Source: Bacteroidales bacterium
GTDB taxonomy: Bacteria > Bacteroidota > Bacteroidia > Bacteroidales > P3
DNA: 64,000 nucleotides
Reading direction: 5' to 3'
Assembly: GCA_009785505.1 (NCBI GenBank)
Contig: WQWA01000003.1
Span: 1-64,000 of the forward strand
Below are positions 1 to 64,000 of the stretch, piece by piece. Each line of letters starts with the position of its first letter. The first letter of the stretch is position 1. The notes beneath the pieces were generated by a model, which saw nothing but the letters and a program-made list of their open reading frames with translations, was not told where the DNA came from and ran no database searches. Position numbers and translations under genes: made by a program.

Positions 1-130
1 CAACACAAACAAATAGATTATTTTTGGTGTTCGGCTGTATTTTCGTAAAATGTGTTCTACAGAGATTTCAGTGAAACTGGAAGGGAGGATTTTTTGGTCG
101 GGCATGAGGGTATTGTGTTTGGGCTGGAAA

Positions 131-157
131 TAAAAAAACGGACTTACAAATCCGTTT
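131..157 (-). terminator. Rho-independent terminator of the minus-strand RNA
   Basis: The arms AAACGGA (136-142 on the plus strand) and TCCGTTT (151-157) form a 7-bp stem with an 8-nt loop. On the minus strand the stem is followed by a run of seven U residues (132-138). The stem shares three bases with the closing stem of the long upstream hairpin, so the two can compete slightly. Confidence 0.7.
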
Positions 158-327
158 ATCGAGGTATTAGGAGACCCACACACAAGAATAAGTAAGCCCG
201 CACTGCGGCGTTACTTCTCTTGTGTGTTTAGAAAGTTCCTAATTTTCGATAAACAAGATTTTTTATGTTCTGTTTTTTGCGTATTAGCTACGCAGTTGTT
301 TCATAGGCAAAATTTATTTGTTATTTC
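131..327 (-). ncRNA. Candidate structured small RNA, 6S-like long hairpin
   Basis: Read on the minus strand, a -7 box (333-340) is followed by about 195 nt of non-coding sequence ending in a hairpin with a U tract. The middle folds into one long interrupted hairpin: TTTATCGA (246-253) pairs with TCGATAAA (155-162), then an unpaired bubble, then ACACACAAGA with TCTTGTGTGT, then AAGTAA with TTACTT, capped by GCCGC-AGT-GCGGC. A long hairpin with a large central bubble and a length near 190 nt is the general design of 6S RNA, but the first 60 nt form a separate small hairpin, so this is not a canonical 6S fold. The apical loop lacks the GGAA of SRP RNA. It could also be a regulatory leader for a gene left of the window. 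Confidence 0.5.
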
Positions 328-332
328 GACCA

Positions 333-340
333 CAAATATA
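333..340 (-). promoter_or_regulatory. Bacteroidota -7 box, TATATTTG
   Basis: The minus strand reads TATATTTG, fitting the TAnnTTTG consensus of the Bacteroidota primary sigma factor. It would start transcription near position 327 and drive the structured RNA. Confidence 0.6.
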
Positions 341-561
341 CAAAAAAAATTGAAACTGAAATCAATTTTTGCAAATTTTTTAGGGCAGCCGCATCTAAAC
401 ACCCACTTAGCAACATTATATTAATAAAAAAGTTCGGTATTTGAAACAATCTCTGAAAAAAGGCAATACAAAGCTGCATTAGATTTGCAGTATATGAGAA
501 AATTACTGGATTTTGATGCGTACAAGGATACGAAAAAAACGGTAATTTTCAAAAAAAATCG
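341..561. other. Gene-free AT-rich stretch
   Basis: Nothing recognisable as a gene here. The short open frames in this interval and across 224-424 have no convincing start or family resemblance and lie over the RNA and its promoter. Confidence 0.5.
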
Positions 562-569
562 TATCTTTG
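562..569 (+). promoter_or_regulatory. -7 box TATCTTTG before the YhcG-type gene
   Basis: TATCTTTG lies 10 nt before the ATG at 580, so the predicted transcript has only a leader of a few bases. The preceding sequence is A-rich, typical for Bacteroidota promoters. Confidence 0.65.
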
Positions 570-579
570 CAAAAGAAAT

Positions 580-1710
580 ATGAACAAACTCGAAAACAAC
601 AACAACGACTATCGCCAATGGCTGATAGACCTCAAAACGAAAATCCGCCAAAGTCAAATCAAAGCTGCGGTGCGAGTGAATGAGGAATTACTTCGGCTCT
701 ATTGGGATATGGGACAAGACATTGTCGTTCGCCAAATGGAGGCAACGTGGGGAAGCAAATTCTTTGAAAAATTGAGTAAGGATTTGCGTTCGGAGTTTCC
801 GTATATGAAAGGATTTTCCGTTACCAATTTGAAATATTCTAAGTATTTTTATCAATTCTATACCCAAGATGTCTCTATTCAGCATCAAATTGGTGATACA
901 AATCGTCACCAAATTGGTGACAATTTGCAAAGATTTGACAACGAACAATCTGCAATTCGTCAACAAGTTGTTGACGAATTGCAAACTCACCCTATTTTCC
1001 AAATCCCCTGGGGACACCACACTTTAATTTTTACAAGATGTAAGTCTGTTCAAGAAGCTCTGTTTTACGTTCAAAAAACCATAGAAAATGGTTGGAGCAG
1101 AGCAGTATTGGATCATTTTATGGATGCCAACTTGTACGCAAAACAAGGAAAAGCGTTAACTAATTTTTCACGGCACTTGCCGGACGTTCAAAGTGATTTG
1201 GCAAATCAAATTCTTAAAGATCCGTATAACTTTGATTTTATCACACTCACAGATGGCTACAGAGAAAGGGAGCTAGAGGACGCACTGACAACCAATATCA
1301 CAAAATTTTTGATAGAATTAGGACAAGGCTTTGCTTATCTTGGCAGGCAGGTGCCTGTAAAAATAGGTAAAAAAGAACTGTTTATTGACTTGCTTTTCTA
1401 CCATACAGAACTTCGCTGTTTTGTGGTTGTTGAGTTAAAAGCCAACGAACTTGAACTTGAGCATACCGGGAAGTTAGGTGGCTATGTTGCAGCAGTCAAC
1501 CATCAAAGAAAAAAAGAAACCGACAACCCCACAATAGGTTTGATCATTTGCAAAAACAAAGATGATGTAATAGCACAATATGCACTTGAAAGCACTAATC
1601 AACCCATCGGAATTTCTGAATACAAACTCTCTAATCTCCTACCTGAAAACTACAAGTCAAGTTTACCAAGCATTGAGGAAATAGAGGAAGGATTAAAAAA
1701 AGTGAATTAA
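580..1710 (+). CDS. YhcG/DUF1016 family PD-(D/E)XK nuclease-like protein
   Basis: A 376-aa protein of the YhcG (DUF1016) family. The N-terminal part carries the family helices (WDMGQDI, FSVTNLKY) and the C-terminal part a PD-(D/E)XK nuclease core: FIDLLFYH at 268-275 (D270) followed by VVVELK at 282-287 (E285, K287). The linker between the domains holds two HQIGD units and is encoded by strongly palindromic DNA (905-921 and 951-983). The gene has its own promoter and no restriction-system partner next to it. Members are often found near restriction-modification or mobile genes; the cellular role is not settled, so nuclease activity is an inference from the motif. Confidence 0.85.
   Translation: MNKLENNNNDYRQWLIDLKTKIRQSQIKAAVRVNEELLRLYWDMGQDIVVRQMEATWGSKFFEKLSKDLRSEFPYMKGFSVTNLKYSKYFYQFYTQDVSIQHQIGDTNRHQIGDNLQRFDNEQSAIRQQVVDELQTHPIFQIPWGHHTLIFTRCKSVQEALFYVQKTIENGWSRAVLDHFMDANLYAKQGKALTNFSRHLPDVQSDLANQILKDPYNFDFITLTDGYRERELEDALTTNITKFLIELGQGFAYLGRQVPVKIGKKELFIDLLFYHTELRCFVVVELKANELELEHTGKLGGYVAAVNHQRKKETDNPTIGLIICKNKDDVIAQYALESTNQPIGISEYKLSNLLPENYKSSLPSIEEIEEGLKKVN
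951..983. repeat. 33-bp perfect palindrome inside the YhcG-type gene
   Basis: Sixteen-base arms (951-966 and 968-983) are exact reverse complements around a single central base. A second near-perfect palindrome of 8-base arms lies just upstream at 905-921. Both are translated as part of the interdomain linker. Confidence 0.9.
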
Positions 1711-1730
1711 GCAAAAAAATAAAAAAGACT

Positions 1731-2759
1731 ATGAAAAGTTTTGCCAGCGACAACTATTCGGGCGTTCATCCGCAGATTTTGAAGGCCATTTCGGACGTAA
1801 ACGCCGACCACGCTGCGGCATACGGCAGTGATGTTTACACAGAAAAAGCCATTCAACAATTCAAACAATTACTGGGCGAATCCGTTGAGGTGTATTTTAC
1901 ATTCATCGGAACGGCCGCAAATGTGCTTGGGTTAAAGGCTTTGACACAGCCGCATCATGCCGTGATCTGCACGGATACAGCACATATCAATGTGGACGAA
2001 TGCGGTGCTCCGGAACGTTTTACAGGTTGTAAACTGCTGACTGTTTCAACTGTTGACGGAAAATTACGCATTGCAGATATTGAAAAATTTCAATCATCAG
2101 TAGGCAACGAACACCACGTTCAACCCAAAGTGATTTCTATTTCGCAAACCACCGAATTAGGAACGCTCTACACACCCGATGAAATCAAGGCTTTGGCAGA
2201 TTATGCGCATTCGCACAACATGTATTTACAAATGGACGGCGCCCGCATTGCCAACGCTGCAGCAGCTTTGAACATGCCGATCAAAAGTTTCACATTCGAT
2301 TGCGGTGTAGATGTATTGTCGTTCGGTGGAACAAAAAACGGTATGATGTACGGCGAAGCGATTGTTTTCGCGAATGCTTCGCTTTGCGAAAATTTTAAAT
2401 ATATCCGCAAACAAGGCATGCAGTTGGCTTCAAAAATGCGCTATATTTCGGCACAATTTTCGGCATATTTGTCGGATGATTTGTATTTGAAAACAGCTCA
2501 TCATGCCAATGCCATGGCACAACTTTTGGTTGAAAAATTAAACGATATTCCCGAAGTAGAAATCACACAAAAGTCTACTGCCAACGGTATTTTTGCAAAA
2601 CTTCCGAAAGAAATTATCAAGCCTTTGCAAGACGAGTATTTTTTCTACGAGTGGAACGAACAAAATCACGAAGTCCGCTGGATGTGCTCGTGGGATACAA
2701 CCGAAACAGAAATCGAAAATTTTACTGCATTAATCAAAAAATTGTTAAAAACGGCATAA
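1731..2759 (+). CDS. ltaE: Low-specificity L-threonine aldolase
   Basis: PLP-dependent aldolase of fold type I that splits L-threonine or allo-threonine into glycine and acetaldehyde in the cytoplasm. The 342-aa length is normal. The N-terminus ([12 protein letters not shown]) and the segment with [11 protein letters not shown] are family features, and K202 in SFGGTKNG is the expected Schiff-base lysine. The gene starts 20 nt after the YhcG-type gene and ends 1 nt before clpX, so the pair with clpX is probably co-transcribed. Confidence 0.9.
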
Positions 2760-2760
2760 A

Positions 2761-4002
2761 ATGTCAGAGAAAAAAAAGAAAGAAAACCGCTGTTCGTTTT
2801 GTGGAACACCCGAAAATCAAGTCAAATTGTTTTACGGAGACAACAATGCGTTTGTTTGTGAAAACTGCATCACCAACGGGCAAAAACTTTTGGAAGACCA
2901 GCAAAAAGAAAGAGAAACAAAAAGCCTGCCGTCGCTTGACATCAAAAAACCTATCGAAATCAAAACATTTTTAGATCAATATGTGATTGGTCAAGATGAT
3001 GCCAAACGTTCGCTGGCAGTGGCTGTTTACAACCATTTCAAACGCATCACCTATAAAAAGCAAGACGAATTGAACGATGTCGAAATCGAAAAATCGAACA
3101 TCATCATGGTGGGTGCAACCGGAACCGGAAAAACTCTGATGGCACGTACGATTGCAAAAATGTTGAACGTTCCGTTTTGTATTGCCGACGCCACAATTTT
3201 GACCGAAGCCGGTTATGTCGGCGAAGATGTTGAAAACATTTTGACACGACTTCTGCAGGCTTCAGACTACAACATTACTGCGGCAGAACGAGGCATTGTG
3301 TTTATTGACGAAATCGACAAAATCGCTCGAAAAAGCGACAATCCTTCGTTGACGCGCGACGTGTCGGGCGAAGGCGTACAACAGGCTTTGCTCAAACTTC
3401 TGGAAGGTGCTTTGGTCAACGTTCCTCCGCAAGGCGGCCGCAAGCATCCCGACCAAAAAATGATTCAGATCAACACCAAAAATATCTTGTTTATCGCAGG
3501 CGGTGCTTTCGACGGAATCGAAGCAAGAATCGCATCACGTTTGAACACAAATACGATTGGTTTTGTGAATCAGCACGCTGAAGACCTCGACAAGGAAAAT
3601 CTCATCAAATACGCAGCACCGCAAGATTTGAAAAGTTTTGGTTTAATCCCCGAAATTGTGGGGCGTTTTCCGGTGGTTACCAGTCTGAATACCTTGGATA
3701 AAGCCGCTCTTCGGCGAATTCTGGTCGAACCCAAAGATGCCTTAGTCAAACAATACACCAAATTGTTGGAAATCGACAATATCAAGTTGATTTTTGACGA
3801 TGACGCATTGGATTTCGTTGTGAACAAGGCTCTCGAATTTAAAACCGGCGCACGCGGTTTGCGGTCGATTTTGGAAGCCATTATGACCGATGCCATGTTC
3901 GAACTTCCGTCGGATAAAACCATCTCGGAACTACACATTACAGCGGATTATGCCAATAAGCAACTTTCCGGAAAAGTGCTCAAGCAGTTGAAATCTGCAT
4001 AA
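2761..4002 (+). CDS. clpX: ATP-dependent Clp protease ATP-binding subunit ClpX
   Basis: AAA+ unfoldase that feeds substrates to ClpP. The 413-aa protein has the N-terminal zinc finger with C11, C14, C33 and C36, the Walker A motif GATGTGKT at 118-125, Walker B FIDEID near 181, and the GARGLRS sensor-2 region near residue 366. The start overlaps nothing and follows the threonine aldolase stop by one base. clpP is not in the window. The 3' end faces the minus-strand SAM-hydrolase-family gene across 17 bases with no clear hairpin. Confidence 0.97.
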
Positions 4003-4019
4003 AAATTTAGTTGTTTTCG

Positions 4020-4838
4020 TCAATTCCTAAACCGGACGATAATTGGCGTGCTTTTTCGAATTCCAAGCAAACTCGCAGCTTTCGACTGATTCATTGAGAT
4101 TTGCAAAAAACCATCGCTTGCAAACAAAGCCAACGGGTTTGCAATACCAACATCCGAATAAGCCGTAGAAATTTTATCAACAGAATCATTGCTGCCGTAA
4201 AAAATTTCAAAGTGCCGAAACTTCGATTTCCATTCGTTGAACAGCGACTGATGAATGTTTGTGTTTACATTTTCGTAGCGGTCGATATAGGTTACTTCGC
4301 CAACTATTTCTGTGTATGAAGCTTGTGTGTCGAATGTCTTTTCTTGGCGGATAATCGGCAAAGACGGTGTAATGTGATTAAGAATCTGCGTGGGTTTTCC
4401 GAGTTCTTCCGGATGAATTCCGGATGCTAAACGTGCCGCAATTTTTGCAAATAAATCTCGACTTGGAAACGTAAAGCTATCGTGATCCTGCATTTCCATA
4501 ATCTCATAAACCCCGCTTGGATCTTCGCCTTTTGGAAAAAGCAATGAAAAAACTCCGTTGTCTGTTCCTACAAAAAACTGATTGCAATAAGACACAATCA
4601 AGTGTGCCGATTTTTTATCAGCGATTGTGTTTACACCAATGATATGCACGGTTCCGTTTGGCGAATGCGGATACACATTTCGTAAAAAATAAGCCGCTTT
4701 CCCGATGTCAAACGCCGGAACATGATGCGTAATTTCCACAATTTTAGCTTCCGGAAAATACGTGTAAATTTTGTTTTTTACAGCCGCCGAATAGTGGTCG
4801 TTTACTCCCCAGTCGCTTGTTATCGTGATTAATCCCAT
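4020..4838 (-). CDS. SAM hydroxide adenosyltransferase family protein (DUF62)
   Basis: A 272-aa member of the DUF62 family, whose characterised members hydrolyse S-adenosylmethionine to adenosine and methionine; related enzymes are the SAM-dependent halogenases. The N-terminal TSDWG motif (residues 7-11) replaces the usual TDFG, and the family features of a long N-terminal domain ending near residue 160 and a C-terminal beta-barrel are present in outline. It lies 23 nt downstream of the DUF2795 gene on the same strand and likely shares its promoter at 5123-5130. Substrate use cannot be decided here. Confidence 0.82.
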   Translation of the reverse strand: MGLITITSDWGVNDHYSAAVKNKIYTYFPEAKIVEITHHVPAFDIGKAAYFLRNVYPHSPNGTVHIIGVNTIADKKSAHLIVSYCNQFFVGTDNGVFSLLFPKGEDPSGVYEIMEMQDHDSFTFPSRDLFAKIAARLASGIHPEELGKPTQILNHITPSLPIIRQEKTFDTQASYTEIVGEVTYIDRYENVNTNIHQSLFNEWKSKFRHFEIFYGSNDSVDKISTAYSDVGIANPLALFASDGFLQISMNQSKAASLLGIRKSTPIIVRFRN

Positions 4839-4861
4839 GTTTTACGTCATCACCCGTACGT

Positions 4862-5083
4862 TTAATACTCGTCCTCGTGAAAGAAAAAATCTTCCTTTGT
4901 GGGATAGTCGGGCCAAAGATCTTCAATGCTTTCGTAAATTTCTCCTTCGTCTTCGATTTCGATCAAATTTTCAATCACTTCTTGTTGAAGCCCTGTGCGT
5001 AAAGCGTAATCCAACAACTCTTCCTTGGTTGCAGGCCAAGGTGCATCTTCTAATTTTGAAGCCAATTCAAGTGTCCAATACAT
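4862..5083 (-). CDS. DUF2795 family small acidic protein
   Basis: A 73-aa acidic protein that begins MYWTLELASKLEDAPWPATK, matching the DUF2795-type family conserved across Bacteroidota. The first 50 residues hold the conserved WPATKEELLDYA region and the tail is rich in E, D, Y and F. The function is unknown. It is the first gene of a minus-strand pair with the SAM-hydrolase-family gene and is divergent from asnS. Confidence 0.75.
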   Translation of the reverse strand: MYWTLELASKLEDAPWPATKEELLDYALRTGLQQEVIENLIEIEDEGEIYESIEDLWPDYPTKEDFFFHEDEY

Positions 5084-5122
5084 TGTTTTCCCTTTTTGTT
5101 AAAATATACCTGAAATTTTTTG

Positions 5123-5130
5123 CAAAAGTA
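5123..5130 (-). promoter_or_regulatory. -7 box TACTTTTG for the DUF2795 gene
   Basis: On the minus strand TACTTTTG fits TAnnTTTG and lies 39 nt before the ATG of the 73-aa gene. It is back to back with the asnS promoter. Confidence 0.6.
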
Positions 5131-5192
5131 ATCTTTATTTTTCAATTTTGCAAGTCAAATGTAAAAAAAGTTTAATTTTCGAAAAAAAATCG

Positions 5193-5200
5193 TATCTTTG
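5193..5200 (+). promoter_or_regulatory. -7 box TATCTTTG for asnS
   Basis: TATCTTTG after an A-rich tract, 21 nt before the asnS ATG at 5222. It covers the TTG at 5198, so a start at 5198 would fall inside the promoter. Confidence 0.75.
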
Positions 5201-5221
5201 CATTCAAAATTTTATCGAATT

Positions 5222-6610
5222 ATGAAGCAGATTTTCGTAAAAAATCTTTTGCAAGGAGAGGTTTCCGTTGGAGAAACCGTATTGGTTAAAGGATGGGTTC
5301 GCACCAAACGAGGCAATAAAAATGTAGCGTTTATCGCAATCAACGACGGATCGATTATCCATAGTATTCAAGTGGTTGCAGATTTAGTAAACTTCGATGA
5401 GGAGTTGATAAAACGTATTTCCACCGGTGCGTGTTTGGCAGTAACCGGAGAATTGGTTGCTTCGATGGGACAAGGGCAATCGGTCGAAATTCAAGCAAAA
5501 GATATTCATATTTACGGCGAAGCTGATCCGGAAACATTTCCGTTGCAAAAAAAAGGCCACACGTTGGAATTTTTACGTGAAATTGCACATTTGCGTCCTC
5601 GCACAAACACGTTTGGCGCAGTTTTCCGCATTCGTCACGAAATGGCATACGCTTTGCACACGTTTTATCACGAACGCGGATTTTTCTACCTGCATACCCC
5701 GATTATTACGGCTTCCGACGCTGAAGGTGCAGGACAAATGTTTCAAGTGACAACGATGGATTTGAACAATGTTCCGAAAGTCGAAGGCGAAGTGGATTAC
5801 AACGCCGATTTTTTCGGAAAGTCTGCACACTTAACTGTTTCCGGACAGCTGGAAGGCGAGTTGGGAGCGATGGCATTGTCGAAAATTTATACGTTTGGTC
5901 CAACGTTTCGTGCCGAAAATTCCAACACGCCGCGACACTTGGCAGAATTTTGGATGAACGAGCCCGAAATGGCGTTTTACGAAATTCAAGACAACATGGA
6001 TTTGGCGGAAGAATTTTTGAAATACCTTGTAAAATGGGCACTTGAACACTGTATGGACGATTTGCAATTCTTAAATGATTTGTACGATAAAGAATTAATT
6101 GATCGCCTAAAATCCGTTATTGACGTAAAATTCGAGAGATTAACTTATACCGAAGCAATAGATATTTTACAAAAATCCGGACAAAAATTCGAGTTCAAAG
6201 TAGACTGGGGCGTAGATTTGCAAAGCGAACACGAGCGCTATTTAGTGGAAAAACATTTCAAAAAACCGGTCATTTTAACGGATTATCCAAAAGATATCAA
6301 AGCTTTTTACATGAAAGTCAACGACGATGGAAAAACCGTTCGGGCGATGGACGTTTTGTTTCCAAGAATCGGCGAAATTATTGGCGGTTCGCAACGCGAA
6401 GAACGTTTAGATGTGTTGAAAAAACGGATGGAAGACATGGGTATTCCTGAAAAGGAAATGTGGTGGTATTTGGACACCCGCCGTTTTGGAACTGCACCGC
6501 ACGCCGGATTTGGCTTAGGTTTTGAGCGATTTTTGCTATTCGTTACGGGAATGTCGAACATCCGCGATGTAATTCCTTTTCCACGAACACCTATGAACGC
6601 AGAGTTTTAA
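5222..6610 (+). CDS. asnS: Asparagine--tRNA ligase
   Basis: Class II aminoacyl-tRNA synthetase that charges tRNA-Asn. The 462-aa protein has an N-terminal OB fold for the anticodon ([18 protein letters not shown]), class II motif 2 ([17 protein letters not shown]) and motif 3 ([10 protein letters not shown]). The ATG at 5222 is chosen because the in-frame TTG at 5198 lies in the -7 box and the family starts just before the OB fold. The gene is monocistronic and converges on the DUF454 gene 12 nt downstream. Confidence 0.96.
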
Positions 6611-6622
6611 GATTATTTACAG

Positions 6623-7012
6623 CTATTGTTTTACCTTTTTCGTTTTATACGACAAAACGTGAATAGTAACTCCTATAGCAATAGCAAACAAAAGCAGTCT
6701 TAACCACCATGCGGAAACAGCAAAAAATGCTGAAAACAAAATTGAACCCCAAAGCATCGAAACAATGATAATCTTTGTCCTCAACGGGATTGATTTGTCC
6801 TCATGAAAATTCCGAACAATCGTTCCAAAATACTTGTTGCTCATAACTTTTTGATACAATTTTTCCGAACTTCGCATGTACAACCACGCCGTTAGTAAGT
6901 AAAAAGGCGTAGTCGGAAGGAGAGGCAGAAAAATACCCAGCGTTCCCAATACAAGTGAGATACTTCCTAATATCGCGTATAGTATTTTGAGTCCTTTTTT
7001 TGCCGGTTCCAT
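6623..7012 (-). CDS. YbaN/DUF454 family small membrane protein
   Basis: A 129-aa inner-membrane protein with the DUF454 signature region GTLGIFLPLLPTTPFYLL near the N-terminus and further hydrophobic segments at the end (about residues 80-120). The function of the family is unknown. It follows the DUF4491 gene by 2 nt on the minus strand, so the two form an operon from the promoter at 7332-7339. Confidence 0.85.
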   Translation of the reverse strand: MEPAKKGLKILYAILGSISLVLGTLGIFLPLLPTTPFYLLTAWLYMRSSEKLYQKVMSNKYFGTIVRNFHEDKSIPLRTKIIIVSMLWGSILFSAFFAVSAWWLRLLLFAIAIGVTIHVLSYKTKKVKQ

Positions 7013-7014
7013 GT

Positions 7015-7317
7015 TTAGTCTTTTTTTCTTTTTGGAAACCAGCCTTTTTCTACGCGCTTTCGTTGTTGAAAAAGCTCACCAATAGACCAAAAGGACGAAA
7101 AAGCAAACACACCGCACGCTACCGAGATGATGATGTTAGAAAAAAGTAATGAGCCTGCCATTCCGCCAATACCTAAAAGCAGAAAAATCCACCAATATCT
7201 TACACCCAAATAATACTCGATTTTGATAACCAACGGGTGAAAAAATCCGATAATTAAAAATGTAATTAATCCGATAATAATCCCCGTCAAATTGTATGTT
7301 TCGATAAGTTCTGTCAT
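7015..7317 (-). CDS. DUF4491 family membrane protein
   Basis: A 100-aa protein with three predicted membrane segments (about 12-32, 40-60 and 60-78) and a basic tail ending KRKKD. The motif FHPLVIKIEYYLG followed by RYWWIF is characteristic of DUF4491 proteins of Bacteroidota. No function is known. It is first in the two-gene operon with the DUF454 gene. Confidence 0.75.
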   Translation of the reverse strand: MTELIETYNLTGIIIGLITFLIIGFFHPLVIKIEYYLGVRYWWIFLLLGIGGMAGSLLFSNIIISVACGVFAFSSFWSIGELFQQRKRVEKGWFPKRKKD

Positions 7318-7331
7318 GTGTTTTTCTAATG

Positions 7332-7339
7332 CAAAGATA
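7332..7339 (-). promoter_or_regulatory. -7 box TATCTTTG for the DUF4491-DUF454 operon
   Basis: TATCTTTG on the minus strand, 14 nt before the ATG at 7317. It is divergent from the rsgA promoter 64 nt away. Confidence 0.7.
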
Positions 7340-7402
7340 ACACTTTTTTTTTAATTCCAAGAAGTTTTGTTATCTTGAATTTTTTTTCTTGGATTTTTTT
7401 CG

Positions 7403-7410
7403 TATCTTTG
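7403..7410 (+). promoter_or_regulatory. -7 box TATCTTTG for rsgA
   Basis: TATCTTTG after a T-rich run, 38 nt before the rsgA ATG. The leader contains the small hairpin GCAC-ATA-GTGC and the palindrome GAGCTC. Confidence 0.7.
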
Positions 7411-7448
7411 CAACTTAAGCACATAGTGCGAGCTCAACGAAGTTAAAC

Positions 7449-8387
7449 ATGCAAGGCGTAGTACATATCACCACAGGCAGTTGGTATCGCGTGATCACCG
7501 CGGACGGTGAGCGTTTTGAGTGCAAAATTAAAGGCAATTTCCGCATCAAAGGCATCAAAACGACCAACCCGATTGCTGTTGGTGATGTGGTGGATTTCGA
7601 CTTACTTCCCGATGGAAAAACCGGACTAATTAATAACATCCACGAACGCAAAAATTGCATCATTCGACGATCGGTAAATTTGTCGCATCAAAGTCATATT
7701 ATCGCAACGAATATCGACCGTGCTTTCCTTGTTACAAGCCTGTTTCAGCCACGTACACCATTTGGATTTATCGACCGTTTTTTGGTTACGGCGGAAGCAT
7801 ATTTTATTCCGGCAACTATCATTTTTAACAAAATCGATATTTACGATGAAGAATCGCTGACCCTGCTCAAAATGGCACAAAAAATCTATTCGGACATCGG
7901 TTATGAATGCCGTGTGGTTTCTGCCCTTCGCGGAGATGGTGTTGATGATTTAAGACATTTTTTAGCCAATAAAACGAGCCTATTTTCGGGCAATTCCGGT
8001 GTTGGGAAATCGGCACTCATCAATGCCCTCGACTCAAATTTACAAATCAAAACCGCCGAAGTTTCCGGCTATCATCAAAAAGGCAGGCACACCACAACCT
8101 TTGCAGAAATGCACCGTTTGGACAATGGCGGCCTCATTATTGATACACCCGGAATTAAAGAATTTGGCATGGTTGATTTCTCGAAAAACGAAGTTGCGCT
8201 GTTTTTTCCTGAAATGAAAGCATTGTTGCACGAGTGCAAATTTGCAAACTGCACACATGTTCATGAACCGAATTGTGCTGTAAAATCAGCCGTTTCCGAA
8301 TATCATATTCATCCGCAACGCTACAAAAGTTATCTCAATATCCTAAGTGGAAAAGAAATGAATATCGAGCCTTGGGAATTGAAATAA
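7449..8387 (+). CDS. rsgA: Ribosome small-subunit-dependent GTPase A
   Basis: Circularly permuted GTPase that checks late maturation of the 30S subunit. The 312-aa protein has an N-terminal OB fold, then the permuted G motifs: NKID near 127-130, the P-loop GNSGVGKS near 181-188 and DTPG near 237. A C-terminal zinc knuckle has C, C, H and C in CKFANCTHVHEPNC (about 263-276). Start and length agree with the family. It is monocistronic with its own promoter. Confidence 0.95.
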   Translation: MQGVVHITTGSWYRVITADGERFECKIKGNFRIKGIKTTNPIAVGDVVDFDLLPDGKTGLINNIHERKNCIIRRSVNLSHQSHIIATNIDRAFLVTSLFQPRTPFGFIDRFLVTAEAYFIPATIIFNKIDIYDEESLTLLKMAQKIYSDIGYECRVVSALRGDGVDDLRHFLANKTSLFSGNSGVGKSALINALDSNLQIKTAEVSGYHQKGRHTTTFAEMHRLDNGGLIIDTPGIKEFGMVDFSKNEVALFFPEMKALLHECKFANCTHVHEPNCAVKSAVSEYHIHPQRYKSYLNILSGKEMNIEPWELK

Positions 8388-8398
8388 AAAAATAAGGT

Positions 8399-8425
8399 CG
8401 TCATTCCCGCGTAGGCGGGAATCCC
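8399..8425. repeat. Short palindromic repeat (ATTCCCGC-gtag-GCGGGAAT)
   Basis: The arms ATTCCCGC and GCGGGAAT surround GTAG, preceded by CGTC. It resembles the widely dispersed REP-like element beginning CGTCATTCCCGC. It sits after the rsgA stop and may also act as a terminator. Confidence 0.7.
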
Positions 8426-8449
8426 CTTGTTATTTTCAATTTTTTTTCG

Positions 8450-8457
8450 TACCTTTG
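8450..8457 (+). promoter_or_regulatory. -7 box TACCTTTG before the sugar ketoisomerase gene
   Basis: TACCTTTG after a T-rich tract, 75 nt before the ATG at 8533. It is followed by the conserved leader element. Confidence 0.65.
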
Positions 8458-8468
8458 CCGTAAGTTTT

Positions 8469-8505
8469 GTCACTCCAATCTGTGAGTGACCAAGCAGAGC
8501 TGTAT
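8469..8505 (+). promoter_or_regulatory. Conserved leader element, copy 1
   Basis: The untranslated leader holds a 7-bp stem GTCACTC (8469-8475) with GAGTGAC (8484-8490). TGTGAGTGAC (8481-8490) is followed after three bases by GC, one base, then GAGCT. The same order of blocks occurs at 43591-43615 before the UDP-xylose synthase gene. Role unknown; a shared regulator or RNA structure is an inference. Confidence 0.5.
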
Positions 8506-8532
8506 CAAAGCATGACGTTTTTTCTGTAAACT

Positions 8533-8925
8533 ATGACGTTTCCCTATCTTTTCGAACTACCCAAAATCATTGACTCTCGAGGGAATTTGAGCGTGGTTGA
8601 AAATCACAAAGAAATCCCATTCGACATCCAGCGTGTATTTTGGATTTATGACGTGCCTACGAATATCCTTCGCGGCGGACACGCACACCCGAATAGCGAA
8701 CAGATACTTATCGCCGTTCACGGAAGATTTTCGGTAACCGTTGACAACGGCAAGAAACATGAAACATTTATGCTTGACAAGCCTAATCAAGGTTTGTTTA
8801 TCGGCAATAATATTTGGCGTGAAATGTCAGATTTTTCAGACGGTGCTGTGTGTTTGGTTTTGGCATCAAAGCCCTACGATCCAACCGGGTATATTCGAAA
8901 TTATGACGACTTTTTAAACTCATGA
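8533..8925 (+). CDS. FdtA/QdtA-type cupin sugar 3,4-ketoisomerase
   Basis: A 130-aa cupin of the WxcM-like family; characterised members convert dTDP-4-keto-6-deoxyglucose to the 3-keto sugar. The conserved RGGHAH at about residues 47-52 and a beta-barrel pattern ([13 protein letters not shown]) support this. It overlaps the following aminotransferase by ATGA, as in fdtA-fdtB pairs, so the two likely make a dTDP-3-amino-3,6-dideoxyhexose. Which isomer (Fdt or Qdt) cannot be told. rmlAB are not in the window. Confidence 0.85.
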
Positions 8926-10106
8926 TTCCATTTTTAGACCTTAAAAAAATCAACGCTCAATACGCAGAGCAACTAAAAGAGACTGCTATTCGAGTGATCG
9001 ACAGCGGTTGGTATTTGTTCGGAAAAGAAACGGAAAATTTTGAAAAAAAATTAGCCGACTATATCGGTGCCGAGCCTTCGCAAACCATAGCTGTTGGTAA
9101 TGGCTTGGACGCTTTGCGACTGATTTTGCGAGGCTATGTCGAACTCGGAGAAATACAAGAAAACGACGAAATTATTGTTCCGGCAAACACCTACATCGCA
9201 ACGATAATCGCTATTTCCGACAATCGTTTGACCCCGATTTTGGTCGAGCCGAATATCGAAACTTACAATATTGACATCGATAAAATTGAGGAAAAAATCA
9301 CAGAAAAAACCAAAGCTATTTTGCTTGTACACCTTTACGGGCAGGCCATTTGGAGCGAAAAACTCGAACAACTTGCCAAAAAATACAACCTCAAAATTAT
9401 TGAAGACAATGCACAGGCCATTGGTGCCTCATGGAACGGTATTCGCACCGGAAATCTTGGTGATTCGGCAGGTTTCAGTTTTTATCCGGCAAAAAATTTG
9501 GGTGCTTTGGGCGACAGCGGGGCGATTATTACAAAAAATCCTGAACTTGCAAAAGCCATTCGAGCTCTCGGCAATTACGGCTCAGAAAGAAAAAATCTCA
9601 ATGCATTTCGAGGTGTGAACAGCCGGATGGATGAAATCCAAGCGGCATTTCTTTCCGTAAAATTAGATTATGTTGATGTTGAATCCGCCGTTTTACAAAA
9701 CATTGCAGAGTATTATTGCGAAAACATCACAAATCCGAAAATTATTTTACCAAACTACAAGGCCGTCATGTCGAGCGAAGTGAAACGTAGTCGAGACATC
9801 CCCTTGAAGCAGGGGGATTCCTCGACTACGCTCGGAATGACGATTTCCCACGTTTGGCACATTTTTGTAATCCGTTGTAAACAGCGTGATGAATTGCAAA
9901 AACATCTCGAAAAACACAACATTCAAACTCAAATCCACTACCCTATTCCTCCGCACAAACAAGCGTGTTATGCGGACACGCCGTTGGCGAAACTGCATCT
10001 TCCGATTACCGAGCAAATTCATCGGGAAGTGTTGAGTCTGCCGATAAGTCCGGTGATGACCCAAAAAGAAATTGAAGCGGTAGTTGATGCCGTAAACTCA
10101 TTTTAA
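8922..10106 (+). CDS. DegT/DnrJ/EryC1-family sugar aminotransferase with an in-frame repeat insertion
   Basis: PLP-dependent sugar aminotransferase (FdtB/QdtB type) that would aminate the 3-keto sugar made by the upstream ketoisomerase. The 394-aa protein has [14 protein letters not shown] with the PLP lysine near residue 190 and the usual N-terminal [11 protein letters not shown]. Relatives are about 365-370 aa; the excess lies at residues 281-307 and is encoded by the palindromic repeat at 9764-9842. The insertion sits between the small-domain strands before HVWHIFVI, likely a surface loop. Start overlaps the previous stop by ATGA. Confidence 0.9.
9764..9842. repeat. Palindromic repeat inserted in frame in the aminotransferase gene
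   Basis: A 79-bp element starts CGTCATGTCGAGCG and ends CGCTCGGAATGACG. Inner arms ACATCCCC and GGGGATTCC and the repeated GTAGTCGAG and CTCGACTAC form a long imperfect inverted repeat. It is translated without a stop. Confidence 0.9.
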
Positions 10107-10117
10107 ATTAATTTCAT

Positions 10118-10588
10118 ATGAAGACGATTTTTACAACTCTCGTTTTGTTTTTTGTATTAAACAGCATTGCTTTTGCACAGCGTCAGATGGCTCCGGAAGA
10201 ACGCGAACACATGCAGATTTCTTCGGCACTACGTCAGACCGAGCTAATGGCGGAGTTTTTGGATTTAACAGATGAGCAGATAGATACCATTTTTGAAATC
10301 AATCTCAAGTACGCCATACTTCGCACTCAAATTATGGATGATGCTCGCAACAGCGACCGAACGGTACTTCGAAATCTTTTGGATGAGTTAGACGAAAAAA
10401 GAGAGGCTGAGATTTTGCCATTATTGAATGCAAATCAAACCGAGCTTTTTTTAGAACAAAAGAGTGAAGCCCAACTACGTCGCGATCAAATGCGTCAAGC
10501 CGTTGAAGAACGCCGTCGTACCGGAGATTTACAACGTGATACTGCGAGTCGTAGCTTGATTGTGCCTATCTTCAGAGAAATTGAATAA
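10118..10588 (+). CDS. Periplasmic Spy/CpxP-like or DUF4890-like helical protein
   Basis: A 156-aa protein with a signal peptide (KTIFTTLVLFFVLNSIAFA, cleavage near residue 21) and a charged, helical mature part. LTDEQIDTIFEIN near residue 51 is an LTxxQ-type motif as in Spy/CpxP and DUF4890 proteins. The late segment is very basic and ends with a run of R residues before a short tail. It may be a periplasmic chaperone or stress sensor, but the family assignment is loose. It starts 11 nt after the aminotransferase stop. Confidence 0.55.
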   Translation: MKTIFTTLVLFFVLNSIAFAQRQMAPEEREHMQISSALRQTELMAEFLDLTDEQIDTIFEINLKYAILRTQIMDDARNSDRTVLRNLLDELDEKREAEILPLLNANQTELFLEQKSEAQLRRDQMRQAVEERRRTGDLQRDTASRSLIVPIFREIE

Positions 10589-10599
10589 AGTAAACGTAA

Positions 10600-10655
10600 G
10601 GGCGACCCTTGCGGTCGCCCCATAATCAAAGGAAACCGCAAGGGTTGCCACAACA
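10600..10655. repeat. REP-like palindromes and possible terminator
   Basis: GGGCGACC (10600-10607) pairs with GGTCGCCC (10613-10620), and GGAAACCGCAAGGGTTGCC follows as a partial inverted copy of the same words. It lies between the Spy-like gene and atoD. Confidence 0.7.
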
Positions 10656-10665
10656 AAAAAACAAC

Positions 10666-11310
10666 ATGAACAAACAACTTACGCCCGAACAAGCCGTATC
10701 AAAAATCAAAAACGGAATAACCTTAATGGTTGGTGGATTTTTGGCAAACAGAAGTGCATTAAAAATCTTGGAACTACTTTGTCACAGCGATGTTAAAGAT
10801 CTAACGCTGATCGTCAACGATTCGGGATTTCCCGACAGTGCGTATGGCAAACTGCTTGCTAATGGGCAAGTATCTAGATTAATCACTTCACACATGGGTA
10901 CAAATCCCGCTGCTATTGATTTGATGAATGCCGGAAAACTCGAAGTGGAATTTGTTCCGCAAGGCACTTTGGCAGAACGCATTCGTGCAGCAGGTGCAGG
11001 TTTGGGTGGTATACTCACGCCGACAGGATTAGGAACTTTAGTTGAAAAAGGCAAAGAAAAAATCACCATTGATGGCAAAGAATTTTTGCTCGAAAAACCG
11101 CTACATGCCGATATTTCCTTGATTGGTGCTTCAATCGGCGACAAAAGCGGAAATCTTATCTACAAAGGCACTTCACAAAACATGAATCCGCTGATGGCAA
11201 CCGCGGCAGACCTTGTTATTGCTGAGGTTGGCGAGTTGGTTGAGACCGGCAGCATAGCACCGGAACAAGTGCATACGCCGGGGATCTTTGTGGATTTTAT
11301 AGTGGATTAG
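10666..11310 (+). CDS. atoD: CoA-transferase subunit A (butyryl/acetoacetate type)
   Basis: Alpha subunit of a family I CoA transferase. In lysine fermentation it would move CoA from butyryl-CoA to acetoacetate. The 214-aa protein has the family glycine-rich region GGFLANRSA near residue 23 and the AGAGLGGILTPTGLGT segment near 105. The ATG at 10666 is chosen; the longer frame upstream runs through a palindromic repeat. The partner subunit AtoA is not adjacent but 23.5 kb away at 34828, which is unusual because the two are normally neighbours. Confidence 0.9.
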   Translation: MNKQLTPEQAVSKIKNGITLMVGGFLANRSALKILELLCHSDVKDLTLIVNDSGFPDSAYGKLLANGQVSRLITSHMGTNPAAIDLMNAGKLEVEFVPQGTLAERIRAAGAGLGGILTPTGLGTLVEKGKEKITIDGKEFLLEKPLHADISLIGASIGDKSGNLIYKGTSQNMNPLMATAADLVIAEVGELVETGSIAPEQVHTPGIFVDFIVD

Positions 11311-11312
11311 AA

Positions 11313-12125
11313 ATGGCAGAACAAAAAAGAAAAGGAGCAAGAACAATCAAAGACATTCCAAAAGATGTTTTGGAACAACTCAATCGTGGCGAAATTGAAT
11401 GTGCGAATTTGGTGGAATTTTTAGCAATAGATAGGATTGCACTTCTAAAAAACATTTTGGAAAAACACGACAGAATGCAATACTTCTTGCCAGTTTGCAA
11501 GGTGGTTGAAAAAATCGAAAATCCAACATCCATAAGCATTGCATATACCGTTGCTGTTGGACTTGGAGAACAAATTTATACCAACAACGACAGCGTTCTT
11601 TTGACGAAATTATCAGATGAGCCTTCGGATTTTGTGCGAAGTTGGGCAGCAGAAATCACAGGAAGTAAAAGTGATTTGAAAATCGCCGATGCCCTAAAAA
11701 AGATAAAACCTTTTGCTGCCGATAGACATTTTAATGTTAGGGAATCAGCGTGGGCTGCGGTTAGACATCATATCGTGCAAAAACCAAAAGATGCCATAGA
11801 AATCTTAACCAAGTGGGCTAAAGACAAAGACGAAAACGTTAGACGTTTTGCAAGCGAGGCAACACGACCACGCGGTGTTTGGTGTGAACATATCAAGGAA
11901 TTGAAAGAAAATCCTGAACTGGGTCTGCCTATTCTTGAACCGTTGAAATCCGACCCTTCGAGGTATGTTCAAAACAGCGTTGCAAATTGGCTGAATGATG
12001 CAAGTAAAACACAACCCGAATTTGTCAAAAAACTTTGCAAACGCTGGGAAAAAGAAAGCAACACGAAAGAAACCAAATACATCATAAAGAGGGCTTTGAG
12101 AACGCTTGAAAAGCAAAGCAAGTAA
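11313..12125 (+). CDS. AlkC-like DNA alkylation repair protein (HEAT repeats)
   Basis: A 270-aa HEAT-repeat protein. The segments RRFASEATRPRGVW (about 178-191) and YVQNSVANWLNDASK (about 221-235) match conserved blocks of the AlkC/AlkD DNA glycosylase superfamily, which removes 3-methyladenine bases. It starts 2 nt after atoD and overlaps the following radical SAM gene by one base (TAATG), so it is translated as part of one transcript with them. Position inside the lysine cluster looks like a later insertion. Confidence 0.75.
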   Translation: MAEQKRKGARTIKDIPKDVLEQLNRGEIECANLVEFLAIDRIALLKNILEKHDRMQYFLPVCKVVEKIENPTSISIAYTVAVGLGEQIYTNNDSVLLTKLSDEPSDFVRSWAAEITGSKSDLKIADALKKIKPFAADRHFNVRESAWAAVRHHIVQKPKDAIEILTKWAKDKDENVRRFASEATRPRGVWCEHIKELKENPELGLPILEPLKSDPSRYVQNSVANWLNDASKTQPEFVKKLCKRWEKESNTKETKYIIKRALRTLEKQSK

Positions 12126-12991
12126 TGCATTACGCCGACTACAAAACCATTCTTTCGCCACAAAACGGCATCAACCTTTACAGAGGGTGCACGCACGGGT
12201 GTATTTATTGCGACAGTCGGAGCAAATGCTATCAAATCAATCACGATTTTGAAGATATTGGAGTCAAGCGAGATGCACTCAAAATCTTAGAAAATCAACT
12301 CCGAAAAAAACGCAAGCCCGTTCAAGTTTTGACCGGCTCAATGTGCGACCCTTACATACCGCTCGAAGAGGAATTGAAACTTACGCGAGGTATGTTGGAA
12401 TTGATTTTGAAGTATAATTGCGGTGTAAGTATTTTGACGAAATCGGCACGAATTTTGCGTGACCTCGACCTCTTAAAACAAATCAACGAAAAGACAAAAT
12501 GCGTTGTCAGCACAACACTCACAACCTTTGACGAAGATCTTTGCAAAAAAATCGAACCCAATGTTTCGACAACTTACGAACGTTTCAAAATGCTTGAAAC
12601 AATGCGAGATTCAGGGATTCCAACGGTGGTATGGCTTTGTCCGCTTTTGCCGTTTATCAATGATGATGTGAAGAATTTGAAAGGTATTTTGGACTATTGC
12701 GTACGTGCAAAAGTTGCCGGAATTTTGAGTTTTCGTTTTGGTACAACGATGCGAGATGGAAGTCGGGATTATTTTTACGAATGTTTGGATAAAACCTTTC
12801 CGGGAATTAAGCAAAAATATATCGCCACGTACGGCAATCAATACGAATGTCCGAGTCCAAATCACGCTGCGTTGTCAGCAATTCTCAAGCAAACTTGCCA
12901 GCAGTACGGCATTTTGTATAAAACAAATGATGTTTTTGCGTATCTTTCTAAATACGAGAGTCAAACGAAACAACTTTCGTTTTTTGACTGA
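12125..12991 (+). CDS. SPL-family radical SAM protein
   Basis: A 288-aa radical SAM protein of the spore-photoproduct-lyase-like family (COG1533). The 4Fe-4S cluster motif is C-x3-C-x2-C in YRGCTHGCIYCDSR (about residues 19-32), followed by LTGSMCDPYIPLE and SILTKSARILRDLDLL. These proteins are uncharacterised for the most part and are not all DNA repair enzymes. Here the start overlaps the stop of an AlkC-like gene, which suggests, but does not prove, a link to nucleic acid damage. Confidence 0.8.
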   Translation: MHYADYKTILSPQNGINLYRGCTHGCIYCDSRSKCYQINHDFEDIGVKRDALKILENQLRKKRKPVQVLTGSMCDPYIPLEEELKLTRGMLELILKYNCGVSILTKSARILRDLDLLKQINEKTKCVVSTTLTTFDEDLCKKIEPNVSTTYERFKMLETMRDSGIPTVVWLCPLLPFINDDVKNLKGILDYCVRAKVAGILSFRFGTTMRDGSRDYFYECLDKTFPGIKQKYIATYGNQYECPSPNHAALSAILKQTCQQYGILYKTNDVFAYLSKYESQTKQLSFFD

Positions 12992-13012
12992 TAAGTGAAG
13001 AATAGTTAAAAT

Positions 13013-13417
13013 ATGACAATAGAGTACGCAACCAAATACGATTTGGAGGTCATAAACGAATATGACAAATACATAGCAAAAGAAGAGTTGTTAAAGTCAA
13101 TTTTAGACAATAGAGTAATTGTTGTTAAGGAAAATAGTAAAATCATTGCCTGGTTTAGATACAGTTTATTTTGGGATAACATACCTTTTCTCAATATGAT
13201 TTTTGTGTTGGAAAAATACAGAGATCAGGGCATCGGCAAAAAACTTGTTGGATTTTGGGAAGAAGAGATGAAAAATAAAGGTTTCAAAATGGTTATGACA
13301 TCCTCCTTATCCAATGAGAATGCACAACTTTTTTACAGAGCGTTGAGGTATAAGGATGCAGGCAGTTTATTGTTAGAAAACGAGGCATTGGAGATTATTT
13401 TTACGAAAAATTTGTAA
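13013..13417 (+). CDS. GNAT family N-acetyltransferase
   Basis: A 134-aa acetyltransferase with the acetyl-CoA binding block RDQGIGKKLVGFWEEEM (about residues 69-85) and the C-terminal YRALRYKDAGSLL typical of GNAT proteins. The substrate is unknown. It follows the SPL-family gene by 21 nt and precedes the first RAYT element. Confidence 0.75.
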   Translation: MTIEYATKYDLEVINEYDKYIAKEELLKSILDNRVIVVKENSKIIAWFRYSLFWDNIPFLNMIFVLEKYRDQGIGKKLVGFWEEEMKNKGFKMVMTSSLSNENAQLFYRALRYKDAGSLLLENEALEIIFTKNL

Positions 13418-13477
13418 TACCCAATCAAAAACATGAAATATCTCATTATTGGTTTTTTGGCATAGTTTTGCAAGAAA

Positions 13478-14094
13478 TTTGCCCGTCAGGGCAACAATAT
13501 CAATAGAAAATAGACCGTCCTAACCAATTTTTGCCCGTAGGGCATCAACGTCAAAAAATGGCAAACACATACACACAAATTTATATTCATTACGTTTTCG
13601 CTGTACAAAATAGATCGAACTTAATTCAGTCAGAATGGAAAGATGATTTGCAAAAATACATGACGGGAATTGTAGATCAACAAGGGCATAAATTATTGCA
13701 AATCGGCGGAATGCCTGACCATATCCACGCATTGGTTAGTATGAGCCCAAAACAATCGCCATCGGATTTGATGTTTCATCTCAAACGAAGTTCGTCTTTG
13801 TGGATTAACGAAAACAAGTTTGTCAAGGGCAAATTTTCGTGGCAGGAAGGATTTGGTGCGTTTAGTTATGGAAAGTCACAAATCCCGAACATCGCAAATT
13901 ATATTCAAGACCAGGAAACACATCATAAAAAACGTAGTTTTATGGAAGAGTATTTGGAAACTTTGAAAAAATTTGATGTGGAATATGACGAACGATATGT
14001 TTTCAAGCCAATCGAATAAATGTTAAAGCCCTACGGGCTAAATGCTAGGGTGAAATAACGTTTTTTCTATTGATATTATTGCCCTACGGGCAAA
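13478..14094 (+). mobile_element. RAYT element 1 framed by inverted REP pairs
   Basis: A 617-bp unit. The outer left end (13478-13510) and outer right end (14063-14094) are inverted copies differing by one substitution and one indel: a TTGCCC-GGGCAA palindrome, a spacer, then ATCAATAGAAAA facing the gene. A second inner palindrome pair lies at 13531-13543 (TTGCCCGTAGGGCA) and 14031-14041 (GCCCTACGGGC). The transposase gene is in the middle. Confidence 0.85.
13558..14019 (+). CDS. REP-associated tyrosine transposase (RAYT, IS200-like HUH family)
   Basis: A 153-aa single-strand HUH transposase. HUH histidines are in MPDHIHAL (about residues 49-56), and the catalytic tyrosine is expected in ANYIQDQETHHKK. 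The segment KFSWQEGFGAFSYGKSQI is typical of RAYTs rather than of plain IS200 TnpA. The ATG at 13558 fits the paralogue at 31256, which shares most residues; the frame upstream runs through a REP. RAYTs process REP sequences at single-stranded DNA; its flanking palindromes are the likely substrate. Confidence 0.88.
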   Translation: MANTYTQIYIHYVFAVQNRSNLIQSEWKDDLQKYMTGIVDQQGHKLLQIGGMPDHIHALVSMSPKQSPSDLMFHLKRSSSLWINENKFVKGKFSWQEGFGAFSYGKSQIPNIANYIQDQETHHKKRSFMEEYLETLKKFDVEYDERYVFKPIE

Positions 14095-14132
14095 CATACA
14101 ATACAGTATTAGTACAATCAAAACACAAAAAT

Positions 14133-14537
14133 ATGAAAACAACCTCAATGATTAGACTCCGTATGAGCAATGCGGACGCACACTACGGCGGAAATTTAGT
14201 AGATGGTGCAAGAATGTTGCAACTGTTTGGCGATGTTGCCACCGAATTACTGATTATTAACGATGGCGACGAAGGTCTTTTTGTTGCTTACGACAATGTT
14301 GAATTTACAGCACCTGTTTATGCCGGCGACTACATCGAGGCTGTTGGCGAAATTACCGACATTGGTAATTCGTCCCGAAAAATGACCTTTGAGGCTCGAA
14401 AAGTAATTGCACCTCGACCCGATATTTCAGCATCGGCTGCTGATGTTTTGGCTGAGCCGATTGTGGTTTGCAGAGCGAGTGGAACGTGTGTTGTTCCGAA
14501 AAACTGTCAGAGGAAGTCAGTGGTTAATAGTCAATAG
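14133..14537 (+). CDS. kal: 3-aminobutyryl-CoA ammonia-lyase
   Basis: Hot-dog-fold lyase that deaminates 3-aminobutyryl-CoA to crotonyl-CoA, the ammonia-releasing step of lysine fermentation. The 134-aa protein shows [20 protein letters not shown] at the N-terminus and [15 protein letters not shown] in the middle, as in Kal proteins. The ATG at 14133 is chosen because the longer frame crosses the RAYT right end. The last nine or so residues (QRKSVVNSQ) are encoded by the inverted repeat bordering the following cassette and are probably not native. Confidence 0.9.
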
Positions 14538-14541
14538 TTAG
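14519..14541. repeat. Left inverted repeat of the four-helix-bundle cassette
   Basis: AGTGGTTAATAG followed by TCAATAGTTAG. It matches the reverse complement of 14906-14928 at about 20 of 23 positions. The kal stop codon (14535-14537) lies inside it. Confidence 0.8.
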
Positions 14542-14545
14542 CGGG

Positions 14546-14917
14546 ATGTTGCACAAAGACTTGGAGTGTTGGAAACAAAGTGTTGATTTTGTTGTTGAGG
14601 TTTATGAGATAACAAAGTTATTTCCGAAAGAGGAGTTGTTTGGATTAGCACAACAAATGAGACGATGTGCGGTATCCATACCTTCTAACATTGCTGAAGG
14701 TTGCAGTAGAAAAGGATACGCAGAAACGATACAGTTTCTTTACATCGCTATCGGCTCTGCATCAGAGTTAGAAACACAACTCATTATCGCAAACAAATTA
14801 GGATATATACCAACTATTGACCATCCATTGGAAAAGTTAACCGCTATCAAAAAAATGCTTTTATCACTAACTAAATACCTAAAAACACACAAATCCAACA
14901 AACCTCCTAACTACTAA
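14546..14917 (+). CDS. Four-helix-bundle protein (23S rRNA intervening-sequence/S23 family)
   Basis: A 123-aa helical protein with the family landmarks LECWKQSVDFVVEVY, LAQQMRRCAVSIPSNIAEG and LEKLTAIKKMLLSL. The family is found in intervening sequences of 23S rRNA genes and, as Avd, in diversity-generating retroelements, but also alone in intergenic regions of Bacteroidota and Cyanobacteria. Function unknown. No reverse transcriptase is near. The gene is enclosed by inverted repeats (14519-14541 and 14906-14943), and its stop codon lies in the right one, so gene and repeats look like one moving unit. Confidence 0.85.
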   Translation: MLHKDLECWKQSVDFVVEVYEITKLFPKEELFGLAQQMRRCAVSIPSNIAEGCSRKGYAETIQFLYIAIGSASELETQLIIANKLGYIPTIDHPLEKLTAIKKMLLSLTKYLKTHKSNKPPNY

Positions 14918-14943
14918 CTATTAACCACTAACTATTGACTATA
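14906..14943. repeat. Right inverted repeat of the four-helix-bundle cassette
   Basis: Words CTAACTA, TTAACCACT and AACTATTGACT, the inverted counterpart of the left repeat, here in one and a half tandem units. It holds the stop codon of the four-helix-bundle gene and ends 3 nt before the kce ATG. Confidence 0.8.
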
Positions 14944-14946
14944 ATC

Positions 14947-15768
14947 ATGGAAAAACTAATCATTACCGCAGCAATCTCCGGTGCGGAAGTTACGAAAGAA
15001 CAAAATCCTGCCGTACCTTACACGGTAGAAGAAGTTGTTAGAGAGGCAAAATCTGCTTACGATGCAGGTGCGGCTGTCGTGCATTTACACGTTCGTACAG
15101 ATGACGGTACGCCTACGCAAGACAAGGCTCGTTTCAAACAATGTATAGACACTATCAAAAACGTGATTCCCGATGTGATTATCATTCCATCGACCGGTGG
15201 GGCTGTGGGAATGACGGCGGAAGAGCGTTTGCAACCAACCGAATTATTTCCCGAAATGGCGACTTTGGATTGCGGAACTTGCAATTTTGGCGATGAGGTT
15301 TTTGAAAACACCATGCCGATGATGCGTGATTTCGGTAAACGTTTTATCGAAAACAACATCAAACCCGAATACGAATGTTTTGAGATGGGGCATTTGGATA
15401 CTGCATTAAAAATGATCAAAAAAGGCGAATTGCCGGGAGGTTCGTTGCATTTCAATTTTGTGTTGGGCGTGTTCGGGTGTACACCTGCAACGATTCCGAA
15501 TTTATGTTGGTTGGTGAATGCCCTTCCGAGCGATGCCACTTGGTGTGCGACAGGTATCGGGCGTTCGGAATTTCCGATAGCCGCAGCGACAATCGCTATG
15601 GGCGGACATATTCGTGTGGGTTTTGAGGATAATCTTTTTATCGAAAAAGGTGTTTTGGCAAAATCCAACGGCGAGTTGGTGGCGAAGGCTGTTCGTATTG
15701 CCAACGAATTGGGGCGTGAGATTGCTACGCCTGATGAGGCTCGCAGGATTTTGGGGTTGAAGAAATAA
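14947..15768 (+). CDS. kce: 3-keto-5-aminohexanoate cleavage enzyme
   Basis: Zn-dependent BKACE-family enzyme that combines 3-keto-5-aminohexanoate with acetyl-CoA to give acetoacetate and 3-aminobutyryl-CoA. The 273-aa length is standard. E14, H46 and H48 (in SGAE and VVHLHVR) are at exactly the positions known for Kce zinc and substrate binding. Further family blocks are IIIPSTGGAVGMTAEERL and CATGIGRSEFP. The ATG at 14947 directly follows the right repeat of the four-helix-bundle cassette, which has separated it from kal. Confidence 0.95.
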   Translation: MEKLIITAAISGAEVTKEQNPAVPYTVEEVVREAKSAYDAGAAVVHLHVRTDDGTPTQDKARFKQCIDTIKNVIPDVIIIPSTGGAVGMTAEERLQPTELFPEMATLDCGTCNFGDEVFENTMPMMRDFGKRFIENNIKPEYECFEMGHLDTALKMIKKGELPGGSLHFNFVLGVFGCTPATIPNLCWLVNALPSDATWCATGIGRSEFPIAAATIAMGGHIRVGFEDNLFIEKGVLAKSNGELVAKAVRIANELGREIATPDEARRILGLKK

Positions 15769-15895
15769 TTAACAACTAAAACATTTGCTTTATGAGAAAA
15801 AATCTTTGCTCTATAGAAAAAATACTCGAATGCAACGAAAGATTTTGAGATGCTTGTTCTTGCAGAAAAAATAATTTAGACACAAAAAACTCAAT

Positions 15896-16528
15896 ATGAA
15901 AAAAACATTATTAGCATCAAAGCGAAAAATAGTGAAATTTGTGAAATTCACAAGAGAATTATCTATCGTTGTTATCGGTGTAGGTATAGCATTGATGGCA
16001 GGTGATTTACTCACCAATAGAAGTGCAAAGCAGGATCTAAGGGCTCTCCTTGAATTGGTAAAAGTGGAAATAGCCCACAATATTGAACGTTCAAATATGA
16101 CTCTTAATTTTTTTACACAAGAAGCGGAGGTTGCAAACTTTATTGCGAGAAATTTAAATAACCCTAATATTATGGATTCAGTGGGTTATTTAACTGGTTG
16201 GTTCGACCTCTTTGCTTATTCCACTGATGCGTTTGATTTACTTGTTGCATCCGGAAGAATGCATCTGATAAGAGATAAAGATCTTTTGATGCAATTAACA
16301 AGCCTATACCGTGGTTTCGTTTTGATTCAGACTCACTCGATAGAATACGCTCTTGCTAAAAATTCTATGATGGGAGAAGTAAATCAACGACCCCAAGATG
16401 CCGTTGACCTTTACAAAAAATTTTATCTGGGGCAAAGAAATATGATTTATATGATGAAAAGTGCGAGCCCAAGGATTTTACAGGGTTTTGAGCAAATATT
16501 AGAACGTTTGGAAAATTTAAGGTTGTGA
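15896..16528 (+). CDS. Single-span membrane protein, DUF6090-like, paralogue 1
   Basis: A 210-aa protein with a basic N-terminus, one membrane segment (ELSIVVIGVGIALMAGD, about residues 21-37) and a helical C-terminal domain. The pattern of a basic stretch, VVIGxxIAL and a following charged helix resembles DUF6090 proteins of Bacteroidota, a weak assignment. It has a clear paralogue at 24096-24734 with nearly identical first 40 residues. The function is unknown. In each locus a PQQ-like propeller gene is close downstream. The 127 bases before it hold no recognised gene. Confidence 0.6.
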   Translation: MKKTLLASKRKIVKFVKFTRELSIVVIGVGIALMAGDLLTNRSAKQDLRALLELVKVEIAHNIERSNMTLNFFTQEAEVANFIARNLNNPNIMDSVGYLTGWFDLFAYSTDAFDLLVASGRMHLIRDKDLLMQLTSLYRGFVLIQTHSIEYALAKNSMMGEVNQRPQDAVDLYKKFYLGQRNMIYMMKSASPRILQGFEQILERLENLRL

Positions 16529-16559
16529 GATGGATTTAGTTTATAAAATCGTAAAAACA

Positions 16560-18362
16560 ATGAAAAAAAATACCTTTTTCGCCCTCATCTTCCTGTTAGG
16601 CTTGATGACATCAGCAAAAGCAGATCAAAATCTGACACTATTAAAACAACAGGTTCAAGCAGATATACAAATCGTAGATTTGCAAAATGTAACCATTCCT
16701 GAATTACAGGAAATGATCAGAATCGGAAAACTTACTTACACGCAACTAACGGAGATGTATTTGCGCCGTATTGAGTTGTACGATTTTAACACCATAAAAC
16801 TCAATTCGGTCAGAATGCTCAATCCTCACGCACTTGCCGATGCTAAAAAACGTGATAGTATTTTTGCGTTGAATCCGAGTGTGGCAACAGGTTTGTTTGG
16901 TATGCCCGTTCTTGTAAAAGACAATGTCAATGTTGTTGGAATGCCTAATACTGCCGGCTCTGTGGCTCTTGCCAATAATTATCCTCCTTTTGATGCTCCA
17001 ATCATCACAAAATTGAATGATGCCGGTGCAATTATTTTAGGGAAAGTGAATCTGACAGAATTTGCCAATTTTATTGCCATTGGTATGACAACCGGTTGGT
17101 CTTCTCTCGGCGGACAGGTGCTTAATCCTTATCGTCCTGTGCCGTTGCTGGGCGATACTATTACGGTTAGACCGAGTGGTTCGTCGGCAGGGTCAGGCGT
17201 TGCAGCAGCGGCGGCACTTTCTGCGGTTACCATTGGAACTGAAACATCGGGTTCGATACTTAGTCCTGCTTTTGCAAATTCTGTGGTTGGAATCAAACCG
17301 ACTGTCGGACTCGTTAGTCGCCATGGAATTATCCCGATTTCTTCAACGCAAGATATCGCCGGACCGATGACTCGAAATGTTACCGATGCTGCCATTTTGC
17401 TCACAGCAATGGCAGGTTTTGATCCAAATGATGAAACAACCAAAAGCATAGAAAATGCCGGTATGACAGGCGTGGATTTTACTCAATATCTAAGGCTCGG
17501 AAATCTTCATGGCAAAAGACTCGGTTTAATCGGCATTCCTCCCGAAGGACATTTTGCACACGAGCCTTTTCAGCAGGCAATAAAAGCCTTGAAAGACGCC
17601 GGTGCGGAAATCATCACAAAATCCGACGGTAGTGCATTAACGTTTTTTAATCCCGAAGATTCCAGTATCAATCCCCCGTTTTGGCAAAGCATCGTCCTTG
17701 CTTACGATTTTGCGAGAGATTTACCTGCATATTTGGCAACACTCGATGAAGATTTTCCGATAAGAACCTTGCAGGATATTATCGATTTCAACAACGAATA
17801 TATGAAAACCAATCCCGATGCTTTCCCTTTCGGACAAGAACTTTTGATAAGAAGCAACGAGATTGATTTGGAAGCAAAAAAAGACTCGTTTTTAATTGAT
17901 CGTGAGAGGGATATTTTGCTGTCAAGAACTTACGGCATAGATTATTTGTTGAAAAAACACAATTTGGACGGGCTTGTCAATACGAGCCTGAATGTTTTGC
18001 CTACAATAATCGGTGCTAGAGCCCGCTATCCTACGGTTAGTATTCCGCTTGCCAATCTTGGAAGCACAACAAATCCGGTCAATCTAACTTTTATCGGCAC
18101 AGCATTTAGCGAGGCACAATTGATTGAGTTTGCCTTTGTTGTTGAGCAAGCCGGCGATTTTCGTATTCCGCCCGGGCTAGCAGATAAAAGAGAACTTGGC
18201 ATAACAATCGAACGTGCTCAAGCACTTTCAGAAAGAGAAATGGCAAGCATTCAAGATATTTACAATTTTGCGTGGGCAATTTATCAAAGTAATTTTTCGA
18301 CACAAAGTGATGTTGACACTGCGACACGAGCATTATCTAGTGCACTCCAAAACATTCGATAA
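16560..18362 (+). CDS. Secreted amidase-signature enzyme
   Basis: A 600-aa amidase with a signal peptide (NTFFALIFLLGLMTSAKA), so likely periplasmic. The Ser-cisSer-Lys triad is visible: K in MPVLVKDNV (about 119), the cis-serine in SGSSAGSG (about 208) and the nucleophile in ETSGS (about 229). Relatives hydrolyse varied amides; the substrate is not readable from sequence. The ATG at 16560 is chosen because it starts the signal peptide; a start at 16530 would add ten residues. It lies between the DUF6090-like gene and kdd. Confidence 0.88.
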   Translation: MKKNTFFALIFLLGLMTSAKADQNLTLLKQQVQADIQIVDLQNVTIPELQEMIRIGKLTYTQLTEMYLRRIELYDFNTIKLNSVRMLNPHALADAKKRDSIFALNPSVATGLFGMPVLVKDNVNVVGMPNTAGSVALANNYPPFDAPIITKLNDAGAIILGKVNLTEFANFIAIGMTTGWSSLGGQVLNPYRPVPLLGDTITVRPSGSSAGSGVAAAAALSAVTIGTETSGSILSPAFANSVVGIKPTVGLVSRHGIIPISSTQDIAGPMTRNVTDAAILLTAMAGFDPNDETTKSIENAGMTGVDFTQYLRLGNLHGKRLGLIGIPPEGHFAHEPFQQAIKALKDAGAEIITKSDGSALTFFNPEDSSINPPFWQSIVLAYDFARDLPAYLATLDEDFPIRTLQDIIDFNNEYMKTNPDAFPFGQELLIRSNEIDLEAKKDSFLIDRERDILLSRTYGIDYLLKKHNLDGLVNTSLNVLPTIIGARARYPTVSIPLANLGSTTNPVNLTFIGTAFSEAQLIEFAFVVEQAGDFRIPPGLADKRELGITIERAQALSEREMASIQDIYNFAWAIYQSNFSTQSDVDTATRALSSALQNIR

Positions 18363-18375
18363 AAACAAAAAAAAT

Positions 18376-19431
18376 ATGCAAAAACAAGGAAACAAATACG
18401 GCTTACACCGCGTGATTGAGCCGAAGGGCGTGTTGCCCCAACCGGCAAACAAAATTTGTAACAATATGAACGAAATTTTCGACAACGAGATTTTGATTGA
18501 TGTACAAACGCTGAATGTTGATTCGGCAAGTTTCACACAAATTAAGGAACAAGCCGGTGGCGACAAAGAGAAAATCGCCGAAATTATGCTCAACATCGTG
18601 GAAACACAGGGTAAACACCGCAATCCAGTTACAGGATCGGGCGGAATGCTTTTGGGTACAGTAGAAAAAATCGGCGATGCTCTGAAAGGAAGAATCGACT
18701 TGAAAGAGGGCGACAAAATCGCTACATTAGTTTCGCTTTCGCTTACCCCGCTAAGGATTGACAAGATCAAAGATATTCGAGCAGATATTGACCAAGTGGA
18801 TATTGACGGAAAAGCGATTTTGTTTGAAAGTGGAATTTACGCGAAAATTCCTGCGGATATGCCGGAAAATTTGGTGTTGTCCGCGTTAGATGTTGCGGGT
18901 GCTCCCGCCCAAACCGCCAAACTTGTCAAAGAAGGCGATACGGTGTTGGTTATCGGAGCAGGCGGAAAATCAGGAATGTTGTGTTGTTACGAGGCAAAAA
19001 AACGTGTTGGAAAAAACGGCAAAGTTATCGGCATAGAGTACAGCGAAAAAAGTGTGAAACGCTTGCAAGAACTCGGTTTTTGCGATGTGGTCTTTTCCGC
19101 AGATGCAACGAAACCGGTACAAGTTTTGGAAAAAATAGAAGAATTAACCAACGGCGAACTCTGCGATGTAACAATCAATTGCGTAAACATCCCCGACACC
19201 GAAATGACGAGCATTTTATGCACCAAACATTCCGGTGTTGTGTACTTCTTTTCAATGGCAACAAGTTTCTCAAAAGCCGCATTGGGTGCGGAAGGCGTGG
19301 GTAGTGATGTAACCATGATTGTCGGCAACGGCTACACAAAAGGTCATGCGGAACTGACACTGCAACTATTTCGCGAAAGTGAAAAACTGCGACAACTTTT
19401 TACAGAACTTTATGCGCAAATCAAAAAATAA
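18376..19431 (+). CDS. kdd: L-erythro-3,5-diaminohexanoate dehydrogenase
   Basis: NAD-dependent dehydrogenase that deaminates 3,5-diaminohexanoate to 3-keto-5-aminohexanoate in lysine fermentation. The 351-aa protein begins with the typical KYGLHRVIEPKGVLPQPA and has the nucleotide-binding segment VLVIGAGGKSGML near residue 195. The ATG at 18376 lies 14 nt after the amidase stop; an earlier in-frame start would overlap the amidase by 150 bases and has no family support. Confidence 0.95.
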   Translation: MQKQGNKYGLHRVIEPKGVLPQPANKICNNMNEIFDNEILIDVQTLNVDSASFTQIKEQAGGDKEKIAEIMLNIVETQGKHRNPVTGSGGMLLGTVEKIGDALKGRIDLKEGDKIATLVSLSLTPLRIDKIKDIRADIDQVDIDGKAILFESGIYAKIPADMPENLVLSALDVAGAPAQTAKLVKEGDTVLVIGAGGKSGMLCCYEAKKRVGKNGKVIGIEYSEKSVKRLQELGFCDVVFSADATKPVQVLEKIEELTNGELCDVTINCVNIPDTEMTSILCTKHSGVVYFFSMATSFSKAALGAEGVGSDVTMIVGNGYTKGHAELTLQLFRESEKLRQLFTELYAQIKK

Positions 19432-19450
19432 TCATAAAAAAAATATCATC

Positions 19451-20764
19451 ATGAAAGTAAAAAAAATCGCTATTTGGATTGTCGCAATAATTGCGGTATT
19501 CGGCATTGTATCATTTATCGGCTATCGCATTATGATTAGCCAGACGAAAACACACACACGCACGGAAACTGTGTCGGAAGTGAGAAATTTTGTACCAAAC
19601 AGTCCTGTTGGCGAAGAAAATTCGCAATGGCGTGGACTTAATCGTGACGGAATTTATCACGAAGAAACCGGACTTCTCACTGCGTGGCCTGTTGGAGGTC
19701 CCGAACTGTTGTGGTATGCCGACAAGTTGGGTGATGGTTACTCCTCGCCGGCAATTGCCAACGGAAGAATTTATATCACCGGACTTCATGCCGACGATTT
19801 AGTGCTTTCCGTGTTCGACCTCAACGGAGAATTACTCGCCAGACAAATTGTCGGTAGAGAATGGGCAAGCAGCTACCCGGGCTCGCGCGCAACAATCACT
19901 GTGAATGACGGACATTTGTACATTTTCAACTCTCTCGGACACATCATTTGTTTAAACGAAAAAACGTTGGAGCAAGTTTGGAAAAGAGATGTTTTGAGAG
20001 ATTTTGACGGAAGAAATATTCGTTGGGGAATGACCGAATCGCCTTTGATTATTGGCGATAAAGTGATTGTTACACCCGGAGGCAGACGACACAATGTTAT
20101 TGCGTTGAACAAAAATACAGGAGAATTAGTTTGGTCGTCGCAGGCTTTAGGTGAACAATCCAGTTATTGCTCGCCATTGTTTATTGACGGTTATGCTGTG
20201 CCTTTAATCGTTACCAGCACAGAGCGTCACATCATCGGACTAAACGCCAACACCGGGGAATTGTTGTGGTCGCATCCGCAAACCAACACACACAACATTC
20301 ATCCAAACACGCCGCTTTACAGCAACGGCATGATTTTTTCTACAACAGGCTACGGTGGCGGATCGGTCATGCTTCGTTTGACAAACAACGGAAGGGGTGT
20401 TGAGTATGTTTGGAGCAATAATGTGGATAATCAAATGGGCGGTGCAGTGAAAGTTAACAACCATATTTTCACGTCCGGACATCGCAATAGAGGTTTTTTC
20501 GCTATGGATTGGAACACAGGAGAAATAAGATATGGCGTTCGCCAAATCTCGCCAAGTGCTATCATTGCCGCAGATGGCATGTTGTTTGTTTATAGCGAAA
20601 GAGGCGAAGTTGCATTGGTTAGACCTAATCCGAATCAATTTGAATTGGTGAGTAGTTTTCATGTAACACTCGGAACAAATCAACATTGGGCACATCCTGT
20701 AATTCACAATGGTGTACTATATATCCGCAGAGGCGATGCTTTGATGGCATTTCAAATACAGTAA
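19451..20764 (+). CDS. Membrane-anchored PQQ-like beta-propeller protein, paralogue 1
   Basis: A 437-aa protein with an N-terminal membrane anchor (IAIWIVAIIAVFGIVSFIGY) and six to seven propeller blades of PQQ-repeat type (GRIYITG, GHLYIFNSLG, NTGELVWSS, NTGELLWSH, GVLYIRRGDALMAF). It has no visible quinone-ligand set, so it is more likely a scaffold or sensor than a dehydrogenase. It is a paralogue of 24731-25948, sharing most blades. It follows kdd by 19 nt; the adjacent lipoprotein and membrane genes suggest an envelope role. Confidence 0.8.
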   Translation: MKVKKIAIWIVAIIAVFGIVSFIGYRIMISQTKTHTRTETVSEVRNFVPNSPVGEENSQWRGLNRDGIYHEETGLLTAWPVGGPELLWYADKLGDGYSSPAIANGRIYITGLHADDLVLSVFDLNGELLARQIVGREWASSYPGSRATITVNDGHLYIFNSLGHIICLNEKTLEQVWKRDVLRDFDGRNIRWGMTESPLIIGDKVIVTPGGRRHNVIALNKNTGELVWSSQALGEQSSYCSPLFIDGYAVPLIVTSTERHIIGLNANTGELLWSHPQTNTHNIHPNTPLYSNGMIFSTTGYGGGSVMLRLTNNGRGVEYVWSNNVDNQMGGAVKVNNHIFTSGHRNRGFFAMDWNTGEIRYGVRQISPSAIIAADGMLFVYSERGEVALVRPNPNQFELVSSFHVTLGTNQHWAHPVIHNGVLYIRRGDALMAFQIQ

Positions 20765-20779
20765 ACGGCGAAAGTCAAT

Positions 20780-21256
20780 ATGAAAAAAACATTTATCATT
20801 ATTGGTATACTCGCAATCCTCATAAGCGGTTGTAGAAACAGATCCAATGATGCGAATATGCAAGAAAAGAGCATTCCTTGTTCAGAATTTGCAAATAATA
20901 TGCCTATTTGGAGTGTAGGATACTGTGTTGATGTTCACGATTTTTATTTGGTCAGAGGAAACTTGTTAGACTGCATTAAGCACGATATCAAAAAAGTTAT
21001 TTTGGCATGGAATGAAAATTCTGCTATAAAAATAGAGTTTGCAAAAATAGAGAATGGCACACTCTATGTGAATATCCCCGATTCAGAAAAGTTGACCCAA
21101 CGCATGGGGTCTACAGGAGCATGGACAACAATGGCTGCTATGGTATATACTTTAACAGAAACGCACACCTATGTTTATATTGATTTTGTAGAAGGCGACC
21201 ATGCTGGGCCTGGAAAATATTCCAGAAAAAGCTTTCAATTTTCTGTTCGCGAATGA
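20780..21256 (+). CDS. Lipoprotein of unknown function
   Basis: A 158-aa protein with a lipoprotein signal (IIIGILAILISGC, lipidated C18). The rest is beta-rich with no family I recognise. It starts 15 nt after the PQQ-like propeller gene and overlaps nothing. Likely envelope-associated, possibly with the propeller. Confidence 0.6.
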   Translation: MKKTFIIIGILAILISGCRNRSNDANMQEKSIPCSEFANNMPIWSVGYCVDVHDFYLVRGNLLDCIKHDIKKVILAWNENSAIKIEFAKIENGTLYVNIPDSEKLTQRMGSTGAWTTMAAMVYTLTETHTYVYIDFVEGDHAGPGKYSRKSFQFSVRE

Positions 21257-21288
21257 GCTGCAACAGCCTCACAAAAAAGCAAAATAAT

Positions 21289-21771
21289 ATGAAAACTGCA
21301 ATAGTCTACGCTTCAAAATATGGCACAGCCGAAAAAGTTGCCGGCATGATTGCCGAAAAATTAAAGGACACAAACGAAATAGAATTATTTTCGTTGAAAA
21401 AAAGCCCAAATCCGGATATCAGCCAATTTGAAATGGTAATCCTTGGTACATCCATTTACGCAGGAAGTGCATCAAAAAAAATGAAAAATTTTTGTCGTAC
21501 GAATGAACAAATTTTGTTGCAAAAAAAATTAGGTTTGTTTGTCTGCGGTATGGAGCCAACAAAAGAAAAACAAGAGAAAGAATTGCAAGATGCTTATCCG
21601 GAAGTATTGCATAAGAACGCTATTGCAACAGGCTTTCTAGGCGGAGCATTTTTGTTTGAAAAAATGAACTTCTTCGAACGTTTTATCATCAAAAAAATCG
21701 CAAAAACAACAACCTCCGTTCATCAAATCAACGAAAATGCAATTGATGAATTTGTGAAAAAACTGCAATAA
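21289..21771 (+). CDS. Flavodoxin-domain protein
   Basis: A 160-aa flavodoxin-fold protein with the FMN phosphate loop YASKYGTAEKVA (residues 6-17), LGTSIYAG near 54 and FVCGMEP near 84. It is similar in size to HemG-like flavodoxin proteins, which act as protoporphyrinogen oxidases or as small electron carriers. Redox partner unknown. The ATG at 21289 places the FMN loop at the usual position. Confidence 0.82.
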   Translation: MKTAIVYASKYGTAEKVAGMIAEKLKDTNEIELFSLKKSPNPDISQFEMVILGTSIYAGSASKKMKNFCRTNEQILLQKKLGLFVCGMEPTKEKQEKELQDAYPEVLHKNAIATGFLGGAFLFEKMNFFERFIIKKIAKTTTSVHQINENAIDEFVKKLQ

Positions 21772-21783
21772 AAAAACAGAATT

Positions 21784-22158
21784 GTGAATATCGAACAATT
21801 TCGCGAAAAGTGCTTAAAAATCAAAGGTGTTGAAGAATGCTTTCCGTTTCATGAAGACGTTTTAGTTTTTAAGGTTATGGGAAAAATGTTTGCCTTTGTC
21901 GTACTTTTTCCAAAAGACGGCGAATTTCGAGCATCTATGAAATGTAATCCCGAACGTTCCGCCGAACTGCGAGAGCGTTACGAGGGCGTCACAAAAGGTT
22001 TTTATACCGGCGATACATTGAAGTGGAATTCTGTTTATTTCAATCGTGATGTTCCGGATAATCTGATCAAAGAACTAATTCAACATTCAGCAGATGAAGT
22101 TATAAAAGGGCTGAGCAAAAAAATGCAGAAAGAATATTTAGAAATACCCGCAAATTAA
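21784..22158 (+). CDS. MmcQ/YjbR family DNA-binding-like protein
   Basis: A 124-aa protein of the YjbR (DUF419/MmcQ) family with a cyaY-like fold. It shows the typical N-terminus NIEQFREKCLKIKGVEECFPF and the mid-part YTGDTLKWNSVYF. The start is GTG at 21784, the only start codon that gives the family N-terminus. Function unknown. It lies 12 nt after the flavodoxin gene. Confidence 0.82.
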   Translation: MNIEQFREKCLKIKGVEECFPFHEDVLVFKVMGKMFAFVVLFPKDGEFRASMKCNPERSAELRERYEGVTKGFYTGDTLKWNSVYFNRDVPDNLIKELIQHSADEVIKGLSKKMQKEYLEIPAN

Positions 22159-22199
22159 TCACTAACAATCATTCGTAATTTCTAAGCAAAAACAATACC

Positions 22200-23447
22200 A
22201 TGAACAACAACCGAAAACAAATGTTCCCAAACGCCACCGACGAGCAATGGAACGACTGGAAATGGCAAGTCAAAAACCGCATCGAAACCCTCGATGAATT
22301 GAAAAAATTAATTCCTCTGACAGAGGCTGAGGAAAACGGCGTTCGCGAATCGCTAAAAACGCTGAGAATGGCGATTACGCCCTATTATCTGAGTTTGATT
22401 AATCTCGAAAATCCGGAATGTTCTATTCGCAAGCAAGCCATTCCGACAATTTACGAAACCTATCATTCGGAAAGCGATTTGGAAGATCCGTTGCACGAAG
22501 ACGAAGATTCGCCAACGCCCGGACTAACGCATCGCTATCCCGATAGAGTGCTGTTTCTGATTACCGATCAATGTGCGATGTATTGCAGACATTGCACACG
22601 CCGAAGATTCGCCGGACAAACCGATTGCGAAACAACTTCGGACCGCATAGATAAAGCCATTGAATACATCGCAAAAACTCCGCAAGTACGAGATGTCGTG
22701 CTTTCGGGAGGTGATGCCTTGTTGATAAGCGATGCAAAATTGGAGTCGATTATTCAGCGTTTGCGGGCGATTCCGCATGTGGAAATTATTCGTATTGGCA
22801 CACGAACTCCGGTGGTTTGTCCGCAACGGATTACACCGGAATTGGTCGATATGTTGAAAAAATATCATCCAGTTTGGGTGAATGTGCATTTCAATCATGC
22901 CAACGAAATTACCGAAGAGGCACGCAAAGCCTGTGCTTTGATGGCAGATGCCGGAATTCCACTGGGCAATCAATCTGTGTTGTTGCGAGGCGTGAATGAT
23001 TGTTCGCAAATTATGAAACGTTTGGTGTATGAGTTGGTAAAAATGCGTGTGAGACCGTATTACATTTACCAATGCGATTTATCGATGGGCTTGGAACATT
23101 TCCGTACACCGGTTTCGAAAGGCACTGAGATTATTGAGAATTTGCGTGGGCATATTTCCGGATATGCAGTTCCGACATTTGTTGTGGATGCTCCGGGCGG
23201 TGGAGGAAAAATTCCGGTAATGCCGACTTATCTCATTTCTCAAAGTCCGTATAGGGCAGTACTTCGCAATTTCGAGGGCGTTATTTCTGCTTACACACAG
23301 CCGATGGATTATACCGAAACCGAGTGTACTTGCAACGACTGCAAAACGACTGCAAAATCTAAGGACGGCGTAGCGGGCTTGATGCACGGTGCGAAGTTGG
23401 CGTTAGAGCCGGAGAATTTGGAAAGGAAGAAAAGGTTGACGAAATAG
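22200..23447 (+). CDS. kamA: L-lysine 2,3-aminomutase
   Basis: Radical SAM and PLP enzyme that converts L-lysine to L-beta-lysine, the first step of lysine fermentation. The 415-aa length is normal. The cluster motif is C-x3-C-x2-C in CAMYCRHCTRR (about residues 124-131), and the DAPGGGGK block with the PLP lysine lies near residue 330. The region HRYPDRVLFLITDQ just before the cluster motif is conserved. There is no visible promoter box directly upstream. The downstream neighbour is a four-helix-bundle gene. Confidence 0.97.
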   Translation: MNNNRKQMFPNATDEQWNDWKWQVKNRIETLDELKKLIPLTEAEENGVRESLKTLRMAITPYYLSLINLENPECSIRKQAIPTIYETYHSESDLEDPLHEDEDSPTPGLTHRYPDRVLFLITDQCAMYCRHCTRRRFAGQTDCETTSDRIDKAIEYIAKTPQVRDVVLSGGDALLISDAKLESIIQRLRAIPHVEIIRIGTRTPVVCPQRITPELVDMLKKYHPVWVNVHFNHANEITEEARKACALMADAGIPLGNQSVLLRGVNDCSQIMKRLVYELVKMRVRPYYIYQCDLSMGLEHFRTPVSKGTEIIENLRGHISGYAVPTFVVDAPGGGGKIPVMPTYLISQSPYRAVLRNFEGVISAYTQPMDYTETECTCNDCKTTAKSKDGVAGLMHGAKLALEPENLERKKRLTK

Positions 23448-23475
23448 TATCATTATCTCTCAATTCGTCATTAAA

Positions 23476-23512
23476 GTCTTTAACCTCTTTAATAACGATA
23501 AAGACCTTAAAA
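23476..23512. repeat. Small inverted repeat upstream of the second four-helix-bundle gene
   Basis: AAAGTCTTTAA is followed, after a spacer, by ATAAAGACCTT. The two arms pair almost perfectly. Similar short simple-word repeats border the first four-helix-bundle gene. Confidence 0.5.
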
Positions 23513-23520
23513 CAACCCAA

Positions 23521-24096
23521 ATGACAGCAACCAACAACTTCATCCCCAAACACGGCGGTTACCGCAAATTGCTAAGTTTTCAAAGAGCAGAGGTCATCTA
23601 CGATGGCACGATATATTTTGTCAATCGCTTTTATAGAAAACCCGACCGCACCATCGATCAAATGGTACAGGCTGCACGCAGTGGAAAACAAAACATCGTA
23701 GAGGGTAGTATGGCTTCGGCGACATCAAAAGAATTTGAAATAAAATTAATGAATGTTGCAAGAGCCTCGCTTGAAGAATTAAAAATGGACTATGAGGATT
23801 TTTTAAGAACTCGAAAACTGCCGATTTGGGATAAAGACCACCGTTTAGTTACGCATTTCCGTCAAATAAACAGAACACCCAATGCTAATTATCAAACTTT
23901 TGAAAAAGGAATAGAAAATGAAAATCCTGAAATTTGTGCAAATGTTATGATTTGTCTGATAAACATAACAACTTATCTTTTAGCAAGACAAATAACGGCT
24001 CTTGAAAAAGAGTTTTTAGAAAATGGTGGCTTGCGAGAAAGAATGACGAAAGCGAGGCTTGAGAACAGAAATAAAAACAGAAACAATCAAATATAA
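23521..24096 (+). CDS. Four-helix-bundle suffix-domain protein
   Basis: A 191-aa helical protein of the larger four-helix-bundle type with a C-terminal extension. Landmarks are YRKLLSFQRAEVIYDGT, QMVQAARSGKQNIVEGS and ARASLEELKMDYEDFLR. The role is unknown. The stop overlaps the start of the following DUF6090-like gene (TAATG), so the two are co-translated. It is probably another mobile-type addition within the kam cluster, as is the copy at 14546. Confidence 0.8.
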   Translation: MTATNNFIPKHGGYRKLLSFQRAEVIYDGTIYFVNRFYRKPDRTIDQMVQAARSGKQNIVEGSMASATSKEFEIKLMNVARASLEELKMDYEDFLRTRKLPIWDKDHRLVTHFRQINRTPNANYQTFEKGIENENPEICANVMICLINITTYLLARQITALEKEFLENGGLRERMTKARLENRNKNRNNQI

Positions 24097-24734
24097 TGAA
24101 AAAATTTATCTCCGTATCAAAAAGAAAAATAGTAAAACTTGTAAAATTCACAAGAGAGTTGTCTATTGTTGTTATCGGTGTTGGTATCGCATTGATGGCT
24201 GGCGACTTCCTCTCCAGCAGAAGTGCGAAAAAGGACTTAAGAAACCACCTTAAATTGGTAGAGAATGAAATCGCCTCTAACATTGCAATTTTAAATATGA
24301 CGATTGATCGCTTCACGCAAGAGTCATCGTATGCGACCTTTCTCCGTAGCAACAGAAACAATCCTAATGCAGTAGATTCATTAGGTAATTTTGTTAATAC
24401 CATTTTTGATTTCTCGGGACAGATCCCTTTCACTAGTGCGTTTAATTTGCTTGTCGCATCACAAACACTGCATCTTATACAAGATAAAGAACTATTGCAA
24501 CTTTTATGGCTATATAATGACTGGCTTAATAGAATTTATGTCGAAGGAAGTAATTATCTTTCTGCTAAAATTTTTGCACTGGGGCAACATATACAATCCC
24601 AAGATACCGGACTGCCATTAAAAAATTTCTACTTAGAACACAGCATCCTAATTATAGGATTAAAAGAAACAAATCAATTCGTTTTATCTCTTGCAGAAAC
24701 GGTATTGGAAAATTTAAAAAATTTGAGAATATGA
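24096..24734 (+). CDS. Single-span membrane protein, DUF6090-like, paralogue 2
   Basis: A 212-aa paralogue of 15896-16528. It has the same basic start, membrane segment (ELSIVVIGVGIALMAGD) and helical domain; the C-terminal halves diverge but keep the motifs FNLLVAS, LIQDKELL and LENLKNLR. It overlaps the next gene, a PQQ-like propeller, by four bases (ATGA). Tight coupling to a propeller gene suggests the two products work together. The function is unknown. Confidence 0.6.
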   Translation: MKKFISVSKRKIVKLVKFTRELSIVVIGVGIALMAGDFLSSRSAKKDLRNHLKLVENEIASNIAILNMTIDRFTQESSYATFLRSNRNNPNAVDSLGNFVNTIFDFSGQIPFTSAFNLLVASQTLHLIQDKELLQLLWLYNDWLNRIYVEGSNYLSAKIFALGQHIQSQDTGLPLKNFYLEHSILIIGLKETNQFVLSLAETVLENLKNLRI

Positions 24735-25948
24735 AAAAATTAACTTTCACAATCAGCATCTCGCTTGTTTTGATAACAAGCATTAACGCCCAAATCGGTT
24801 GGCGAAACGACCGTACCGGCATTTTCGCAAATGAAACAGGATTATTAACATCGTGGCCAGAAAATGGTCCTAAAATGCTTTGGTATTTCGAAGAGTTGGG
24901 CGATGGACACTCAGGAATTGCCATTTCGAACGGAAAAATCTATGCAACAGGTATGCTCGACGGAAATGGATATTTGTTCGTTTTCGACCTAAGTGGCAAC
25001 TTGTTAAATAGGATACAATACGGAGTCGAGTGGACGCACGGCTACAACGGCACACGAGCAACGCCAACCATCACAGGCGGAAAAATTTATATTATGAGTG
25101 GAATGGGAGAGTTGATTTGCTTAAATGAACAAACGCTGGAAGTTGTTTGGAGAAGAAATATCCGAACTGAATTTGATGGAAGATGGCCAAACGGCGGTTT
25201 TAGCGAATCGCTATTAGTGATTGGCAATAAAGTGATTGCAACGCCCGGAGGGGAAAAACATAATATCATTGCATTAGACAAAAATACCGGCGAATTGATA
25301 TGGAGCACTCCGGCCAAAGGCGATCCACCGGCTCATTGTTCACCGTTGTATATCGGGCATTTGGAAACACCGTTAATCGTAACATTAACAGGTGAACATA
25401 TCGTTGGAATTGAGGCTTCAACCGGAAAAATGTTGTGGTCGTTTCCAAACAGAAACACCCACACAATCCACGGAAATACACCCATTTATGCCAATGGTAT
25501 GATTTTGGCTACAACTTCTGGACAAGGTTCTACGATGTTGAGATTGTCGAATGGCGGACGTAATGCAGAAGTGGCTTGGACATTGCCCGAATTAGACAAT
25601 TCGATTAGTGGTGTTGTAAAGGTAGGTAATTACGTTTTCGGTGCAGGAGCCGGTGGTAGAGGACAAAGAGCGTGGTTTTCCGTTGAGTGGGAAACAGGAG
25701 AACTTCTATTTCGCGAAGCAGAAAGCGGGCTTGCTGTTGGTGTGATCATTTATGCCGATGGTATGCTGTTCTGTTATTCGGATAGGGGCGATATGGCTCT
25801 TGTTCCCGCAACTCCGGAAAGGTTTGAAATCGTAAGTCGGTTCAGAATAGAAAAAGGTACCGATCAACATTTAGCACATCCCACGATTTATCAAGGCGTG
25901 TTGTATGTGAGACGTGGTAACACTTTGATGGCTTTCAACATAAGATAA
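24731..25948 (+). CDS. Secreted PQQ-like beta-propeller protein, paralogue 2
   Basis: A 405-aa propeller protein with a cleavable signal peptide (KLTFTISISLVLITSINA). Blade motifs include GKIYATG, GKIYIMSG, NTGELIWST and GVLYVRRGNTLMAF. It is a paralogue of 19451-20764; the first copy has a membrane anchor while this one appears soluble in the periplasm. The start overlaps the stop of the DUF6090-like gene by ATGA. Function unknown. Confidence 0.8.
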   Translation: MKKLTFTISISLVLITSINAQIGWRNDRTGIFANETGLLTSWPENGPKMLWYFEELGDGHSGIAISNGKIYATGMLDGNGYLFVFDLSGNLLNRIQYGVEWTHGYNGTRATPTITGGKIYIMSGMGELICLNEQTLEVVWRRNIRTEFDGRWPNGGFSESLLVIGNKVIATPGGEKHNIIALDKNTGELIWSTPAKGDPPAHCSPLYIGHLETPLIVTLTGEHIVGIEASTGKMLWSFPNRNTHTIHGNTPIYANGMILATTSGQGSTMLRLSNGGRNAEVAWTLPELDNSISGVVKVGNYVFGAGAGGRGQRAWFSVEWETGELLFREAESGLAVGVIIYADGMLFCYSDRGDMALVPATPERFEIVSRFRIEKGTDQHLAHPTIYQGVLYVRRGNTLMAFNIR

Positions 25949-25973
25949 CAAATTTTCTCATCTCGCCACAACT

Positions 25974-26738
25974 ATGAATAAGCTCGAAGAACGATCAGAC
26001 GGTAAATATACAACACGAAAAAAACCATTCGTTTCGCTTGGTGTTTTTGAGCCATCTATAATAGAACGGGTCTTCGAGTTCGCATACGACATGACTTTCG
26101 GCAAAACCGGAGAACATCGCAACCATCGAACCGGCGGAACACATCGTCGAAAAAAAGGGGAGATTTTTGCCAATACTTTTCAAGGTAAGCTTGCTGAATT
26201 TGCTTTCTGCAACACAGCTTGCCAAGAACTTCCGCACATAGAAGAACCAGACCTTTCAATATCAAAACTCGGCATTTGGGATGATTCAGACTTCGTTGTT
26301 GATAACCATACATTAAACATTAAATCAATTGCATGGTTTAGTGATCTGCTTTTGTTGGAAACCAAAGACTGGAACGAAAAAGGACAATACACCCCGAATT
26401 TGAAAAAAGAAGGCAAACATGCAGATTATGATTTTTTCATCCTGGTAAAAATGAAGCCAGACAGCAAAAAATTACTCAGCGGAAACCGAATGCTATTCAC
26501 AAATACCATTGATAAAGAGCTACTGAAAAAAATGGTGCTCGCCGAAAAATGGGAATATGATATTCCCGGCTGGTGTTGTAGACACCAGCTCGTTGAGATA
26601 ATTAAGAAACCACACATCATAAGGGAAAAAGAAATGCTAAACGGCACAACACCCATGGACGCGGACAATTACTACATACAAGCAGGCGATATGCACAATA
26701 TCGAGTCGTTGATAAACATACTGAAAGACAAAAAATAG
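25974..26738 (+). CDS. Hypothetical protein, possible PD-(D/E)XK nuclease
   Basis: A 254-aa soluble protein that I do not recognise. A possible nuclease core is E in GKLAEFAF (about residue 75), D in DSDFVVD (about 103-109) and NIKS (about 114-117) as the final xxK element. The N-terminal part is basic (RNHRTGGTHRRKKGE). There is no methylase or other restriction partner. It stops one base before an alternative start of kamB, so it lies directly upstream of it. Confidence 0.4.
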   Translation: MNKLEERSDGKYTTRKKPFVSLGVFEPSIIERVFEFAYDMTFGKTGEHRNHRTGGTHRRKKGEIFANTFQGKLAEFAFCNTACQELPHIEEPDLSISKLGIWDDSDFVVDNHTLNIKSIAWFSDLLLLETKDWNEKGQYTPNLKKEGKHADYDFFILVKMKPDSKKLLSGNRMLFTNTIDKELLKKMVLAEKWEYDIPGWCCRHQLVEIIKKPHIIREKEMLNGTTPMDADNYYIQAGDMHNIESLINILKDKK

Positions 26739-26764
26739 TGCGTAAAACATTCAACGTTGGCAAA

Positions 26765-27838
26765 ATGTTTTTTATCAAAGAAATACAAAAGTTTAACAGC
26801 GTGTCCATCGTCGGCATGGCAAAAAACACAGGCAAAACGACGTGTCTGAATTATATCATTGAACGATTGTATGCCGAAGGAAAAAAAATTGCACTGACCT
26901 CAATCGGAGTTGATGGCGAAGAGCGAGATGTGTTGTACGATACGCCAAAACCTCGCATTGTTTTGCACAAAGGTATGGTGTTTGTAACTTCGGAAAAAGA
27001 TTTTTCGGAGTGTGAATTTCCTGCGGAAATTTTGTCAATGTCGGAACGCTCTACACCGCTTGGTCGTTTGGTTACGGCACGTGCCAAAGGTTCAGGAAAA
27101 GTCGTGATTTCGGGACCTTCAGACTCGGCTTGGTTGCAAGAAGTTTTGTCTGAATTACCAAAATTTGGCGTAGAAATAACGTTGGTTGATGGTGCGCTTT
27201 CGCGAATGAGTTTGGCATCACCTGCTGTAACGGAAGCGTTGATTTTATGCACCGGTGCGGCTTGTTCGCCACAACTGCAAGAATTAATTCGTAAAACAAA
27301 ATTTCGTTGTAGTTTGATAGATTTGGAGCAAGTGAATGATGTTTTGAAAAATCAATTGCAACAATTGGATGACGGCGTTTGGGCGGAAAATCCCGCGACG
27401 AATGTATGGGAAAAGATAGCAAATTCTGTATTCACTTTCGACAACGACAGTCGTCATTGCGAGGCACTAAGTGCCGAAGCAATCCAGAAAGAAGTGGATT
27501 GCTTCGCTACGCTCGCAATGACGGATAGCAAAAAAATATTCGTCACCGGTGCAATTACAGACGATTTCCTAAAACAATTAAACAAACACAAACAACCGTT
27601 ACACCTCATCACCACCGACTTTACAAAACTTTTTATCACTCCCCTAACCTACGATAAATTCTTTCGCAACGGCGGAAAAATAAACGTTCTGCAAAAAGCC
27701 AAATTAATTGCCGTTTGCACCAATCCCACCTCGCCCGAAGGAGCGTATTTTGACCCTGAATTGTTACAATCGGAAATGGAAAGAGCGTTGGGTGTTTCGG
27801 TGTATGATGTTGTAAAATGTCCTAAACAAGAATTATGA
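26765..27838 (+). CDS. kamB: Lysine 5,6-aminomutase reactivase subunit KamB with an in-frame repeat insertion
   Basis: P-loop protein that, with KamC, reactivates the B12-dependent lysine 5,6-aminomutase by exchanging damaged cobalamin. The P-loop GMAKNTGKT is at residues 17-25. I use ATG 26765 because it places the P-loop near the N-terminus; a GTG at 26738 is the alternative. Residues about 230-253 are encoded by the palindromic repeat 27452-27523, probably in a loop between domains. No kamC follows; instead an SH3-like gene overlaps the stop by ATGA, then kamD. Confidence 0.8.
   Translation: MFFIKEIQKFNSVSIVGMAKNTGKTTCLNYIIERLYAEGKKIALTSIGVDGEERDVLYDTPKPRIVLHKGMVFVTSEKDFSECEFPAEILSMSERSTPLGRLVTARAKGSGKVVISGPSDSAWLQEVLSELPKFGVEITLVDGALSRMSLASPAVTEALILCTGAACSPQLQELIRKTKFRCSLIDLEQVNDVLKNQLQQLDDGVWAENPATNVWEKIANSVFTFDNDSRHCEALSAEAIQKEVDCFATLAMTDSKKIFVTGAITDDFLKQLNKHKQPLHLITTDFTKLFITPLTYDKFFRNGGKINVLQKAKLIAVCTNPTSPEGAYFDPELLQSEMERALGVSVYDVVKCPKQEL
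27452..27523. repeat. Palindromic repeat inserted in frame in kamB
   Basis: A 72-bp element (24 codons) with 12-base perfect ends CGTCATTGCGAG and CTCGCAATGACG and inner arms CGAAGCAATCC and GGATTGCTTCG. It belongs to the same family as the intergenic copy at 41805-41880. All 24 codons are open in the kamB frame. Confidence 0.92.
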
Positions 27839-28206
27839 AATACATCGTTAAACAAAACCACAGAACAGAATTTCCAAACCCAATAATTCTGAAACAAGGG
27901 GAAAAAGTAATCATTGGTCAAACTTCGGAAGAAACTATCGGAGAAACACAATATGATGAAAATTGGACGAATTGGATTTTTTGTACAAAACTTGACAAAT
28001 CAAACGAAGGTTGGGTCCCTAAACAAATAATCGAAGTCGAAAATGATTTTGGAACAATTACTGAGGATTATTCTGCAAAAGAATTAGATGTAGACAATGG
28101 CACGATTGTGGAAGGAATTAAAGAATTAAATGGTTGGTTGTTGTCGAGAGATGAAAAAACGAACGAAATAGGATGGATTCCGTTGGATAAAATAAGCAAA
28201 ATTTAA
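27835..28206 (+). CDS. SH3-like domain protein
   Basis: A 123-aa protein with two SH3-like halves. The first is ILKQGEKVIIGQ through GWVPKQII (about 20-64) and the second is YSAKELDVDNG through GWIPLDKI (about 77-121). There is no signal peptide. The start overlaps the kamB stop by ATGA and the stop lies 7 nt before kamD. In other lysine-fermenting bacteria this slot can hold kamC, which is absent here. Function unknown. Confidence 0.6.
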   Translation: MKYIVKQNHRTEFPNPIILKQGEKVIIGQTSEETIGETQYDENWTNWIFCTKLDKSNEGWVPKQIIEVENDFGTITEDYSAKELDVDNGTIVEGIKELNGWLLSRDEKTNEIGWIPLDKISKI

Positions 28207-28213
28207 CAAAAAT

Positions 28214-29761
28214 ATGAACAGCAAATTAGGATTAGATTTTTCAAAAGTCGAAAAAGCAAAAAACACAGCACAGAAAATTGCAATTGATGTGCAGAAATTC
28301 GTGGATGATTACACAACCGTTGCGGTGGAACGCACATTGTGCCGATTGGTAGGCATTGACGGCGTGGACGAAAATTTTGTTCCTCTGCCGAACGTGGTCG
28401 TCGAAGCGGTGCAAGAGGCTGGATTGTTATCGAACGGAGTGTTGTCGTTGCTCGGCAATGCAATGATAGCAACCAAACTTTCGCCACAGAAAATCGCAGA
28501 AAAAATTGCCAGCGGAAGTTTAGATGTTTCTACTTTCGAAAAGCATTCGCAGGCCGATATTCAAAACGTGTTGCAGCCTTTTGTAAACACAGCAATCGAA
28601 CGCATTCGCAACAATCGCAAACGGCGTGAAGAAACAATTGAAAAAATCGGCGAAGGCACAAAACCTTACCTTTATGTGATTGTTGCAACGGGCAACATCT
28701 ACGAAGATGTGGTGCAAGCACAAGCCGCCGCACGACAAGGTGCTGACATCATTGCTGTGATTCGCACCACAGGTCAAAGTTTGCTTGACTATGTGCCTTA
28801 CGGTGCAACAACAGAGGGTTTTGGCGGAACGTATGCCACGCAAGAAAATTTCCGCATCATGCGGAAAGCCTTGGATGAAGTAGGTTTGGAAGTTGGGCGA
28901 TATATTCGTTTGTGCAATTATTGTTCGGGATTATGTATGCCGGAAATCGCTGCAATGGGTGCACTTGAAGGATTAGATGTGATGTTGAACGATGCCCTTT
29001 ACGGAATTTTGTTTCGTGACATCAACATGCAACGCACATTAGTTGATCAGTATTTTTCTAGAATTATCAACGGTTTTGCAGGTGTGATTATCAATACCGG
29101 TGAAGATAATTATTTGACGACTGCCGATGCGTTTGAGGAGGCACACACCGTTTTGGCATCGGATTTAATCAACGAGCAACTGGCTCTTTTAGCAGGAATT
29201 CCCGAAGAGCAAATGGGTTTGGGACACGCTTTCGAAATGGATCCCGAACTCAAAAACGGTTTTCTTTACGAATTGGCACAAGCCCAAATGACACGTGAAA
29301 TTTTTCCGAAAGCACCTTTAAAATATATGCCTCCAACCAAATTTATGACGGGTAATGTTTTTAAAGGACAAATCCAAAATGCACTATTCAATCAAGTTTC
29401 CATTTGGACAGGACAAGGTATTCAACTTTTAGGAATGCTTACGGAAGCAGTGCATACGCCGTTTATGTCCGACCGTTTTTTGGCGATAGAAAATGCAAAA
29501 TATATTTTCAATAATATGGAAAACATCGGCGACGAAGTAGAATTTAAACCCAACGGAATAATCCAACAACGTGCTCAAAAAGTTTTGGATGATGCTTTGG
29601 AATTATTACAAAACATCGAAAAAGAAGGTTTGTTTTCTGCTTTGGAAAAAGGATTTTTTGGTGCTATCAAACGTCCGAAAGATGGTGGGAAAGGGCTTTC
29701 GGGGGTTTCGCAGAAAAACGAAAATTACATCAATCCGTTTGTGGGATTGATGAAAAAGTAA
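28214..29761 (+). CDS. kamD: Lysine 5,6-aminomutase, alpha subunit
   Basis: Large PLP-binding subunit of the adenosylcobalamin enzyme that moves the terminal amino group of beta-lysine to give 3,5-diaminohexanoate. The 515-aa protein matches the family from LGLDFSKVEKA at the start to the GYLYELAQAQM-like segment FLYELAQAQMTREIFP near residue 355. The ATG at 28214 lies 7 nt after the SH3-like gene. The partner subunit kamE is 4.2 kb downstream with six features between, so the normal kamDE adjacency is broken. Confidence 0.95.
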   Translation: MNSKLGLDFSKVEKAKNTAQKIAIDVQKFVDDYTTVAVERTLCRLVGIDGVDENFVPLPNVVVEAVQEAGLLSNGVLSLLGNAMIATKLSPQKIAEKIASGSLDVSTFEKHSQADIQNVLQPFVNTAIERIRNNRKRREETIEKIGEGTKPYLYVIVATGNIYEDVVQAQAAARQGADIIAVIRTTGQSLLDYVPYGATTEGFGGTYATQENFRIMRKALDEVGLEVGRYIRLCNYCSGLCMPEIAAMGALEGLDVMLNDALYGILFRDINMQRTLVDQYFSRIINGFAGVIINTGEDNYLTTADAFEEAHTVLASDLINEQLALLAGIPEEQMGLGHAFEMDPELKNGFLYELAQAQMTREIFPKAPLKYMPPTKFMTGNVFKGQIQNALFNQVSIWTGQGIQLLGMLTEAVHTPFMSDRFLAIENAKYIFNNMENIGDEVEFKPNGIIQQRAQKVLDDALELLQNIEKEGLFSALEKGFFGAIKRPKDGGKGLSGVSQKNENYINPFVGLMKK

Positions 29762-29765
29762 AGTC

Positions 29766-30815
29766 ATGACCGAACAATTATCTCGCAGAAAATTCCTTAA
29801 GGGCTGTGCCGCTATGGCAGGGGTTGCCGTATTGGGAAGTTTGGGTTGTTCGGGAATTGGGAGACGACAAACCTCAACAGATTCCGTAGGAGTAGATCAA
29901 CGCGGAAATTCATTAGAACCAAGATATTTGGAGTTAGAGCGTAGCGGCGAACTTGAATATCGTGAGAAAGCACTTTGGGAATTGTATTCGCCTTGTTATC
30001 TTTGTCCGAGACTGTGCGGGGCAAGACGTGCAGAAGGCGAGGGTGGAGCGTGTACGGCTGCGAGCAATTTCCGTGTCGCTTCACACGGACCTGCTTTCAA
30101 TATTGATCCACCGATTTCCGGCACTCGTGGTTCAGGGTCGATTTTTATGTCGAATTGCAATTTGCTGTGCGTTTTTTGTCAAAATTGGCATATCGCACAT
30201 CGTGGTGACGGACGAGTAACCACCCACCGAGAACTCGCAAACATTATGTTGGATCAACAACGTCGAAGGGCTCACAATGTCAATATCGTTACACCAACAC
30301 ATCATTATCCTCATATTGTTACTGCATTACGAATAGCGATAAATCGAGGACTTAGCATTCCGTTAGTAGTAAATTCAAGCGGTTACGAATCTCTCGAAGT
30401 GATAAAATTGCTCGATGGCGTTATTGATATTTATATGCCGGATTTTAAGTTTATGGATTCGGAAATTGCTAAACCATTTATTGAATATGCCCCAAATTAT
30501 ACGGAGCATGCCGCTGCTGCGATAAAAGAGATGCACCGTCAAACGGGCGATCTCGTGATGGTTGATGGCATCGGAAAACGTGGGACAATGCTGATACATT
30601 TAGTGATGCCGGAAAATTTGTCGGGAACAGATAAATTTGTTCGTTGGGTTGCCGACGAACTCGGTCCGGATACTTACGTCAATATTATGGGTCAATTTTT
30701 TCCTGCATTTAGATCCAACGAATTTCCACCGCTCGACCGACGAATAACACAGCAAGAATTCGCACAAGCCTTGCGTTGGGCGAGAGAGGCGGGATTGCGA
30801 AACTTACGACAATAA
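29766..30815 (+). CDS. Tat-exported radical SAM protein (COG1313 type), paralogue 1
   Basis: A 349-aa radical SAM protein related to pyruvate-formate-lyase-activating-like COG1313. It has a twin-arginine signal (SRRKFLKGCAAMAG) followed by a lipobox-like LGSLGC, so it may be exported folded and lipid-anchored. A first cysteine set is CYLCPRLC (about 77-84), and the cluster motif C-x3-C-x2-C is CNLLCVFC (about 132-139). It starts 5 nt after kamD and overlaps a TonB-like pseudogene by one base. An exported radical SAM enzyme is unusual because the cluster needs low-potential electrons. Substrate unknown. Confidence 0.82.
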   Translation: MTEQLSRRKFLKGCAAMAGVAVLGSLGCSGIGRRQTSTDSVGVDQRGNSLEPRYLELERSGELEYREKALWELYSPCYLCPRLCGARRAEGEGGACTAASNFRVASHGPAFNIDPPISGTRGSGSIFMSNCNLLCVFCQNWHIAHRGDGRVTTHRELANIMLDQQRRRAHNVNIVTPTHHYPHIVTALRIAINRGLSIPLVVNSSGYESLEVIKLLDGVIDIYMPDFKFMDSEIAKPFIEYAPNYTEHAAAAIKEMHRQTGDLVMVDGIGKRGTMLIHLVMPENLSGTDKFVRWVADELGPDTYVNIMGQFFPAFRSNEFPPLDRRITQQEFAQALRWAREAGLRNLRQ

Positions 30816-31148
30816 TGAAAAAACACATTGTATCTATTTTTGTATTGCTTTTCTATGCGAATGTTTTTTGCTACTCTCAAATTACCGAGAATAGCATAGG
30901 CTCTAAAGAGGTTTTTGCGATTGTTGAACAACCTCCTGAGTTTCCGGGAGGAATAAACGCATTTAGAGAATATATGGCACAAAATGTAGGCATACTTATT
31001 CGTATTCCTGACCCTCAACTAGATATTGGCAGATACACAAAAGAGGATTGTCCGTGCATTACAAGAAATGCCAAAATGGATACCAGGAAAACAACGTGGA
31101 AGACCTGTTCGTGTTCAGTATCAATTTCAGTTTGGATTACTACCCTAA
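30815..31148 (+). pseudogene. Truncated, frameshifted TonB C-terminal-domain gene
   Basis: The frame from ATG 30815 has a signal peptide (IVSIFVLLFYANVFCYSQ) and VEQPPEFPGGINAFREYMAQN, the start of a Bacteroidota TonB C-terminal domain. After about residue 76 the correct end appears one frame over: RIVRALQEMPKWIPGKQ through QYQFQF, ending at the TAA at 31146-31148. Some 40 residues of the domain core are missing. The gene has thus suffered a deletion and a +1 shift. It lies right before RAYT element 2. Confidence 0.8.
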
Positions 31149-31158
31149 CGCCAGCCCC

Positions 31159-31794
31159 GCATCCCGTTAGGGATGCATCGCTCGGTAGAAAAGACAGCCA
31201 TCAAAGCACCCCTGCATTCCGTAGGAATGCAACCAATCGTTAGCAAAGAAACAATATGCCTAACACCTATACACAAATCCATATTCACGCCATTTTCGCC
31301 GTTCAAAACCGAACATCGTTGATAGATAAATCGTGGCAAGAAAGATTGTACAAATACATTATTTCTATCACACAAAAACACGGACACAAAGTTTTGTCTA
31401 TCGGCGGAATGCCCGACCACGTGCATATTTTGTTTGGTTTTCGTCCTACGCAAGCCTTATCGAAATTAATGCAAGAAGTAAAGCGTGATAGTTCGGAGTG
31501 GATAAACAAAGAGAAGTTTGTTAGGGGGAAATTTTCGTGGCAAGAGGGGTACGGTGCATTCAGTTATGCGAAATCGCAAATCCCGAATGTTGTAGAATAT
31601 ATTGAAAAACAAGAAAAACATCATAAAAAACATACATTTCGTGAGGAATATTTGGAAATTTTGAAAAAATTTGATGTGGAATATGACGAGCGGTATGTTT
31701 TTAAAGACGTTGAGGAATAGGTTGCATTCCGCAGGAATGCAGGGCAAAGAGAAATAACATTTTTCTACCGAGCGATGCATCCCTAACGGGATGC
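31159..31794 (+). mobile_element. RAYT element 2 framed by inverted REP pairs
   Basis: A 636-bp unit. Outer left end 31159-31193 and outer right end 31760-31794 are inverted copies with 34 of 35 matches: palindrome GCATCCC-GTTA-GGGATGC, then ATCGCTCGGTAGAAAA facing inwards. Inner pair: TGCATTCCGTAGGAATGCA (31213-31231) and its counterpart at 31723-31741. The architecture equals element 1 but the REP sequences differ. Confidence 0.88.
31256..31720 (+). CDS. REP-associated tyrosine transposase (RAYT), paralogue 2
   Basis: A 154-aa HUH transposase closely similar to the one at 13558. HUH histidines are in MPDHVHIL (about residues 49-56), RAYT block KFSWQEGYGAFSYAKSQI near 93, and the catalytic tyrosine is expected in VEYIEKQEKHHKK. 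The stop codon touches the inner right REP. The gene lies between a TonB-like pseudogene and the second Tat radical SAM gene, so its arrival may have separated two tandem copies of the latter. Confidence 0.88.
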   Translation: MPNTYTQIHIHAIFAVQNRTSLIDKSWQERLYKYIISITQKHGHKVLSIGGMPDHVHILFGFRPTQALSKLMQEVKRDSSEWINKEKFVRGKFSWQEGYGAFSYAKSQIPNVVEYIEKQEKHHKKHTFREEYLEILKKFDVEYDERYVFKDVEE

Positions 31795-31826
31795 GAACGG
31801 CTCGGCAAAAATTAAGCAATTTAATT

Positions 31827-32876
31827 ATGAACCAACAATTATCCCGTAGAAAATTTCTCAAAGGTTGCTGTGCTATGGCAGGCGTAGCAATGCTTGGGAG
31901 TTTTGGTTGCTCGGGAATTGTGGGGCAATCAGAAAACAATCCAAGAGGAGCGAGAAACCAACGCAGAAACATTCCCGAACCGAGATATTTGGAATTGGAA
32001 CGCAGTGGCGAACTCGCACACAGAGAAAAAGCACTTTGGAAGTTGTATTCGCCGTGCTATCTTTGTCCGCGTTTATGCGGTGCGAAACGTGCGGAAGGCA
32101 TTGGCGGATATTGTACTGTTGCAAGTAGTTTTAGAGTGGCGTCTTATGGTGTTGATTTTGCTACTGAACGCCCCATTCGTGGCACTCGTGGTTCCGGTGG
32201 AATCTTTTTGTCGAATTGTAATTTATTGTGTATTTTCTGTCAGAACTGGCAAATCGCTCATCGTGGCGACGGTAGTGTGACTACACCTGATCAACTCGCC
32301 AACATGATGATGAGCATTCAGCGGAGAAATCCACATAATGTTAGTTTTATATCGCCTACACATTTGGTACCACAAATTGTATCTGCATTAAGAATTGCGA
32401 TTGGCAGAGGTTTTAATTTGCCTTTGCTTTTCGATACCAGCGGTTACGAATCTTTGGAAGTGATTAAATTGCTCGACGGAGTTGTTGATATTTATCAACC
32501 CGATTTCAAATTTATGGATTCGGAAATTGCCGCACGTTTTACGCAAGGTGCACCAAATTATGCGGAACACGCCGCTGCCGCAATAAAGGAAATGCATCGT
32601 CAAGTGGGTGTGTTGAAAATGGCTGATGGCTTGGCGTATCGTGGGATTTTGATGCGGCATTTGGTTTTGCCCGAAAATCTATCGGAAACGGATAAATTTG
32701 TTCGATGGGTTGCCAACGAACTTTCGCCTGAAACGCACATCAACATTTCCGGTCAATTTTTTCCTGCATTTAGATCAAACGAATTTCCACCTCTCAACAG
32801 GCGTATAACACGAACAGAACACAACCAAGCGATGACTTGGGCGAGAGATGCGGGATTGCATAATTTTCATTCGTAG
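31827..32876 (+). CDS. Tat-exported radical SAM protein (COG1313 type), paralogue 2
   Basis: A 349-aa tandem paralogue of 29766-30815, most residues shared. It has SRRKFLKGCCAMAG, the lipobox-like LGSFGC, CYLCPRLC (about 77-84) and CNLLCIFC (about 132-139). The ATG at 31827 is chosen to match the paralogue; a longer frame would start in the RAYT right end. The two copies differ mainly in the linker after the signal and in scattered positions. Likely a second copy with related but possibly different substrate. Confidence 0.82.
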   Translation: MNQQLSRRKFLKGCCAMAGVAMLGSFGCSGIVGQSENNPRGARNQRRNIPEPRYLELERSGELAHREKALWKLYSPCYLCPRLCGAKRAEGIGGYCTVASSFRVASYGVDFATERPIRGTRGSGGIFLSNCNLLCIFCQNWQIAHRGDGSVTTPDQLANMMMSIQRRNPHNVSFISPTHLVPQIVSALRIAIGRGFNLPLLFDTSGYESLEVIKLLDGVVDIYQPDFKFMDSEIAARFTQGAPNYAEHAAAAIKEMHRQVGVLKMADGLAYRGILMRHLVLPENLSETDKFVRWVANELSPETHINISGQFFPAFRSNEFPPLNRRITRTEHNQAMTWARDAGLHNFHS

Positions 32877-32909
32877 TGAACTCTAATTTTGAACCAAAAA
32901 TAAAAAACC

Positions 32910-33719
32910 ATGAAGAAAATTCTATTTACAATAGCAATCATTAGCCTGCTACTCGCAGGTTGCGACAAAGAATCGAATAATGGCATTGATTCTGAAATCA
33001 ACATTACAATGATGGAAGATTTGTCAGGAGCTATTCAATTATATTTCTCGACAACAAAAATATATCCATGCATGAATTATTGGATTGATTTGTCCTGGAA
33101 GAGGTCTTCAAACAATATTGATGTCACATTTAAGGGTGTGATTTCGCCCGGCGTTTGCCTTAGAGCTCTCGGACCAGCGACCGAAACTCTTAATTTAGGT
33201 GTGTTAAATAACGGAACGTATCAACTTAGCTTTTACAATAGGGACGAAAGGCAATCGGGAGAATTAATCGTTTCATCAGAGGGTTATAGAATAAATTTTG
33301 CTAATAACTCCCTCGTTCATTTTAGAAATATACCGTTAAACCGAATTCCTGAAAATACTATTTGGGTCGTAGTCAGCTATAATGAAGAAAACTTATTGTT
33401 GTCGTTTCTTGAAGCTTTTATGGAGTTAGACGTAACTGAAAAATCGAATGTTACTCGTGGTTATTATTCTTTTGAAAACTACCATATGCTGGGGGTTTTT
33501 AGTGGTTTTAAAGCAGAAAATGATGGCTCAATTACATTTCTTCCTAGCTTTACCAATTGTGGTGTAATGTTGGGCAGACGGTTTATGCGGTCGTTCGTTT
33601 TTCAAAATTCAGAAAGCTCTGCAAATATAGAACAATTAATCAGGCAACATAGAGAGCAAATAGAAATAAGAGCGTTCACAGATAAAGGGGAGCAGTTTAT
33701 GAGTTGGCTTATGAATTAA
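32910..33719 (+). CDS. Lipoprotein of unknown function
   Basis: A 269-aa protein with a lipoprotein signal (LFTIAIISLLLAGC, lipidated C18). The rest looks beta-rich with no family I recognise; the N-terminal half may be an Ig-like sandwich. It lies 33 nt after the second radical SAM gene and could be part of the same envelope unit. A repeat follows its stop. Confidence 0.55.
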   Translation: MKKILFTIAIISLLLAGCDKESNNGIDSEINITMMEDLSGAIQLYFSTTKIYPCMNYWIDLSWKRSSNNIDVTFKGVISPGVCLRALGPATETLNLGVLNNGTYQLSFYNRDERQSGELIVSSEGYRINFANNSLVHFRNIPLNRIPENTIWVVVSYNEENLLLSFLEAFMELDVTEKSNVTRGYYSFENYHMLGVFSGFKAENDGSITFLPSFTNCGVMLGRRFMRSFVFQNSESSANIEQLIRQHREQIEIRAFTDKGEQFMSWLMN

Positions 33720-33736
33720 ATCTTTTTTGCTTGTGT

Positions 33737-33782
33737 GGAAATTCCCATAGCAAGGGGATTCCTCGCTTTGCTCGGAATGACG
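33737..33782. repeat. Truncated palindromic repeat
   Basis: GGAAATTCCC and GGGGATTCC form a hairpin, followed by CTCGCTTTGCTCGGAATGACG. This is a shortened copy of the element family at 9764-9842. It may work as terminator after the lipoprotein gene. Confidence 0.65.
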
Positions 33783-33849
33783 ACACAAAAAAACGCCCCA
33801 AAAAGCAACATATCATTAACATAGGACAACACCCTACGCTAATGAATAC

Positions 33850-33918
33850 AAGGCTTTCAGCCTTGACCAGCTCCGCCCGCAGGGCGATATATGAATAACC
33901 ACAGGCGCTAGCCTGTGG
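33850..33918. repeat. Array of three different small palindromes
   Basis: AAGGCTTTCAGCCTT (33850-33864), CGCCCGCAGGGCG (33874-33886) and CCACAGGCGCTAGCCTGTGG (33899-33918), spaced by about 10 bases, end 18 nt before the kamE start. Confidence 0.8.
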
Positions 33919-33936
33919 AACCCCAAACACAAAACT

Positions 33937-34692
33937 ATGACAGAAACAAAAAATATGAAAGACCTAACCAAAATCAAACCCTACGGCGACACCCTCAACG
34001 ACGGAAAAGTACAGTTGAGTTTTACCCTGCCCGTGTCGTTTAGCGACGAGGCTATCGAAGTCGCAAAACAACTGATGTACAAAATGGGATTCGACAATCC
34101 GCAAGTGGTTTTTTACAAAGAACTGACCGAGGGTTACACGTTTTTCAATTGTTACGGAAATTGTTCGCATTCGGTGGATTTCACGAAAATTCAGGTGCAG
34201 AAAGTGGAAAGTTCAACGATGACAATGGATGAAACTGATGAATTTATCAAAGAAAACATCGGCAGAAAAATTGTTGTTGTCGGTGCGAGTACGGGCGACG
34301 ATGCACATACGGTGGGCATCGACGCAATCATGAATATGAAAGGCTACGCCGGACACTACGGCTTGGAACGCTACGAAATGATCGATGCTTACAATTTGGG
34401 CAGTCAAGTACCGAACGAGGAATTTATCAAAAAAGCCCTTGAAGTAAACGCCGACGCATTGCTGATTTCGCAGACCGTCACACAAAAAGATGTCCACGTG
34501 AAAAACATGACCGAACTTATTGAAATGCTTGATGCCGAAAATTTGCGAAGCAAAATGATCGTTGTTTGCGGAGGACCCCGCATCTCTCACGAACTGGCAA
34601 AGGAACTCGGCTTTGATGCAGGCTTTGGCATGAATACGTACGCGGATGATGTTGCGTCGTTTATCGCAGAGGAAGTCGCAAGACGCAAATAG
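33937..34692 (+). CDS. kamE: Lysine 5,6-aminomutase, beta subunit
   Basis: Cobalamin-binding subunit of lysine 5,6-aminomutase. The 251-aa protein has the base-off B12 motif DAHTVG (D-x-H-x-x-G) with the histidine near residue 125, and the lysine exactly 11 positions later (NMK) that corresponds to the PLP-binding K144 of the characterised enzyme. The N-terminal KIKPYGDTLNDGKVQLSF is typical. The start may be 33937 or the ATG at 33955; the latter is closer to the family. An array of palindromes lies upstream and kamD is 4.2 kb away. Confidence 0.94.
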   Translation: MTETKNMKDLTKIKPYGDTLNDGKVQLSFTLPVSFSDEAIEVAKQLMYKMGFDNPQVVFYKELTEGYTFFNCYGNCSHSVDFTKIQVQKVESSTMTMDETDEFIKENIGRKIVVVGASTGDDAHTVGIDAIMNMKGYAGHYGLERYEMIDAYNLGSQVPNEEFIKKALEVNADALLISQTVTQKDVHVKNMTELIEMLDAENLRSKMIVVCGGPRISHELAKELGFDAGFGMNTYADDVASFIAEEVARRK

Positions 34693-34709
34693 AGCTCGCC
34701 TAACCACAG

Positions 34710-34800
34710 GCTCGCTTCGCTCACCTGCGGATAATTACATAATGCCCTACGGGCACCTCGTCCGTAGGACGATAGGTCTATAACCGTAGGTGCAAACCTA
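34710..34800. repeat. Array of small palindromes between kamE and atoA
   Basis: CCACAGG and CCTGCGG arms near 34712-34733, then TGCCCTACGGGCA (34743-34755), TCGTCCGTAGGACGA (34758-34772) and AGGTGCAAACCT (34788-34799). The second resembles the REP of RAYT element 1. Confidence 0.75.
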
Positions 34801-34827
34801 GGGACAATAACAAAAAAATCAAAAACC

Positions 34828-35487
34828 ATGGATAAAAACCAAATCAGAGAAACCATCGCTCGCCGTGCAGCGAAAGAACTAAAAGACGGCGATGTTGTAA
34901 ATTTAGGAATCGGCTTGCCTACATTTGTTGCAAACTATGTTCCAAAAGATGTGCACGTTATTTTGCAGTCGGAAAACGGCTTGCTTGGTATGGGCGGATC
35001 ACCCGAACAAGGTAAAGAAAATCCAGAATTAATCAATGCCGGAGGCGGTTTTGTTACGACACTTCCCGGTGCTTCTTCGTTTGATAGTGCGACTTCGTTC
35101 GGCATTATTCGGGGCGGACACGTGGATGTGTCGATTCTCGGTGCATTACAAGTGGACGAAAAAGGCAATTTGGCAAACTGGATGATCCCCGGTAAAAAAA
35201 CTCCCGGAATGGGCGGTGCAATGGATTTATTGGTCGGCACTCGAAAAGTGATTTTGGCGATGGAGCACACCGCCGGCGAAAACAAAAAGATTCTAAAAGA
35301 ATGTACCCTTCCTCTTACCGCAGCCGGGCAAGTCAATATGATTATCACAGAAATGGGTGTCATGGAAATCACGCCAAAAGGCATTGTGCTGAAAGAGATT
35401 AATCCTGCATTCACGGTGGAACAAGTACAAAATGCTACGGAAGCAATATTGATTGTTTGCGAGAATTTGAAACCAATGAACGGTTAA
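34828..35487 (+). CDS. atoA: CoA-transferase subunit B (butyryl/acetoacetate type)
   Basis: Beta subunit of the family I CoA transferase that links butyrate formation with acetoacetate activation. The 219-aa protein has the catalytic glutamate E49 in SENGLLGMG and the GGHVDVSILGALQVDEKGNL segment near 92-110. The alpha subunit atoD is 23.5 kb upstream. It lies 135 nt after kamE, across a palindrome array, and only 1 nt before a GNAT gene. Confidence 0.93.
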   Translation: MDKNQIRETIARRAAKELKDGDVVNLGIGLPTFVANYVPKDVHVILQSENGLLGMGGSPEQGKENPELINAGGGFVTTLPGASSFDSATSFGIIRGGHVDVSILGALQVDEKGNLANWMIPGKKTPGMGGAMDLLVGTRKVILAMEHTAGENKKILKECTLPLTAAGQVNMIITEMGVMEITPKGIVLKEINPAFTVEQVQNATEAILIVCENLKPMNG

Positions 35488-35488
35488 A

Positions 35489-35986
35489 ATGATAATCCGA
35501 AAAGCCCAAATAGAAGACGTCGAACGTATAAACGAAATCCACAATCAAGCAATTTTAGAAAAATTCAAAGTTGCAGATTTAACGCCGTGGACAACAGAAA
35601 AAAGACTAAAAGTTTTCAACGAGCGCAACCACGAAGATTACCCGATTTATGTTGCGGAAATTGACAATATCGTAGTCGGATATGCAAACATTAATCCCCA
35701 CAGACCGGGCAGAATGGCGGTGCGACAAACCGCCGAAATAAGTTGTTTTGTCGATAAAAATTGTAGAGCCGGCGGCGTAGGAAAAACCTTGATGAATCAT
35801 ATAGAGTCCGAATCTGTAAAAATAGGCATAAAAACGTTGTTCGCCATAATCATCGACAACAACGATGCGAGCATAAAGCTGGTGGAAAAATTAGGTTATG
35901 AAAAATGGGGACACTTGCCGAATATTGCGGTGTTCGATAATATTGAGGTGGGACAGGTATATTATGGAAAACGCATAGAAAAATAA
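35489..35986 (+). CDS. GNAT N-acetyltransferase, phosphinothricin-acetyltransferase-like
   Basis: A 165-aa acetyltransferase with the PAT-like N-terminus IIRKAQIEDVERINEIHNQA and the acetyl-CoA block CRAGGVGKTLMNHIES near residue 93. The substrate is unknown. It lies 1 nt after atoA and 1 nt before the YiiX-like lipoprotein, so all three are probably in one transcript. Confidence 0.82.
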   Translation: MIIRKAQIEDVERINEIHNQAILEKFKVADLTPWTTEKRLKVFNERNHEDYPIYVAEIDNIVVGYANINPHRPGRMAVRQTAEISCFVDKNCRAGGVGKTLMNHIESESVKIGIKTLFAIIIDNNDASIKLVEKLGYEKWGHLPNIAVFDNIEVGQVYYGKRIEK

Positions 35987-35987
35987 C

Positions 35988-36623
35988 ATGAAAAATTTGT
36001 CAATTTTAGTTTTAGGATTGCTTTTAATTGGTTGTTCTCCGCATGAAATGCAACAGTTGAAAACCGGTGACTTGTTATTTGTTTCGAGTTCAATCTCAGA
36101 TTTCGAAAGTGCGATTAACGAAGTAACAGATGACGGATATAATTTAAATTTCTCGCATATCGCCATGGTTGATGTAACCGATAGCGGTGTTTTTGTGATT
36201 GAGGCTACGCCCAAACATGGTGTTATTTATAGAACGTTTGCAGAATTTAAACAAGAAAATTTCGATAAGATTTTTTATATCGGACGCCTAAAACCTCAAT
36301 ACCAACAATGGATTCCTGATGCGATTGTGAATGCACGAAGACGTGTTGGACAAGGCTACGATTTTGCGTTTGTGTTTGGCAACGATTTGTATTATTGTAG
36401 CGAACTAATTTTTGTTGCCTTTGCGGAAGCAAGCGGAAATTCGATGTTTTTCGAAACTCCGCCCATGACTTTTAAAGCACCAAACAGCACGGCGTTTTTG
36501 CCGTTTTGGGTGGAGTATTTTGCCAATTTAAATGTTGCTATTCCAGAGGGTGAACCCGGTCTAAATCCCAACGGAATGGCTCGTTCGGAAAAACTCAAAC
36601 TCTTGAAACGCCTCACAAAATAA
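35988..36623 (+). CDS. YiiX-like NlpC/P60-type cysteine hydrolase, lipoprotein
   Basis: A 211-aa lipoprotein (lipobox LGLLLIGC) of the permuted papain-fold YiiX/YebB family. The likely catalytic residues are H in FSHIAMVD (about 58), and C in YYCSELIF (about 139), with E in VIEATPKHG near 75. Such enzymes are amidases or peptidases of the envelope. It follows the GNAT gene by one base and is followed by a promoter. Confidence 0.75.
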   Translation: MKNLSILVLGLLLIGCSPHEMQQLKTGDLLFVSSSISDFESAINEVTDDGYNLNFSHIAMVDVTDSGVFVIEATPKHGVIYRTFAEFKQENFDKIFYIGRLKPQYQQWIPDAIVNARRRVGQGYDFAFVFGNDLYYCSELIFVAFAEASGNSMFFETPPMTFKAPNSTAFLPFWVEYFANLNVAIPEGEPGLNPNGMARSEKLKLLKRLTK

Positions 36624-36633
36624 AATAATTTCG

Positions 36634-36641
36634 TATCTTTG
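36634..36641 (+). promoter_or_regulatory. -7 box TATCTTTG before the cupin gene
   Basis: TATCTTTG, 27 nt before the ATG at 36669. It probably drives the cupin, cutA and thiolase genes. Confidence 0.7.
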
Positions 36642-36668
36642 CAAAGTCATAATCAAAAACAAAAAACG

Positions 36669-36929
36669 ATGGACATTTTAGTTAGAAAACCCACGGAAAA
36701 CGAAGTCGCAGACATGCAATCAAAACCCACTTGGGGTTGCGGTGTTTCAGAATTTGATTGGTACTACGATAGCGAGGAAACAGCGTTGATTATCGAGGGC
36801 GAAGTGACCGTTGATTACGGCTCAAAAAGTGTTTTGATTTCGGAAGGAGATTATGTTGTTTTTCCAAAAGGTTTGTCGTGCGTTTGGAAAGTTACCAAGC
36901 CGATACAAAAACATTATATGTTCAAATAG
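36669..36929 (+). CDS. Small cupin-domain protein (DUF861/EutQ-like)
   Basis: An 86-aa single-domain cupin. WYYDSEETALIIEGEVTVDY and VLISEGDYVVFPKGLSCVW are the two cupin motifs seen in DUF861-type proteins. No catalytic assignment is possible. The start at 36669 follows the promoter; the stop lies 2 nt before cutA. Confidence 0.8.
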   Translation: MDILVRKPTENEVADMQSKPTWGCGVSEFDWYYDSEETALIIEGEVTVDYGSKSVLISEGDYVVFPKGLSCVWKVTKPIQKHYMFK

Positions 36930-36931
36930 CC

Positions 36932-37261
36932 ATGAACACTGATTATTCCATAATCTCAACCACTTGTCCCAATAAAGAACAGGCACGAGAAATCGCCAAA
37001 CTCCTTGTCGAGCGACGGCTTGTGGCTTGTGTGCAAATGTTTCCAATAGTAAGCATTTATCTTTGGAAAGACAACGTTTGCGAGGAAAACGAGATTGCAT
37101 TATTTATAAAATCGAGAACAGAATTGTTTGATAAAATCACAGAAACTATCAAAGATGTTCACACGTACGAAGTCCCGGAGATTATACAAACCCCTATCAC
37201 AGGCGGATTAGCAGATTATTTGAGTTGGATTGACGACTGTGTTGAAAAAAATAAATTTTAA
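36932..37261 (+). CDS. cutA: CutA divalent-cation tolerance protein
   Basis: A 109-aa trimeric PII-like protein. ERRLVACVQMFPIVSIYLW and VHTYEVPEIIQTPITGG are the hallmark blocks of CutA1. The role in metal tolerance is uncertain in most bacteria. It lies 14 nt before the thiolase gene in the same transcript. Confidence 0.93.
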   Translation: MNTDYSIISTTCPNKEQAREIAKLLVERRLVACVQMFPIVSIYLWKDNVCEENEIALFIKSRTELFDKITETIKDVHTYEVPEIIQTPITGGLADYLSWIDDCVEKNKF

Positions 37262-37275
37262 AAACCATAAATACC

Positions 37276-38487
37276 ATGAACAAAGTTTACATCGTCGCTG
37301 CAAAGCGAACACCCATCGGAAAATTTTTAGGAACATTGGCACCCCTGTCGCCTGCAGAAATCGCAGTTCCTGTTATCAAAAACATTCTTTCGGAAACCAA
37401 AATCGACCCTGCGGATTTGGACGAAGTAATTGTCGGAAACATTTTAATGGCCGGGCAAAAACAAGGTGTTGCTCGTCAAGCCGCAATTAAAGCAGGAATT
37501 CCGCACAGCGTGCCGGCTTACAGCATCAACATGATTTGCGGAAGTGGTATGAAAAGCATCATTACTGCGTATCAAAACATCAAAGCGGGTGATGCAAATT
37601 TAATCCTCGCAGGAGGAACGGAAAACATGTCGAATTCTTGTCATATCATTCCGGGAAACATCATGCGAAACGGTCAGAAATTGGGCGATTTCAAAGTGTT
37701 GGATCACATGGTTTATGACGGATTGACCGATGCTTTCGAGGGTTATCACATGGGAATTACCGCCGAAAATATCGTTGAAAAATACAACATTTCACGCGAA
37801 GCACAAGACGAATTCAGTTACAATTCACAACAAAAAGCCATTGCCGCAATCGACAGCGGAAAATTCAAAAACGAAATCGTTCCCGTGGAAATTCCTTCAC
37901 GCAAAGAAACTATCGTCTTCGATACCGACGAGTATCCAAATCGTGCAACAAATCCCGAAAAATTAGCGACCCTAAAACCTGCTTTCAAAAAAGACGGAAC
38001 AGTTACTGCCGGCAACGCATCGGGCATAAACGACGGGGCATCGTTCATTTTAGTGGCATCTGAAGATGCAGTAAAAAAATACAATTTAAAACCTTTGGCA
38101 GAGATTGTTGCCACCGGACAAGGCGGTGTTGACCCTGCAATTATGGGCATGGGACCTGTCGTTGCGATTGAAAATGCATTGAAAAAAGCACACTTGAAAT
38201 TGCAAGATATGCAAGTGTTGGAATTGAACGAAGCCTTTGCCGGACAGTCTCTCGGCGTGATGCAACAGCTTTGCGAAGATCATAAAATCAGTTGCGAAGA
38301 TTTGAGCAAAATCACAAATGTCAACGGCGGAGCAATCGCTCTCGGACACCCAATCGGAGCATCAGGCAACAGAATTGTTGTTACCTTAATTCACGAAATG
38401 CTACAACGCAAAGCAGAATACGGTTTGGCATCGCTCTGTATTGGCGGAGGAATGGGAACGGCGGTGATTTTGAAAAAAGCAGAGTAA
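37276..38487 (+). CDS. Acetyl-CoA C-acetyltransferase (thiolase)
   Basis: Degradative-type thiolase that splits acetoacetyl-CoA into two acetyl-CoA, the last step of the lysine pathway, or runs in reverse in butyrate synthesis. The 403-aa protein has the acyl cysteine C88 in MICGSGMKS, GHPIGASGNRI near 355 and the second catalytic cysteine in CIGGGMGTA near 388. It is downstream of the AtoA region, with cutA and a cupin between. Confidence 0.94.
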   Translation: MNKVYIVAAKRTPIGKFLGTLAPLSPAEIAVPVIKNILSETKIDPADLDEVIVGNILMAGQKQGVARQAAIKAGIPHSVPAYSINMICGSGMKSIITAYQNIKAGDANLILAGGTENMSNSCHIIPGNIMRNGQKLGDFKVLDHMVYDGLTDAFEGYHMGITAENIVEKYNISREAQDEFSYNSQQKAIAAIDSGKFKNEIVPVEIPSRKETIVFDTDEYPNRATNPEKLATLKPAFKKDGTVTAGNASGINDGASFILVASEDAVKKYNLKPLAEIVATGQGGVDPAIMGMGPVVAIENALKKAHLKLQDMQVLELNEAFAGQSLGVMQQLCEDHKISCEDLSKITNVNGGAIALGHPIGASGNRIVVTLIHEMLQRKAEYGLASLCIGGGMGTAVILKKAE

Positions 38488-38559
38488 GCGTGTGTAACTT
38501 TTTCCGACTTTAGTTCGTCATACAAAAAAACAGAGTATAAAATTAAAATTTTTTATTGT

Positions 38560-39777
38560 ATGAGAAAAATTATTGGTATCACGGCTATCTTTTTCGTGTC
38601 TATTTTCTGCACTTCGACTGCAAGTGCAGGAAGTTTTCACGGTCAATGGAGAAGTGGAACAACAGTGCAAGGGCTCAATGCTTATTGGACACTTAATGTT
38701 GACATTGTTGAAAGCGTGGTAACACTTTCGATAGTACTGTTCGATACAGATTCATCAATAGTATTCATTTCCGAATTTATTCCTGCTAATCATTGGGAAA
38801 TAGAAAACAATACACTCGTCATATGGGTGGGTAATAGTTTTATGGCTGAAGGGAAATTTACACTTCATATTTCGAGCGATGGCGAAATATTGGACGGAAA
38901 TCTTGGTCCTATTGAAGAGGGCGAAATAACACCACTTAATTTTTCTCGACTTTCAGACAGCCCTGAAAAAGGTGTGTTTACCATGAACGGAAATCCGTTT
39001 CTTTCTTACGAAGAACGGATACAACTTCTTCGTGACTTTCCGGATTTTGCAACTGACGGGGAAATCATTTCGTTTACTTACGATTTAAACCGTCGTGATT
39101 TATATGCGGATTTGATCGAACGTTTTAATTTGGATTCCGTAACTGCCGGCTACTCCGATGTAGAACTTATGATTGTTTTGCTAAATTGGGTTTGTGATAA
39201 TTTTTTGCATAATGGAGGGTCGGGTATGCCCCACGAGCGAAATGCATTTGCAATCATTGACTACTTGGACAACAATCCCAGCGGAGGAAATTGCCGAATT
39301 CTTGCCATTCTACTTGCAGAAGTATTGCGACTTTATGGAGTTGAAGCAAAGCATATAACCGTGCATCCCAAAGAACCTGATGGATTTGTTCATGTAGTTA
39401 CGCATGCGTATTCGCGAAGACTTAATCAATGGATTATGCTTGACCCTACGTTCCGCTTGGTTTTAAAAGATAGCGAAGGGCGTTTTTTAGATCTCCCAAC
39501 ATTGCGAACAATCTTTGCAAATGGCGACGAGGTTTTTCCTAACGAAAATGCAGGTCGAAACAATCAAGAATTTCACATGGAATCTTGGAGAACTTTTATG
39601 GCAGAGCATATGTTTTACTTTTCCAGCGGAACTAATTTTACATTCGGGTCAGAAGACGGAAGAGACGGAAACACTTGGAACATGCTTGCCCCCATTGGTT
39701 TTGAAAATGAGTTTGTAACAACATATTGTTTTGTAACAACACATTGTGCAAACGCATTTTGGGCTACTCCACAATAA
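38560..39777 (+). CDS. Secreted transglutaminase-like protein
   Basis: A 405-aa protein with a signal peptide (IIGITAIFFVSIFCTSTASA). The C-terminal half has a transglutaminase-like core with C in GGNCRILAI (about 248), H in HVVTHAYSRR (about 285) and D in IMLDPTF (about 296). Such folds act as cysteine peptidases or cross-linkers. A stretch near the end repeats TTYC and TTHC, encoded by a short direct repeat. It has no visible -7 box upstream. The 976-aa protein at 49762 has a similar core. Confidence 0.7.
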   Translation: MRKIIGITAIFFVSIFCTSTASAGSFHGQWRSGTTVQGLNAYWTLNVDIVESVVTLSIVLFDTDSSIVFISEFIPANHWEIENNTLVIWVGNSFMAEGKFTLHISSDGEILDGNLGPIEEGEITPLNFSRLSDSPEKGVFTMNGNPFLSYEERIQLLRDFPDFATDGEIISFTYDLNRRDLYADLIERFNLDSVTAGYSDVELMIVLLNWVCDNFLHNGGSGMPHERNAFAIIDYLDNNPSGGNCRILAILLAEVLRLYGVEAKHITVHPKEPDGFVHVVTHAYSRRLNQWIMLDPTFRLVLKDSEGRFLDLPTLRTIFANGDEVFPNENAGRNNQEFHMESWRTFMAEHMFYFSSGTNFTFGSEDGRDGNTWNMLAPIGFENEFVTTYCFVTTHCANAFWATPQ

Positions 39778-39795
39778 CTTTACAAACTTAAAATT

Positions 39796-40200
39796 ATGAT
39801 TAAACAAAACGACACTTACAGTTACGACATCACATTCAACCAGCCAAATGTGAACACATTCGCCGAAATCACGGGCGACAACAACCCTCTGCACTTAGAC
39901 GCAGAATTTGCAAAAAATACCATTTTTGGAAAGCCTATTGTACACGGATTTTATTCCGCATCGGTGTTTTCTATGGTTTTCGGTACAAAGTTTCCGGGCG
40001 AAGGAACAATTTATTTGTATCAAGATATGAAATTCTTGGCACCGGTTTTCGTTGATCAGCCCTACAAAGCAAAGTTCGAAGTGCTGGAAGTAAATACCGA
40101 AAAGCACATCGGAACCATCAAATGTGTTTTGGAGGATGAGAACGGAAAAGCCGTTATTGAAGGAACGGCGAGACTTAAGAACGATAAACAGTTTGTTTAA
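39796..40200 (+). CDS. MaoC-like hot-dog dehydratase
   Basis: A 134-aa MaoC-type (R)-specific enoyl-CoA hydratase. The active-site D and H lie in TGDNNPLHLD (about 26-35), and GKPIVHGFYSASVFS near 47 is the second conserved block. It could hydrate crotonyl-CoA or another short enoyl-CoA, fitting the neighbouring pathway, but direct evidence is lacking. It lies 18 nt after the transglutaminase-like gene. Confidence 0.87.
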   Translation: MIKQNDTYSYDITFNQPNVNTFAEITGDNNPLHLDAEFAKNTIFGKPIVHGFYSASVFSMVFGTKFPGEGTIYLYQDMKFLAPVFVDQPYKAKFEVLEVNTEKHIGTIKCVLEDENGKAVIEGTARLKNDKQFV

Positions 40201-40205
40201 TCGGG

Positions 40206-40305
40206 GGCTTCGACACTTCGACAAGCTCAGTGTCCAGTCACCGTGCGTTGAGTCACCGTGCGTTGAGCCTACCGTGCGGTCGTTGAGCCTGTCGAAACGA
40301 CCGTA
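40206..40305. repeat. Dispersed repeat with tandem and inverted parts
   Basis: Outer arms TTCGACAAGCTCA (40217-40229) and TGAGCCTGTCGAA (40284-40296) pair at 12 of 13 positions. Between them GTCACCGTGCGTTGA occurs twice in tandem (40237-40251, 40252-40266). The arms resemble the word TTCGACTACGCTCA of the repeat at 62390. It lies between the MaoC and FetA-like genes. Confidence 0.85.
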
Positions 40306-40322
40306 TGTCTATCAAAAAAACT

Positions 40323-41030
40323 ATGAGCATAAAATTAAAAAGCGTCAATTTTTCGTACGAAAATCATCAAGTTTTAAAAAATGTAAACATTGAGTTTCTA
40401 CCTCAAAAAATTCATGTGCTTTTAGGACCATCCGGTGGCGGAAAGTCAAGTCTTTTGAGGCTTTTGAATGCTTTGATGGATCCGAATAGTGGCGACATTT
40501 CTTACATCAACACAGTTTATTCGCAGACGCATCCGAAAGACATTCGAAAAAAAATCGGTATGGTTTTTCAAAAACCTGCACTGTTCGACGGCACAGTTTA
40601 TGATAATTTGATATGGAGCATGAAAGTGCAAAAATTACCGATTGACAAAACAAAAATCGAAAACATGTTGTCGCAATTGGATATTCCAACGGACTATTTA
40701 GACAAAGAAATCGAAAATTTATCCGTTGGCGAACAACAAAGAATTTGTATCGTAAGAACGCTTTTGGCAAATCCCGATGTCATACTTTTTGATGAACCGA
40801 CTTCTGCGTTAGATCCGCAACGATCAAAAAAAGTGTTGGAGTTGATCAAGCAAATCAACACACAGTATCAGAAAACAATCATTTTGGTCAGTCATGATAT
40901 TGATACCGCAATCGACATCGCTGACACGGTTACTTTTTTGCACGACGGACATGTTCTTTTTCACGGAACAAAAGAACATTTTCTCAATTCAGACAACGAA
41001 ATTATAACGAATTTTAAGCATGGAAAGTAA
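40323..41030 (+). CDS. fetA: ABC transporter ATPase, FetA-like
   Basis: A 235-aa ABC ATPase. Walker A is GPSGGGKS (about 34-41), the signature LSVGEQQR near 136 and Walker B VILFDEPTS near 156, followed by a conserved histidine (LVSHD). With the overlapping UPF0014 permease it forms a FetAB-type complex, reported as an iron exporter. I use ATG 40323; an upstream ATG at 40305 lies next to a repeat. The end overlaps fetB by 11 nt. Confidence 0.85.
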   Translation: MSIKLKSVNFSYENHQVLKNVNIEFLPQKIHVLLGPSGGGKSSLLRLLNALMDPNSGDISYINTVYSQTHPKDIRKKIGMVFQKPALFDGTVYDNLIWSMKVQKLPIDKTKIENMLSQLDIPTDYLDKEIENLSVGEQQRICIVRTLLANPDVILFDEPTSALDPQRSKKVLELIKQINTQYQKTIILVSHDIDTAIDIADTVTFLHDGHVLFHGTKEHFLNSDNEIITNFKHGK

Positions 41031-41796
41031 TTACATCAGCATCTCGAATATCGCATTATTAGGCTCTATCGCATTTATGTTGATCGTTGCTTTTATTGCG
41101 TTTTTAGCCAAATTAGGCATCACAAAATCAATCATCATCGGAACAGTTCGCTCGTTTGTGCAATTGCTTTTGATGGGCTATGTCTTGGGATTTGTTTTCG
41201 ACATGAACAAATGGTATTTCACGGTTTTGATTGTGATGATTATGTTTTTCTTTGGAGCGTGGGACAGTTACAGAGGTCTAAAATTTAAGCCAAAGAATAT
41301 TTTTTATCACAGTTTGTCTGCAAATTTCATTGGTTCATTTCTGCCTTTGGCATTTCTTTTTTATGGTTTGTTGCAAGTAACGCCTTGGTTTAACCCGCAA
41401 TATATCATACCGATCAGTGCGATGGTCATTTCAAATACCATGAGTGGAATTTCGATTTGCTTGAATAATTACGGCAACGAATTAAAACTTCGAAAAAACG
41501 AAGTCGAAGCCAAACTTTCCCTCGGTGCAAGTTGTACCATAGCTATCGAAAACATTCAAAAAAGTTCGATCAAAGCAGGGCTCATACCCACAATAAATGC
41601 TTTGATGATACTTGGAATTGTAAAACTTCCCGGAATGATGACCGGTCAAATTCTCGGAGGCGTTAGTCCGGTGGATTCCGTCAGATATCAATTGGTGATT
41701 ATGTATATTATCGCCGCCGCAACGGCAATATCGTTGTATATATTGACCAAACTGATACAAACGAGTGTTTTTAATAAGCGGGGGCAATTGGTTTAA
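41020..41796 (+). CDS. fetB: UPF0014 ABC permease, FetB-like
   Basis: A 258-aa membrane protein with about seven hydrophobic segments. The central signature (PISAMVISNTMSGISICLNN, about 131-150), ALGAS-like LSLGASCTIAIE and LPGMMTGQILGG are characteristic of UPF0014/FetB. It overlaps the ATPase gene by 11 nt, so the two are translationally coupled. The role in iron export rests on characterised enterobacterial relatives. Confidence 0.9.
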   Translation: MESNYISISNIALLGSIAFMLIVAFIAFLAKLGITKSIIIGTVRSFVQLLLMGYVLGFVFDMNKWYFTVLIVMIMFFFGAWDSYRGLKFKPKNIFYHSLSANFIGSFLPLAFLFYGLLQVTPWFNPQYIIPISAMVISNTMSGISICLNNYGNELKLRKNEVEAKLSLGASCTIAIENIQKSSIKAGLIPTINALMILGIVKLPGMMTGQILGGVSPVDSVRYQLVIMYIIAAATAISLYILTKLIQTSVFNKRGQLV

Positions 41797-41804
41797 TACC
41801 TGTC

Positions 41805-41880
41805 CGTCATTGCGAGCCGTTAGGCGAAGCAATCCATAATGACGTCGGATTGCTTCGGTCGTACCTCCCTCGCAATGACG
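41805..41880. repeat. Intergenic copy of the CGTCATTGCGAG palindromic element
   Basis: A 76-bp element with 12-base ends CGTCATTGCGAG and CTCGCAATGACG and inner arms CGAAGCAATCC and GGATTGCTTCG, the same design as the in-frame copy in kamB. It lies after fetB and upstream of the fabG promoter. Confidence 0.92.
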
Positions 41881-41901
41881 ACCTAATTCATTTTTTTTTC
41901 G

Positions 41902-41909
41902 TATCTTTG
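41902..41909 (+). promoter_or_regulatory. -7 box TATCTTTG before fabG
   Basis: TATCTTTG after a run of T residues, 21 nt before the fabG ATG at 41931. Confidence 0.75.
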
Positions 41910-41930
41910 CGACAAAAAACAAACAGCACT

Positions 41931-42659
41931 ATGAAACGTTTAGAAAACAAAGTCGCCATCATCACCGGAGGTGCCGCAGGCATCGGTGCGGCAACCGCTA
42001 TCAAATTTGCAGAAGAAGGCGCAAAAGTCATCATTTGGGATTTAGATGAAACCAAAGGAAAGGCTTTAGCTACACAATTAAATGCAGCGTTTGCAAAAGT
42101 AAACACCGCCAATTATGCCGAAATCGAAACTGCGGCAAAAGCCGTGAACGACCAATTTGGACGTATTGATATTTTGATTAACAACGCAGGAATTACTCGC
42201 GATAGTTCGTTGAAAAAAATGACCATTGAACAGTGGCAGCAAGTTATTGATGTCAACCTAACCGGCGTTTTTTACTGTACAAAAATTATCAGCGAATATA
42301 TGCTTGCAAACAATTGGGGGCGCATCATCAATGCTTCTTCGGTTGTTGGTATTTACGGAAATTTCGGACAAGCCAATTATGTCGCAACTAAATCGGGCTT
42401 AATCGGAATGACCAAAACTTTGGCACGAGAATTAGGCAGAAAAGGTATCACCGTGAACGCCATTGCACCCGGATTTATTGCCACAGAAATGGTTGCCGCC
42501 ATGCCCGAAAACGTGATTGAATCCATGAAAGCAAAAGTACCTTTGGCACGTTTGGGAGACCCCAAAGAAATCGCCAATGTATATGCATTTTTGGCTTCCG
42601 ACGAAGCCTCTTATATCAACGGACATACGCTTAGCGTTGATGGCGGGATGACAGTGTAA
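41931..42659 (+). CDS. fabG: 3-oxoacyl-ACP/acetoacetyl-CoA reductase, SDR family
   Basis: A 242-aa short-chain dehydrogenase. It has the NAD(P) loop TGGAAGIG (about 12-19), NNAG near 84, and the catalytic S-Y-K triad in NASSVVGIYGNFGQANYVATK (about 134-154). The FabG-type end YINGHTLSVDGGM is present. It could serve fatty acid synthesis or the reduction of acetoacetyl-CoA. The ATG at 41931 follows the promoter directly. Confidence 0.9.
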   Translation: MKRLENKVAIITGGAAGIGAATAIKFAEEGAKVIIWDLDETKGKALATQLNAAFAKVNTANYAEIETAAKAVNDQFGRIDILINNAGITRDSSLKKMTIEQWQQVIDVNLTGVFYCTKIISEYMLANNWGRIINASSVVGIYGNFGQANYVATKSGLIGMTKTLARELGRKGITVNAIAPGFIATEMVAAMPENVIESMKAKVPLARLGDPKEIANVYAFLASDEASYINGHTLSVDGGMTV

Positions 42660-42679
42660 AGACATATTGACATAAAATC

Positions 42680-43517
42680 ATGATAGACTATCTAAATTTC
42701 TATTATTTTTTATATCTCGCATTAGGTTTCGTTTTGCTAATTGGTCTCTATTTTTTGCTACGCAATAAAAGCAAAAAAACGGCTACAATAGTTTTGTTTT
42801 CGCTACTTTTTGGGAGTTTTGTCCTGAACTTTGTAAAACTTTATTCCGATTATTATCAGCAATGGATGCCTTGGGCAATACGAACTATCACGCCCGAAAA
42901 CATTTGTGCGGTAAGTGTTTTGGCATTCCCTTGGCTTTTTCTTTCCAAAGTGAAGATTTTGAAAGATTATATGTTTTACATGAATCTTTGGTGGACTTGG
43001 AGCAATGCTTATTCCCGTTGATGCGATAGGTTTATCCCCTTTCGCATTTGAAACCATATGGTTTTATATCAGCCATGGATTGATATGGATTGTACCCTTG
43101 CTCATGGTGTTGCTGAAATTGCACACCTTGGATTACAAACGCATTATAAAAGTTCCTTTGCTGGTCTATGCCGTTTTGTGTATAATTCTTGTGAATGAAG
43201 TAATTTTAATAGGGACAGGACTTGTGAACATAAATACATTGTTCAGCTATGAAATTCGCAATGCTGCCATGATTTTCGGGCCGCTGCCGGAAGATTTGTT
43301 TATCGGCAAGCTTTTTATTTTTCTAACTCCCGATCTGTTTTTAACTATGCCCATAGGACCAAATGCCGGCGATCCTTTTTACTGGCCGATACTATGGCTG
43401 GTGATTCCGTTTTTTATTTACTTTTGTATTTTGGCTTTAATACTTGCATTGCCTTTCGAATATAAAAATATCAGAAAAGACGTACTTGCATTTAAAAAGA
43501 AACTAAGGCTGTCGTGA
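42680..43517 (+). pseudogene. TMEM164/YwaF-like membrane protein, split by a frameshift
   Basis: Two open frames (42680-43021 and 43005-43517) are the two halves of one polytopic membrane protein with six to seven membrane segments. Skipping one T at 42987-42989 joins YMNL directly to GGLGAMLIPVDAIG, a continuous family-like sequence. The second half has HGLIWIVPLLMVLL and FYWPILWLVIPFF. The closest family I can suggest is YwaF/TMEM164. It may be a real pseudogene or a one-base error in a run of T. Confidence 0.65.
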
Positions 43518-43547
43518 CTTTTTTTTGCTTTATACATTTTTTTTACG

Positions 43548-43555
43548 TATCTTTG
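43548..43555 (+). promoter_or_regulatory. -7 box TATCTTTG before the UDP-xylose synthase gene
   Basis: TATCTTTG, 65 nt before the ATG at 43621. The leader holds the second copy of the conserved leader element. It likely drives the long polysaccharide operon. Confidence 0.75.
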
Positions 43556-43569
43556 CGAAGTCGTTAGTT

Positions 43570-43615
43570 ACCTCATCGCAAGTTCTGTTATGTGAGTGAC
43601 GAGGCGGAGCTTTAT
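43570..43615 (+). promoter_or_regulatory. Conserved leader element, copy 2
   Basis: TGTGAGTGAC (43591-43600) is followed after three bases by GC, one base, then GAGCT and TTAT, the same block order and spacing as at 8481-8505. CCTC (43571-43574) can pair with GAGG (43601 region). The leader ends 5 nt before the ATG. Confidence 0.5.
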
Positions 43616-43620
43616 TTGCT

Positions 43621-44556
43621 ATGAAAAGAATTTTAATTACCGGTGGTGCCGGATTTATCGGCTCTCATCTCTGCGAACGCTTGCTGAATGAAGGAAACGA
43701 AGTGATTTGTCTTGACAATTACTTCACCGGGTCGAAGCAAAATATCAAACATTTGCTTGATAATCACAACTTCGAGTTAGTTCGGCACGATATCACAAGT
43801 CCGTATTTTGTGGAGGTTGATGAGATTTACAATCTCGCCTGTCCTGCATCACCCATACACTATCAATACAATCCGATCAAAACAGTGAAAACGTCTGTGA
43901 TGGGTGCAATCAATGTGCTCGGATTGGCGAAACGCATCAAGGCAAAAGTTCTGCAAGCCTCTACCAGCGAGGTTTACGGCGATCCGGAAGTACATCCTCA
44001 GCCTGAAGGCTATTGGGGAAATGTAAATCCGATAGGACTTCGGTCGTGTTATGATGAAGGTAAGCGTTGTGCCGAAACCTTGTTTATGGATTACCATCGA
44101 CAAAACAACGTAAAAATTAAAATCGTTCGGATTTTCAACACTTACGGGCCCCGCATGCACCCCGACGATGGGCGTGTGGTGTCGAATTTTATTGTGCAAG
44201 CCCTGCAAGGCAAAGACATCACCATTTACGGCAACGGCAAGCAAACGCGGAGTTTTCAATACATCGATGATTTAGTCGAAGCGTTGATCCGCACGATGAA
44301 TACGGAAAACGATTTTATTGGACCTGTAAACATCGGAAATCCGGGCGAATTTACGATGTTGGAGCTTGCCGAAAAAGTGATTGAATTAACCGGGACAAAG
44401 TCTAAAATTGTTTTTCAACCTCTGCCTTCCGATGATCCGAAGCAACGTTGTCCGGATATTTCTTTGGCCAAAGAAAAACTTGGTTGGGAGCCGAAGGTTG
44501 AATTGGAAGAGGGTTTGAGAAAAACGATAGAATATTTTCGGAAAGTCATTTTGTAA
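43621..44556 (+). CDS. uxs: UDP-glucuronate decarboxylase (UDP-xylose synthase)
   Basis: Extended SDR enzyme that converts UDP-glucuronate to UDP-xylose. The 311-aa protein has GGAGFIGS at 8-15, the STSEVYGDP block near 115-123 and the catalytic SCYDEGKR (about 142-149) with Tyr and Lys, typical for UXS. It opens the polysaccharide operon. UDP-glucose dehydrogenase for its substrate is not clear in the window; the dehydrogenase at 53686 is of the GalNAc type. Confidence 0.92.
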
Positions 44557-44571
44557 GAACGATATGAAATT

Positions 44572-45933
44572 ATGCAAATAGGACGAAAAGATGTACTTTG
44601 GAGCTATGCTGCTACATTTTTGCAGATAGGAGCTGGGGTGATATTGTTGCCATTTGTTCTTAAGGCTTTTCCTCAAGAGACAATGGCAATTTGGACTATC
44701 TTTCTAACCATTATTACCTTAAGCAGTATGCTTGATTTCGGTTTTAATCCCTCTTTTGCACGAAATGTCTCGTATGTTGTAAGTGGTGTAAAAAAGCTGA
44801 AAAAAACCGGGCACCTGCTTGTAGAAAATAATAACACAGGAGAAATAGATTATAGTTTATTTAAGGGTTTAATCAACGCCATGCGTTGGTTTTATGGGCG
44901 TGCGGCATTAGTTTTATTTATTTTGTTGGTAACCGCAGGAACTTATTATATAACCATTATCTTAAGAAACTATTCGTACAGCCATACAGAGGTCTATATA
45001 TCATGGGCGATTTTATGTATCATTAATTCATATTCGCTCTATACGTTGTATTATGATTCGTTGTTGCAAGGACAGGGATTAGTGAAGAGGGCCAAACAGA
45101 TTCAAGCCATCGCACAAATCGTTTATTTACTTGTGGCCGTTGTGATGATATTATTGCAGTTTAATTTGATTGCTGTCGTCAGTGCACAAGCATTGTCGGT
45201 TATCATTAGACGAGTTTTGTCGTATTACACGATATACACAGCAGATTTCAAGCGACATTTGCACGGCGTAATTGCACAGTCTCGCAAAGAAATTCTTAAA
45301 TTAATATCTCCTAATGCCGTTAAACTTGGGCTAACCGGACTTGGCGGTTTTTTGGCCACTCGTTCGGCAATTATCATTGGTTCGTTATATTTATCTTTGG
45401 ATGTGATAGCGTCTTATGGTATAACTATTCAAATTATTGCCATTGTTTCCGCTCTTTCTTCGGTTTATTTTTTGACCTATCAACCAAAAATTGCACAATA
45501 CAGAACACAAAGCAACCTATATGAAGTAAAACGTCTTTATCTAAAAGCCTGCTTGCTCTTGTTTGCCACATTTGTCTTTTTCGGAACAGGCTTGATCGGT
45601 TTTGGTGACTGGCTGTTAAGTTTAATTGGTAGTAAAACTCCATTGTTGCCGAAGTCTTTTGTTGCTTTTGCATTATTTGTTTTTCTTTTAGAAACAAATC
45701 ACGCTGTAGCCGGAGGTTTTTTATTAACCAAAAACGAAGTGCCGTTTTTCAAAGCTTCTCTGATTTCGGGAGCAACAGCTGTTGTATTATTATTTGTGTT
45801 TTTGAACTATACCCAAATGGGTGTTTGGGCCTTGATACTCGCTCCGGGAATAGCACAGGCATGTTACCAGAATTGGAAATGGCCGATGGTTGTGGTGAAA
45901 GAATTAAACAAAAGCTACATAAAAACAATTTAA
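44572..45933 (+). CDS. Polysaccharide flippase, Wzx/MOP superfamily
   Basis: A 453-aa membrane protein with about twelve to fourteen hydrophobic segments. The N-terminus LWSYAATFLQIGAGVILLPF is the typical oligosaccharide-flippase start. It would flip the lipid-linked repeat unit to the periplasm. It lies 15 nt after the UDP-xylose synthase gene; the following glycosyltransferase gene begins 17 nt after it. Confidence 0.85.
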   Translation: MQIGRKDVLWSYAATFLQIGAGVILLPFVLKAFPQETMAIWTIFLTIITLSSMLDFGFNPSFARNVSYVVSGVKKLKKTGHLLVENNNTGEIDYSLFKGLINAMRWFYGRAALVLFILLVTAGTYYITIILRNYSYSHTEVYISWAILCIINSYSLYTLYYDSLLQGQGLVKRAKQIQAIAQIVYLLVAVVMILLQFNLIAVVSAQALSVIIRRVLSYYTIYTADFKRHLHGVIAQSRKEILKLISPNAVKLGLTGLGGFLATRSAIIIGSLYLSLDVIASYGITIQIIAIVSALSSVYFLTYQPKIAQYRTQSNLYEVKRLYLKACLLLFATFVFFGTGLIGFGDWLLSLIGSKTPLLPKSFVAFALFVFLLETNHAVAGGFLLTKNEVPFFKASLISGATAVVLLFVFLNYTQMGVWALILAPGIAQACYQNWKWPMVVVKELNKSYIKTI

Positions 45934-45950
45934 AAAACAACCAGACTGTA

Positions 45951-46832
45951 ATGGATGTTTCGATAATCATAGTTAATTACAATACAAAAGATCTGCTGAG
46001 ACAGTGCATAGAGTCCGTGTTTGCAAAAACACAGGATATAGTGTTTGAGATAATAATAGTTGATAATGCTTCGTCTGATGGCTCGCAACAAATGATAAAG
46101 AGTCTTTTTCCCAATATAGCACTCGTGGAAAGTTTTGAAAATTTAGGATTTGGTAAAGCCAATAACCTGGGTGTCAAATATGCCAAAGGAAAATACTTAT
46201 TTTTATTGAATTCGGATACAGTTTTGTTAAATAATGCTGTCAAAATATTTTTTGATTTTTACAGCCAGTTTCCAACACACGACACAATTGGTTCTATTGG
46301 AGCAATTCTTCTAAATAAAGAATTGGTGCCAACGGCTTCGTTTGGAGTTTTTCCAACAGCATTTAATTCTCTTAGGTTTTATTGGGATAAGTTTTTGAAA
46401 AAAAAGTATTCTCATAGGAATTTTTTTAATAAAGAACAGTCTTTTTTTCCTGTGGACTTTATTTGCGGAGCGGACATGTTTTTAGCCAGATCAACCATGT
46501 CTCAAATGGGGGGATTTGATCCATGTTTTTTTATGTATTTTGAAGAAGTTGATCTGCAAAAGCGAATGTCTAATAACGCATTGATGTGCTATATTATTGA
46601 CGGCCCTCAAATAATTCACTTAGAAGGCGGAAGTTTCGACACTGGCACAAAATCACCAAAACAAAGAATAATGTTTGACAAAAGTCGATTCATATATTTA
46701 AAGAAACACTCAAATATGTTTGTTTATTGGTTATTTCGAGTTGTATACTCTGTATTAATGCTTCTTATTTTAACGGACAAGAGATATTCATTTAGAAATC
46801 GCATGAAAATATTTTTCAACACTTTTGCCTAA
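45951..46832 (+). CDS. Glycosyltransferase family 2 (rhamnosyl-type)
   Basis: A 293-aa GT-A enzyme. It begins SIIIVNYNTKDLLRQCIESV, has a DNASSDGS block near 37 and LLNSDT near 84 (the DxD-like site), then FICGADMFLA near 179. The pattern with a C-terminal hydrophobic segment is typical for rhamnosyl- or similar GT2 enzymes. The ATG at 45951 is chosen; the longer frame overlaps the flippase. Donor and acceptor are unknown. Confidence 0.87.
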   Translation: MDVSIIIVNYNTKDLLRQCIESVFAKTQDIVFEIIIVDNASSDGSQQMIKSLFPNIALVESFENLGFGKANNLGVKYAKGKYLFLLNSDTVLLNNAVKIFFDFYSQFPTHDTIGSIGAILLNKELVPTASFGVFPTAFNSLRFYWDKFLKKKYSHRNFFNKEQSFFPVDFICGADMFLARSTMSQMGGFDPCFFMYFEEVDLQKRMSNNALMCYIIDGPQIIHLEGGSFDTGTKSPKQRIMFDKSRFIYLKKHSNMFVYWLFRVVYSVLMLLILTDKRYSFRNRMKIFFNTFA

Positions 46833-46856
46833 TAACCAAGTTGTTTTTGTCGTAAA

Positions 46857-47915
46857 ATGCTTTTGCTGCTATGCTCATTTTATTTAATTGTTTTTGTATT
46901 TTCGTTTAACGACGTTTTTACAAAACAAACCAAGTATAGAAAGATAATTTACTTATTTTTATCTATTGCTATTGCCGGTTTTTCGTTTTACATTTTTGAT
47001 AAAATCCCCGCTACTGATATTCTCAATTATGTGAGTAATTATAATCGTTTGCCGTCCATTTCGGACTACATTAGTGGAGTATATCGAGGGGAGTTTCACG
47101 GATTTGAAACAGGGTTTAATCTGGTTAATTGTTTTATCAAAATCTTTGTCGAAGATGCAATTTTGGCAATGGGAATCATTGTCGTATTTTGTGTACTTGG
47201 TGTTACATTTCAAATAAGCCGTTACACACAATTTTGGTTCATTGCACTGTTAGTTTACGTCGGACATTTTTGGGGGTGGAATGGTTTAATTCTTTTCAGA
47301 CAAACAATAGCATTGGTCATTTTGTTTCCTTTATTGAATTGGATACCGGAAAAAAAGTATTTTCGAGCAATTTTGTTGATTTTGTTCGCTTCTTTATTTC
47401 ATGCAAGTTCTCTAATATATTTGCTCATATTTCCTTTGTACAGGATTTTGCGAAGCGATAGGGTCTTAATTTTAGCAATTGTTGCTTCCTTTTTGATAGG
47501 ATACTTCGGTATAATACCAAACCTTGTTATTATGGTTTCGGAACATATTCCTAGAGGAGAGATTTTAGTAAACCATATAATAAACAGCGAAAGAGGGATT
47601 AATTGGCTCGCTTATTTTGTAATGCTGTCTGTATTAGGCGTTGCTTTGTATTTCAAGCAAACGCTGGTGCAACACAACAAACACATAAGGATGGCTATCA
47701 CATATTTAGGTTTTGCCGTAATTTTGGCAGGATTATTTCAACAGTTTGAGATTGTAATCAGATTTATAATGTCTTTTAATTTTTATGCATACATTATTCT
47801 TCTTCCTGCGTTTATTTGCATTTTCAAAGATAATTGGAAAAATAGACTCATATACGTTAGCTTTTTAGGATTATATTTGATGATCTTTTTTGTTCGCTTT
47901 TTTTATATTTTATAA
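46857..47915 (+). CDS. EpsG-family polysaccharide polymerase (Wzy-like)
   Basis: A 352-aa protein with about ten membrane segments. ATDILNYVSNYNRL near 52, GFETGFNLVN near 83, and FRQTIALVIL followed by FASLFHASSLIYL near 178 are typical for EpsG-type polymerases. It would join repeat units. It follows the GT2 gene by 24 nt. Confidence 0.82.
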   Translation: MLLLLCSFYLIVFVFSFNDVFTKQTKYRKIIYLFLSIAIAGFSFYIFDKIPATDILNYVSNYNRLPSISDYISGVYRGEFHGFETGFNLVNCFIKIFVEDAILAMGIIVVFCVLGVTFQISRYTQFWFIALLVYVGHFWGWNGLILFRQTIALVILFPLLNWIPEKKYFRAILLILFASLFHASSLIYLLIFPLYRILRSDRVLILAIVASFLIGYFGIIPNLVIMVSEHIPRGEILVNHIINSERGINWLAYFVMLSVLGVALYFKQTLVQHNKHIRMAITYLGFAVILAGLFQQFEIVIRFIMSFNFYAYIILLPAFICIFKDNWKNRLIYVSFLGLYLMIFFVRFFYIL

Positions 47916-47924
47916 GTATTTGAT

Positions 47925-48722
47925 ATGACAACCACTGTTTTTACACCAACTTTCAATAGGGCTTATACATTGAATCAATTGTATAAATCGTTGATAGAAC
48001 AAAGCGATAAAAACTTTGAGTGGCTTATCGTTGACGATGGATCAACCGATGACACAGAATTGCTAGTAGAACAATTTTTGAGCGAAAGGCAGTTGTCGAT
48101 ACGTTACCTTAAGCAAAAAAATGGTGGAAAACAAAGAGCGATTAATCGAGGTGTTTTGGAAGCAAAAGGCGAATTGTTTTTTAACGTTGATAGTGATGAT
48201 TTTTTAACGTTCGATGCTATAGAAAAAATCCATTCTATATGGAAAAATTTTGCCGACGATCCAAACTTAGGAGGATTATGCTTTAGAAAGAAGTCACATC
48301 GTACAGGTGAAATTATAGGTCCAAAATTCCCGTATCAAAGTTTTGTTGCTTCCTCGCTTGATGTTGCTTTTAAGTATGGTGTGGGGGGAGACAAAGCTGA
48401 GATATTTGTAACAAAAAAACTCAAAGAATACCCGTTTCCTGTTCCAAAAAATGAGAAATTTGTGCCGGAGGGGTATATTTGGAATAAATTGTCTCGAAAA
48501 TATCCTCTTCTTTTTGTAGATGACCCAGTTTATATGTGTGATTATTTAGGTGATGGCTATACCAGCAATATTAAGGGAGTTTTTAGACGCAATCCTAAGG
48601 GGGTCGCTATGTATTACAAAGATATTTTGAAATATAAAGAGGTGCCATTGAAAGAGAAGTTAAAGGCGCTAATCCGCTATATGCAAATGAAATACTATAT
48701 TCTGTGCAAAAACAAAAATTAG
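47925..48722 (+). CDS. Glycosyltransferase family 2
   Basis: A 265-aa GT-A enzyme with TVFTPTFNRAYTLNQLYKSL at the start, WLIVDDGSTDDT near 35 and the DxD site FFNVDSDDFL near 88. The KNGGKQRAINRG motif is typical for a GT2 subgroup of capsule loci. It overlaps the next glycosyltransferase by 19 nt. Sugar specificity unknown. Confidence 0.88.
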   Translation: MTTTVFTPTFNRAYTLNQLYKSLIEQSDKNFEWLIVDDGSTDDTELLVEQFLSERQLSIRYLKQKNGGKQRAINRGVLEAKGELFFNVDSDDFLTFDAIEKIHSIWKNFADDPNLGGLCFRKKSHRTGEIIGPKFPYQSFVASSLDVAFKYGVGGDKAEIFVTKKLKEYPFPVPKNEKFVPEGYIWNKLSRKYPLLFVDDPVYMCDYLGDGYTSNIKGVFRRNPKGVAMYYKDILKYKEVPLKEKLKALIRYMQMKYYILCKNKN

Positions 48723-49765
48723 TCTACATCATTCCAAGCCTCGAAATAGGAGGTGCCGAAGTTGCTTTAATGAGTGCAGTGTCGGAGTTGAACAAAAGTT
48801 TCGACTTTCGGCTAGTTTGCTTGGGTAGCTGTAATCACAATCTCATTGCTGGTCTTTCTGAAAGCGAACGAAAAAACATCATTTTTTTCAAGCGATTCCC
48901 ATTTAATTATTTCAAAGCCCTGTTTTATGTTCTAAAATTCAAACCTAATGTCATTGTTACTTCTTTGTGGAAAGCCACACCTATAGGCATTTTGACAAGG
49001 TTGATCCGACCTAAAACAGCGTATGCTGAGTTTATACACAACTCTATTTATTTTCATTTTTTCGATAAACTATTTACAAAATTAGCCTTAAAATCGGCAG
49101 ATGTTGTTTTTTGCGACTCTATTTCTGCAAAAAAATTCGTAAAAAAACAAGGCGTTAAAAAACCAATTGAAATCATTTCTTTTTTAAGATTTCAATCATC
49201 AAAACAATGGAATTCCAAACTGTCTATTTCTTTAAAAGCCTTGTTTATTGGGCGTTTTCACGAACAAAAGCGTATCGATCGCTTGGTAACTTTAGTGAAG
49301 AAACTGAACGATGAAGGATTGAATTTTGAAGTTGACTTGTTTGGACGAGATGACGGGACGATGGATTTGGTCAAAAATTTAATCAAAGAAAACCAGTTAG
49401 AAGAAAACATTTTTTTGAAAGGCGAAATCGCATCAAGCAAAGTGCAAGAATTATTTTCAAGCTACGATTTTTATTTTCAAACCAGCGAAGTGGAAGGTAT
49501 GGCAATGTCGGTGGTTGAGGCTATGCAACACGGCTTGATATGCGTTTTGACCAATGTAGGCGAAATTCGCAATTATGCTAAAAATGGAGAAAACGCGGTA
49601 ATAATAAGCGATGATTTTAATTTAACACCAACGATTGAGCAATTGAAAAAAATCGTTAGCGATATAGATTTGGCAAATAAAGTTTCTGAAAATGCACATT
49701 CGACATTTGCCAACCAAAAAGATTTTGCAAGTTCATTAGTTGAAACCATAAATAAATACCGATGA
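48704..49765 (+). CDS. Glycosyltransferase family 4
   Basis: A 353-aa GT-B enzyme. The N-terminal VYIIPSLEIGGAEVAL and the C-terminal QTSEVEGMAMSVVEAMQHGL (E-x7-E type motif) are typical for GT4. The start is GTG at 48704, overlapping the previous gene by 19 nt, which gives the family N-terminus. It overlaps the 976-aa secreted protein gene by ATGA. Sugar specificity unknown. Confidence 0.86.
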   Translation: MQKQKLVYIIPSLEIGGAEVALMSAVSELNKSFDFRLVCLGSCNHNLIAGLSESERKNIIFFKRFPFNYFKALFYVLKFKPNVIVTSLWKATPIGILTRLIRPKTAYAEFIHNSIYFHFFDKLFTKLALKSADVVFCDSISAKKFVKKQGVKKPIEIISFLRFQSSKQWNSKLSISLKALFIGRFHEQKRIDRLVTLVKKLNDEGLNFEVDLFGRDDGTMDLVKNLIKENQLEENIFLKGEIASSKVQELFSSYDFYFQTSEVEGMAMSVVEAMQHGLICVLTNVGEIRNYAKNGENAVIISDDFNLTPTIEQLKKIVSDIDLANKVSENAHSTFANQKDFASSLVETINKYR

Positions 49766-52692
49766 ACCGTTGTAAACCATATTTGTTTTTCATATTTTGC
49801 TGTTTGGGTTCATTAGCTTTTGCCCAGACAATAAACCATAAACATCAAATTTTAATTTTGCAAGGCGATGGACTGGCTAAAGACACAGTTCAAGTGGGTG
49901 GACTCTTGGATGCCAGTAATACAACTACAAAGGGTTTTCAAAGTTTTGTGCGAAAGTTCGAGCCGTTGAAGAAAATCTCTATAACGAACAACTCTACAAA
50001 ACCATTAATTTCGCCAAGAATAGTGGTTAATAATATAAATTTTTTTGATGAACAGAAAATGTTGGATGGTATTCTGGCTTCAAGCAACTCTCTAATTGAT
50101 ACCCTGTTTGCGATTTATACGTTTGTGAAAAATAATATTGTTGGTAGATTTGCACCGAGTCAAGATGCTTATGACAAGTATAAGGCTATTTTTGTCTATG
50201 GGTATGCAAGTTGCAGCGGTTTTGCTCGGAATATGTGGTGGATGTTGCAGGCATTGGATATTCCTACAGAGCAAATTCTGCAAACTCATCATCATACCGT
50301 GCAAGCTCTTGTGAATGGAAGATTTCTTCTATTTGATGGACACGAACAAGTTTTTTACAAAAAATTATGCAATAACGCGATTGCCGGATTAGATGATATT
50401 ATTAATGATAAATTTCTGATAAGAAGAACCAGACACCTCAGCGGAACAATATATGATTATGATCGAGACCTTTTCACATCATTAATTTATGATGTGCCAA
50501 ACACAGACGGTCGTAAGTGGCGGCCTCCTTATAGTTTTGATTTTGTGCTTAGGCCAGGAGAAAAGCTGATTTTCGATTATTCTGAGCCTTCTTTGATGCA
50601 TCAACTCAACGACAGGTTGGGATGGGGATTCTCGTACTTGGAAGATGTGAAATATATTATATCAAACAGTATACATTTGTATCGTCAAAACTTCCTAAAT
50701 GTAAATTTGAGTTATGTGCTAAACGATACGTTGAATCTAACAATAAAAACCCAAGAGGGGCGTCCGAATTTTCACCCGCGAAACGGAAACACGCAGGGGA
50801 AATTTGTTATAATGTTTGATTTGCCTTTTCCGGTTTTGGACATTAACATAGTTGCACACTTGTATCAAGCCTCAACGAATGATAGTATATTCATATACTA
50901 TTCTATAGATAGTATTAATTGGATGCGTGTTCACACATCACAACAAACAGGACAGTTTGTTGATTCTGTCAATTTGCATGATAAGGTTGCCCCCCTCGAA
51001 AAAGATGCTTTGTATCGGTACTTTCTTAAATTTCTGTTTCATCCAAAAGATTCTGCTTGGGCTTCCGGAATAGACTCTCTGGTTGTGAAAACAACGTTTC
51101 AATGTTCCCGATTTTTTCTTCCAAAGTTCAGATTAGGCAAAAACACAATCAAATACACCGATGCCAACGGAAACGATCCGTACAGAAATGCAGAGGTGAC
51201 TATTAAGTGGCAAGAATCGTGGGAAAACACTCCTCCAAATAGACCAGCGGCTCCGGTTTTTCCACTACATCAAGCAAATGTAGACAGTCTGTTTTTTGCC
51301 TTCAAATGGGAAGTGGCAACCGACGATGATGGTGATGAAATTGTGGACTATGAATTTATGCTATCTCAAGATAGCCGTATGCTGTTTCCTCTTTCGCCCA
51401 ATTTTAATCGTCGTATATCTACTTTTGGCGAAGATTCTATTCGACCATATTTCAAAGTTGAAGAAACCGGTTGGCTCAACCACGGAGAAACTTATTATTG
51501 GCGTGTTCGAGCAAAAGACGCTCGCGGTGCTTGGAGCGAGTGGAGCGACACTTGGTCGTTTACACCTCACGGTGTGATGCGTCCGGTAAACGGAAAAGCA
51601 GAAATCGTAGGGCAATCCATAAAATTAAGTTGGGAACGAAATCCAATCGGAAATCAACCCGATTATTTTGTGATTTATGCTTCCAACGAAACAAGCGGAT
51701 TTTCTCCAAGCGAACAGACTTTTTTTGCATTCACTGATTCCACTTCGTTTATCATTCCCTTCGACAAAGATGTTGCACCATTCAGTTTTTTCCGCATTAC
51801 CGCACGAGATACGTTTGGACAAGAAAGTCTAATTTCTGATGTTATCGCAATACCGTATCCTTTCATGTATGCAGCTTTCGATAGTGTTCGTCCGGGGCTA
51901 TCGTTTTGCATGAATTTGTTTTCAAACACTCGTTTTTTTCCTTATTACCATTTCGGACATCGAAGCGTTTTATATGTTCCGGCAATAACTGTGGTGCAAA
52001 AACCCGACTGGTTAAATTATAATTCCACCGCTGGTATTTTATATAGCACAGACACTACTATTGCCTACTGGTTAGTGTATCAAGATTCTTCGCAACGTAC
52101 AATTGTACTTTCTTTGGACGACGGATTGGGAGGAACTGCAACGCAAACTATCTTTCTTCAAACGGCAGAGGTAATCTACATTCGTGTAACAAACATAAGT
52201 CTTGACAAAGACAGCATATTATTGGACATTGGCGAAAGTGAAATTTTGACAGCAATTATTATTCCGGACAGCGCCACCAACAAGACTGTAACATGGATGT
52301 CCGACAATCCATATGTTGCTACTGTAAATGAAACCGGTAAAGTAACCGGTATTGCTGAGGGTGTTGCTACCATCACCGCAACCACCGAAGACGGTAGTAA
52401 GACTGCTGTTTGCAACGTAACAGTACAACAGAAATCAAACATACAGATTTCCTATGTTTCATCAATTGCCCGCACGTTTCCTAATCCAACAGACGGCATA
52501 TTCACTCTGCAATTCGAGACTTCCGGTACGTACTTTGTTACCATAACCGACATAACAGGAAGGGTATTATTGCAACAATCTGTGAGTGCTCAAACCACAC
52601 AAATAGATATAAGTCCGTTTTCAGCCGGTTTATATTTTCTAAATATCAACGATGGACGGCAAGTACATATTTTACGAATACTAAAGTATTAA
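49762..52692 (+). CDS. T9SS-sorted multidomain protein with transglutaminase-like core
   Basis: A 976-aa secreted protein. It has a signal peptide (PYLFFIFCCLGSLAFA), then a transglutaminase-like core with C in YASCSGFARN (about 153), H in THHHTVQAL (about 176) and D in FLLFDGHEQ (about 190). Two fibronectin-like segments follow (about 495-650), then a Big2 domain (TNISLDKDSILLDIGESEI through CNVTV, about 812-890). The last 80 residues (RTFPNPTDGIFTLQF, GLYFLNINDGRQVHILRI) are a type A sorting domain of the type IX system. It overlaps the GT4 gene by ATGA, which places a cell-surface protein in the polysaccharide operon. Confidence 0.85.
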   Translation: MNRCKPYLFFIFCCLGSLAFAQTINHKHQILILQGDGLAKDTVQVGGLLDASNTTTKGFQSFVRKFEPLKKISITNNSTKPLISPRIVVNNINFFDEQKMLDGILASSNSLIDTLFAIYTFVKNNIVGRFAPSQDAYDKYKAIFVYGYASCSGFARNMWWMLQALDIPTEQILQTHHHTVQALVNGRFLLFDGHEQVFYKKLCNNAIAGLDDIINDKFLIRRTRHLSGTIYDYDRDLFTSLIYDVPNTDGRKWRPPYSFDFVLRPGEKLIFDYSEPSLMHQLNDRLGWGFSYLEDVKYIISNSIHLYRQNFLNVNLSYVLNDTLNLTIKTQEGRPNFHPRNGNTQGKFVIMFDLPFPVLDINIVAHLYQASTNDSIFIYYSIDSINWMRVHTSQQTGQFVDSVNLHDKVAPLEKDALYRYFLKFLFHPKDSAWASGIDSLVVKTTFQCSRFFLPKFRLGKNTIKYTDANGNDPYRNAEVTIKWQESWENTPPNRPAAPVFPLHQANVDSLFFAFKWEVATDDDGDEIVDYEFMLSQDSRMLFPLSPNFNRRISTFGEDSIRPYFKVEETGWLNHGETYYWRVRAKDARGAWSEWSDTWSFTPHGVMRPVNGKAEIVGQSIKLSWERNPIGNQPDYFVIYASNETSGFSPSEQTFFAFTDSTSFIIPFDKDVAPFSFFRITARDTFGQESLISDVIAIPYPFMYAAFDSVRPGLSFCMNLFSNTRFFPYYHFGHRSVLYVPAITVVQKPDWLNYNSTAGILYSTDTTIAYWLVYQDSSQRTIVLSLDDGLGGTATQTIFLQTAEVIYIRVTNISLDKDSILLDIGESEILTAIIIPDSATNKTVTWMSDNPYVATVNETGKVTGIAEGVATITATTEDGSKTAVCNVTVQQKSNIQISYVSSIARTFPNPTDGIFTLQFETSGTYFVTITDITGRVLLQQSVSAQTTQIDISPFSAGLYFLNINDGRQVHILRILKY

Positions 52693-52704
52693 ATCCTATA
52701 TCCA

Positions 52705-53673
52705 ATGAATAGCGTATTAGTTACCGGAGGTGCCGGTTTTATCGGATCAAACTTGTGTGAAACCTTACTACAAAAGGGTTGCAAAGTTATCTGTTTAGAT
52801 AATTTTATGACCGGAAAAAGAGAAAATATTGAGTCTTTTTTGAATAATCCTAACTTTAAACTAATCGAGGGTGATATTCGAAATCCGGAAGATTGTCAAA
52901 ATGCTGTCAAACGTGTTGATTACGTATTGCATCAAGCTGCGCTCGGCTCGGTTCCGCGTTCCATTAAAGACCCGATTACAACAAACAATGTAAACATTGA
53001 TGGTTTCGTAAATATGCTTGTTGCTGCTCGCAATGCAAAAGTTAAACGGTTTATTTATGCTGCGTCTTCGTCTACCTATGGTGACTCTAAATCTTTGCCC
53101 AAAGAGGAAGATATTATTGGTAAACCTCTTTCGCCCTACGCAGTTACAAAATATGTGAACGAACTTTATGCCGATGTTTTTTCAAAAACATACGGATTGG
53201 AATGCATCGGATTACGTTATTTCAACGTGTTTGGTCGGCGACAAGATCCGGATGGAGCTTATGCCGCAGTAATCCCTTTGTTTGTGAAACAACTTATGAA
53301 TCATCAGTCACCGATCATCAACGGTGATGGCGAATATTCACGTGATTTCACATATATCGACAACGTGATTCAAATGAACTTATTGGCACTCGAAACAATA
53401 AACACAAACGCTGTAAATACCGTATACAACGCCGCTTACGGCGAACGAACAACATTAAATCTGTTAGTTCAATATTTAAAAAAATACTTGTCAGAATATG
53501 ACCCAAAAATTGCTAACATTGCCGTTATTCATGGACCGGAACGCTTAGGAGATATTCCACATTCGTTAGCATCTGTGGATAAAGCAAAAAAATTATTAGG
53601 CTATGATCCTAAGTTCAACATGAAACAAGGACTAAAAGAAGCCGTAGAATGGTACTGGAATAATTTACGCTAA
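52705..53673 (+). CDS. UDP-N-acetylglucosamine 4-epimerase, WbpP-like
   Basis: Extended SDR epimerase. The 322-aa protein has GGAGFIGS at 8-15, the AALGSVPRSI block near 89-98 that marks WbpP-type UDP-GlcNAc 4-epimerases, and the catalytic SPYAVTKY (Y-x3-K). Together with the following dehydrogenase it would produce UDP-GalNAc and then UDP-GalNAcA. It lies 12 nt after the T9SS protein gene and 12 nt before the dehydrogenase. Confidence 0.88.
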   Translation: MNSVLVTGGAGFIGSNLCETLLQKGCKVICLDNFMTGKRENIESFLNNPNFKLIEGDIRNPEDCQNAVKRVDYVLHQAALGSVPRSIKDPITTNNVNIDGFVNMLVAARNAKVKRFIYAASSSTYGDSKSLPKEEDIIGKPLSPYAVTKYVNELYADVFSKTYGLECIGLRYFNVFGRRQDPDGAYAAVIPLFVKQLMNHQSPIINGDGEYSRDFTYIDNVIQMNLLALETINTNAVNTVYNAAYGERTTLNLLVQYLKKYLSEYDPKIANIAVIHGPERLGDIPHSLASVDKAKKLLGYDPKFNMKQGLKEAVEWYWNNLR

Positions 53674-53685
53674 AAACAAAAACAT

Positions 53686-54978
53686 ATGGAAATTAAAATT
53701 GCAGTTATTGGATTAGGCTACGTTGGATTACCATTGGCACAGCTTTTTGCGACCAAATATCCGGTCGTCGGATTCGATATCAATTCCAATCGCGTAGAAG
53801 AACTACAAAACGGTGAGGATTCAACTTTGGAAGTTGATTCGGATACCCTAAAGTCTGTCCTGATAAACAATCTTTCCGGACAATTTACCAAAGGTTTATT
53901 CTGCACAACTTCGGTAGATGATGTAAAAGACTGCAACCTTTATGTTGTAACGGTTCCGACTCCCGTTGACAAGAACAATCATCCCGACCTAACTCCGTTG
54001 ATAAAAGCGAGCGAAACAATAGGATCTGTTTTGAAAAAAGGTGATATTGTTGTTTACGAATCAACCGTATATCCGGGTGCAACCGAAGAAGATTGTGTGC
54101 CGATACTCGAAAAAAAATCAGGTTTAAAGTTCAATAAAGATTTTTTTGTGGGATATTCGCCCGAAAGGATTAATCCCGGCGATAAAGAGCGTACGGTTGA
54201 GAAAATTGTAAAAGTTACTGCCGGTTCGACAAAAGAAATCGGTGAAAAAGTAGATGCCATTTACAAATCGGTCATAACCGCCGGAACTTACTTGGCAACA
54301 TCTATCAAAGTAGCGGAGGCGGCAAAAGTCATAGAAAATTCTCAGCGAGACATTAATATCGCTTTTGTAAACGAATTGGCAAAAATCTTCAACCGAATGG
54401 GTATTGATACGCAAGATGTGTTGGCTGCGGCCGCTACCAAATGGAATTTTTTGCCGTTTAAGCCCGGACTTGTGGGTGGTCATTGCATTGGTGTCGACCC
54501 ATACTATTTGGCACAAAAAGCACAAGAATACGGCTATCATCCCGAAATTATTTTGGCAGGACGGCGAATGAACGACGGCATGGGCGAATATGTCGCCAAA
54601 CAAGTGATAAAAGGCATGATCAAGCGGAATCAAAACATAAAAGGATCTAACGTTTTGGTTCTAGGAATCACATTTAAGGAAAATTGCCCGGACATAAGAA
54701 ATTCAAAAGTGATTGACGTTGTCAATGCGTTGAAAGATTATGATGTGAATGTTGATGTTTACGATCCCCTAGCCTCTTCAGAAGAAACAAAGCATGAATA
54801 TGGCATAGATATTTTGAATGGAGACACAACAACACTTAAAAATCAAGCCTACAATGCTGTCGTACTTGCTGTTGCACACAACGATTTCAAAACAATAAAC
54901 ATTCGGCAATTATTGAAAAAAGATGGTTTTGTTTATGATGTAAAAGGTGTTTTGGAAAATTATGATGAACGACTATAG
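53686..54978 (+). CDS. UDP-N-acetylhexosamine 6-dehydrogenase, WbpO/TviB-like
   Basis: Nucleotide sugar dehydrogenase that oxidises C6 of a UDP-sugar to the uronic acid. The 430-aa protein has the NAD loop [11 protein letters not shown] (about 8-18), [13 protein letters not shown] near 90-102, SPERINPGD near 162 and the catalytic cysteine in [12 protein letters not shown] (about 267). The type is that of WbpO/TviB for UDP-GalNAc, in agreement with the upstream epimerase. Confidence 0.9.
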
Positions 54979-55008
54979 CGAAAATTTATTCAATAAGTTT
55001 TTTGAAAA

Positions 55009-56880
55009 ATGTGCGGAATAGTAGGTATAGTAAAAAAAGCAGGGCTTGTTGAGGGGCCCGAATTAAAAAAAATGTCGGACAAACTCACACAAAGAGGTCC
55101 CGACGCAGAAGGTTTTTACTGTCACAAAAATGTAGGACTTGGACATCGGAGACTATCAGTTATTGATGTAAGTTCCGGTAATCAACCAATCTTTAACGAA
55201 GACAAGTCCATTGCCATTGTGTTCAACGGCGAAATCTACAATTTTCAAGAACTCAAGCAGGAATTGCAACAAAAAGGACACACATTTTATACGCAGTCCG
55301 ACACAGAAGTCATTATACATGGTTATGAGGAGTTTGGTATAGAGCGTTTGTTGAATATGCTCGAAGGAATGTTTGCTTTTGCTATTTATGATTCAAATGC
55401 GGATACATTATTTATTGCCCGTGATAAATTCGGCGAAAAGCCACTTTATTACTTCCAAGACGATTCAGCCTTCTTTTTTGCGTCCGAACTTAAAGCTATT
55501 AATCCTTTCATAGAAACAAAGCATATTGACCCGATGGGTTTGAATTTGTTTTTGTCGCTGTCCTATATTCCAGCTCCTTATACCATCTACAAAGGTGCTC
55601 AAAAATTAAAGCAAGGACATTATTTGAGCATACATAATTTCGAATCACAAGACTATAAATATTACGATATTTTAACCCAAAACATTGGCGAAAAATATAC
55701 TGATATTGAAGCTTGCAAAACGGATTTAAGAAACCTGTTGGAAAACTCCGTAAAGCAAAGAATGGTCGCAGATGTTCCGGTTGGAGCTTTTTTGAGCGGG
55801 GGTATAGATTCGAGTATTATTGCAACATTGATGAGTCGATTTTCAGAAAAACCGATAAATACTTTTACAATCGGTTTTAGAGAAAAGGAATACGATGAGA
55901 GCATGCGGGCACAAGTTATAGCCGATCGTATTAAGTCTGAACATACGGTTCATTATTTGGGCTATCAAGATGCCCTGCATATTTTGGATGATATTATTTC
56001 GTACTATGATGAGCCTTTCGGGGATTCGTCAGCTATTCCGTCTTTTTTCGTTGCCAAACTTGCAAAAGAAAAAGTCGATGTGGTGCTGACGGGCGACTGT
56101 GCCGATGAACTGTTTGGAGGATATGACAAATATCTAGCACCGTTTTATGTTCAAAAATTTAACAATCTTCCCTTGTGGGTTCGGAGTTTATGTTCTCAAT
56201 TTGTAAACATTGTACCTCACAGCCGTTTTACGAATGTTCTTTTGAGAAAAATGAAAAAGGTAATCAGAAATGCCGAATATTCGGATTTCGATTTGCATTA
56301 CAGCATGATGTGCTTAAGTTTTTCAGATAAGGAGCGCAGAGAATTATTAACAAAAGATTGGAATGCAGATATCAAGCCACACATAAAAAATGTGTACGAT
56401 CATTATCAAAATGGCAGTATGATGGAAAAAGGATTCTATACAGACCTGAAAGTTGTGCTCGAAGGCGATATGTTTGTTAAAACGGACAGAGTGTCTATGA
56501 TGAACTCGTTGGAAACACGAGCACCCTTCATTGCATCATCAATTGCCGAAATGGCCTATCGTATGCCGGTAAACTTCAAAATCAACGGAAAACAAAAAAA
56601 GTTTATTTTGAAAGAAGCGTTTAAAGATATTCTTCCTCCTCAAACCTTGAGATTTGCCAAAGCCGGCTTCGGTGTTCCTGTTGACCATTGGTTTAGAAAA
56701 GATTTGAAAGACGGACTCATTCAAATGCTAAGCAAAGAATTTGTGGAACAGCAAGGATTATTTAACTATGCTGTTGTTCAAAAAATTGTTGACGAACATT
56801 TACGAGGAAAAGAAAATCACAAAAACAAATTGTGGAATTTGTTTGTTTTTCAAAAGTGGTATATGAAAAATATAGTGTAG
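55009..56880 (+). CDS. asnB: Glutamine-dependent asparagine synthase-like amidotransferase
   Basis: A 623-aa AsnB-family protein. C2 is the glutaminase nucleophile (MCGIVGI), RGPDAEGFY and FNGEIYNFQEL complete that domain, and the synthetase domain has the pyrophosphate loop LSGGIDSS near 263. In polysaccharide loci such genes usually amidate uronic acids or other sugar acids instead of making asparagine; the uronic acid genes just upstream suit this. The preceding 30 nt hold no obvious promoter. Confidence 0.88.
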   Translation: MCGIVGIVKKAGLVEGPELKKMSDKLTQRGPDAEGFYCHKNVGLGHRRLSVIDVSSGNQPIFNEDKSIAIVFNGEIYNFQELKQELQQKGHTFYTQSDTEVIIHGYEEFGIERLLNMLEGMFAFAIYDSNADTLFIARDKFGEKPLYYFQDDSAFFFASELKAINPFIETKHIDPMGLNLFLSLSYIPAPYTIYKGAQKLKQGHYLSIHNFESQDYKYYDILTQNIGEKYTDIEACKTDLRNLLENSVKQRMVADVPVGAFLSGGIDSSIIATLMSRFSEKPINTFTIGFREKEYDESMRAQVIADRIKSEHTVHYLGYQDALHILDDIISYYDEPFGDSSAIPSFFVAKLAKEKVDVVLTGDCADELFGGYDKYLAPFYVQKFNNLPLWVRSLCSQFVNIVPHSRFTNVLLRKMKKVIRNAEYSDFDLHYSMMCLSFSDKERRELLTKDWNADIKPHIKNVYDHYQNGSMMEKGFYTDLKVVLEGDMFVKTDRVSMMNSLETRAPFIASSIAEMAYRMPVNFKINGKQKKFILKEAFKDILPPQTLRFAKAGFGVPVDHWFRKDLKDGLIQMLSKEFVEQQGLFNYAVVQKIVDEHLRGKENHKNKLWNLFVFQKWYMKNIV

Positions 56881-56895
56881 AGCAAAGTCATATCC

Positions 56896-58020
56896 ATGAA
56901 AAAATTATTTATAGTTGTAAATGTGGACTGGTTCCTTTTGTCTCACAGGCTACCTATAGCATTGGCGGCAAAGGAACAAGGATATGATGTTACCATCGTT
57001 TGTGCCAATACCGGGCATAGGGAAAAAATAGAAAGTTATGGATTTCGTTTTATTGATATTCCTTTTGAGCGTTCGGGAAGCAACCCTATTCATGAACTAA
57101 AATGTGTTTCTCTGCTGTATAAATTATATCGGAAGCACAAGCCCTGCATTATACATCATGTTACATTGAAGGTATGTTTGTTGGGTTCGTTAGTGGCAAA
57201 AATGCTTGGACATAAAAATGTAGTAAATGCCATTAGCGGATTAGGCTATAATTTTACTGGAGATAGAAATGGGTTGACACAGCAAATTATGCGTCGTATG
57301 ATTCCCATTGCGTTTAAGTCAAAAACGTTTCGTTTTATCCTTCAAAATCCTGAAGATGTTGACTTCATTAGCAAAATGAAATTGGTCCCAAAGGAAAATA
57401 TAATACTGATCAAAGGTTCTGGAGTAAACTTATCCAAATATTCTTACACGAAACTACCACAAACCGATAAAATGCAATTTTTATTTCCTGCACGTATGTT
57501 ATACGATAAAGGATTGGGAGAGCTTATTGATGCCGCAAATATCTTGAAGTCAAAAATAGAAGACAAAGCAGAATTTATCCTAGCAGGAGATTGCGATCTT
57601 GAAAATCTCGCTACAATTCAACCCTATGAGCTACAAAAAAAAATAGACAGTGATTACATTAAATGGATAGGCTTTCAGAAAGATATGATTTCTGTTTATC
57701 AACAGTCATCGGTTGTCGTGCTTCCTTCTTATCGAGAAGGATTACCCAAATCGTTGATAGAGGCCTGTGCCATTGGCCGCCCCATAATTACTACAGATGT
57801 ACCTGGCTGTCGTGAATGTGTGATAGATGGTTATAATGGTCGTTTGGTAGAAGCCAAAAATGTAGAGGCTTTGGCATCTGCAATACTTGAATTTGTTGAA
57901 AATAAAAACTTAATGGAAATGTATTCACAAAATTCGAGGTTATTAGCGGAGAAAGAGTTTTCCATAGAAAATGTGGTTAATAAAACCATAGAAATATACA
58001 GGACGTTGTCAAGAATTTAA
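56896..58020 (+). CDS. Glycosyltransferase family 4
   Basis: A 374-aa GT-B enzyme of the PglA/WbpX-like subgroup: VNVDWFLLSHRLPIALAAKE at the start, NAISGLGYNFTG near 111, and SYREGLPKSLIEACAIGRPI near 276-295. Such enzymes often add a second sugar, commonly GalNAc or similar, to a lipid-linked acceptor. It lies 15 nt after asnB and 3 nt before the next gene. Confidence 0.88.
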   Translation: MKKLFIVVNVDWFLLSHRLPIALAAKEQGYDVTIVCANTGHREKIESYGFRFIDIPFERSGSNPIHELKCVSLLYKLYRKHKPCIIHHVTLKVCLLGSLVAKMLGHKNVVNAISGLGYNFTGDRNGLTQQIMRRMIPIAFKSKTFRFILQNPEDVDFISKMKLVPKENIILIKGSGVNLSKYSYTKLPQTDKMQFLFPARMLYDKGLGELIDAANILKSKIEDKAEFILAGDCDLENLATIQPYELQKKIDSDYIKWIGFQKDMISVYQQSSVVVLPSYREGLPKSLIEACAIGRPIITTDVPGCRECVIDGYNGRLVEAKNVEALASAILEFVENKNLMEMYSQNSRLLAEKEFSIENVVNKTIEIYRTLSRI

Positions 58021-58023
58021 ATA

Positions 58024-58968
58024 ATGAATATACTCATCACTGGTGCATACGGATTTATCGGAACTAATTTATCAGACTATCTCCGAGAACATCACACTCT
58101 TTTAGCATTGGATGTGTTGAAACAAGAGTCTGATGTTTATTCTCATTACTATTCGTGGAACGACTTGAATATATTGCCATGGGATAATTTAGATGTAGTT
58201 ATCCACTTAGCCGGCAAAGCCCACGATATTAAGAATAAAAACGGAGACCATATCTATTTTGACATTAATACCGACTTAACAAAAAAAACATTTGACTATT
58301 TTTTACAGTCAAAAGCCAAGCAGTTCATCTTTTTTAGTTCTGTGAAAGCTGTTGCAGACATAGTCGAGGGAGATTGTTTGACCGAAGATGCCGCTCCAAA
58401 ACCGATTGGAGCTTATGGCGAAAGTAAAAGAAAAGCTGAAGAATACATGCAAAGCAAAAAATGGAACGAAAAAAACGTGTATATTTTCCGTCCTTGTATG
58501 ATCCACGGACCCGGAAATAAAGGAAACCTGAATTTACTATATCGCTTGGTAAACACAGGGCTTCCATATCCATTGGGAAGTTTCGAAAACAAACGTTCTT
58601 TTTTGAACATACAAAATTTGTCATATATTGTTGAACAGTTTATAACACAAAAGCCCGAGTCCGGAATTTATCATTTAGCTGACGACAAGCCTATTTCGAC
58701 AAACAAACTAATAGAGTTGATCGCAAAGACAGCAAATAAAAAAGCAAGAATTTGGAAAATCAATCGTTCCTTTATTACCGCAATGGCAAAAATCGGAACT
58801 TTTTGCAAACTTCCATTCAACGCCCAACAATTACAAAAATTAACAGAAAACTATGTTGTGTCTAACAGGAAAATGAAGTCGGCAATAGGAATAGAACAGT
58901 TGCCAATCAATGTTGAAGACGGCTTATTGCACACGCTCAACTCGTTTCAAAATACCACAAAACAATGA
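58024..58968 (+). CDS. NAD-dependent sugar epimerase/dehydrogenase
   Basis: A 314-aa extended SDR protein. GAYGFIGTNLS near 7-17, HLAGKAHD near 61, and the catalytic GAYGESKRKAEEY (Y-x3-K, about 137) are present. Similarity to enzymes that reduce or epimerise UDP-4-keto sugars, such as WbpV/WbiG types, is likely; with the CapD-like gene it could supply the first sugar (for example UDP-QuiNAc or UDP-FucNAc). It overlaps the sugar transferase by ATGA. Confidence 0.8.
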   Translation: MNILITGAYGFIGTNLSDYLREHHTLLALDVLKQESDVYSHYYSWNDLNILPWDNLDVVIHLAGKAHDIKNKNGDHIYFDINTDLTKKTFDYFLQSKAKQFIFFSSVKAVADIVEGDCLTEDAAPKPIGAYGESKRKAEEYMQSKKWNEKNVYIFRPCMIHGPGNKGNLNLLYRLVNTGLPYPLGSFENKRSFLNIQNLSYIVEQFITQKPESGIYHLADDKPISTNKLIELIAKTANKKARIWKINRSFITAMAKIGTFCKLPFNAQQLQKLTENYVVSNRKMKSAIGIEQLPINVEDGLLHTLNSFQNTTKQ

Positions 58969-59639
58969 TTTACAAAAAAATTTTTAAGCGCATAATCGAT
59001 TTTATTTTGGCTCTAACTGCATTGCTGATTTTAAGCCCCATTCTTATTGCTTGCATGATTATCTTACTTCTCACCGGCGAACGCGAAGTGTTTTATTTTC
59101 AAAAACGAATCGGCAAAAAAAATCGACCGTTTTATATTTGGAAATTTGCAACCATGCTTAAAAATAGTCCGAATATCGGAACAGGGACCATCACGACACG
59201 CAACGATCCTCGTGTATTGCCATTCGGTGGTTTTTTGAGAAAAACCAAAATAAACGAACTTCCGCAAATTTTCAATGTCCTGTTAGGTTCTATGTCGGTA
59301 GTAGGACCTCGGCCTCTCGTAGAAAAACATTTTGAGATGTACTCTGACAAAGTGAAAGAGAAAATAGCAGATCTAACTCCGGGTATTACCGGCATAGGCT
59401 CTATTGTTTTTCGAGACGAAGAAAAGATTCTATCGCAAGGGGGTGATCCCAAAGAAATTTACAAAGAAAAAGTTGCTCCTTACAAAGGCGCATTAGAACT
59501 TTGGTATCAGAAAAATCTCTCTTTTTCCGTAGATGTCAAAATTATGATTCTGACTTTTTGGGCTATCCTTTTTCCAAAAAGCGAACTTCACTACAAGTGG
59601 TTTAAAAATTTACCTACAAAACCCGATTATTTAACATGA
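58965..59639 (+). CDS. Initiating sugar-1-phosphate transferase (PglC/WbpL-region type, PF02397)
   Basis: A 224-aa membrane-associated phosphoglycosyl transferase that starts repeat-unit synthesis on undecaprenyl phosphate. It has one N-terminal hydrophobic segment (about 10-35), KRIGKKNRPFYIWKFATM, LRKTKINELPQIFNVL (with the catalytic DE-like site replaced by NE) and MSVVGPRPL. It overlaps both neighbours by four bases (ATGA), so it is tightly coupled to the epimerase and the CapD-like gene. Confidence 0.88.
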   Translation: MIYKKIFKRIIDFILALTALLILSPILIACMIILLLTGEREVFYFQKRIGKKNRPFYIWKFATMLKNSPNIGTGTITTRNDPRVLPFGGFLRKTKINELPQIFNVLLGSMSVVGPRPLVEKHFEMYSDKVKEKIADLTPGITGIGSIVFRDEEKILSQGGDPKEIYKEKVAPYKGALELWYQKNLSFSVDVKIMILTFWAILFPKSELHYKWFKNLPTKPDYLT

Positions 59640-60844
59640 TAAACATTCCTCAATTTATTGCTGCAAACATTACGTTTCGCGACAAAAGTATGTTTGCCGA
59701 AGATATCGAAGCAAACAAAGAAAAATTACGCACAGAAGTCGAAAACAAGTCTGTTTTGGTTATCGGCGGTGCCGGAACCATTGGAGCTTCGTTTATTCGT
59801 GCAATTTTGAAGTTTAAACCTTCAAAACTTTTTGTGGTTGACATCAACGAAAACGGACTAACCGAGCTCACTCGAGATTTGAGGAGTACCGCGGATGGCT
59901 ACGTTCCTGAAAACTACGTAACTTATCCGATCAATTTTTCCGATTCCGTTTTTGAAAAGATATTCAAAAAAGAAGGTGGATTTGATATTGTCGCTAATTT
60001 CTCGGCACACAAACACGTTCGTTCGGAAAAAGACCTTTATTCTGTTGAGGCCTTGCTCAAAAATAACGTTACCAATGCACGAAAACTGCTTGATTTGTTA
60101 ATAGCATTTCCGCCAAAACATTTTTTCTGCGTTTCCACAGATAAAGCTGCCAATCCGGTTAATATCATGGGCGGCTCGAAAAAAATCATGGAAGACATGA
60201 TTATGGCCTATTCAACAAAGTATCCCATCACAACAGCACGTTTTGCCAATGTTGCATTTTCCAACGGATCGTTGTTAGATGGGTTTATTCAACGTTTGTT
60301 GAAGCGACAGCCGTTATCTGCTCCTAACGATGTTCGGCGATATTTTGTTTCTCCGGATGAAAGTGGTGAAATTTGCATGTTGGCATGCATTCTTGGCAAT
60401 TCAGGCGAGATTTTTTTTCCAAAACTGCAGCCCGAACAAATGCTCACGTTTTCCGAAATTGCCACAAGATTTCTCAATAATTTAGGTTATAAAGCCGTTG
60501 AGTGTGAATCCGAAGAAACTGCTCGACAAGTAGCAAAAAATCGCAGGGAAACAGACACGGATTATCCTGTTTTTTATTTCAATTCCGATACTACCGGCGA
60601 AAAAGGCTATGAAGAGTTTTTTACCGATACTGAGAGTGTCGATTTGGTGAATTTCCATGCATTAGGTGTAATTCAAAATGCGCCTAAACGCCCAGTATCG
60701 GAAATTGATGCCCTATTTTCAACATTAACAACGTTATTTCAAAATCCAAATACCAAAAAGGCGGATGTCGTTAGTGCAATGAAAGAGTTTTTGGGAAATT
60801 TTGACCATGATGAAAAAGGTAAAAATTTGGATTCAAAAATGTAG
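59636..60844 (+). CDS. CapD/PseB-like UDP-sugar dehydratase family protein
   Basis: A 402-aa SDR protein of the polysaccharide biosynthesis CapD-like family. The loop is VIGGAGTIGASF (about 42-53), and the catalytic part is FFCVSTDKAANPVNIMGGSKK (M in place of the usual Y, with K). Members are UDP-GlcNAc 4,6-dehydratases or epimerases; the atypical C-terminal part suggests a subgroup. It lies in overlap (ATGA) with the sugar transferase and ends the operon. Confidence 0.82.
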   Translation: MINIPQFIAANITFRDKSMFAEDIEANKEKLRTEVENKSVLVIGGAGTIGASFIRAILKFKPSKLFVVDINENGLTELTRDLRSTADGYVPENYVTYPINFSDSVFEKIFKKEGGFDIVANFSAHKHVRSEKDLYSVEALLKNNVTNARKLLDLLIAFPPKHFFCVSTDKAANPVNIMGGSKKIMEDMIMAYSTKYPITTARFANVAFSNGSLLDGFIQRLLKRQPLSAPNDVRRYFVSPDESGEICMLACILGNSGEIFFPKLQPEQMLTFSEIATRFLNNLGYKAVECESEETARQVAKNRRETDTDYPVFYFNSDTTGEKGYEEFFTDTESVDLVNFHALGVIQNAPKRPVSEIDALFSTLTTLFQNPNTKKADVVSAMKEFLGNFDHDEKGKNLDSKM

Positions 60845-60871
60845 CCGTTTGTACAGTAATTAAAAATTTCG

Positions 60872-60879
60872 TATCTTTG
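60872..60879 (+). promoter_or_regulatory. -7 box TATCTTTG before the Wzz-like gene
   Basis: TATCTTTG, 22 nt before the ATG at 60902. Confidence 0.75.
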
Positions 60880-60901
60880 TAAATTCAAAAATTAAAATAT
60901 C

Positions 60902-61849
60902 ATGTCAGAAAGCCCCACTCCTCAAACTCAAACAGAATCTAAAGAAATAGACCTGATCGATGTAGTCGGAAGAATATTTACTGGTATCGGACACGGTATT
61001 CGTGGCCTTTTCATGGGGCTCTTGCATTTTCTTCGCTTTACAAAAAAACATTTTTGGGTTTTGCTTATACTTGCCATTCTCGGGGGCGGGGGCGGTTATC
61101 TTAGAGAGCATTTACGAGATCCGTTTTTTCAGTCCGAAATGTTGGCTGAAGTACAGCTTATTCCAAGCGCACAAATCGTCGACCGCTTCAACAGCCTAAA
61201 TTTACTGATTCGGGAAAACAACCCTCATGCCCTGGCAACAGTATTAAGTATTCCTGTTAATAAAGCAGAAAACCTTCTCCGTATTCATGCAGATAATATA
61301 GAACAGGAAAGAATTATTGTGTCGCAGCATCGTACAACAGACGCATCACAACGTATTATAATAGATACTATTACCGAAGAATTCGTTCGCATCCAAATTA
61401 GAGTTAGTAATCACACAGCTATTGACAATTTGGAACAAAGCCTTGTGTCTTTCATCGAAAACGAACCCTTCATAGAAGAACGCTTGACCGTTTTCAGAAG
61501 AAATAATCTTTTAATGCAAGAGGCTATCGAAACAGAAATTGAGCAATTGAGAGAATTTCAAAGAATAAACATCGAAAGAAGTCCGCTGGTCATGATTCCC
61601 GGAAATATGCCGTTGATGATTCAAAACCAAGAAGAAACTTATGTTGCAGAAATTTTAGAGTTGCAAGATCATCTTTTAGAGTTGCAACGCGGCCTCATGC
61701 TTACACGGCCATTAACTGTGATTCAGCCGTTTCTGGCACTTAAAACACCGGCAAACCGCACGCTTTTCAACATCATGCTTTCTGCTTTATTTGCCATAGC
61801 TGTAGGATATGTTGTGTTGCTGCTTCGCCAAAATTGGAAACACCTATAA
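60902..61849 (+). CDS. Wzz-like chain-length or polysaccharide-copolymerase protein
   Basis: A 315-aa protein with two membrane segments (about 52-66 and 285-306) and a periplasmic helical domain between, as in Wzz-type proteins. FWVLLILAILGGGGGYL and MLSALFAIAVGYVVLLLRQ mark the segments. There is no BY-kinase domain. It has its own promoter after the polysaccharide operon and is followed by a kinase-like gene 3 nt later. Confidence 0.65.
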   Translation: MSESPTPQTQTESKEIDLIDVVGRIFTGIGHGIRGLFMGLLHFLRFTKKHFWVLLILAILGGGGGYLREHLRDPFFQSEMLAEVQLIPSAQIVDRFNSLNLLIRENNPHALATVLSIPVNKAENLLRIHADNIEQERIIVSQHRTTDASQRIIIDTITEEFVRIQIRVSNHTAIDNLEQSLVSFIENEPFIEERLTVFRRNNLLMQEAIETEIEQLREFQRINIERSPLVMIPGNMPLMIQNQEETYVAEILELQDHLLELQRGLMLTRPLTVIQPFLALKTPANRTLFNIMLSALFAIAVGYVVLLLRQNWKHL

Positions 61850-61852
61850 ATT

Positions 61853-62407
61853 ATGATTTCAATCGCCGGAGACCTCGGTAGCGGGAAAAGCACCATTGCC
61901 AAACGTTTGGCAGAAGTATTGGATTATACTTATTTTTCAACGGGCATGCTTTTTCGTAAGCTGGCCGCCGAACGTGGTATGGACGCCTTGCAATTGAATT
62001 ATCTTTCGGAAACCGATCTGAGTATTGATAAATACATTGACGACAATCTGCGTACAATTAATGACGGCAGCAATTCGCGGTATGTTTTGGACTCTAGAAT
62101 GGCATGGTATTTTGTGCCGAAATCGTTCAAAATTTATGCAACAGTTCAACCGGAAATTGCCGCTCAGCGGGTTTTAAGCGATAAAACACGTTTCAACGAG
62201 CCTGAAGCCGCCGATTTGCAAGAAAGAGTCAAAACCCTTCTTGAGCGTCAAAACGTCGAAAATCGCCGTTATAAATCCATTTATGGTGTGGATTGTCTGG
62301 ACTTGTCCAATTATGATTTGATTATCGACACGTCCGACAGTTCGGTAGAAATGTTGGTAGAGCAAATTCTGACAAAATATCGCGGGCATTTCGACTACGC
62401 TCAATGA
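61853..62407 (+). CDS. Cytidylate-kinase-like P-loop protein
   Basis: A 184-aa P-loop kinase-like protein with GDLGSGKST at residues 6-14 and an N-terminus (ISIAGDLGSGKSTIAKRLAE) resembling the cytidylate kinase-like family. It keeps a YFSTGMLFRKLA block typical of nucleotide kinases. The last codons (FDYAQ) come from the palindromic repeat 62390-62439, so the native C-terminus may be changed. It converges on the riboflavin kinase gene and overlaps it by 7 nt. Confidence 0.75.
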   Translation: MISIAGDLGSGKSTIAKRLAEVLDYTYFSTGMLFRKLAAERGMDALQLNYLSETDLSIDKYIDDNLRTINDGSNSRYVLDSRMAWYFVPKSFKIYATVQPEIAAQRVLSDKTRFNEPEAADLQERVKTLLERQNVENRRYKSIYGVDCLDLSNYDLIIDTSDSSVEMLVEQILTKYRGHFDYAQ

Positions 62408-62439
62408 CCGCGACCGCACGGATGCTGAGCGTAGTCGAA
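62390..62439. repeat. Palindrome encoding the C-termini of two convergent genes
   Basis: Perfect 14-base arms TTCGACTACGCTCA (62390-62403) and TGAGCGTAGTCGAA (62426-62439) enclose 22 bases. Read in both directions the arm yields FDYAQ, the end of the kinase on the plus strand and part of the riboflavin kinase tail on the minus strand. It could also act as bidirectional terminator. Confidence 0.93.
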
Positions 62440-62784
62440 GCACCGCGCATTGTTTCTGTCCAATTCAATCTGTTTTTTTAAATTCTCGAGATTGTCAAAT
62501 GTTTTTTCTTTGCGGATAAATTTTTTGACGGCTATTTCCAACGTTTCCCCATAAATTTCCCGTGAAAAATCCAAGATATGAACTTCGGCCGTTCTTTCGG
62601 AAACCCCGAATGTAGGGCGGGTTCCAACATTCAACACGCCGATAAATGTTTCGTTTCCAAACTGCACATCTACTGCATAAACGCCATCCTCCGGCATTTC
62701 ATCGGGTTTGAAAAATTCCAAATTCGCCGTCGGAAAACCCAATTCACGACCTATTTTACGGCCTTCGATAACTTTTGCCAACAT
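62401..62784 (-). CDS. Stand-alone riboflavin kinase domain (RibF C-terminal type)
   Basis: A 127-aa protein equal to the riboflavin kinase half of RibF, which phosphorylates riboflavin to FMN. GRELGFPTANL near residue 12, GVYAVDV, GVLNVGTRPTFG and EVHILDF are all visible. The FAD synthetase half is missing, and the first beta-strand is short. The tail FDYAQHPCGRGH is encoded by the palindrome. It starts one base after the sppA stop on the same strand, so co-transcription with sppA is likely. Confidence 0.85.
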   Translation of the reverse strand: MLAKVIEGRKIGRELGFPTANLEFFKPDEMPEDGVYAVDVQFGNETFIGVLNVGTRPTFGVSERTAEVHILDFSREIYGETLEIAVKKFIRKEKTFDNLENLKKQIELDRNNARCFDYAQHPCGRGH

Positions 62785-64000
62785 TTATTGAATCGTTGAA
62801 ACATACGGTTTTCTTGCAACCACAGAAGCTTCTTGCGGTAGAGATCTTACCAATTCATATATCGGAAACCATCTGCCCATTTCGGATCTAATCATTCGTG
62901 TTCGAGCATTGCCCAGCATTTCCATCAATTGTTCAAACGGATCTTTCTCTCTCGGAAGAGTCAAGATTCTAAAATTTTCTATCTCTGCGAGCTCTGCGGC
63001 TCTTGCAATGGCATCCTGCAACCCGCCGATTTCGTCAACTAAACCGAGGTTTTTCGCATCAATTCCACTCCAGACACGACCCTGACCGATTGAATCCACG
63101 TGTGATCTGGTCAAATTTCGACCGGCTGCAACCTGTTCGATAAACGTATAATAAGCGTTGTCGACAAATCGCTGCATTTTTTGGCGTTCAAACGAGGTCA
63201 TCGGACGGGTCAAGTTCAGAAAATCCGAATGTTGATTGGTTGAAACGTGATCAAAAGTTACTCCTAATTTTTCGTTAAACAGTTTTTGTGTGTTCGGAAT
63301 CACGCCGAATACACCGATAGAGCCCGTTATGGTTGTAGGCTGAGCAAAAATCACGTTTGCATCTGCGGAAATCCAATAGCCGCCGCTTGCCGCAATGCTT
63401 CCAAACGAAACAACAACCGGTTTTTTCTCCATTGCCGCCAAAATTTCTTGACGAATAATTTCAGACGTTATAACGCTTCCTCCCGGAGAATTTACGCGAA
63501 GAACAATTGCTTTTACTCTGTCGTTGTTTGCCGCACTTCGAATTGCACGCGGAATGTTTACCGTACCAATGTTGGTCGAACCTCCTCTGCCGTTTACAAT
63601 TTCGCCTTGTGCATAAATCACTGCGATGCGGTCTCTGCTGCGTCCTCTTTCTCTTGCTACCGGAGCTCTTGCATAGCGTCGAAGTTCGATAAGTTCCAGA
63701 GCATCAAGACAACAGGCTTCAACTTTATCGGCGAGCATTCGCAACATTTCACCAGGTCCGGACAACACACCGTCAACCATATTTAATTTCTTAGCATCGT
63801 TTGGAAACATGGCTAATACTCCATCGGCAATACGGTTTAGTTCGTCCTTCGAAATATCGCGATCTCTTGAAATATCGGCAAGCATAGAATTCCACAAACA
63901 GTTGAGATATTGCTGGGTTTGTATGCGGTTTTCAGGACTCATTCGGTCTGCCATAAATGGCTCTACAGCACTTTTGAATTCTCCGTAGCGGACAATCTGC
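62785..64000 (-). CDS. sppA: Signal peptide peptidase SppA (67K type), 5' end outside the window
   Basis: Membrane serine peptidase that degrades cleaved signal peptides. The reading frame runs past ATG 63954 to the window edge, with VRYGEFKSAVEPF just upstream of MADRM; the lysine in EFKSA corresponds to the general-base lysine of E. coli SppA. The visible part holds the serine in GSIAASGGYWIS and the following TTITGSIGVFG. About 405 residues are visible; full-length proteins are near 590. A start at 63954 would drop the catalytic lysine. Confidence 0.9.
   Translation of the reverse strand, partial: QIVRYGEFKSAVEPFMADRMSPENRIQTQQYLNCLWNSMLADISRDRDISKDELNRIADGVLAMFPNDAKKLNMVDGVLSGPGEMLRMLADKVEACCLDALELIELRRYARAPVARERGRSRDRIAVIYAQGEIVNGRGGSTNIGTVNIPRAIRSAANNDRVKAIVLRVNSPGGSVITSEIIRQEILAAMEKKPVVVSFGSIAASGGYWISADANVIFAQPTTITGSIGVFGVIPNTQKLFNEKLGVTFDHVSTNQHSDFLNLTRPMTSFERQKMQRFVDNAYYTFIEQVAAGRNLTRSHVDSIGQGRVWSGIDAKNLGLVDEIGGLQDAIARAAELAEIENFRILTLPREKDPFEQLMEMLGNARTRMIRSEMGRWFPIYELVRSLPQEASVVARKPYVSTIQ

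Follow-up and report, generated by a model that had tools for sequence, protein, structure and literature searches.

Gene content of the locus

The window analyzed here is a stretch of 64,000 nucleotides from a Bacteroidales genome (assembly GCA_009785505.1, contig WQWA01000003.1, positions 1 to 64,000). The source organism is a termite-gut-type bacterium, whose genome (G000) amounts to 1.83 Mb on 50 contigs. Two genes for proteins of 349 aa, RS1 at 29766–30815 and RS2 at 31827–32876, both on the forward strand, had been reported in a preliminary description of the window and are real: both open reading frames match the radical SAM model PF04055 and the Tat signal model TIGR01409, and RS1 additionally gives a well-defined AlphaFold model. 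The two proteins are 70% identical from end to end. Another tandem pair, 59–60% identical, is found on a different contig of the host genome (C8:4191–6346), for a total of four copies of the Tat-signal radical SAM protein arranged as two tandem pairs. A second genome of the same genus (G004) likewise contains a pair, and its members group one to one with those of the C8 pair in the tree.

The segment between RS1 and RS2 contains a TonB-like remnant, as previously noted, and a transposase gene that the preliminary description did not mention. The remnant (30815–31145, forward strand) is visible by eye in a three-frame translation but is frame-shifted and has no Pfam match, and we consider it incidental. 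The transposase, also an incidental insertion, is of the IS200/IS605 Y1 type (31256–31720, forward strand; PF01797, 101.9 bits; NF033573 over its cut-off), and repeat analysis places the limits of the element at 31158–31795, where perfect inverted arms of 35 nt (31158–31192 and 31761–31795) contain inner palindromes. This element resembles a REP-associated element, with the IS200 model scoring over and the REP-associated transposase model under the cut-off, and the list of open reading frames includes a second IS200/IS605-like Y1 transposase at 13531–14019 of the window. Downstream, a lipoprotein gene (P0003, 32910–33719) lies 3' of RS2 as had been described, but its relevance is not borne out, as it has no homologue at any other family locus. 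A functional link to P0003, or to the lipoprotein encoded between the two G004 copies, was rejected because homologues of the two are absent from the other loci.

The whole RS1–RS2 block is located between kamD (28214–29761) and kamE (33937–34692), which encode the alpha and beta subunits of lysine 5,6-aminomutase, and looks like an insertion. The surrounding lysine fermentation cluster (22200–42659) includes a kamA-like gene, the KamB reactivase, kamD, kamE, a CoA-transferase, a thiolase and others. Two PQQ-like beta-propeller proteins were recognized by eye in this cluster (19379–20764 and 24731–25948), each near a small membrane protein (15896–16528 and 24096–24734), and these membrane proteins belong to one family.

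The radical SAM core and its relatives

RS1 and RS2 score 46.6 and 38.7 bits, respectively, against PF04055 (Radical_SAM, cut-off 29.5) and contain the CxxxCxxC motif, which places both in the radical SAM superfamily. The motif spans residues 131–138 in RS1 (30156–30179) and 32217–32240 in RS2, both on the forward strand. Its cysteines C131, C135 and C138 are present in both proteins and invariant in the family, in agreement with the earlier claim of intact cluster motifs. Other positions that are invariant over 65 aligned members are C77, C80, C96, G122, G124, K228, H278 and Q310, while C84 and D226 each deviate in one sequence (64 of 65 conserved), and the catalytic residues are equally invariant in exported and cytoplasmic members of this alignment. 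Judged by these residues, the enzyme looks intact. The N-terminal cysteines form a CxxCPxxC...C motif (residues 77–96 in RS1, 29994–30053; 32055–32114 in RS2; forward strand), which on the strength of its conservation in the alignment is a candidate for a second Fe-S or metal site.

The AlphaFold model of RS1 has a mean pLDDT of 90, with most of the core above 95, and its closest fold is the PFL activating enzyme (PDB 3c8f/3cb8; Z 19.3, rmsd 3.0 over 224 residues), with which it shares the radical SAM fold and CxxxCxxC; the DxK pair of the family (D226/K228) presumably corresponds to D129/K131 of that enzyme. The family differs from PFL-AE in its low sequence identity (13–14%), in the added N-terminal CxxCPxxC...C motif and Tat signal, and in that no glycyl radical enzyme was noticed in the listed family neighbourhoods. 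The equivalog model for PFL activating enzymes, TIGR02493, is absent among the model matches of RS1 and RS2, and sequence searches of the PDB with the single protein and with a 65-row profile gave no match.

TIGR04337 (the radical SAM protein of AmmeMemoRadiSam) is homologous to the family over its full length (hhalign 99.5%, E 7e-23) and has the N-terminal Cys motif in common with RS1 and RS2. Membership was nevertheless rejected, with scores of 28 and 24.8 bits against a curated cut-off of 220, and by these comparisons the RS1/RS2 clade is a sister family of TIGR04337. Unlike the RS1/RS2 clade, most TIGR04337 proteins of the control genomes are without a Tat signal. Cytoplasmic relatives from the same bacterial family and order, about 30% identical, appear to be COG1313-type PflX-like proteins; they differ from RS1 and RS2 in having no signal peptide and in forming a deep separate branch (SH-aLRT 100).

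The nearest relatives of RS1 and RS2, at 51–67% identity, are encoded in MAGs of Spirochaetota, Elusimicrobiota, Fibrobacterota and Alphaproteobacteria. The sample codes Lab288, Emb289, Cu122 and Co191 denote guts of higher termites (PMC7024585). Together with the Bacteroidales copies, these relatives form a clade of 25 members (SH-aLRT 99), which we refer to as the termite clade, a label taken from the four codes above, although the MAGs of the clade have other codes too (such as Pal332, Spi319 and Ehx436). In the family tree, which was built without the N-terminus, the phyla are intermixed within this clade, which indicates transfer between phyla; on the evidence of the tree, the gene has moved among five phyla within the termite gut. 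A larger clade of 45 members (SH-aLRT 99) encloses the termite clade and is referred to below as the Tat clade, since 43 members have a Tat-type signal; loss of the signal is clear only for the G043 gene, because the other gene without a signal (G050) is cut by a contig end. The cytoplasmic relatives outside the Tat clade come mostly from Nitrospirota and Thermodesulfobacteriota. No conserved neighbour or operon partner was found among the termite-clade loci compared. An MFS transporter gene lies 3' of the family gene in two spirochaetes (69% identical), and other transporter families occur beside some copies, with no single family recurring.

Tat signals and the Tat pathway across genomes

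The twin-arginine signals that had been described for both proteins are confirmed by TIGR01409 (NCBIfam TAT_signal_seq, curated cut-off 16.7 bits). The signal of RS1, SRRKFLKGCAAMAGVAVLGSL (29778–29840, forward strand), scores 23.8 bits with E 7.1e-6 in the whole-genome scan, that of RS2, SRRKFLKGCCAMAGVAMLGSF (31839–31901, forward strand), scores 23.6 bits with E 1.2e-5, and the cut-off is exceeded in all four host-genome copies. Among orthologues the signal region is present throughout the termite clade (25/25) and in 43 of the 45 sequences of the larger clade. The RR pair is kept in 42 of the 43 Tat-signal members of the Tat clade and in 25/25 of the termite clade, whereas the pattern RR.[FL] occurs within the first 30 residues of just 2 of 73 relatives outside the Tat clade, which indicates that the motif is more than a chance feature of the clade. 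A lipobox-like cysteine had also been described; it is found in both RS1 and RS2, but not as a general trait, being present in 12/25 termite-clade and 18/43 Tat-clade members. RS1 and RS2 therefore do not qualify as bacterial lipoproteins by conservation of the lipobox Cys among orthologues; export is the conserved trait, and lipidation is not.

Tat genes are present in the host genome: tatC is split across the ends of contigs C4 and C41, with tatA adjacent. Given these genes and the signal regions of the orthologues, the preliminary description withstands both of the refuting conditions that it had named. RS1 and RS2 thus combine a conserved signal over the cut-off with translocase genes in the same genome, as is characteristic of Tat substrates. 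A scan of the host genome with the Tat-signal HMM yields exactly four matches, i.e., the four radical SAM copies. The same is seen in G004 (2/2), in an elusimicrobial genome (G062, Elusimicrobiota, 2/2), in a Treponema (G065, 1/1) and in another spirochaete (G066, Spirochaetes, 5/5), so that in five genomes from three phyla all 14 of 14 matches are family copies. The scan is not blind to other substrates, since it returns 36 to 137 matches in genomes rich in them (e.g., G043 and G080). It relies, however, on a single HMM of limited sensitivity, and "only Tat substrates" is consequently to be understood as the only ones detected. In G061, family copies account for two of three matches, and the gene for the remaining one, an aldo/keto reductase-ferredoxin protein, is next to tatC. 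Three genomes of the same genus that have no family gene (G001–G003) have neither tatC nor any Tat-signal match.

A tatC gene could be identified in 28 of the 31 genomes that encode a family member with a Tat signal, and in the spirochaete genomes G065 and G066 it lies within about 1.5 kb of the family gene. The three genomes where tatC was not found (G072, G086 and G087) are all MAGs and possibly incomplete, given that G072 and G086 have 7 and 6 Tat-signal matches in spite of the missing gene. Joint transfer of tatC and the family gene was considered and rejected; the TatC of the genus is most similar (40%) to the protein of another member of the order, and not to spirochaete TatC. Export of RS1 and RS2 by the Tat translocase is strongly supported by these genome comparisons, which go beyond the preliminary description in that the four copies are the only Tat-signal proteins detected in the genome.

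An exported AmmeMemoRadiSam module and the possible function of RS1 and RS2

In the free-living relatives Wenzhouxiangella, Kiritimatiellae and Syntrophales, the family gene adjoins a second radical SAM gene with a Tat signal, which scores as AmmeMemoSam_rS (TIGR04337; 320 and 342 bits in the two that were scanned, cut-off 220) and itself lies near a gene for a multi-TM protein with a spermidine synthase domain. On a Lentisphaerae contig about 3 kb separates the two radical SAM genes. Thirteen of 17 free-living Tat-clade genomes encode a TIGR04337 protein whose N-terminus reads as a Tat-type signal (RR or KR), compared to 3 of 30 controls, i.e., genomes having a non-Tat relative of the family (Fisher p = 6.6e-6, only a guide because the signals were judged by eye from the N-terminal sequences and the genomes do not count as independent samples). 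Many free-living relatives carry both Memo and TIGR04337. A Sec or lipoprotein signal is found on Memo in three Acidobacteriota (G073, G077, G078) and in all three Bacteroidales relatives examined, and in the two loci that were scanned (L237 and L272) the exported Memo is fused to AMMECR1. The Bacteroidales genomes G043, G049 and G050 (L272, L273 and L274) have the signal-bearing Memo, the spermidine-synthase TM protein and a KR-type Tat TIGR04337 protein in a row, and comparable sets of genes occur in Acidobacteriota and in a deltaproteobacterium (L237, L238, L240). From these predicted signals and gene neighbourhoods we conclude that an exported AmmeMemoRadiSam system exists, with the RS1/RS2-type clade as its frequent accessory, and the members of the module and this clade presumably share a common function. 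Genome searches found no TIGR04337, Memo or MFS_SpdSyn in the host genome or in several other termite-clade genomes, and other termite-clade genomes have only AmmeMemo radical SAM proteins that carry no signal. The search for co-occurring partners envisaged in the preliminary description was thus successful in free-living relatives but not in the host genome, where the partner system cannot explain the function.

We propose, with about even confidence, that RS1 and RS2 are Tat-exported paralogues in a PFL-activase-like radical SAM clade that would perform radical chemistry on an envelope substrate. Folding around the Fe-S clusters would occur in the cytoplasm, and the proteins would pass through the Tat translocase with the clusters in place. 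Outside the inner membrane, SAM and the CxxxCxxC cluster would most likely generate a 5'-deoxyadenosyl radical, which would in turn modify a substrate in the periplasm or envelope. Among free-living relatives the clade would act as an accessory of a module consisting of the second Tat radical SAM protein, the Sec-exported Memo-AMMECR1 and the multi-TM spermidine-synthase-like protein, while in termite-gut bacteria, including the host, the gene would have spread across phyla as a stand-alone and often duplicated unit without the module. The radical chemistry would thus take place outside the cytoplasm. Radical SAM enzymes are generally regarded as cytoplasmic, since that is where SAM and low-potential electrons are found; we know of no periplasmic SAM pool or low-potential electron donor, and of no established precedent for radical SAM chemistry outside the cytoplasm.

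Export by Tat could also serve a protein that is not an active radical enzyme once outside, i.e., a periplasmic Fe-S or metal protein (a sensor, metal carrier or electron carrier) built on an old radical SAM fold. Such a role would agree with the lack of a known SAM supply in the periplasm, with the extra conserved set of cysteines C77, C80, C84 and C96, and with the metal-binding fold of Memo in the associated module of relatives. We regard it as unlikely, because conservation of CxxxCxxC, G122/G124, D226/K228, H278 and many further residues is no less strict than in cytoplasmic relatives, and this conservation would be lost under relaxed catalysis; the TIGR04337 partner, moreover, is itself a radical SAM protein whose motifs are intact. 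Somewhat less probable still is that the chemistry takes place in the cytoplasm, where SAM and electrons are available, on the protein itself or on a hitch-hiking partner, and that the finished modified protein or tightly bound partner is then exported. Tat exports folded complexes, and the tandem copies could pair as a hetero-dimer. However, the termite clade has no conserved partner gene, and the Memo-AMMECR1 protein of the relatives has its own Sec or lipoprotein signal and would therefore meet the radical SAM protein only outside.

Two further alternatives concern the signal and the genomic context. An N-terminal membrane anchor that merely resembles a Tat signal, leaving the domain in the cytoplasm, would fit the basic stretch followed by a short hydrophobic segment and the variable lipobox, but it would not need the RR pair that is strict in 42 of 43 sequences. 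The genome-level match of Tat-signal matches to the family, together with the absence of tatC from same-genus genomes without the gene, also makes an anchor very improbable. The position between kamD and kamE could suggest that the pair belongs to the lysine fermentation operon, which we find scarcely credible: kam genes do not recur near family genes at other loci, the second pair of the host genome is located elsewhere, and the transposase and gene debris mark an insertion-prone place.

Returning to Tat-exported enzymes acting on an envelope substrate, we also consider, more tentatively and with some doubt, that they and the exported AmmeMemoRadiSam module together represent a whole class of extracytoplasmic radical SAM enzymes, each exported by Tat or Sec. 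SAM and electrons would be supplied across the inner membrane, with the multi-TM spermidine-synthase-like protein as one candidate for the handling of SAM or its derivative, and several termite-gut bacteria would keep Tat for one enzyme alone. The superfamily itself is known; what we did not find described is the exported branch, seemingly the sole client of the Tat pathway, and the exported AmmeMemoRadiSam module. In the open literature, which leaves most subscription papers outside its coverage, we found nothing on Tat-dependent or extracytoplasmic radical SAM proteins and no description of such a module. Bacteria that seemingly keep Tat for a radical SAM protein alone would raise the question of periplasmic SAM and its electron donor, for which small genomes with an apparent sole Tat substrate offer a clean setting, and the module of the free-living lineages makes the question of periplasmic SAM testable. 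Memo and AMMECR1 also occur in humans, where their basic function is unsettled, and an exported version in bacteria limits the requirements that these proteins can have. Catalysis outside the cytoplasm, if shown, would amount to more than a variant of a known superfamily.

Candidate supply factors are the multi-TM spermidine-synthase-like protein and, at one Acidobacteriota locus, DUF362 and 4Fe-4S proteins; none of these was found in the family neighbourhoods of the host genome. A DUF362 protein with a Tat-like or lipoprotein N-terminus is encoded beside the exported AmmeMemo genes of an acidobacterial locus (L237:4540–5589), and at the equivalent position of L236 there is a DUF362 gene without a signal. 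In G061, a termite-gut member of Spirochaetaceae, tatC is followed on contig C3 (L231:6619–10578) by genes for the Tat-signal aldo/keto reductase, which has 4Fe-4S sites, and for a membrane polyferredoxin, and these two proteins possibly form a periplasmic electron chain.
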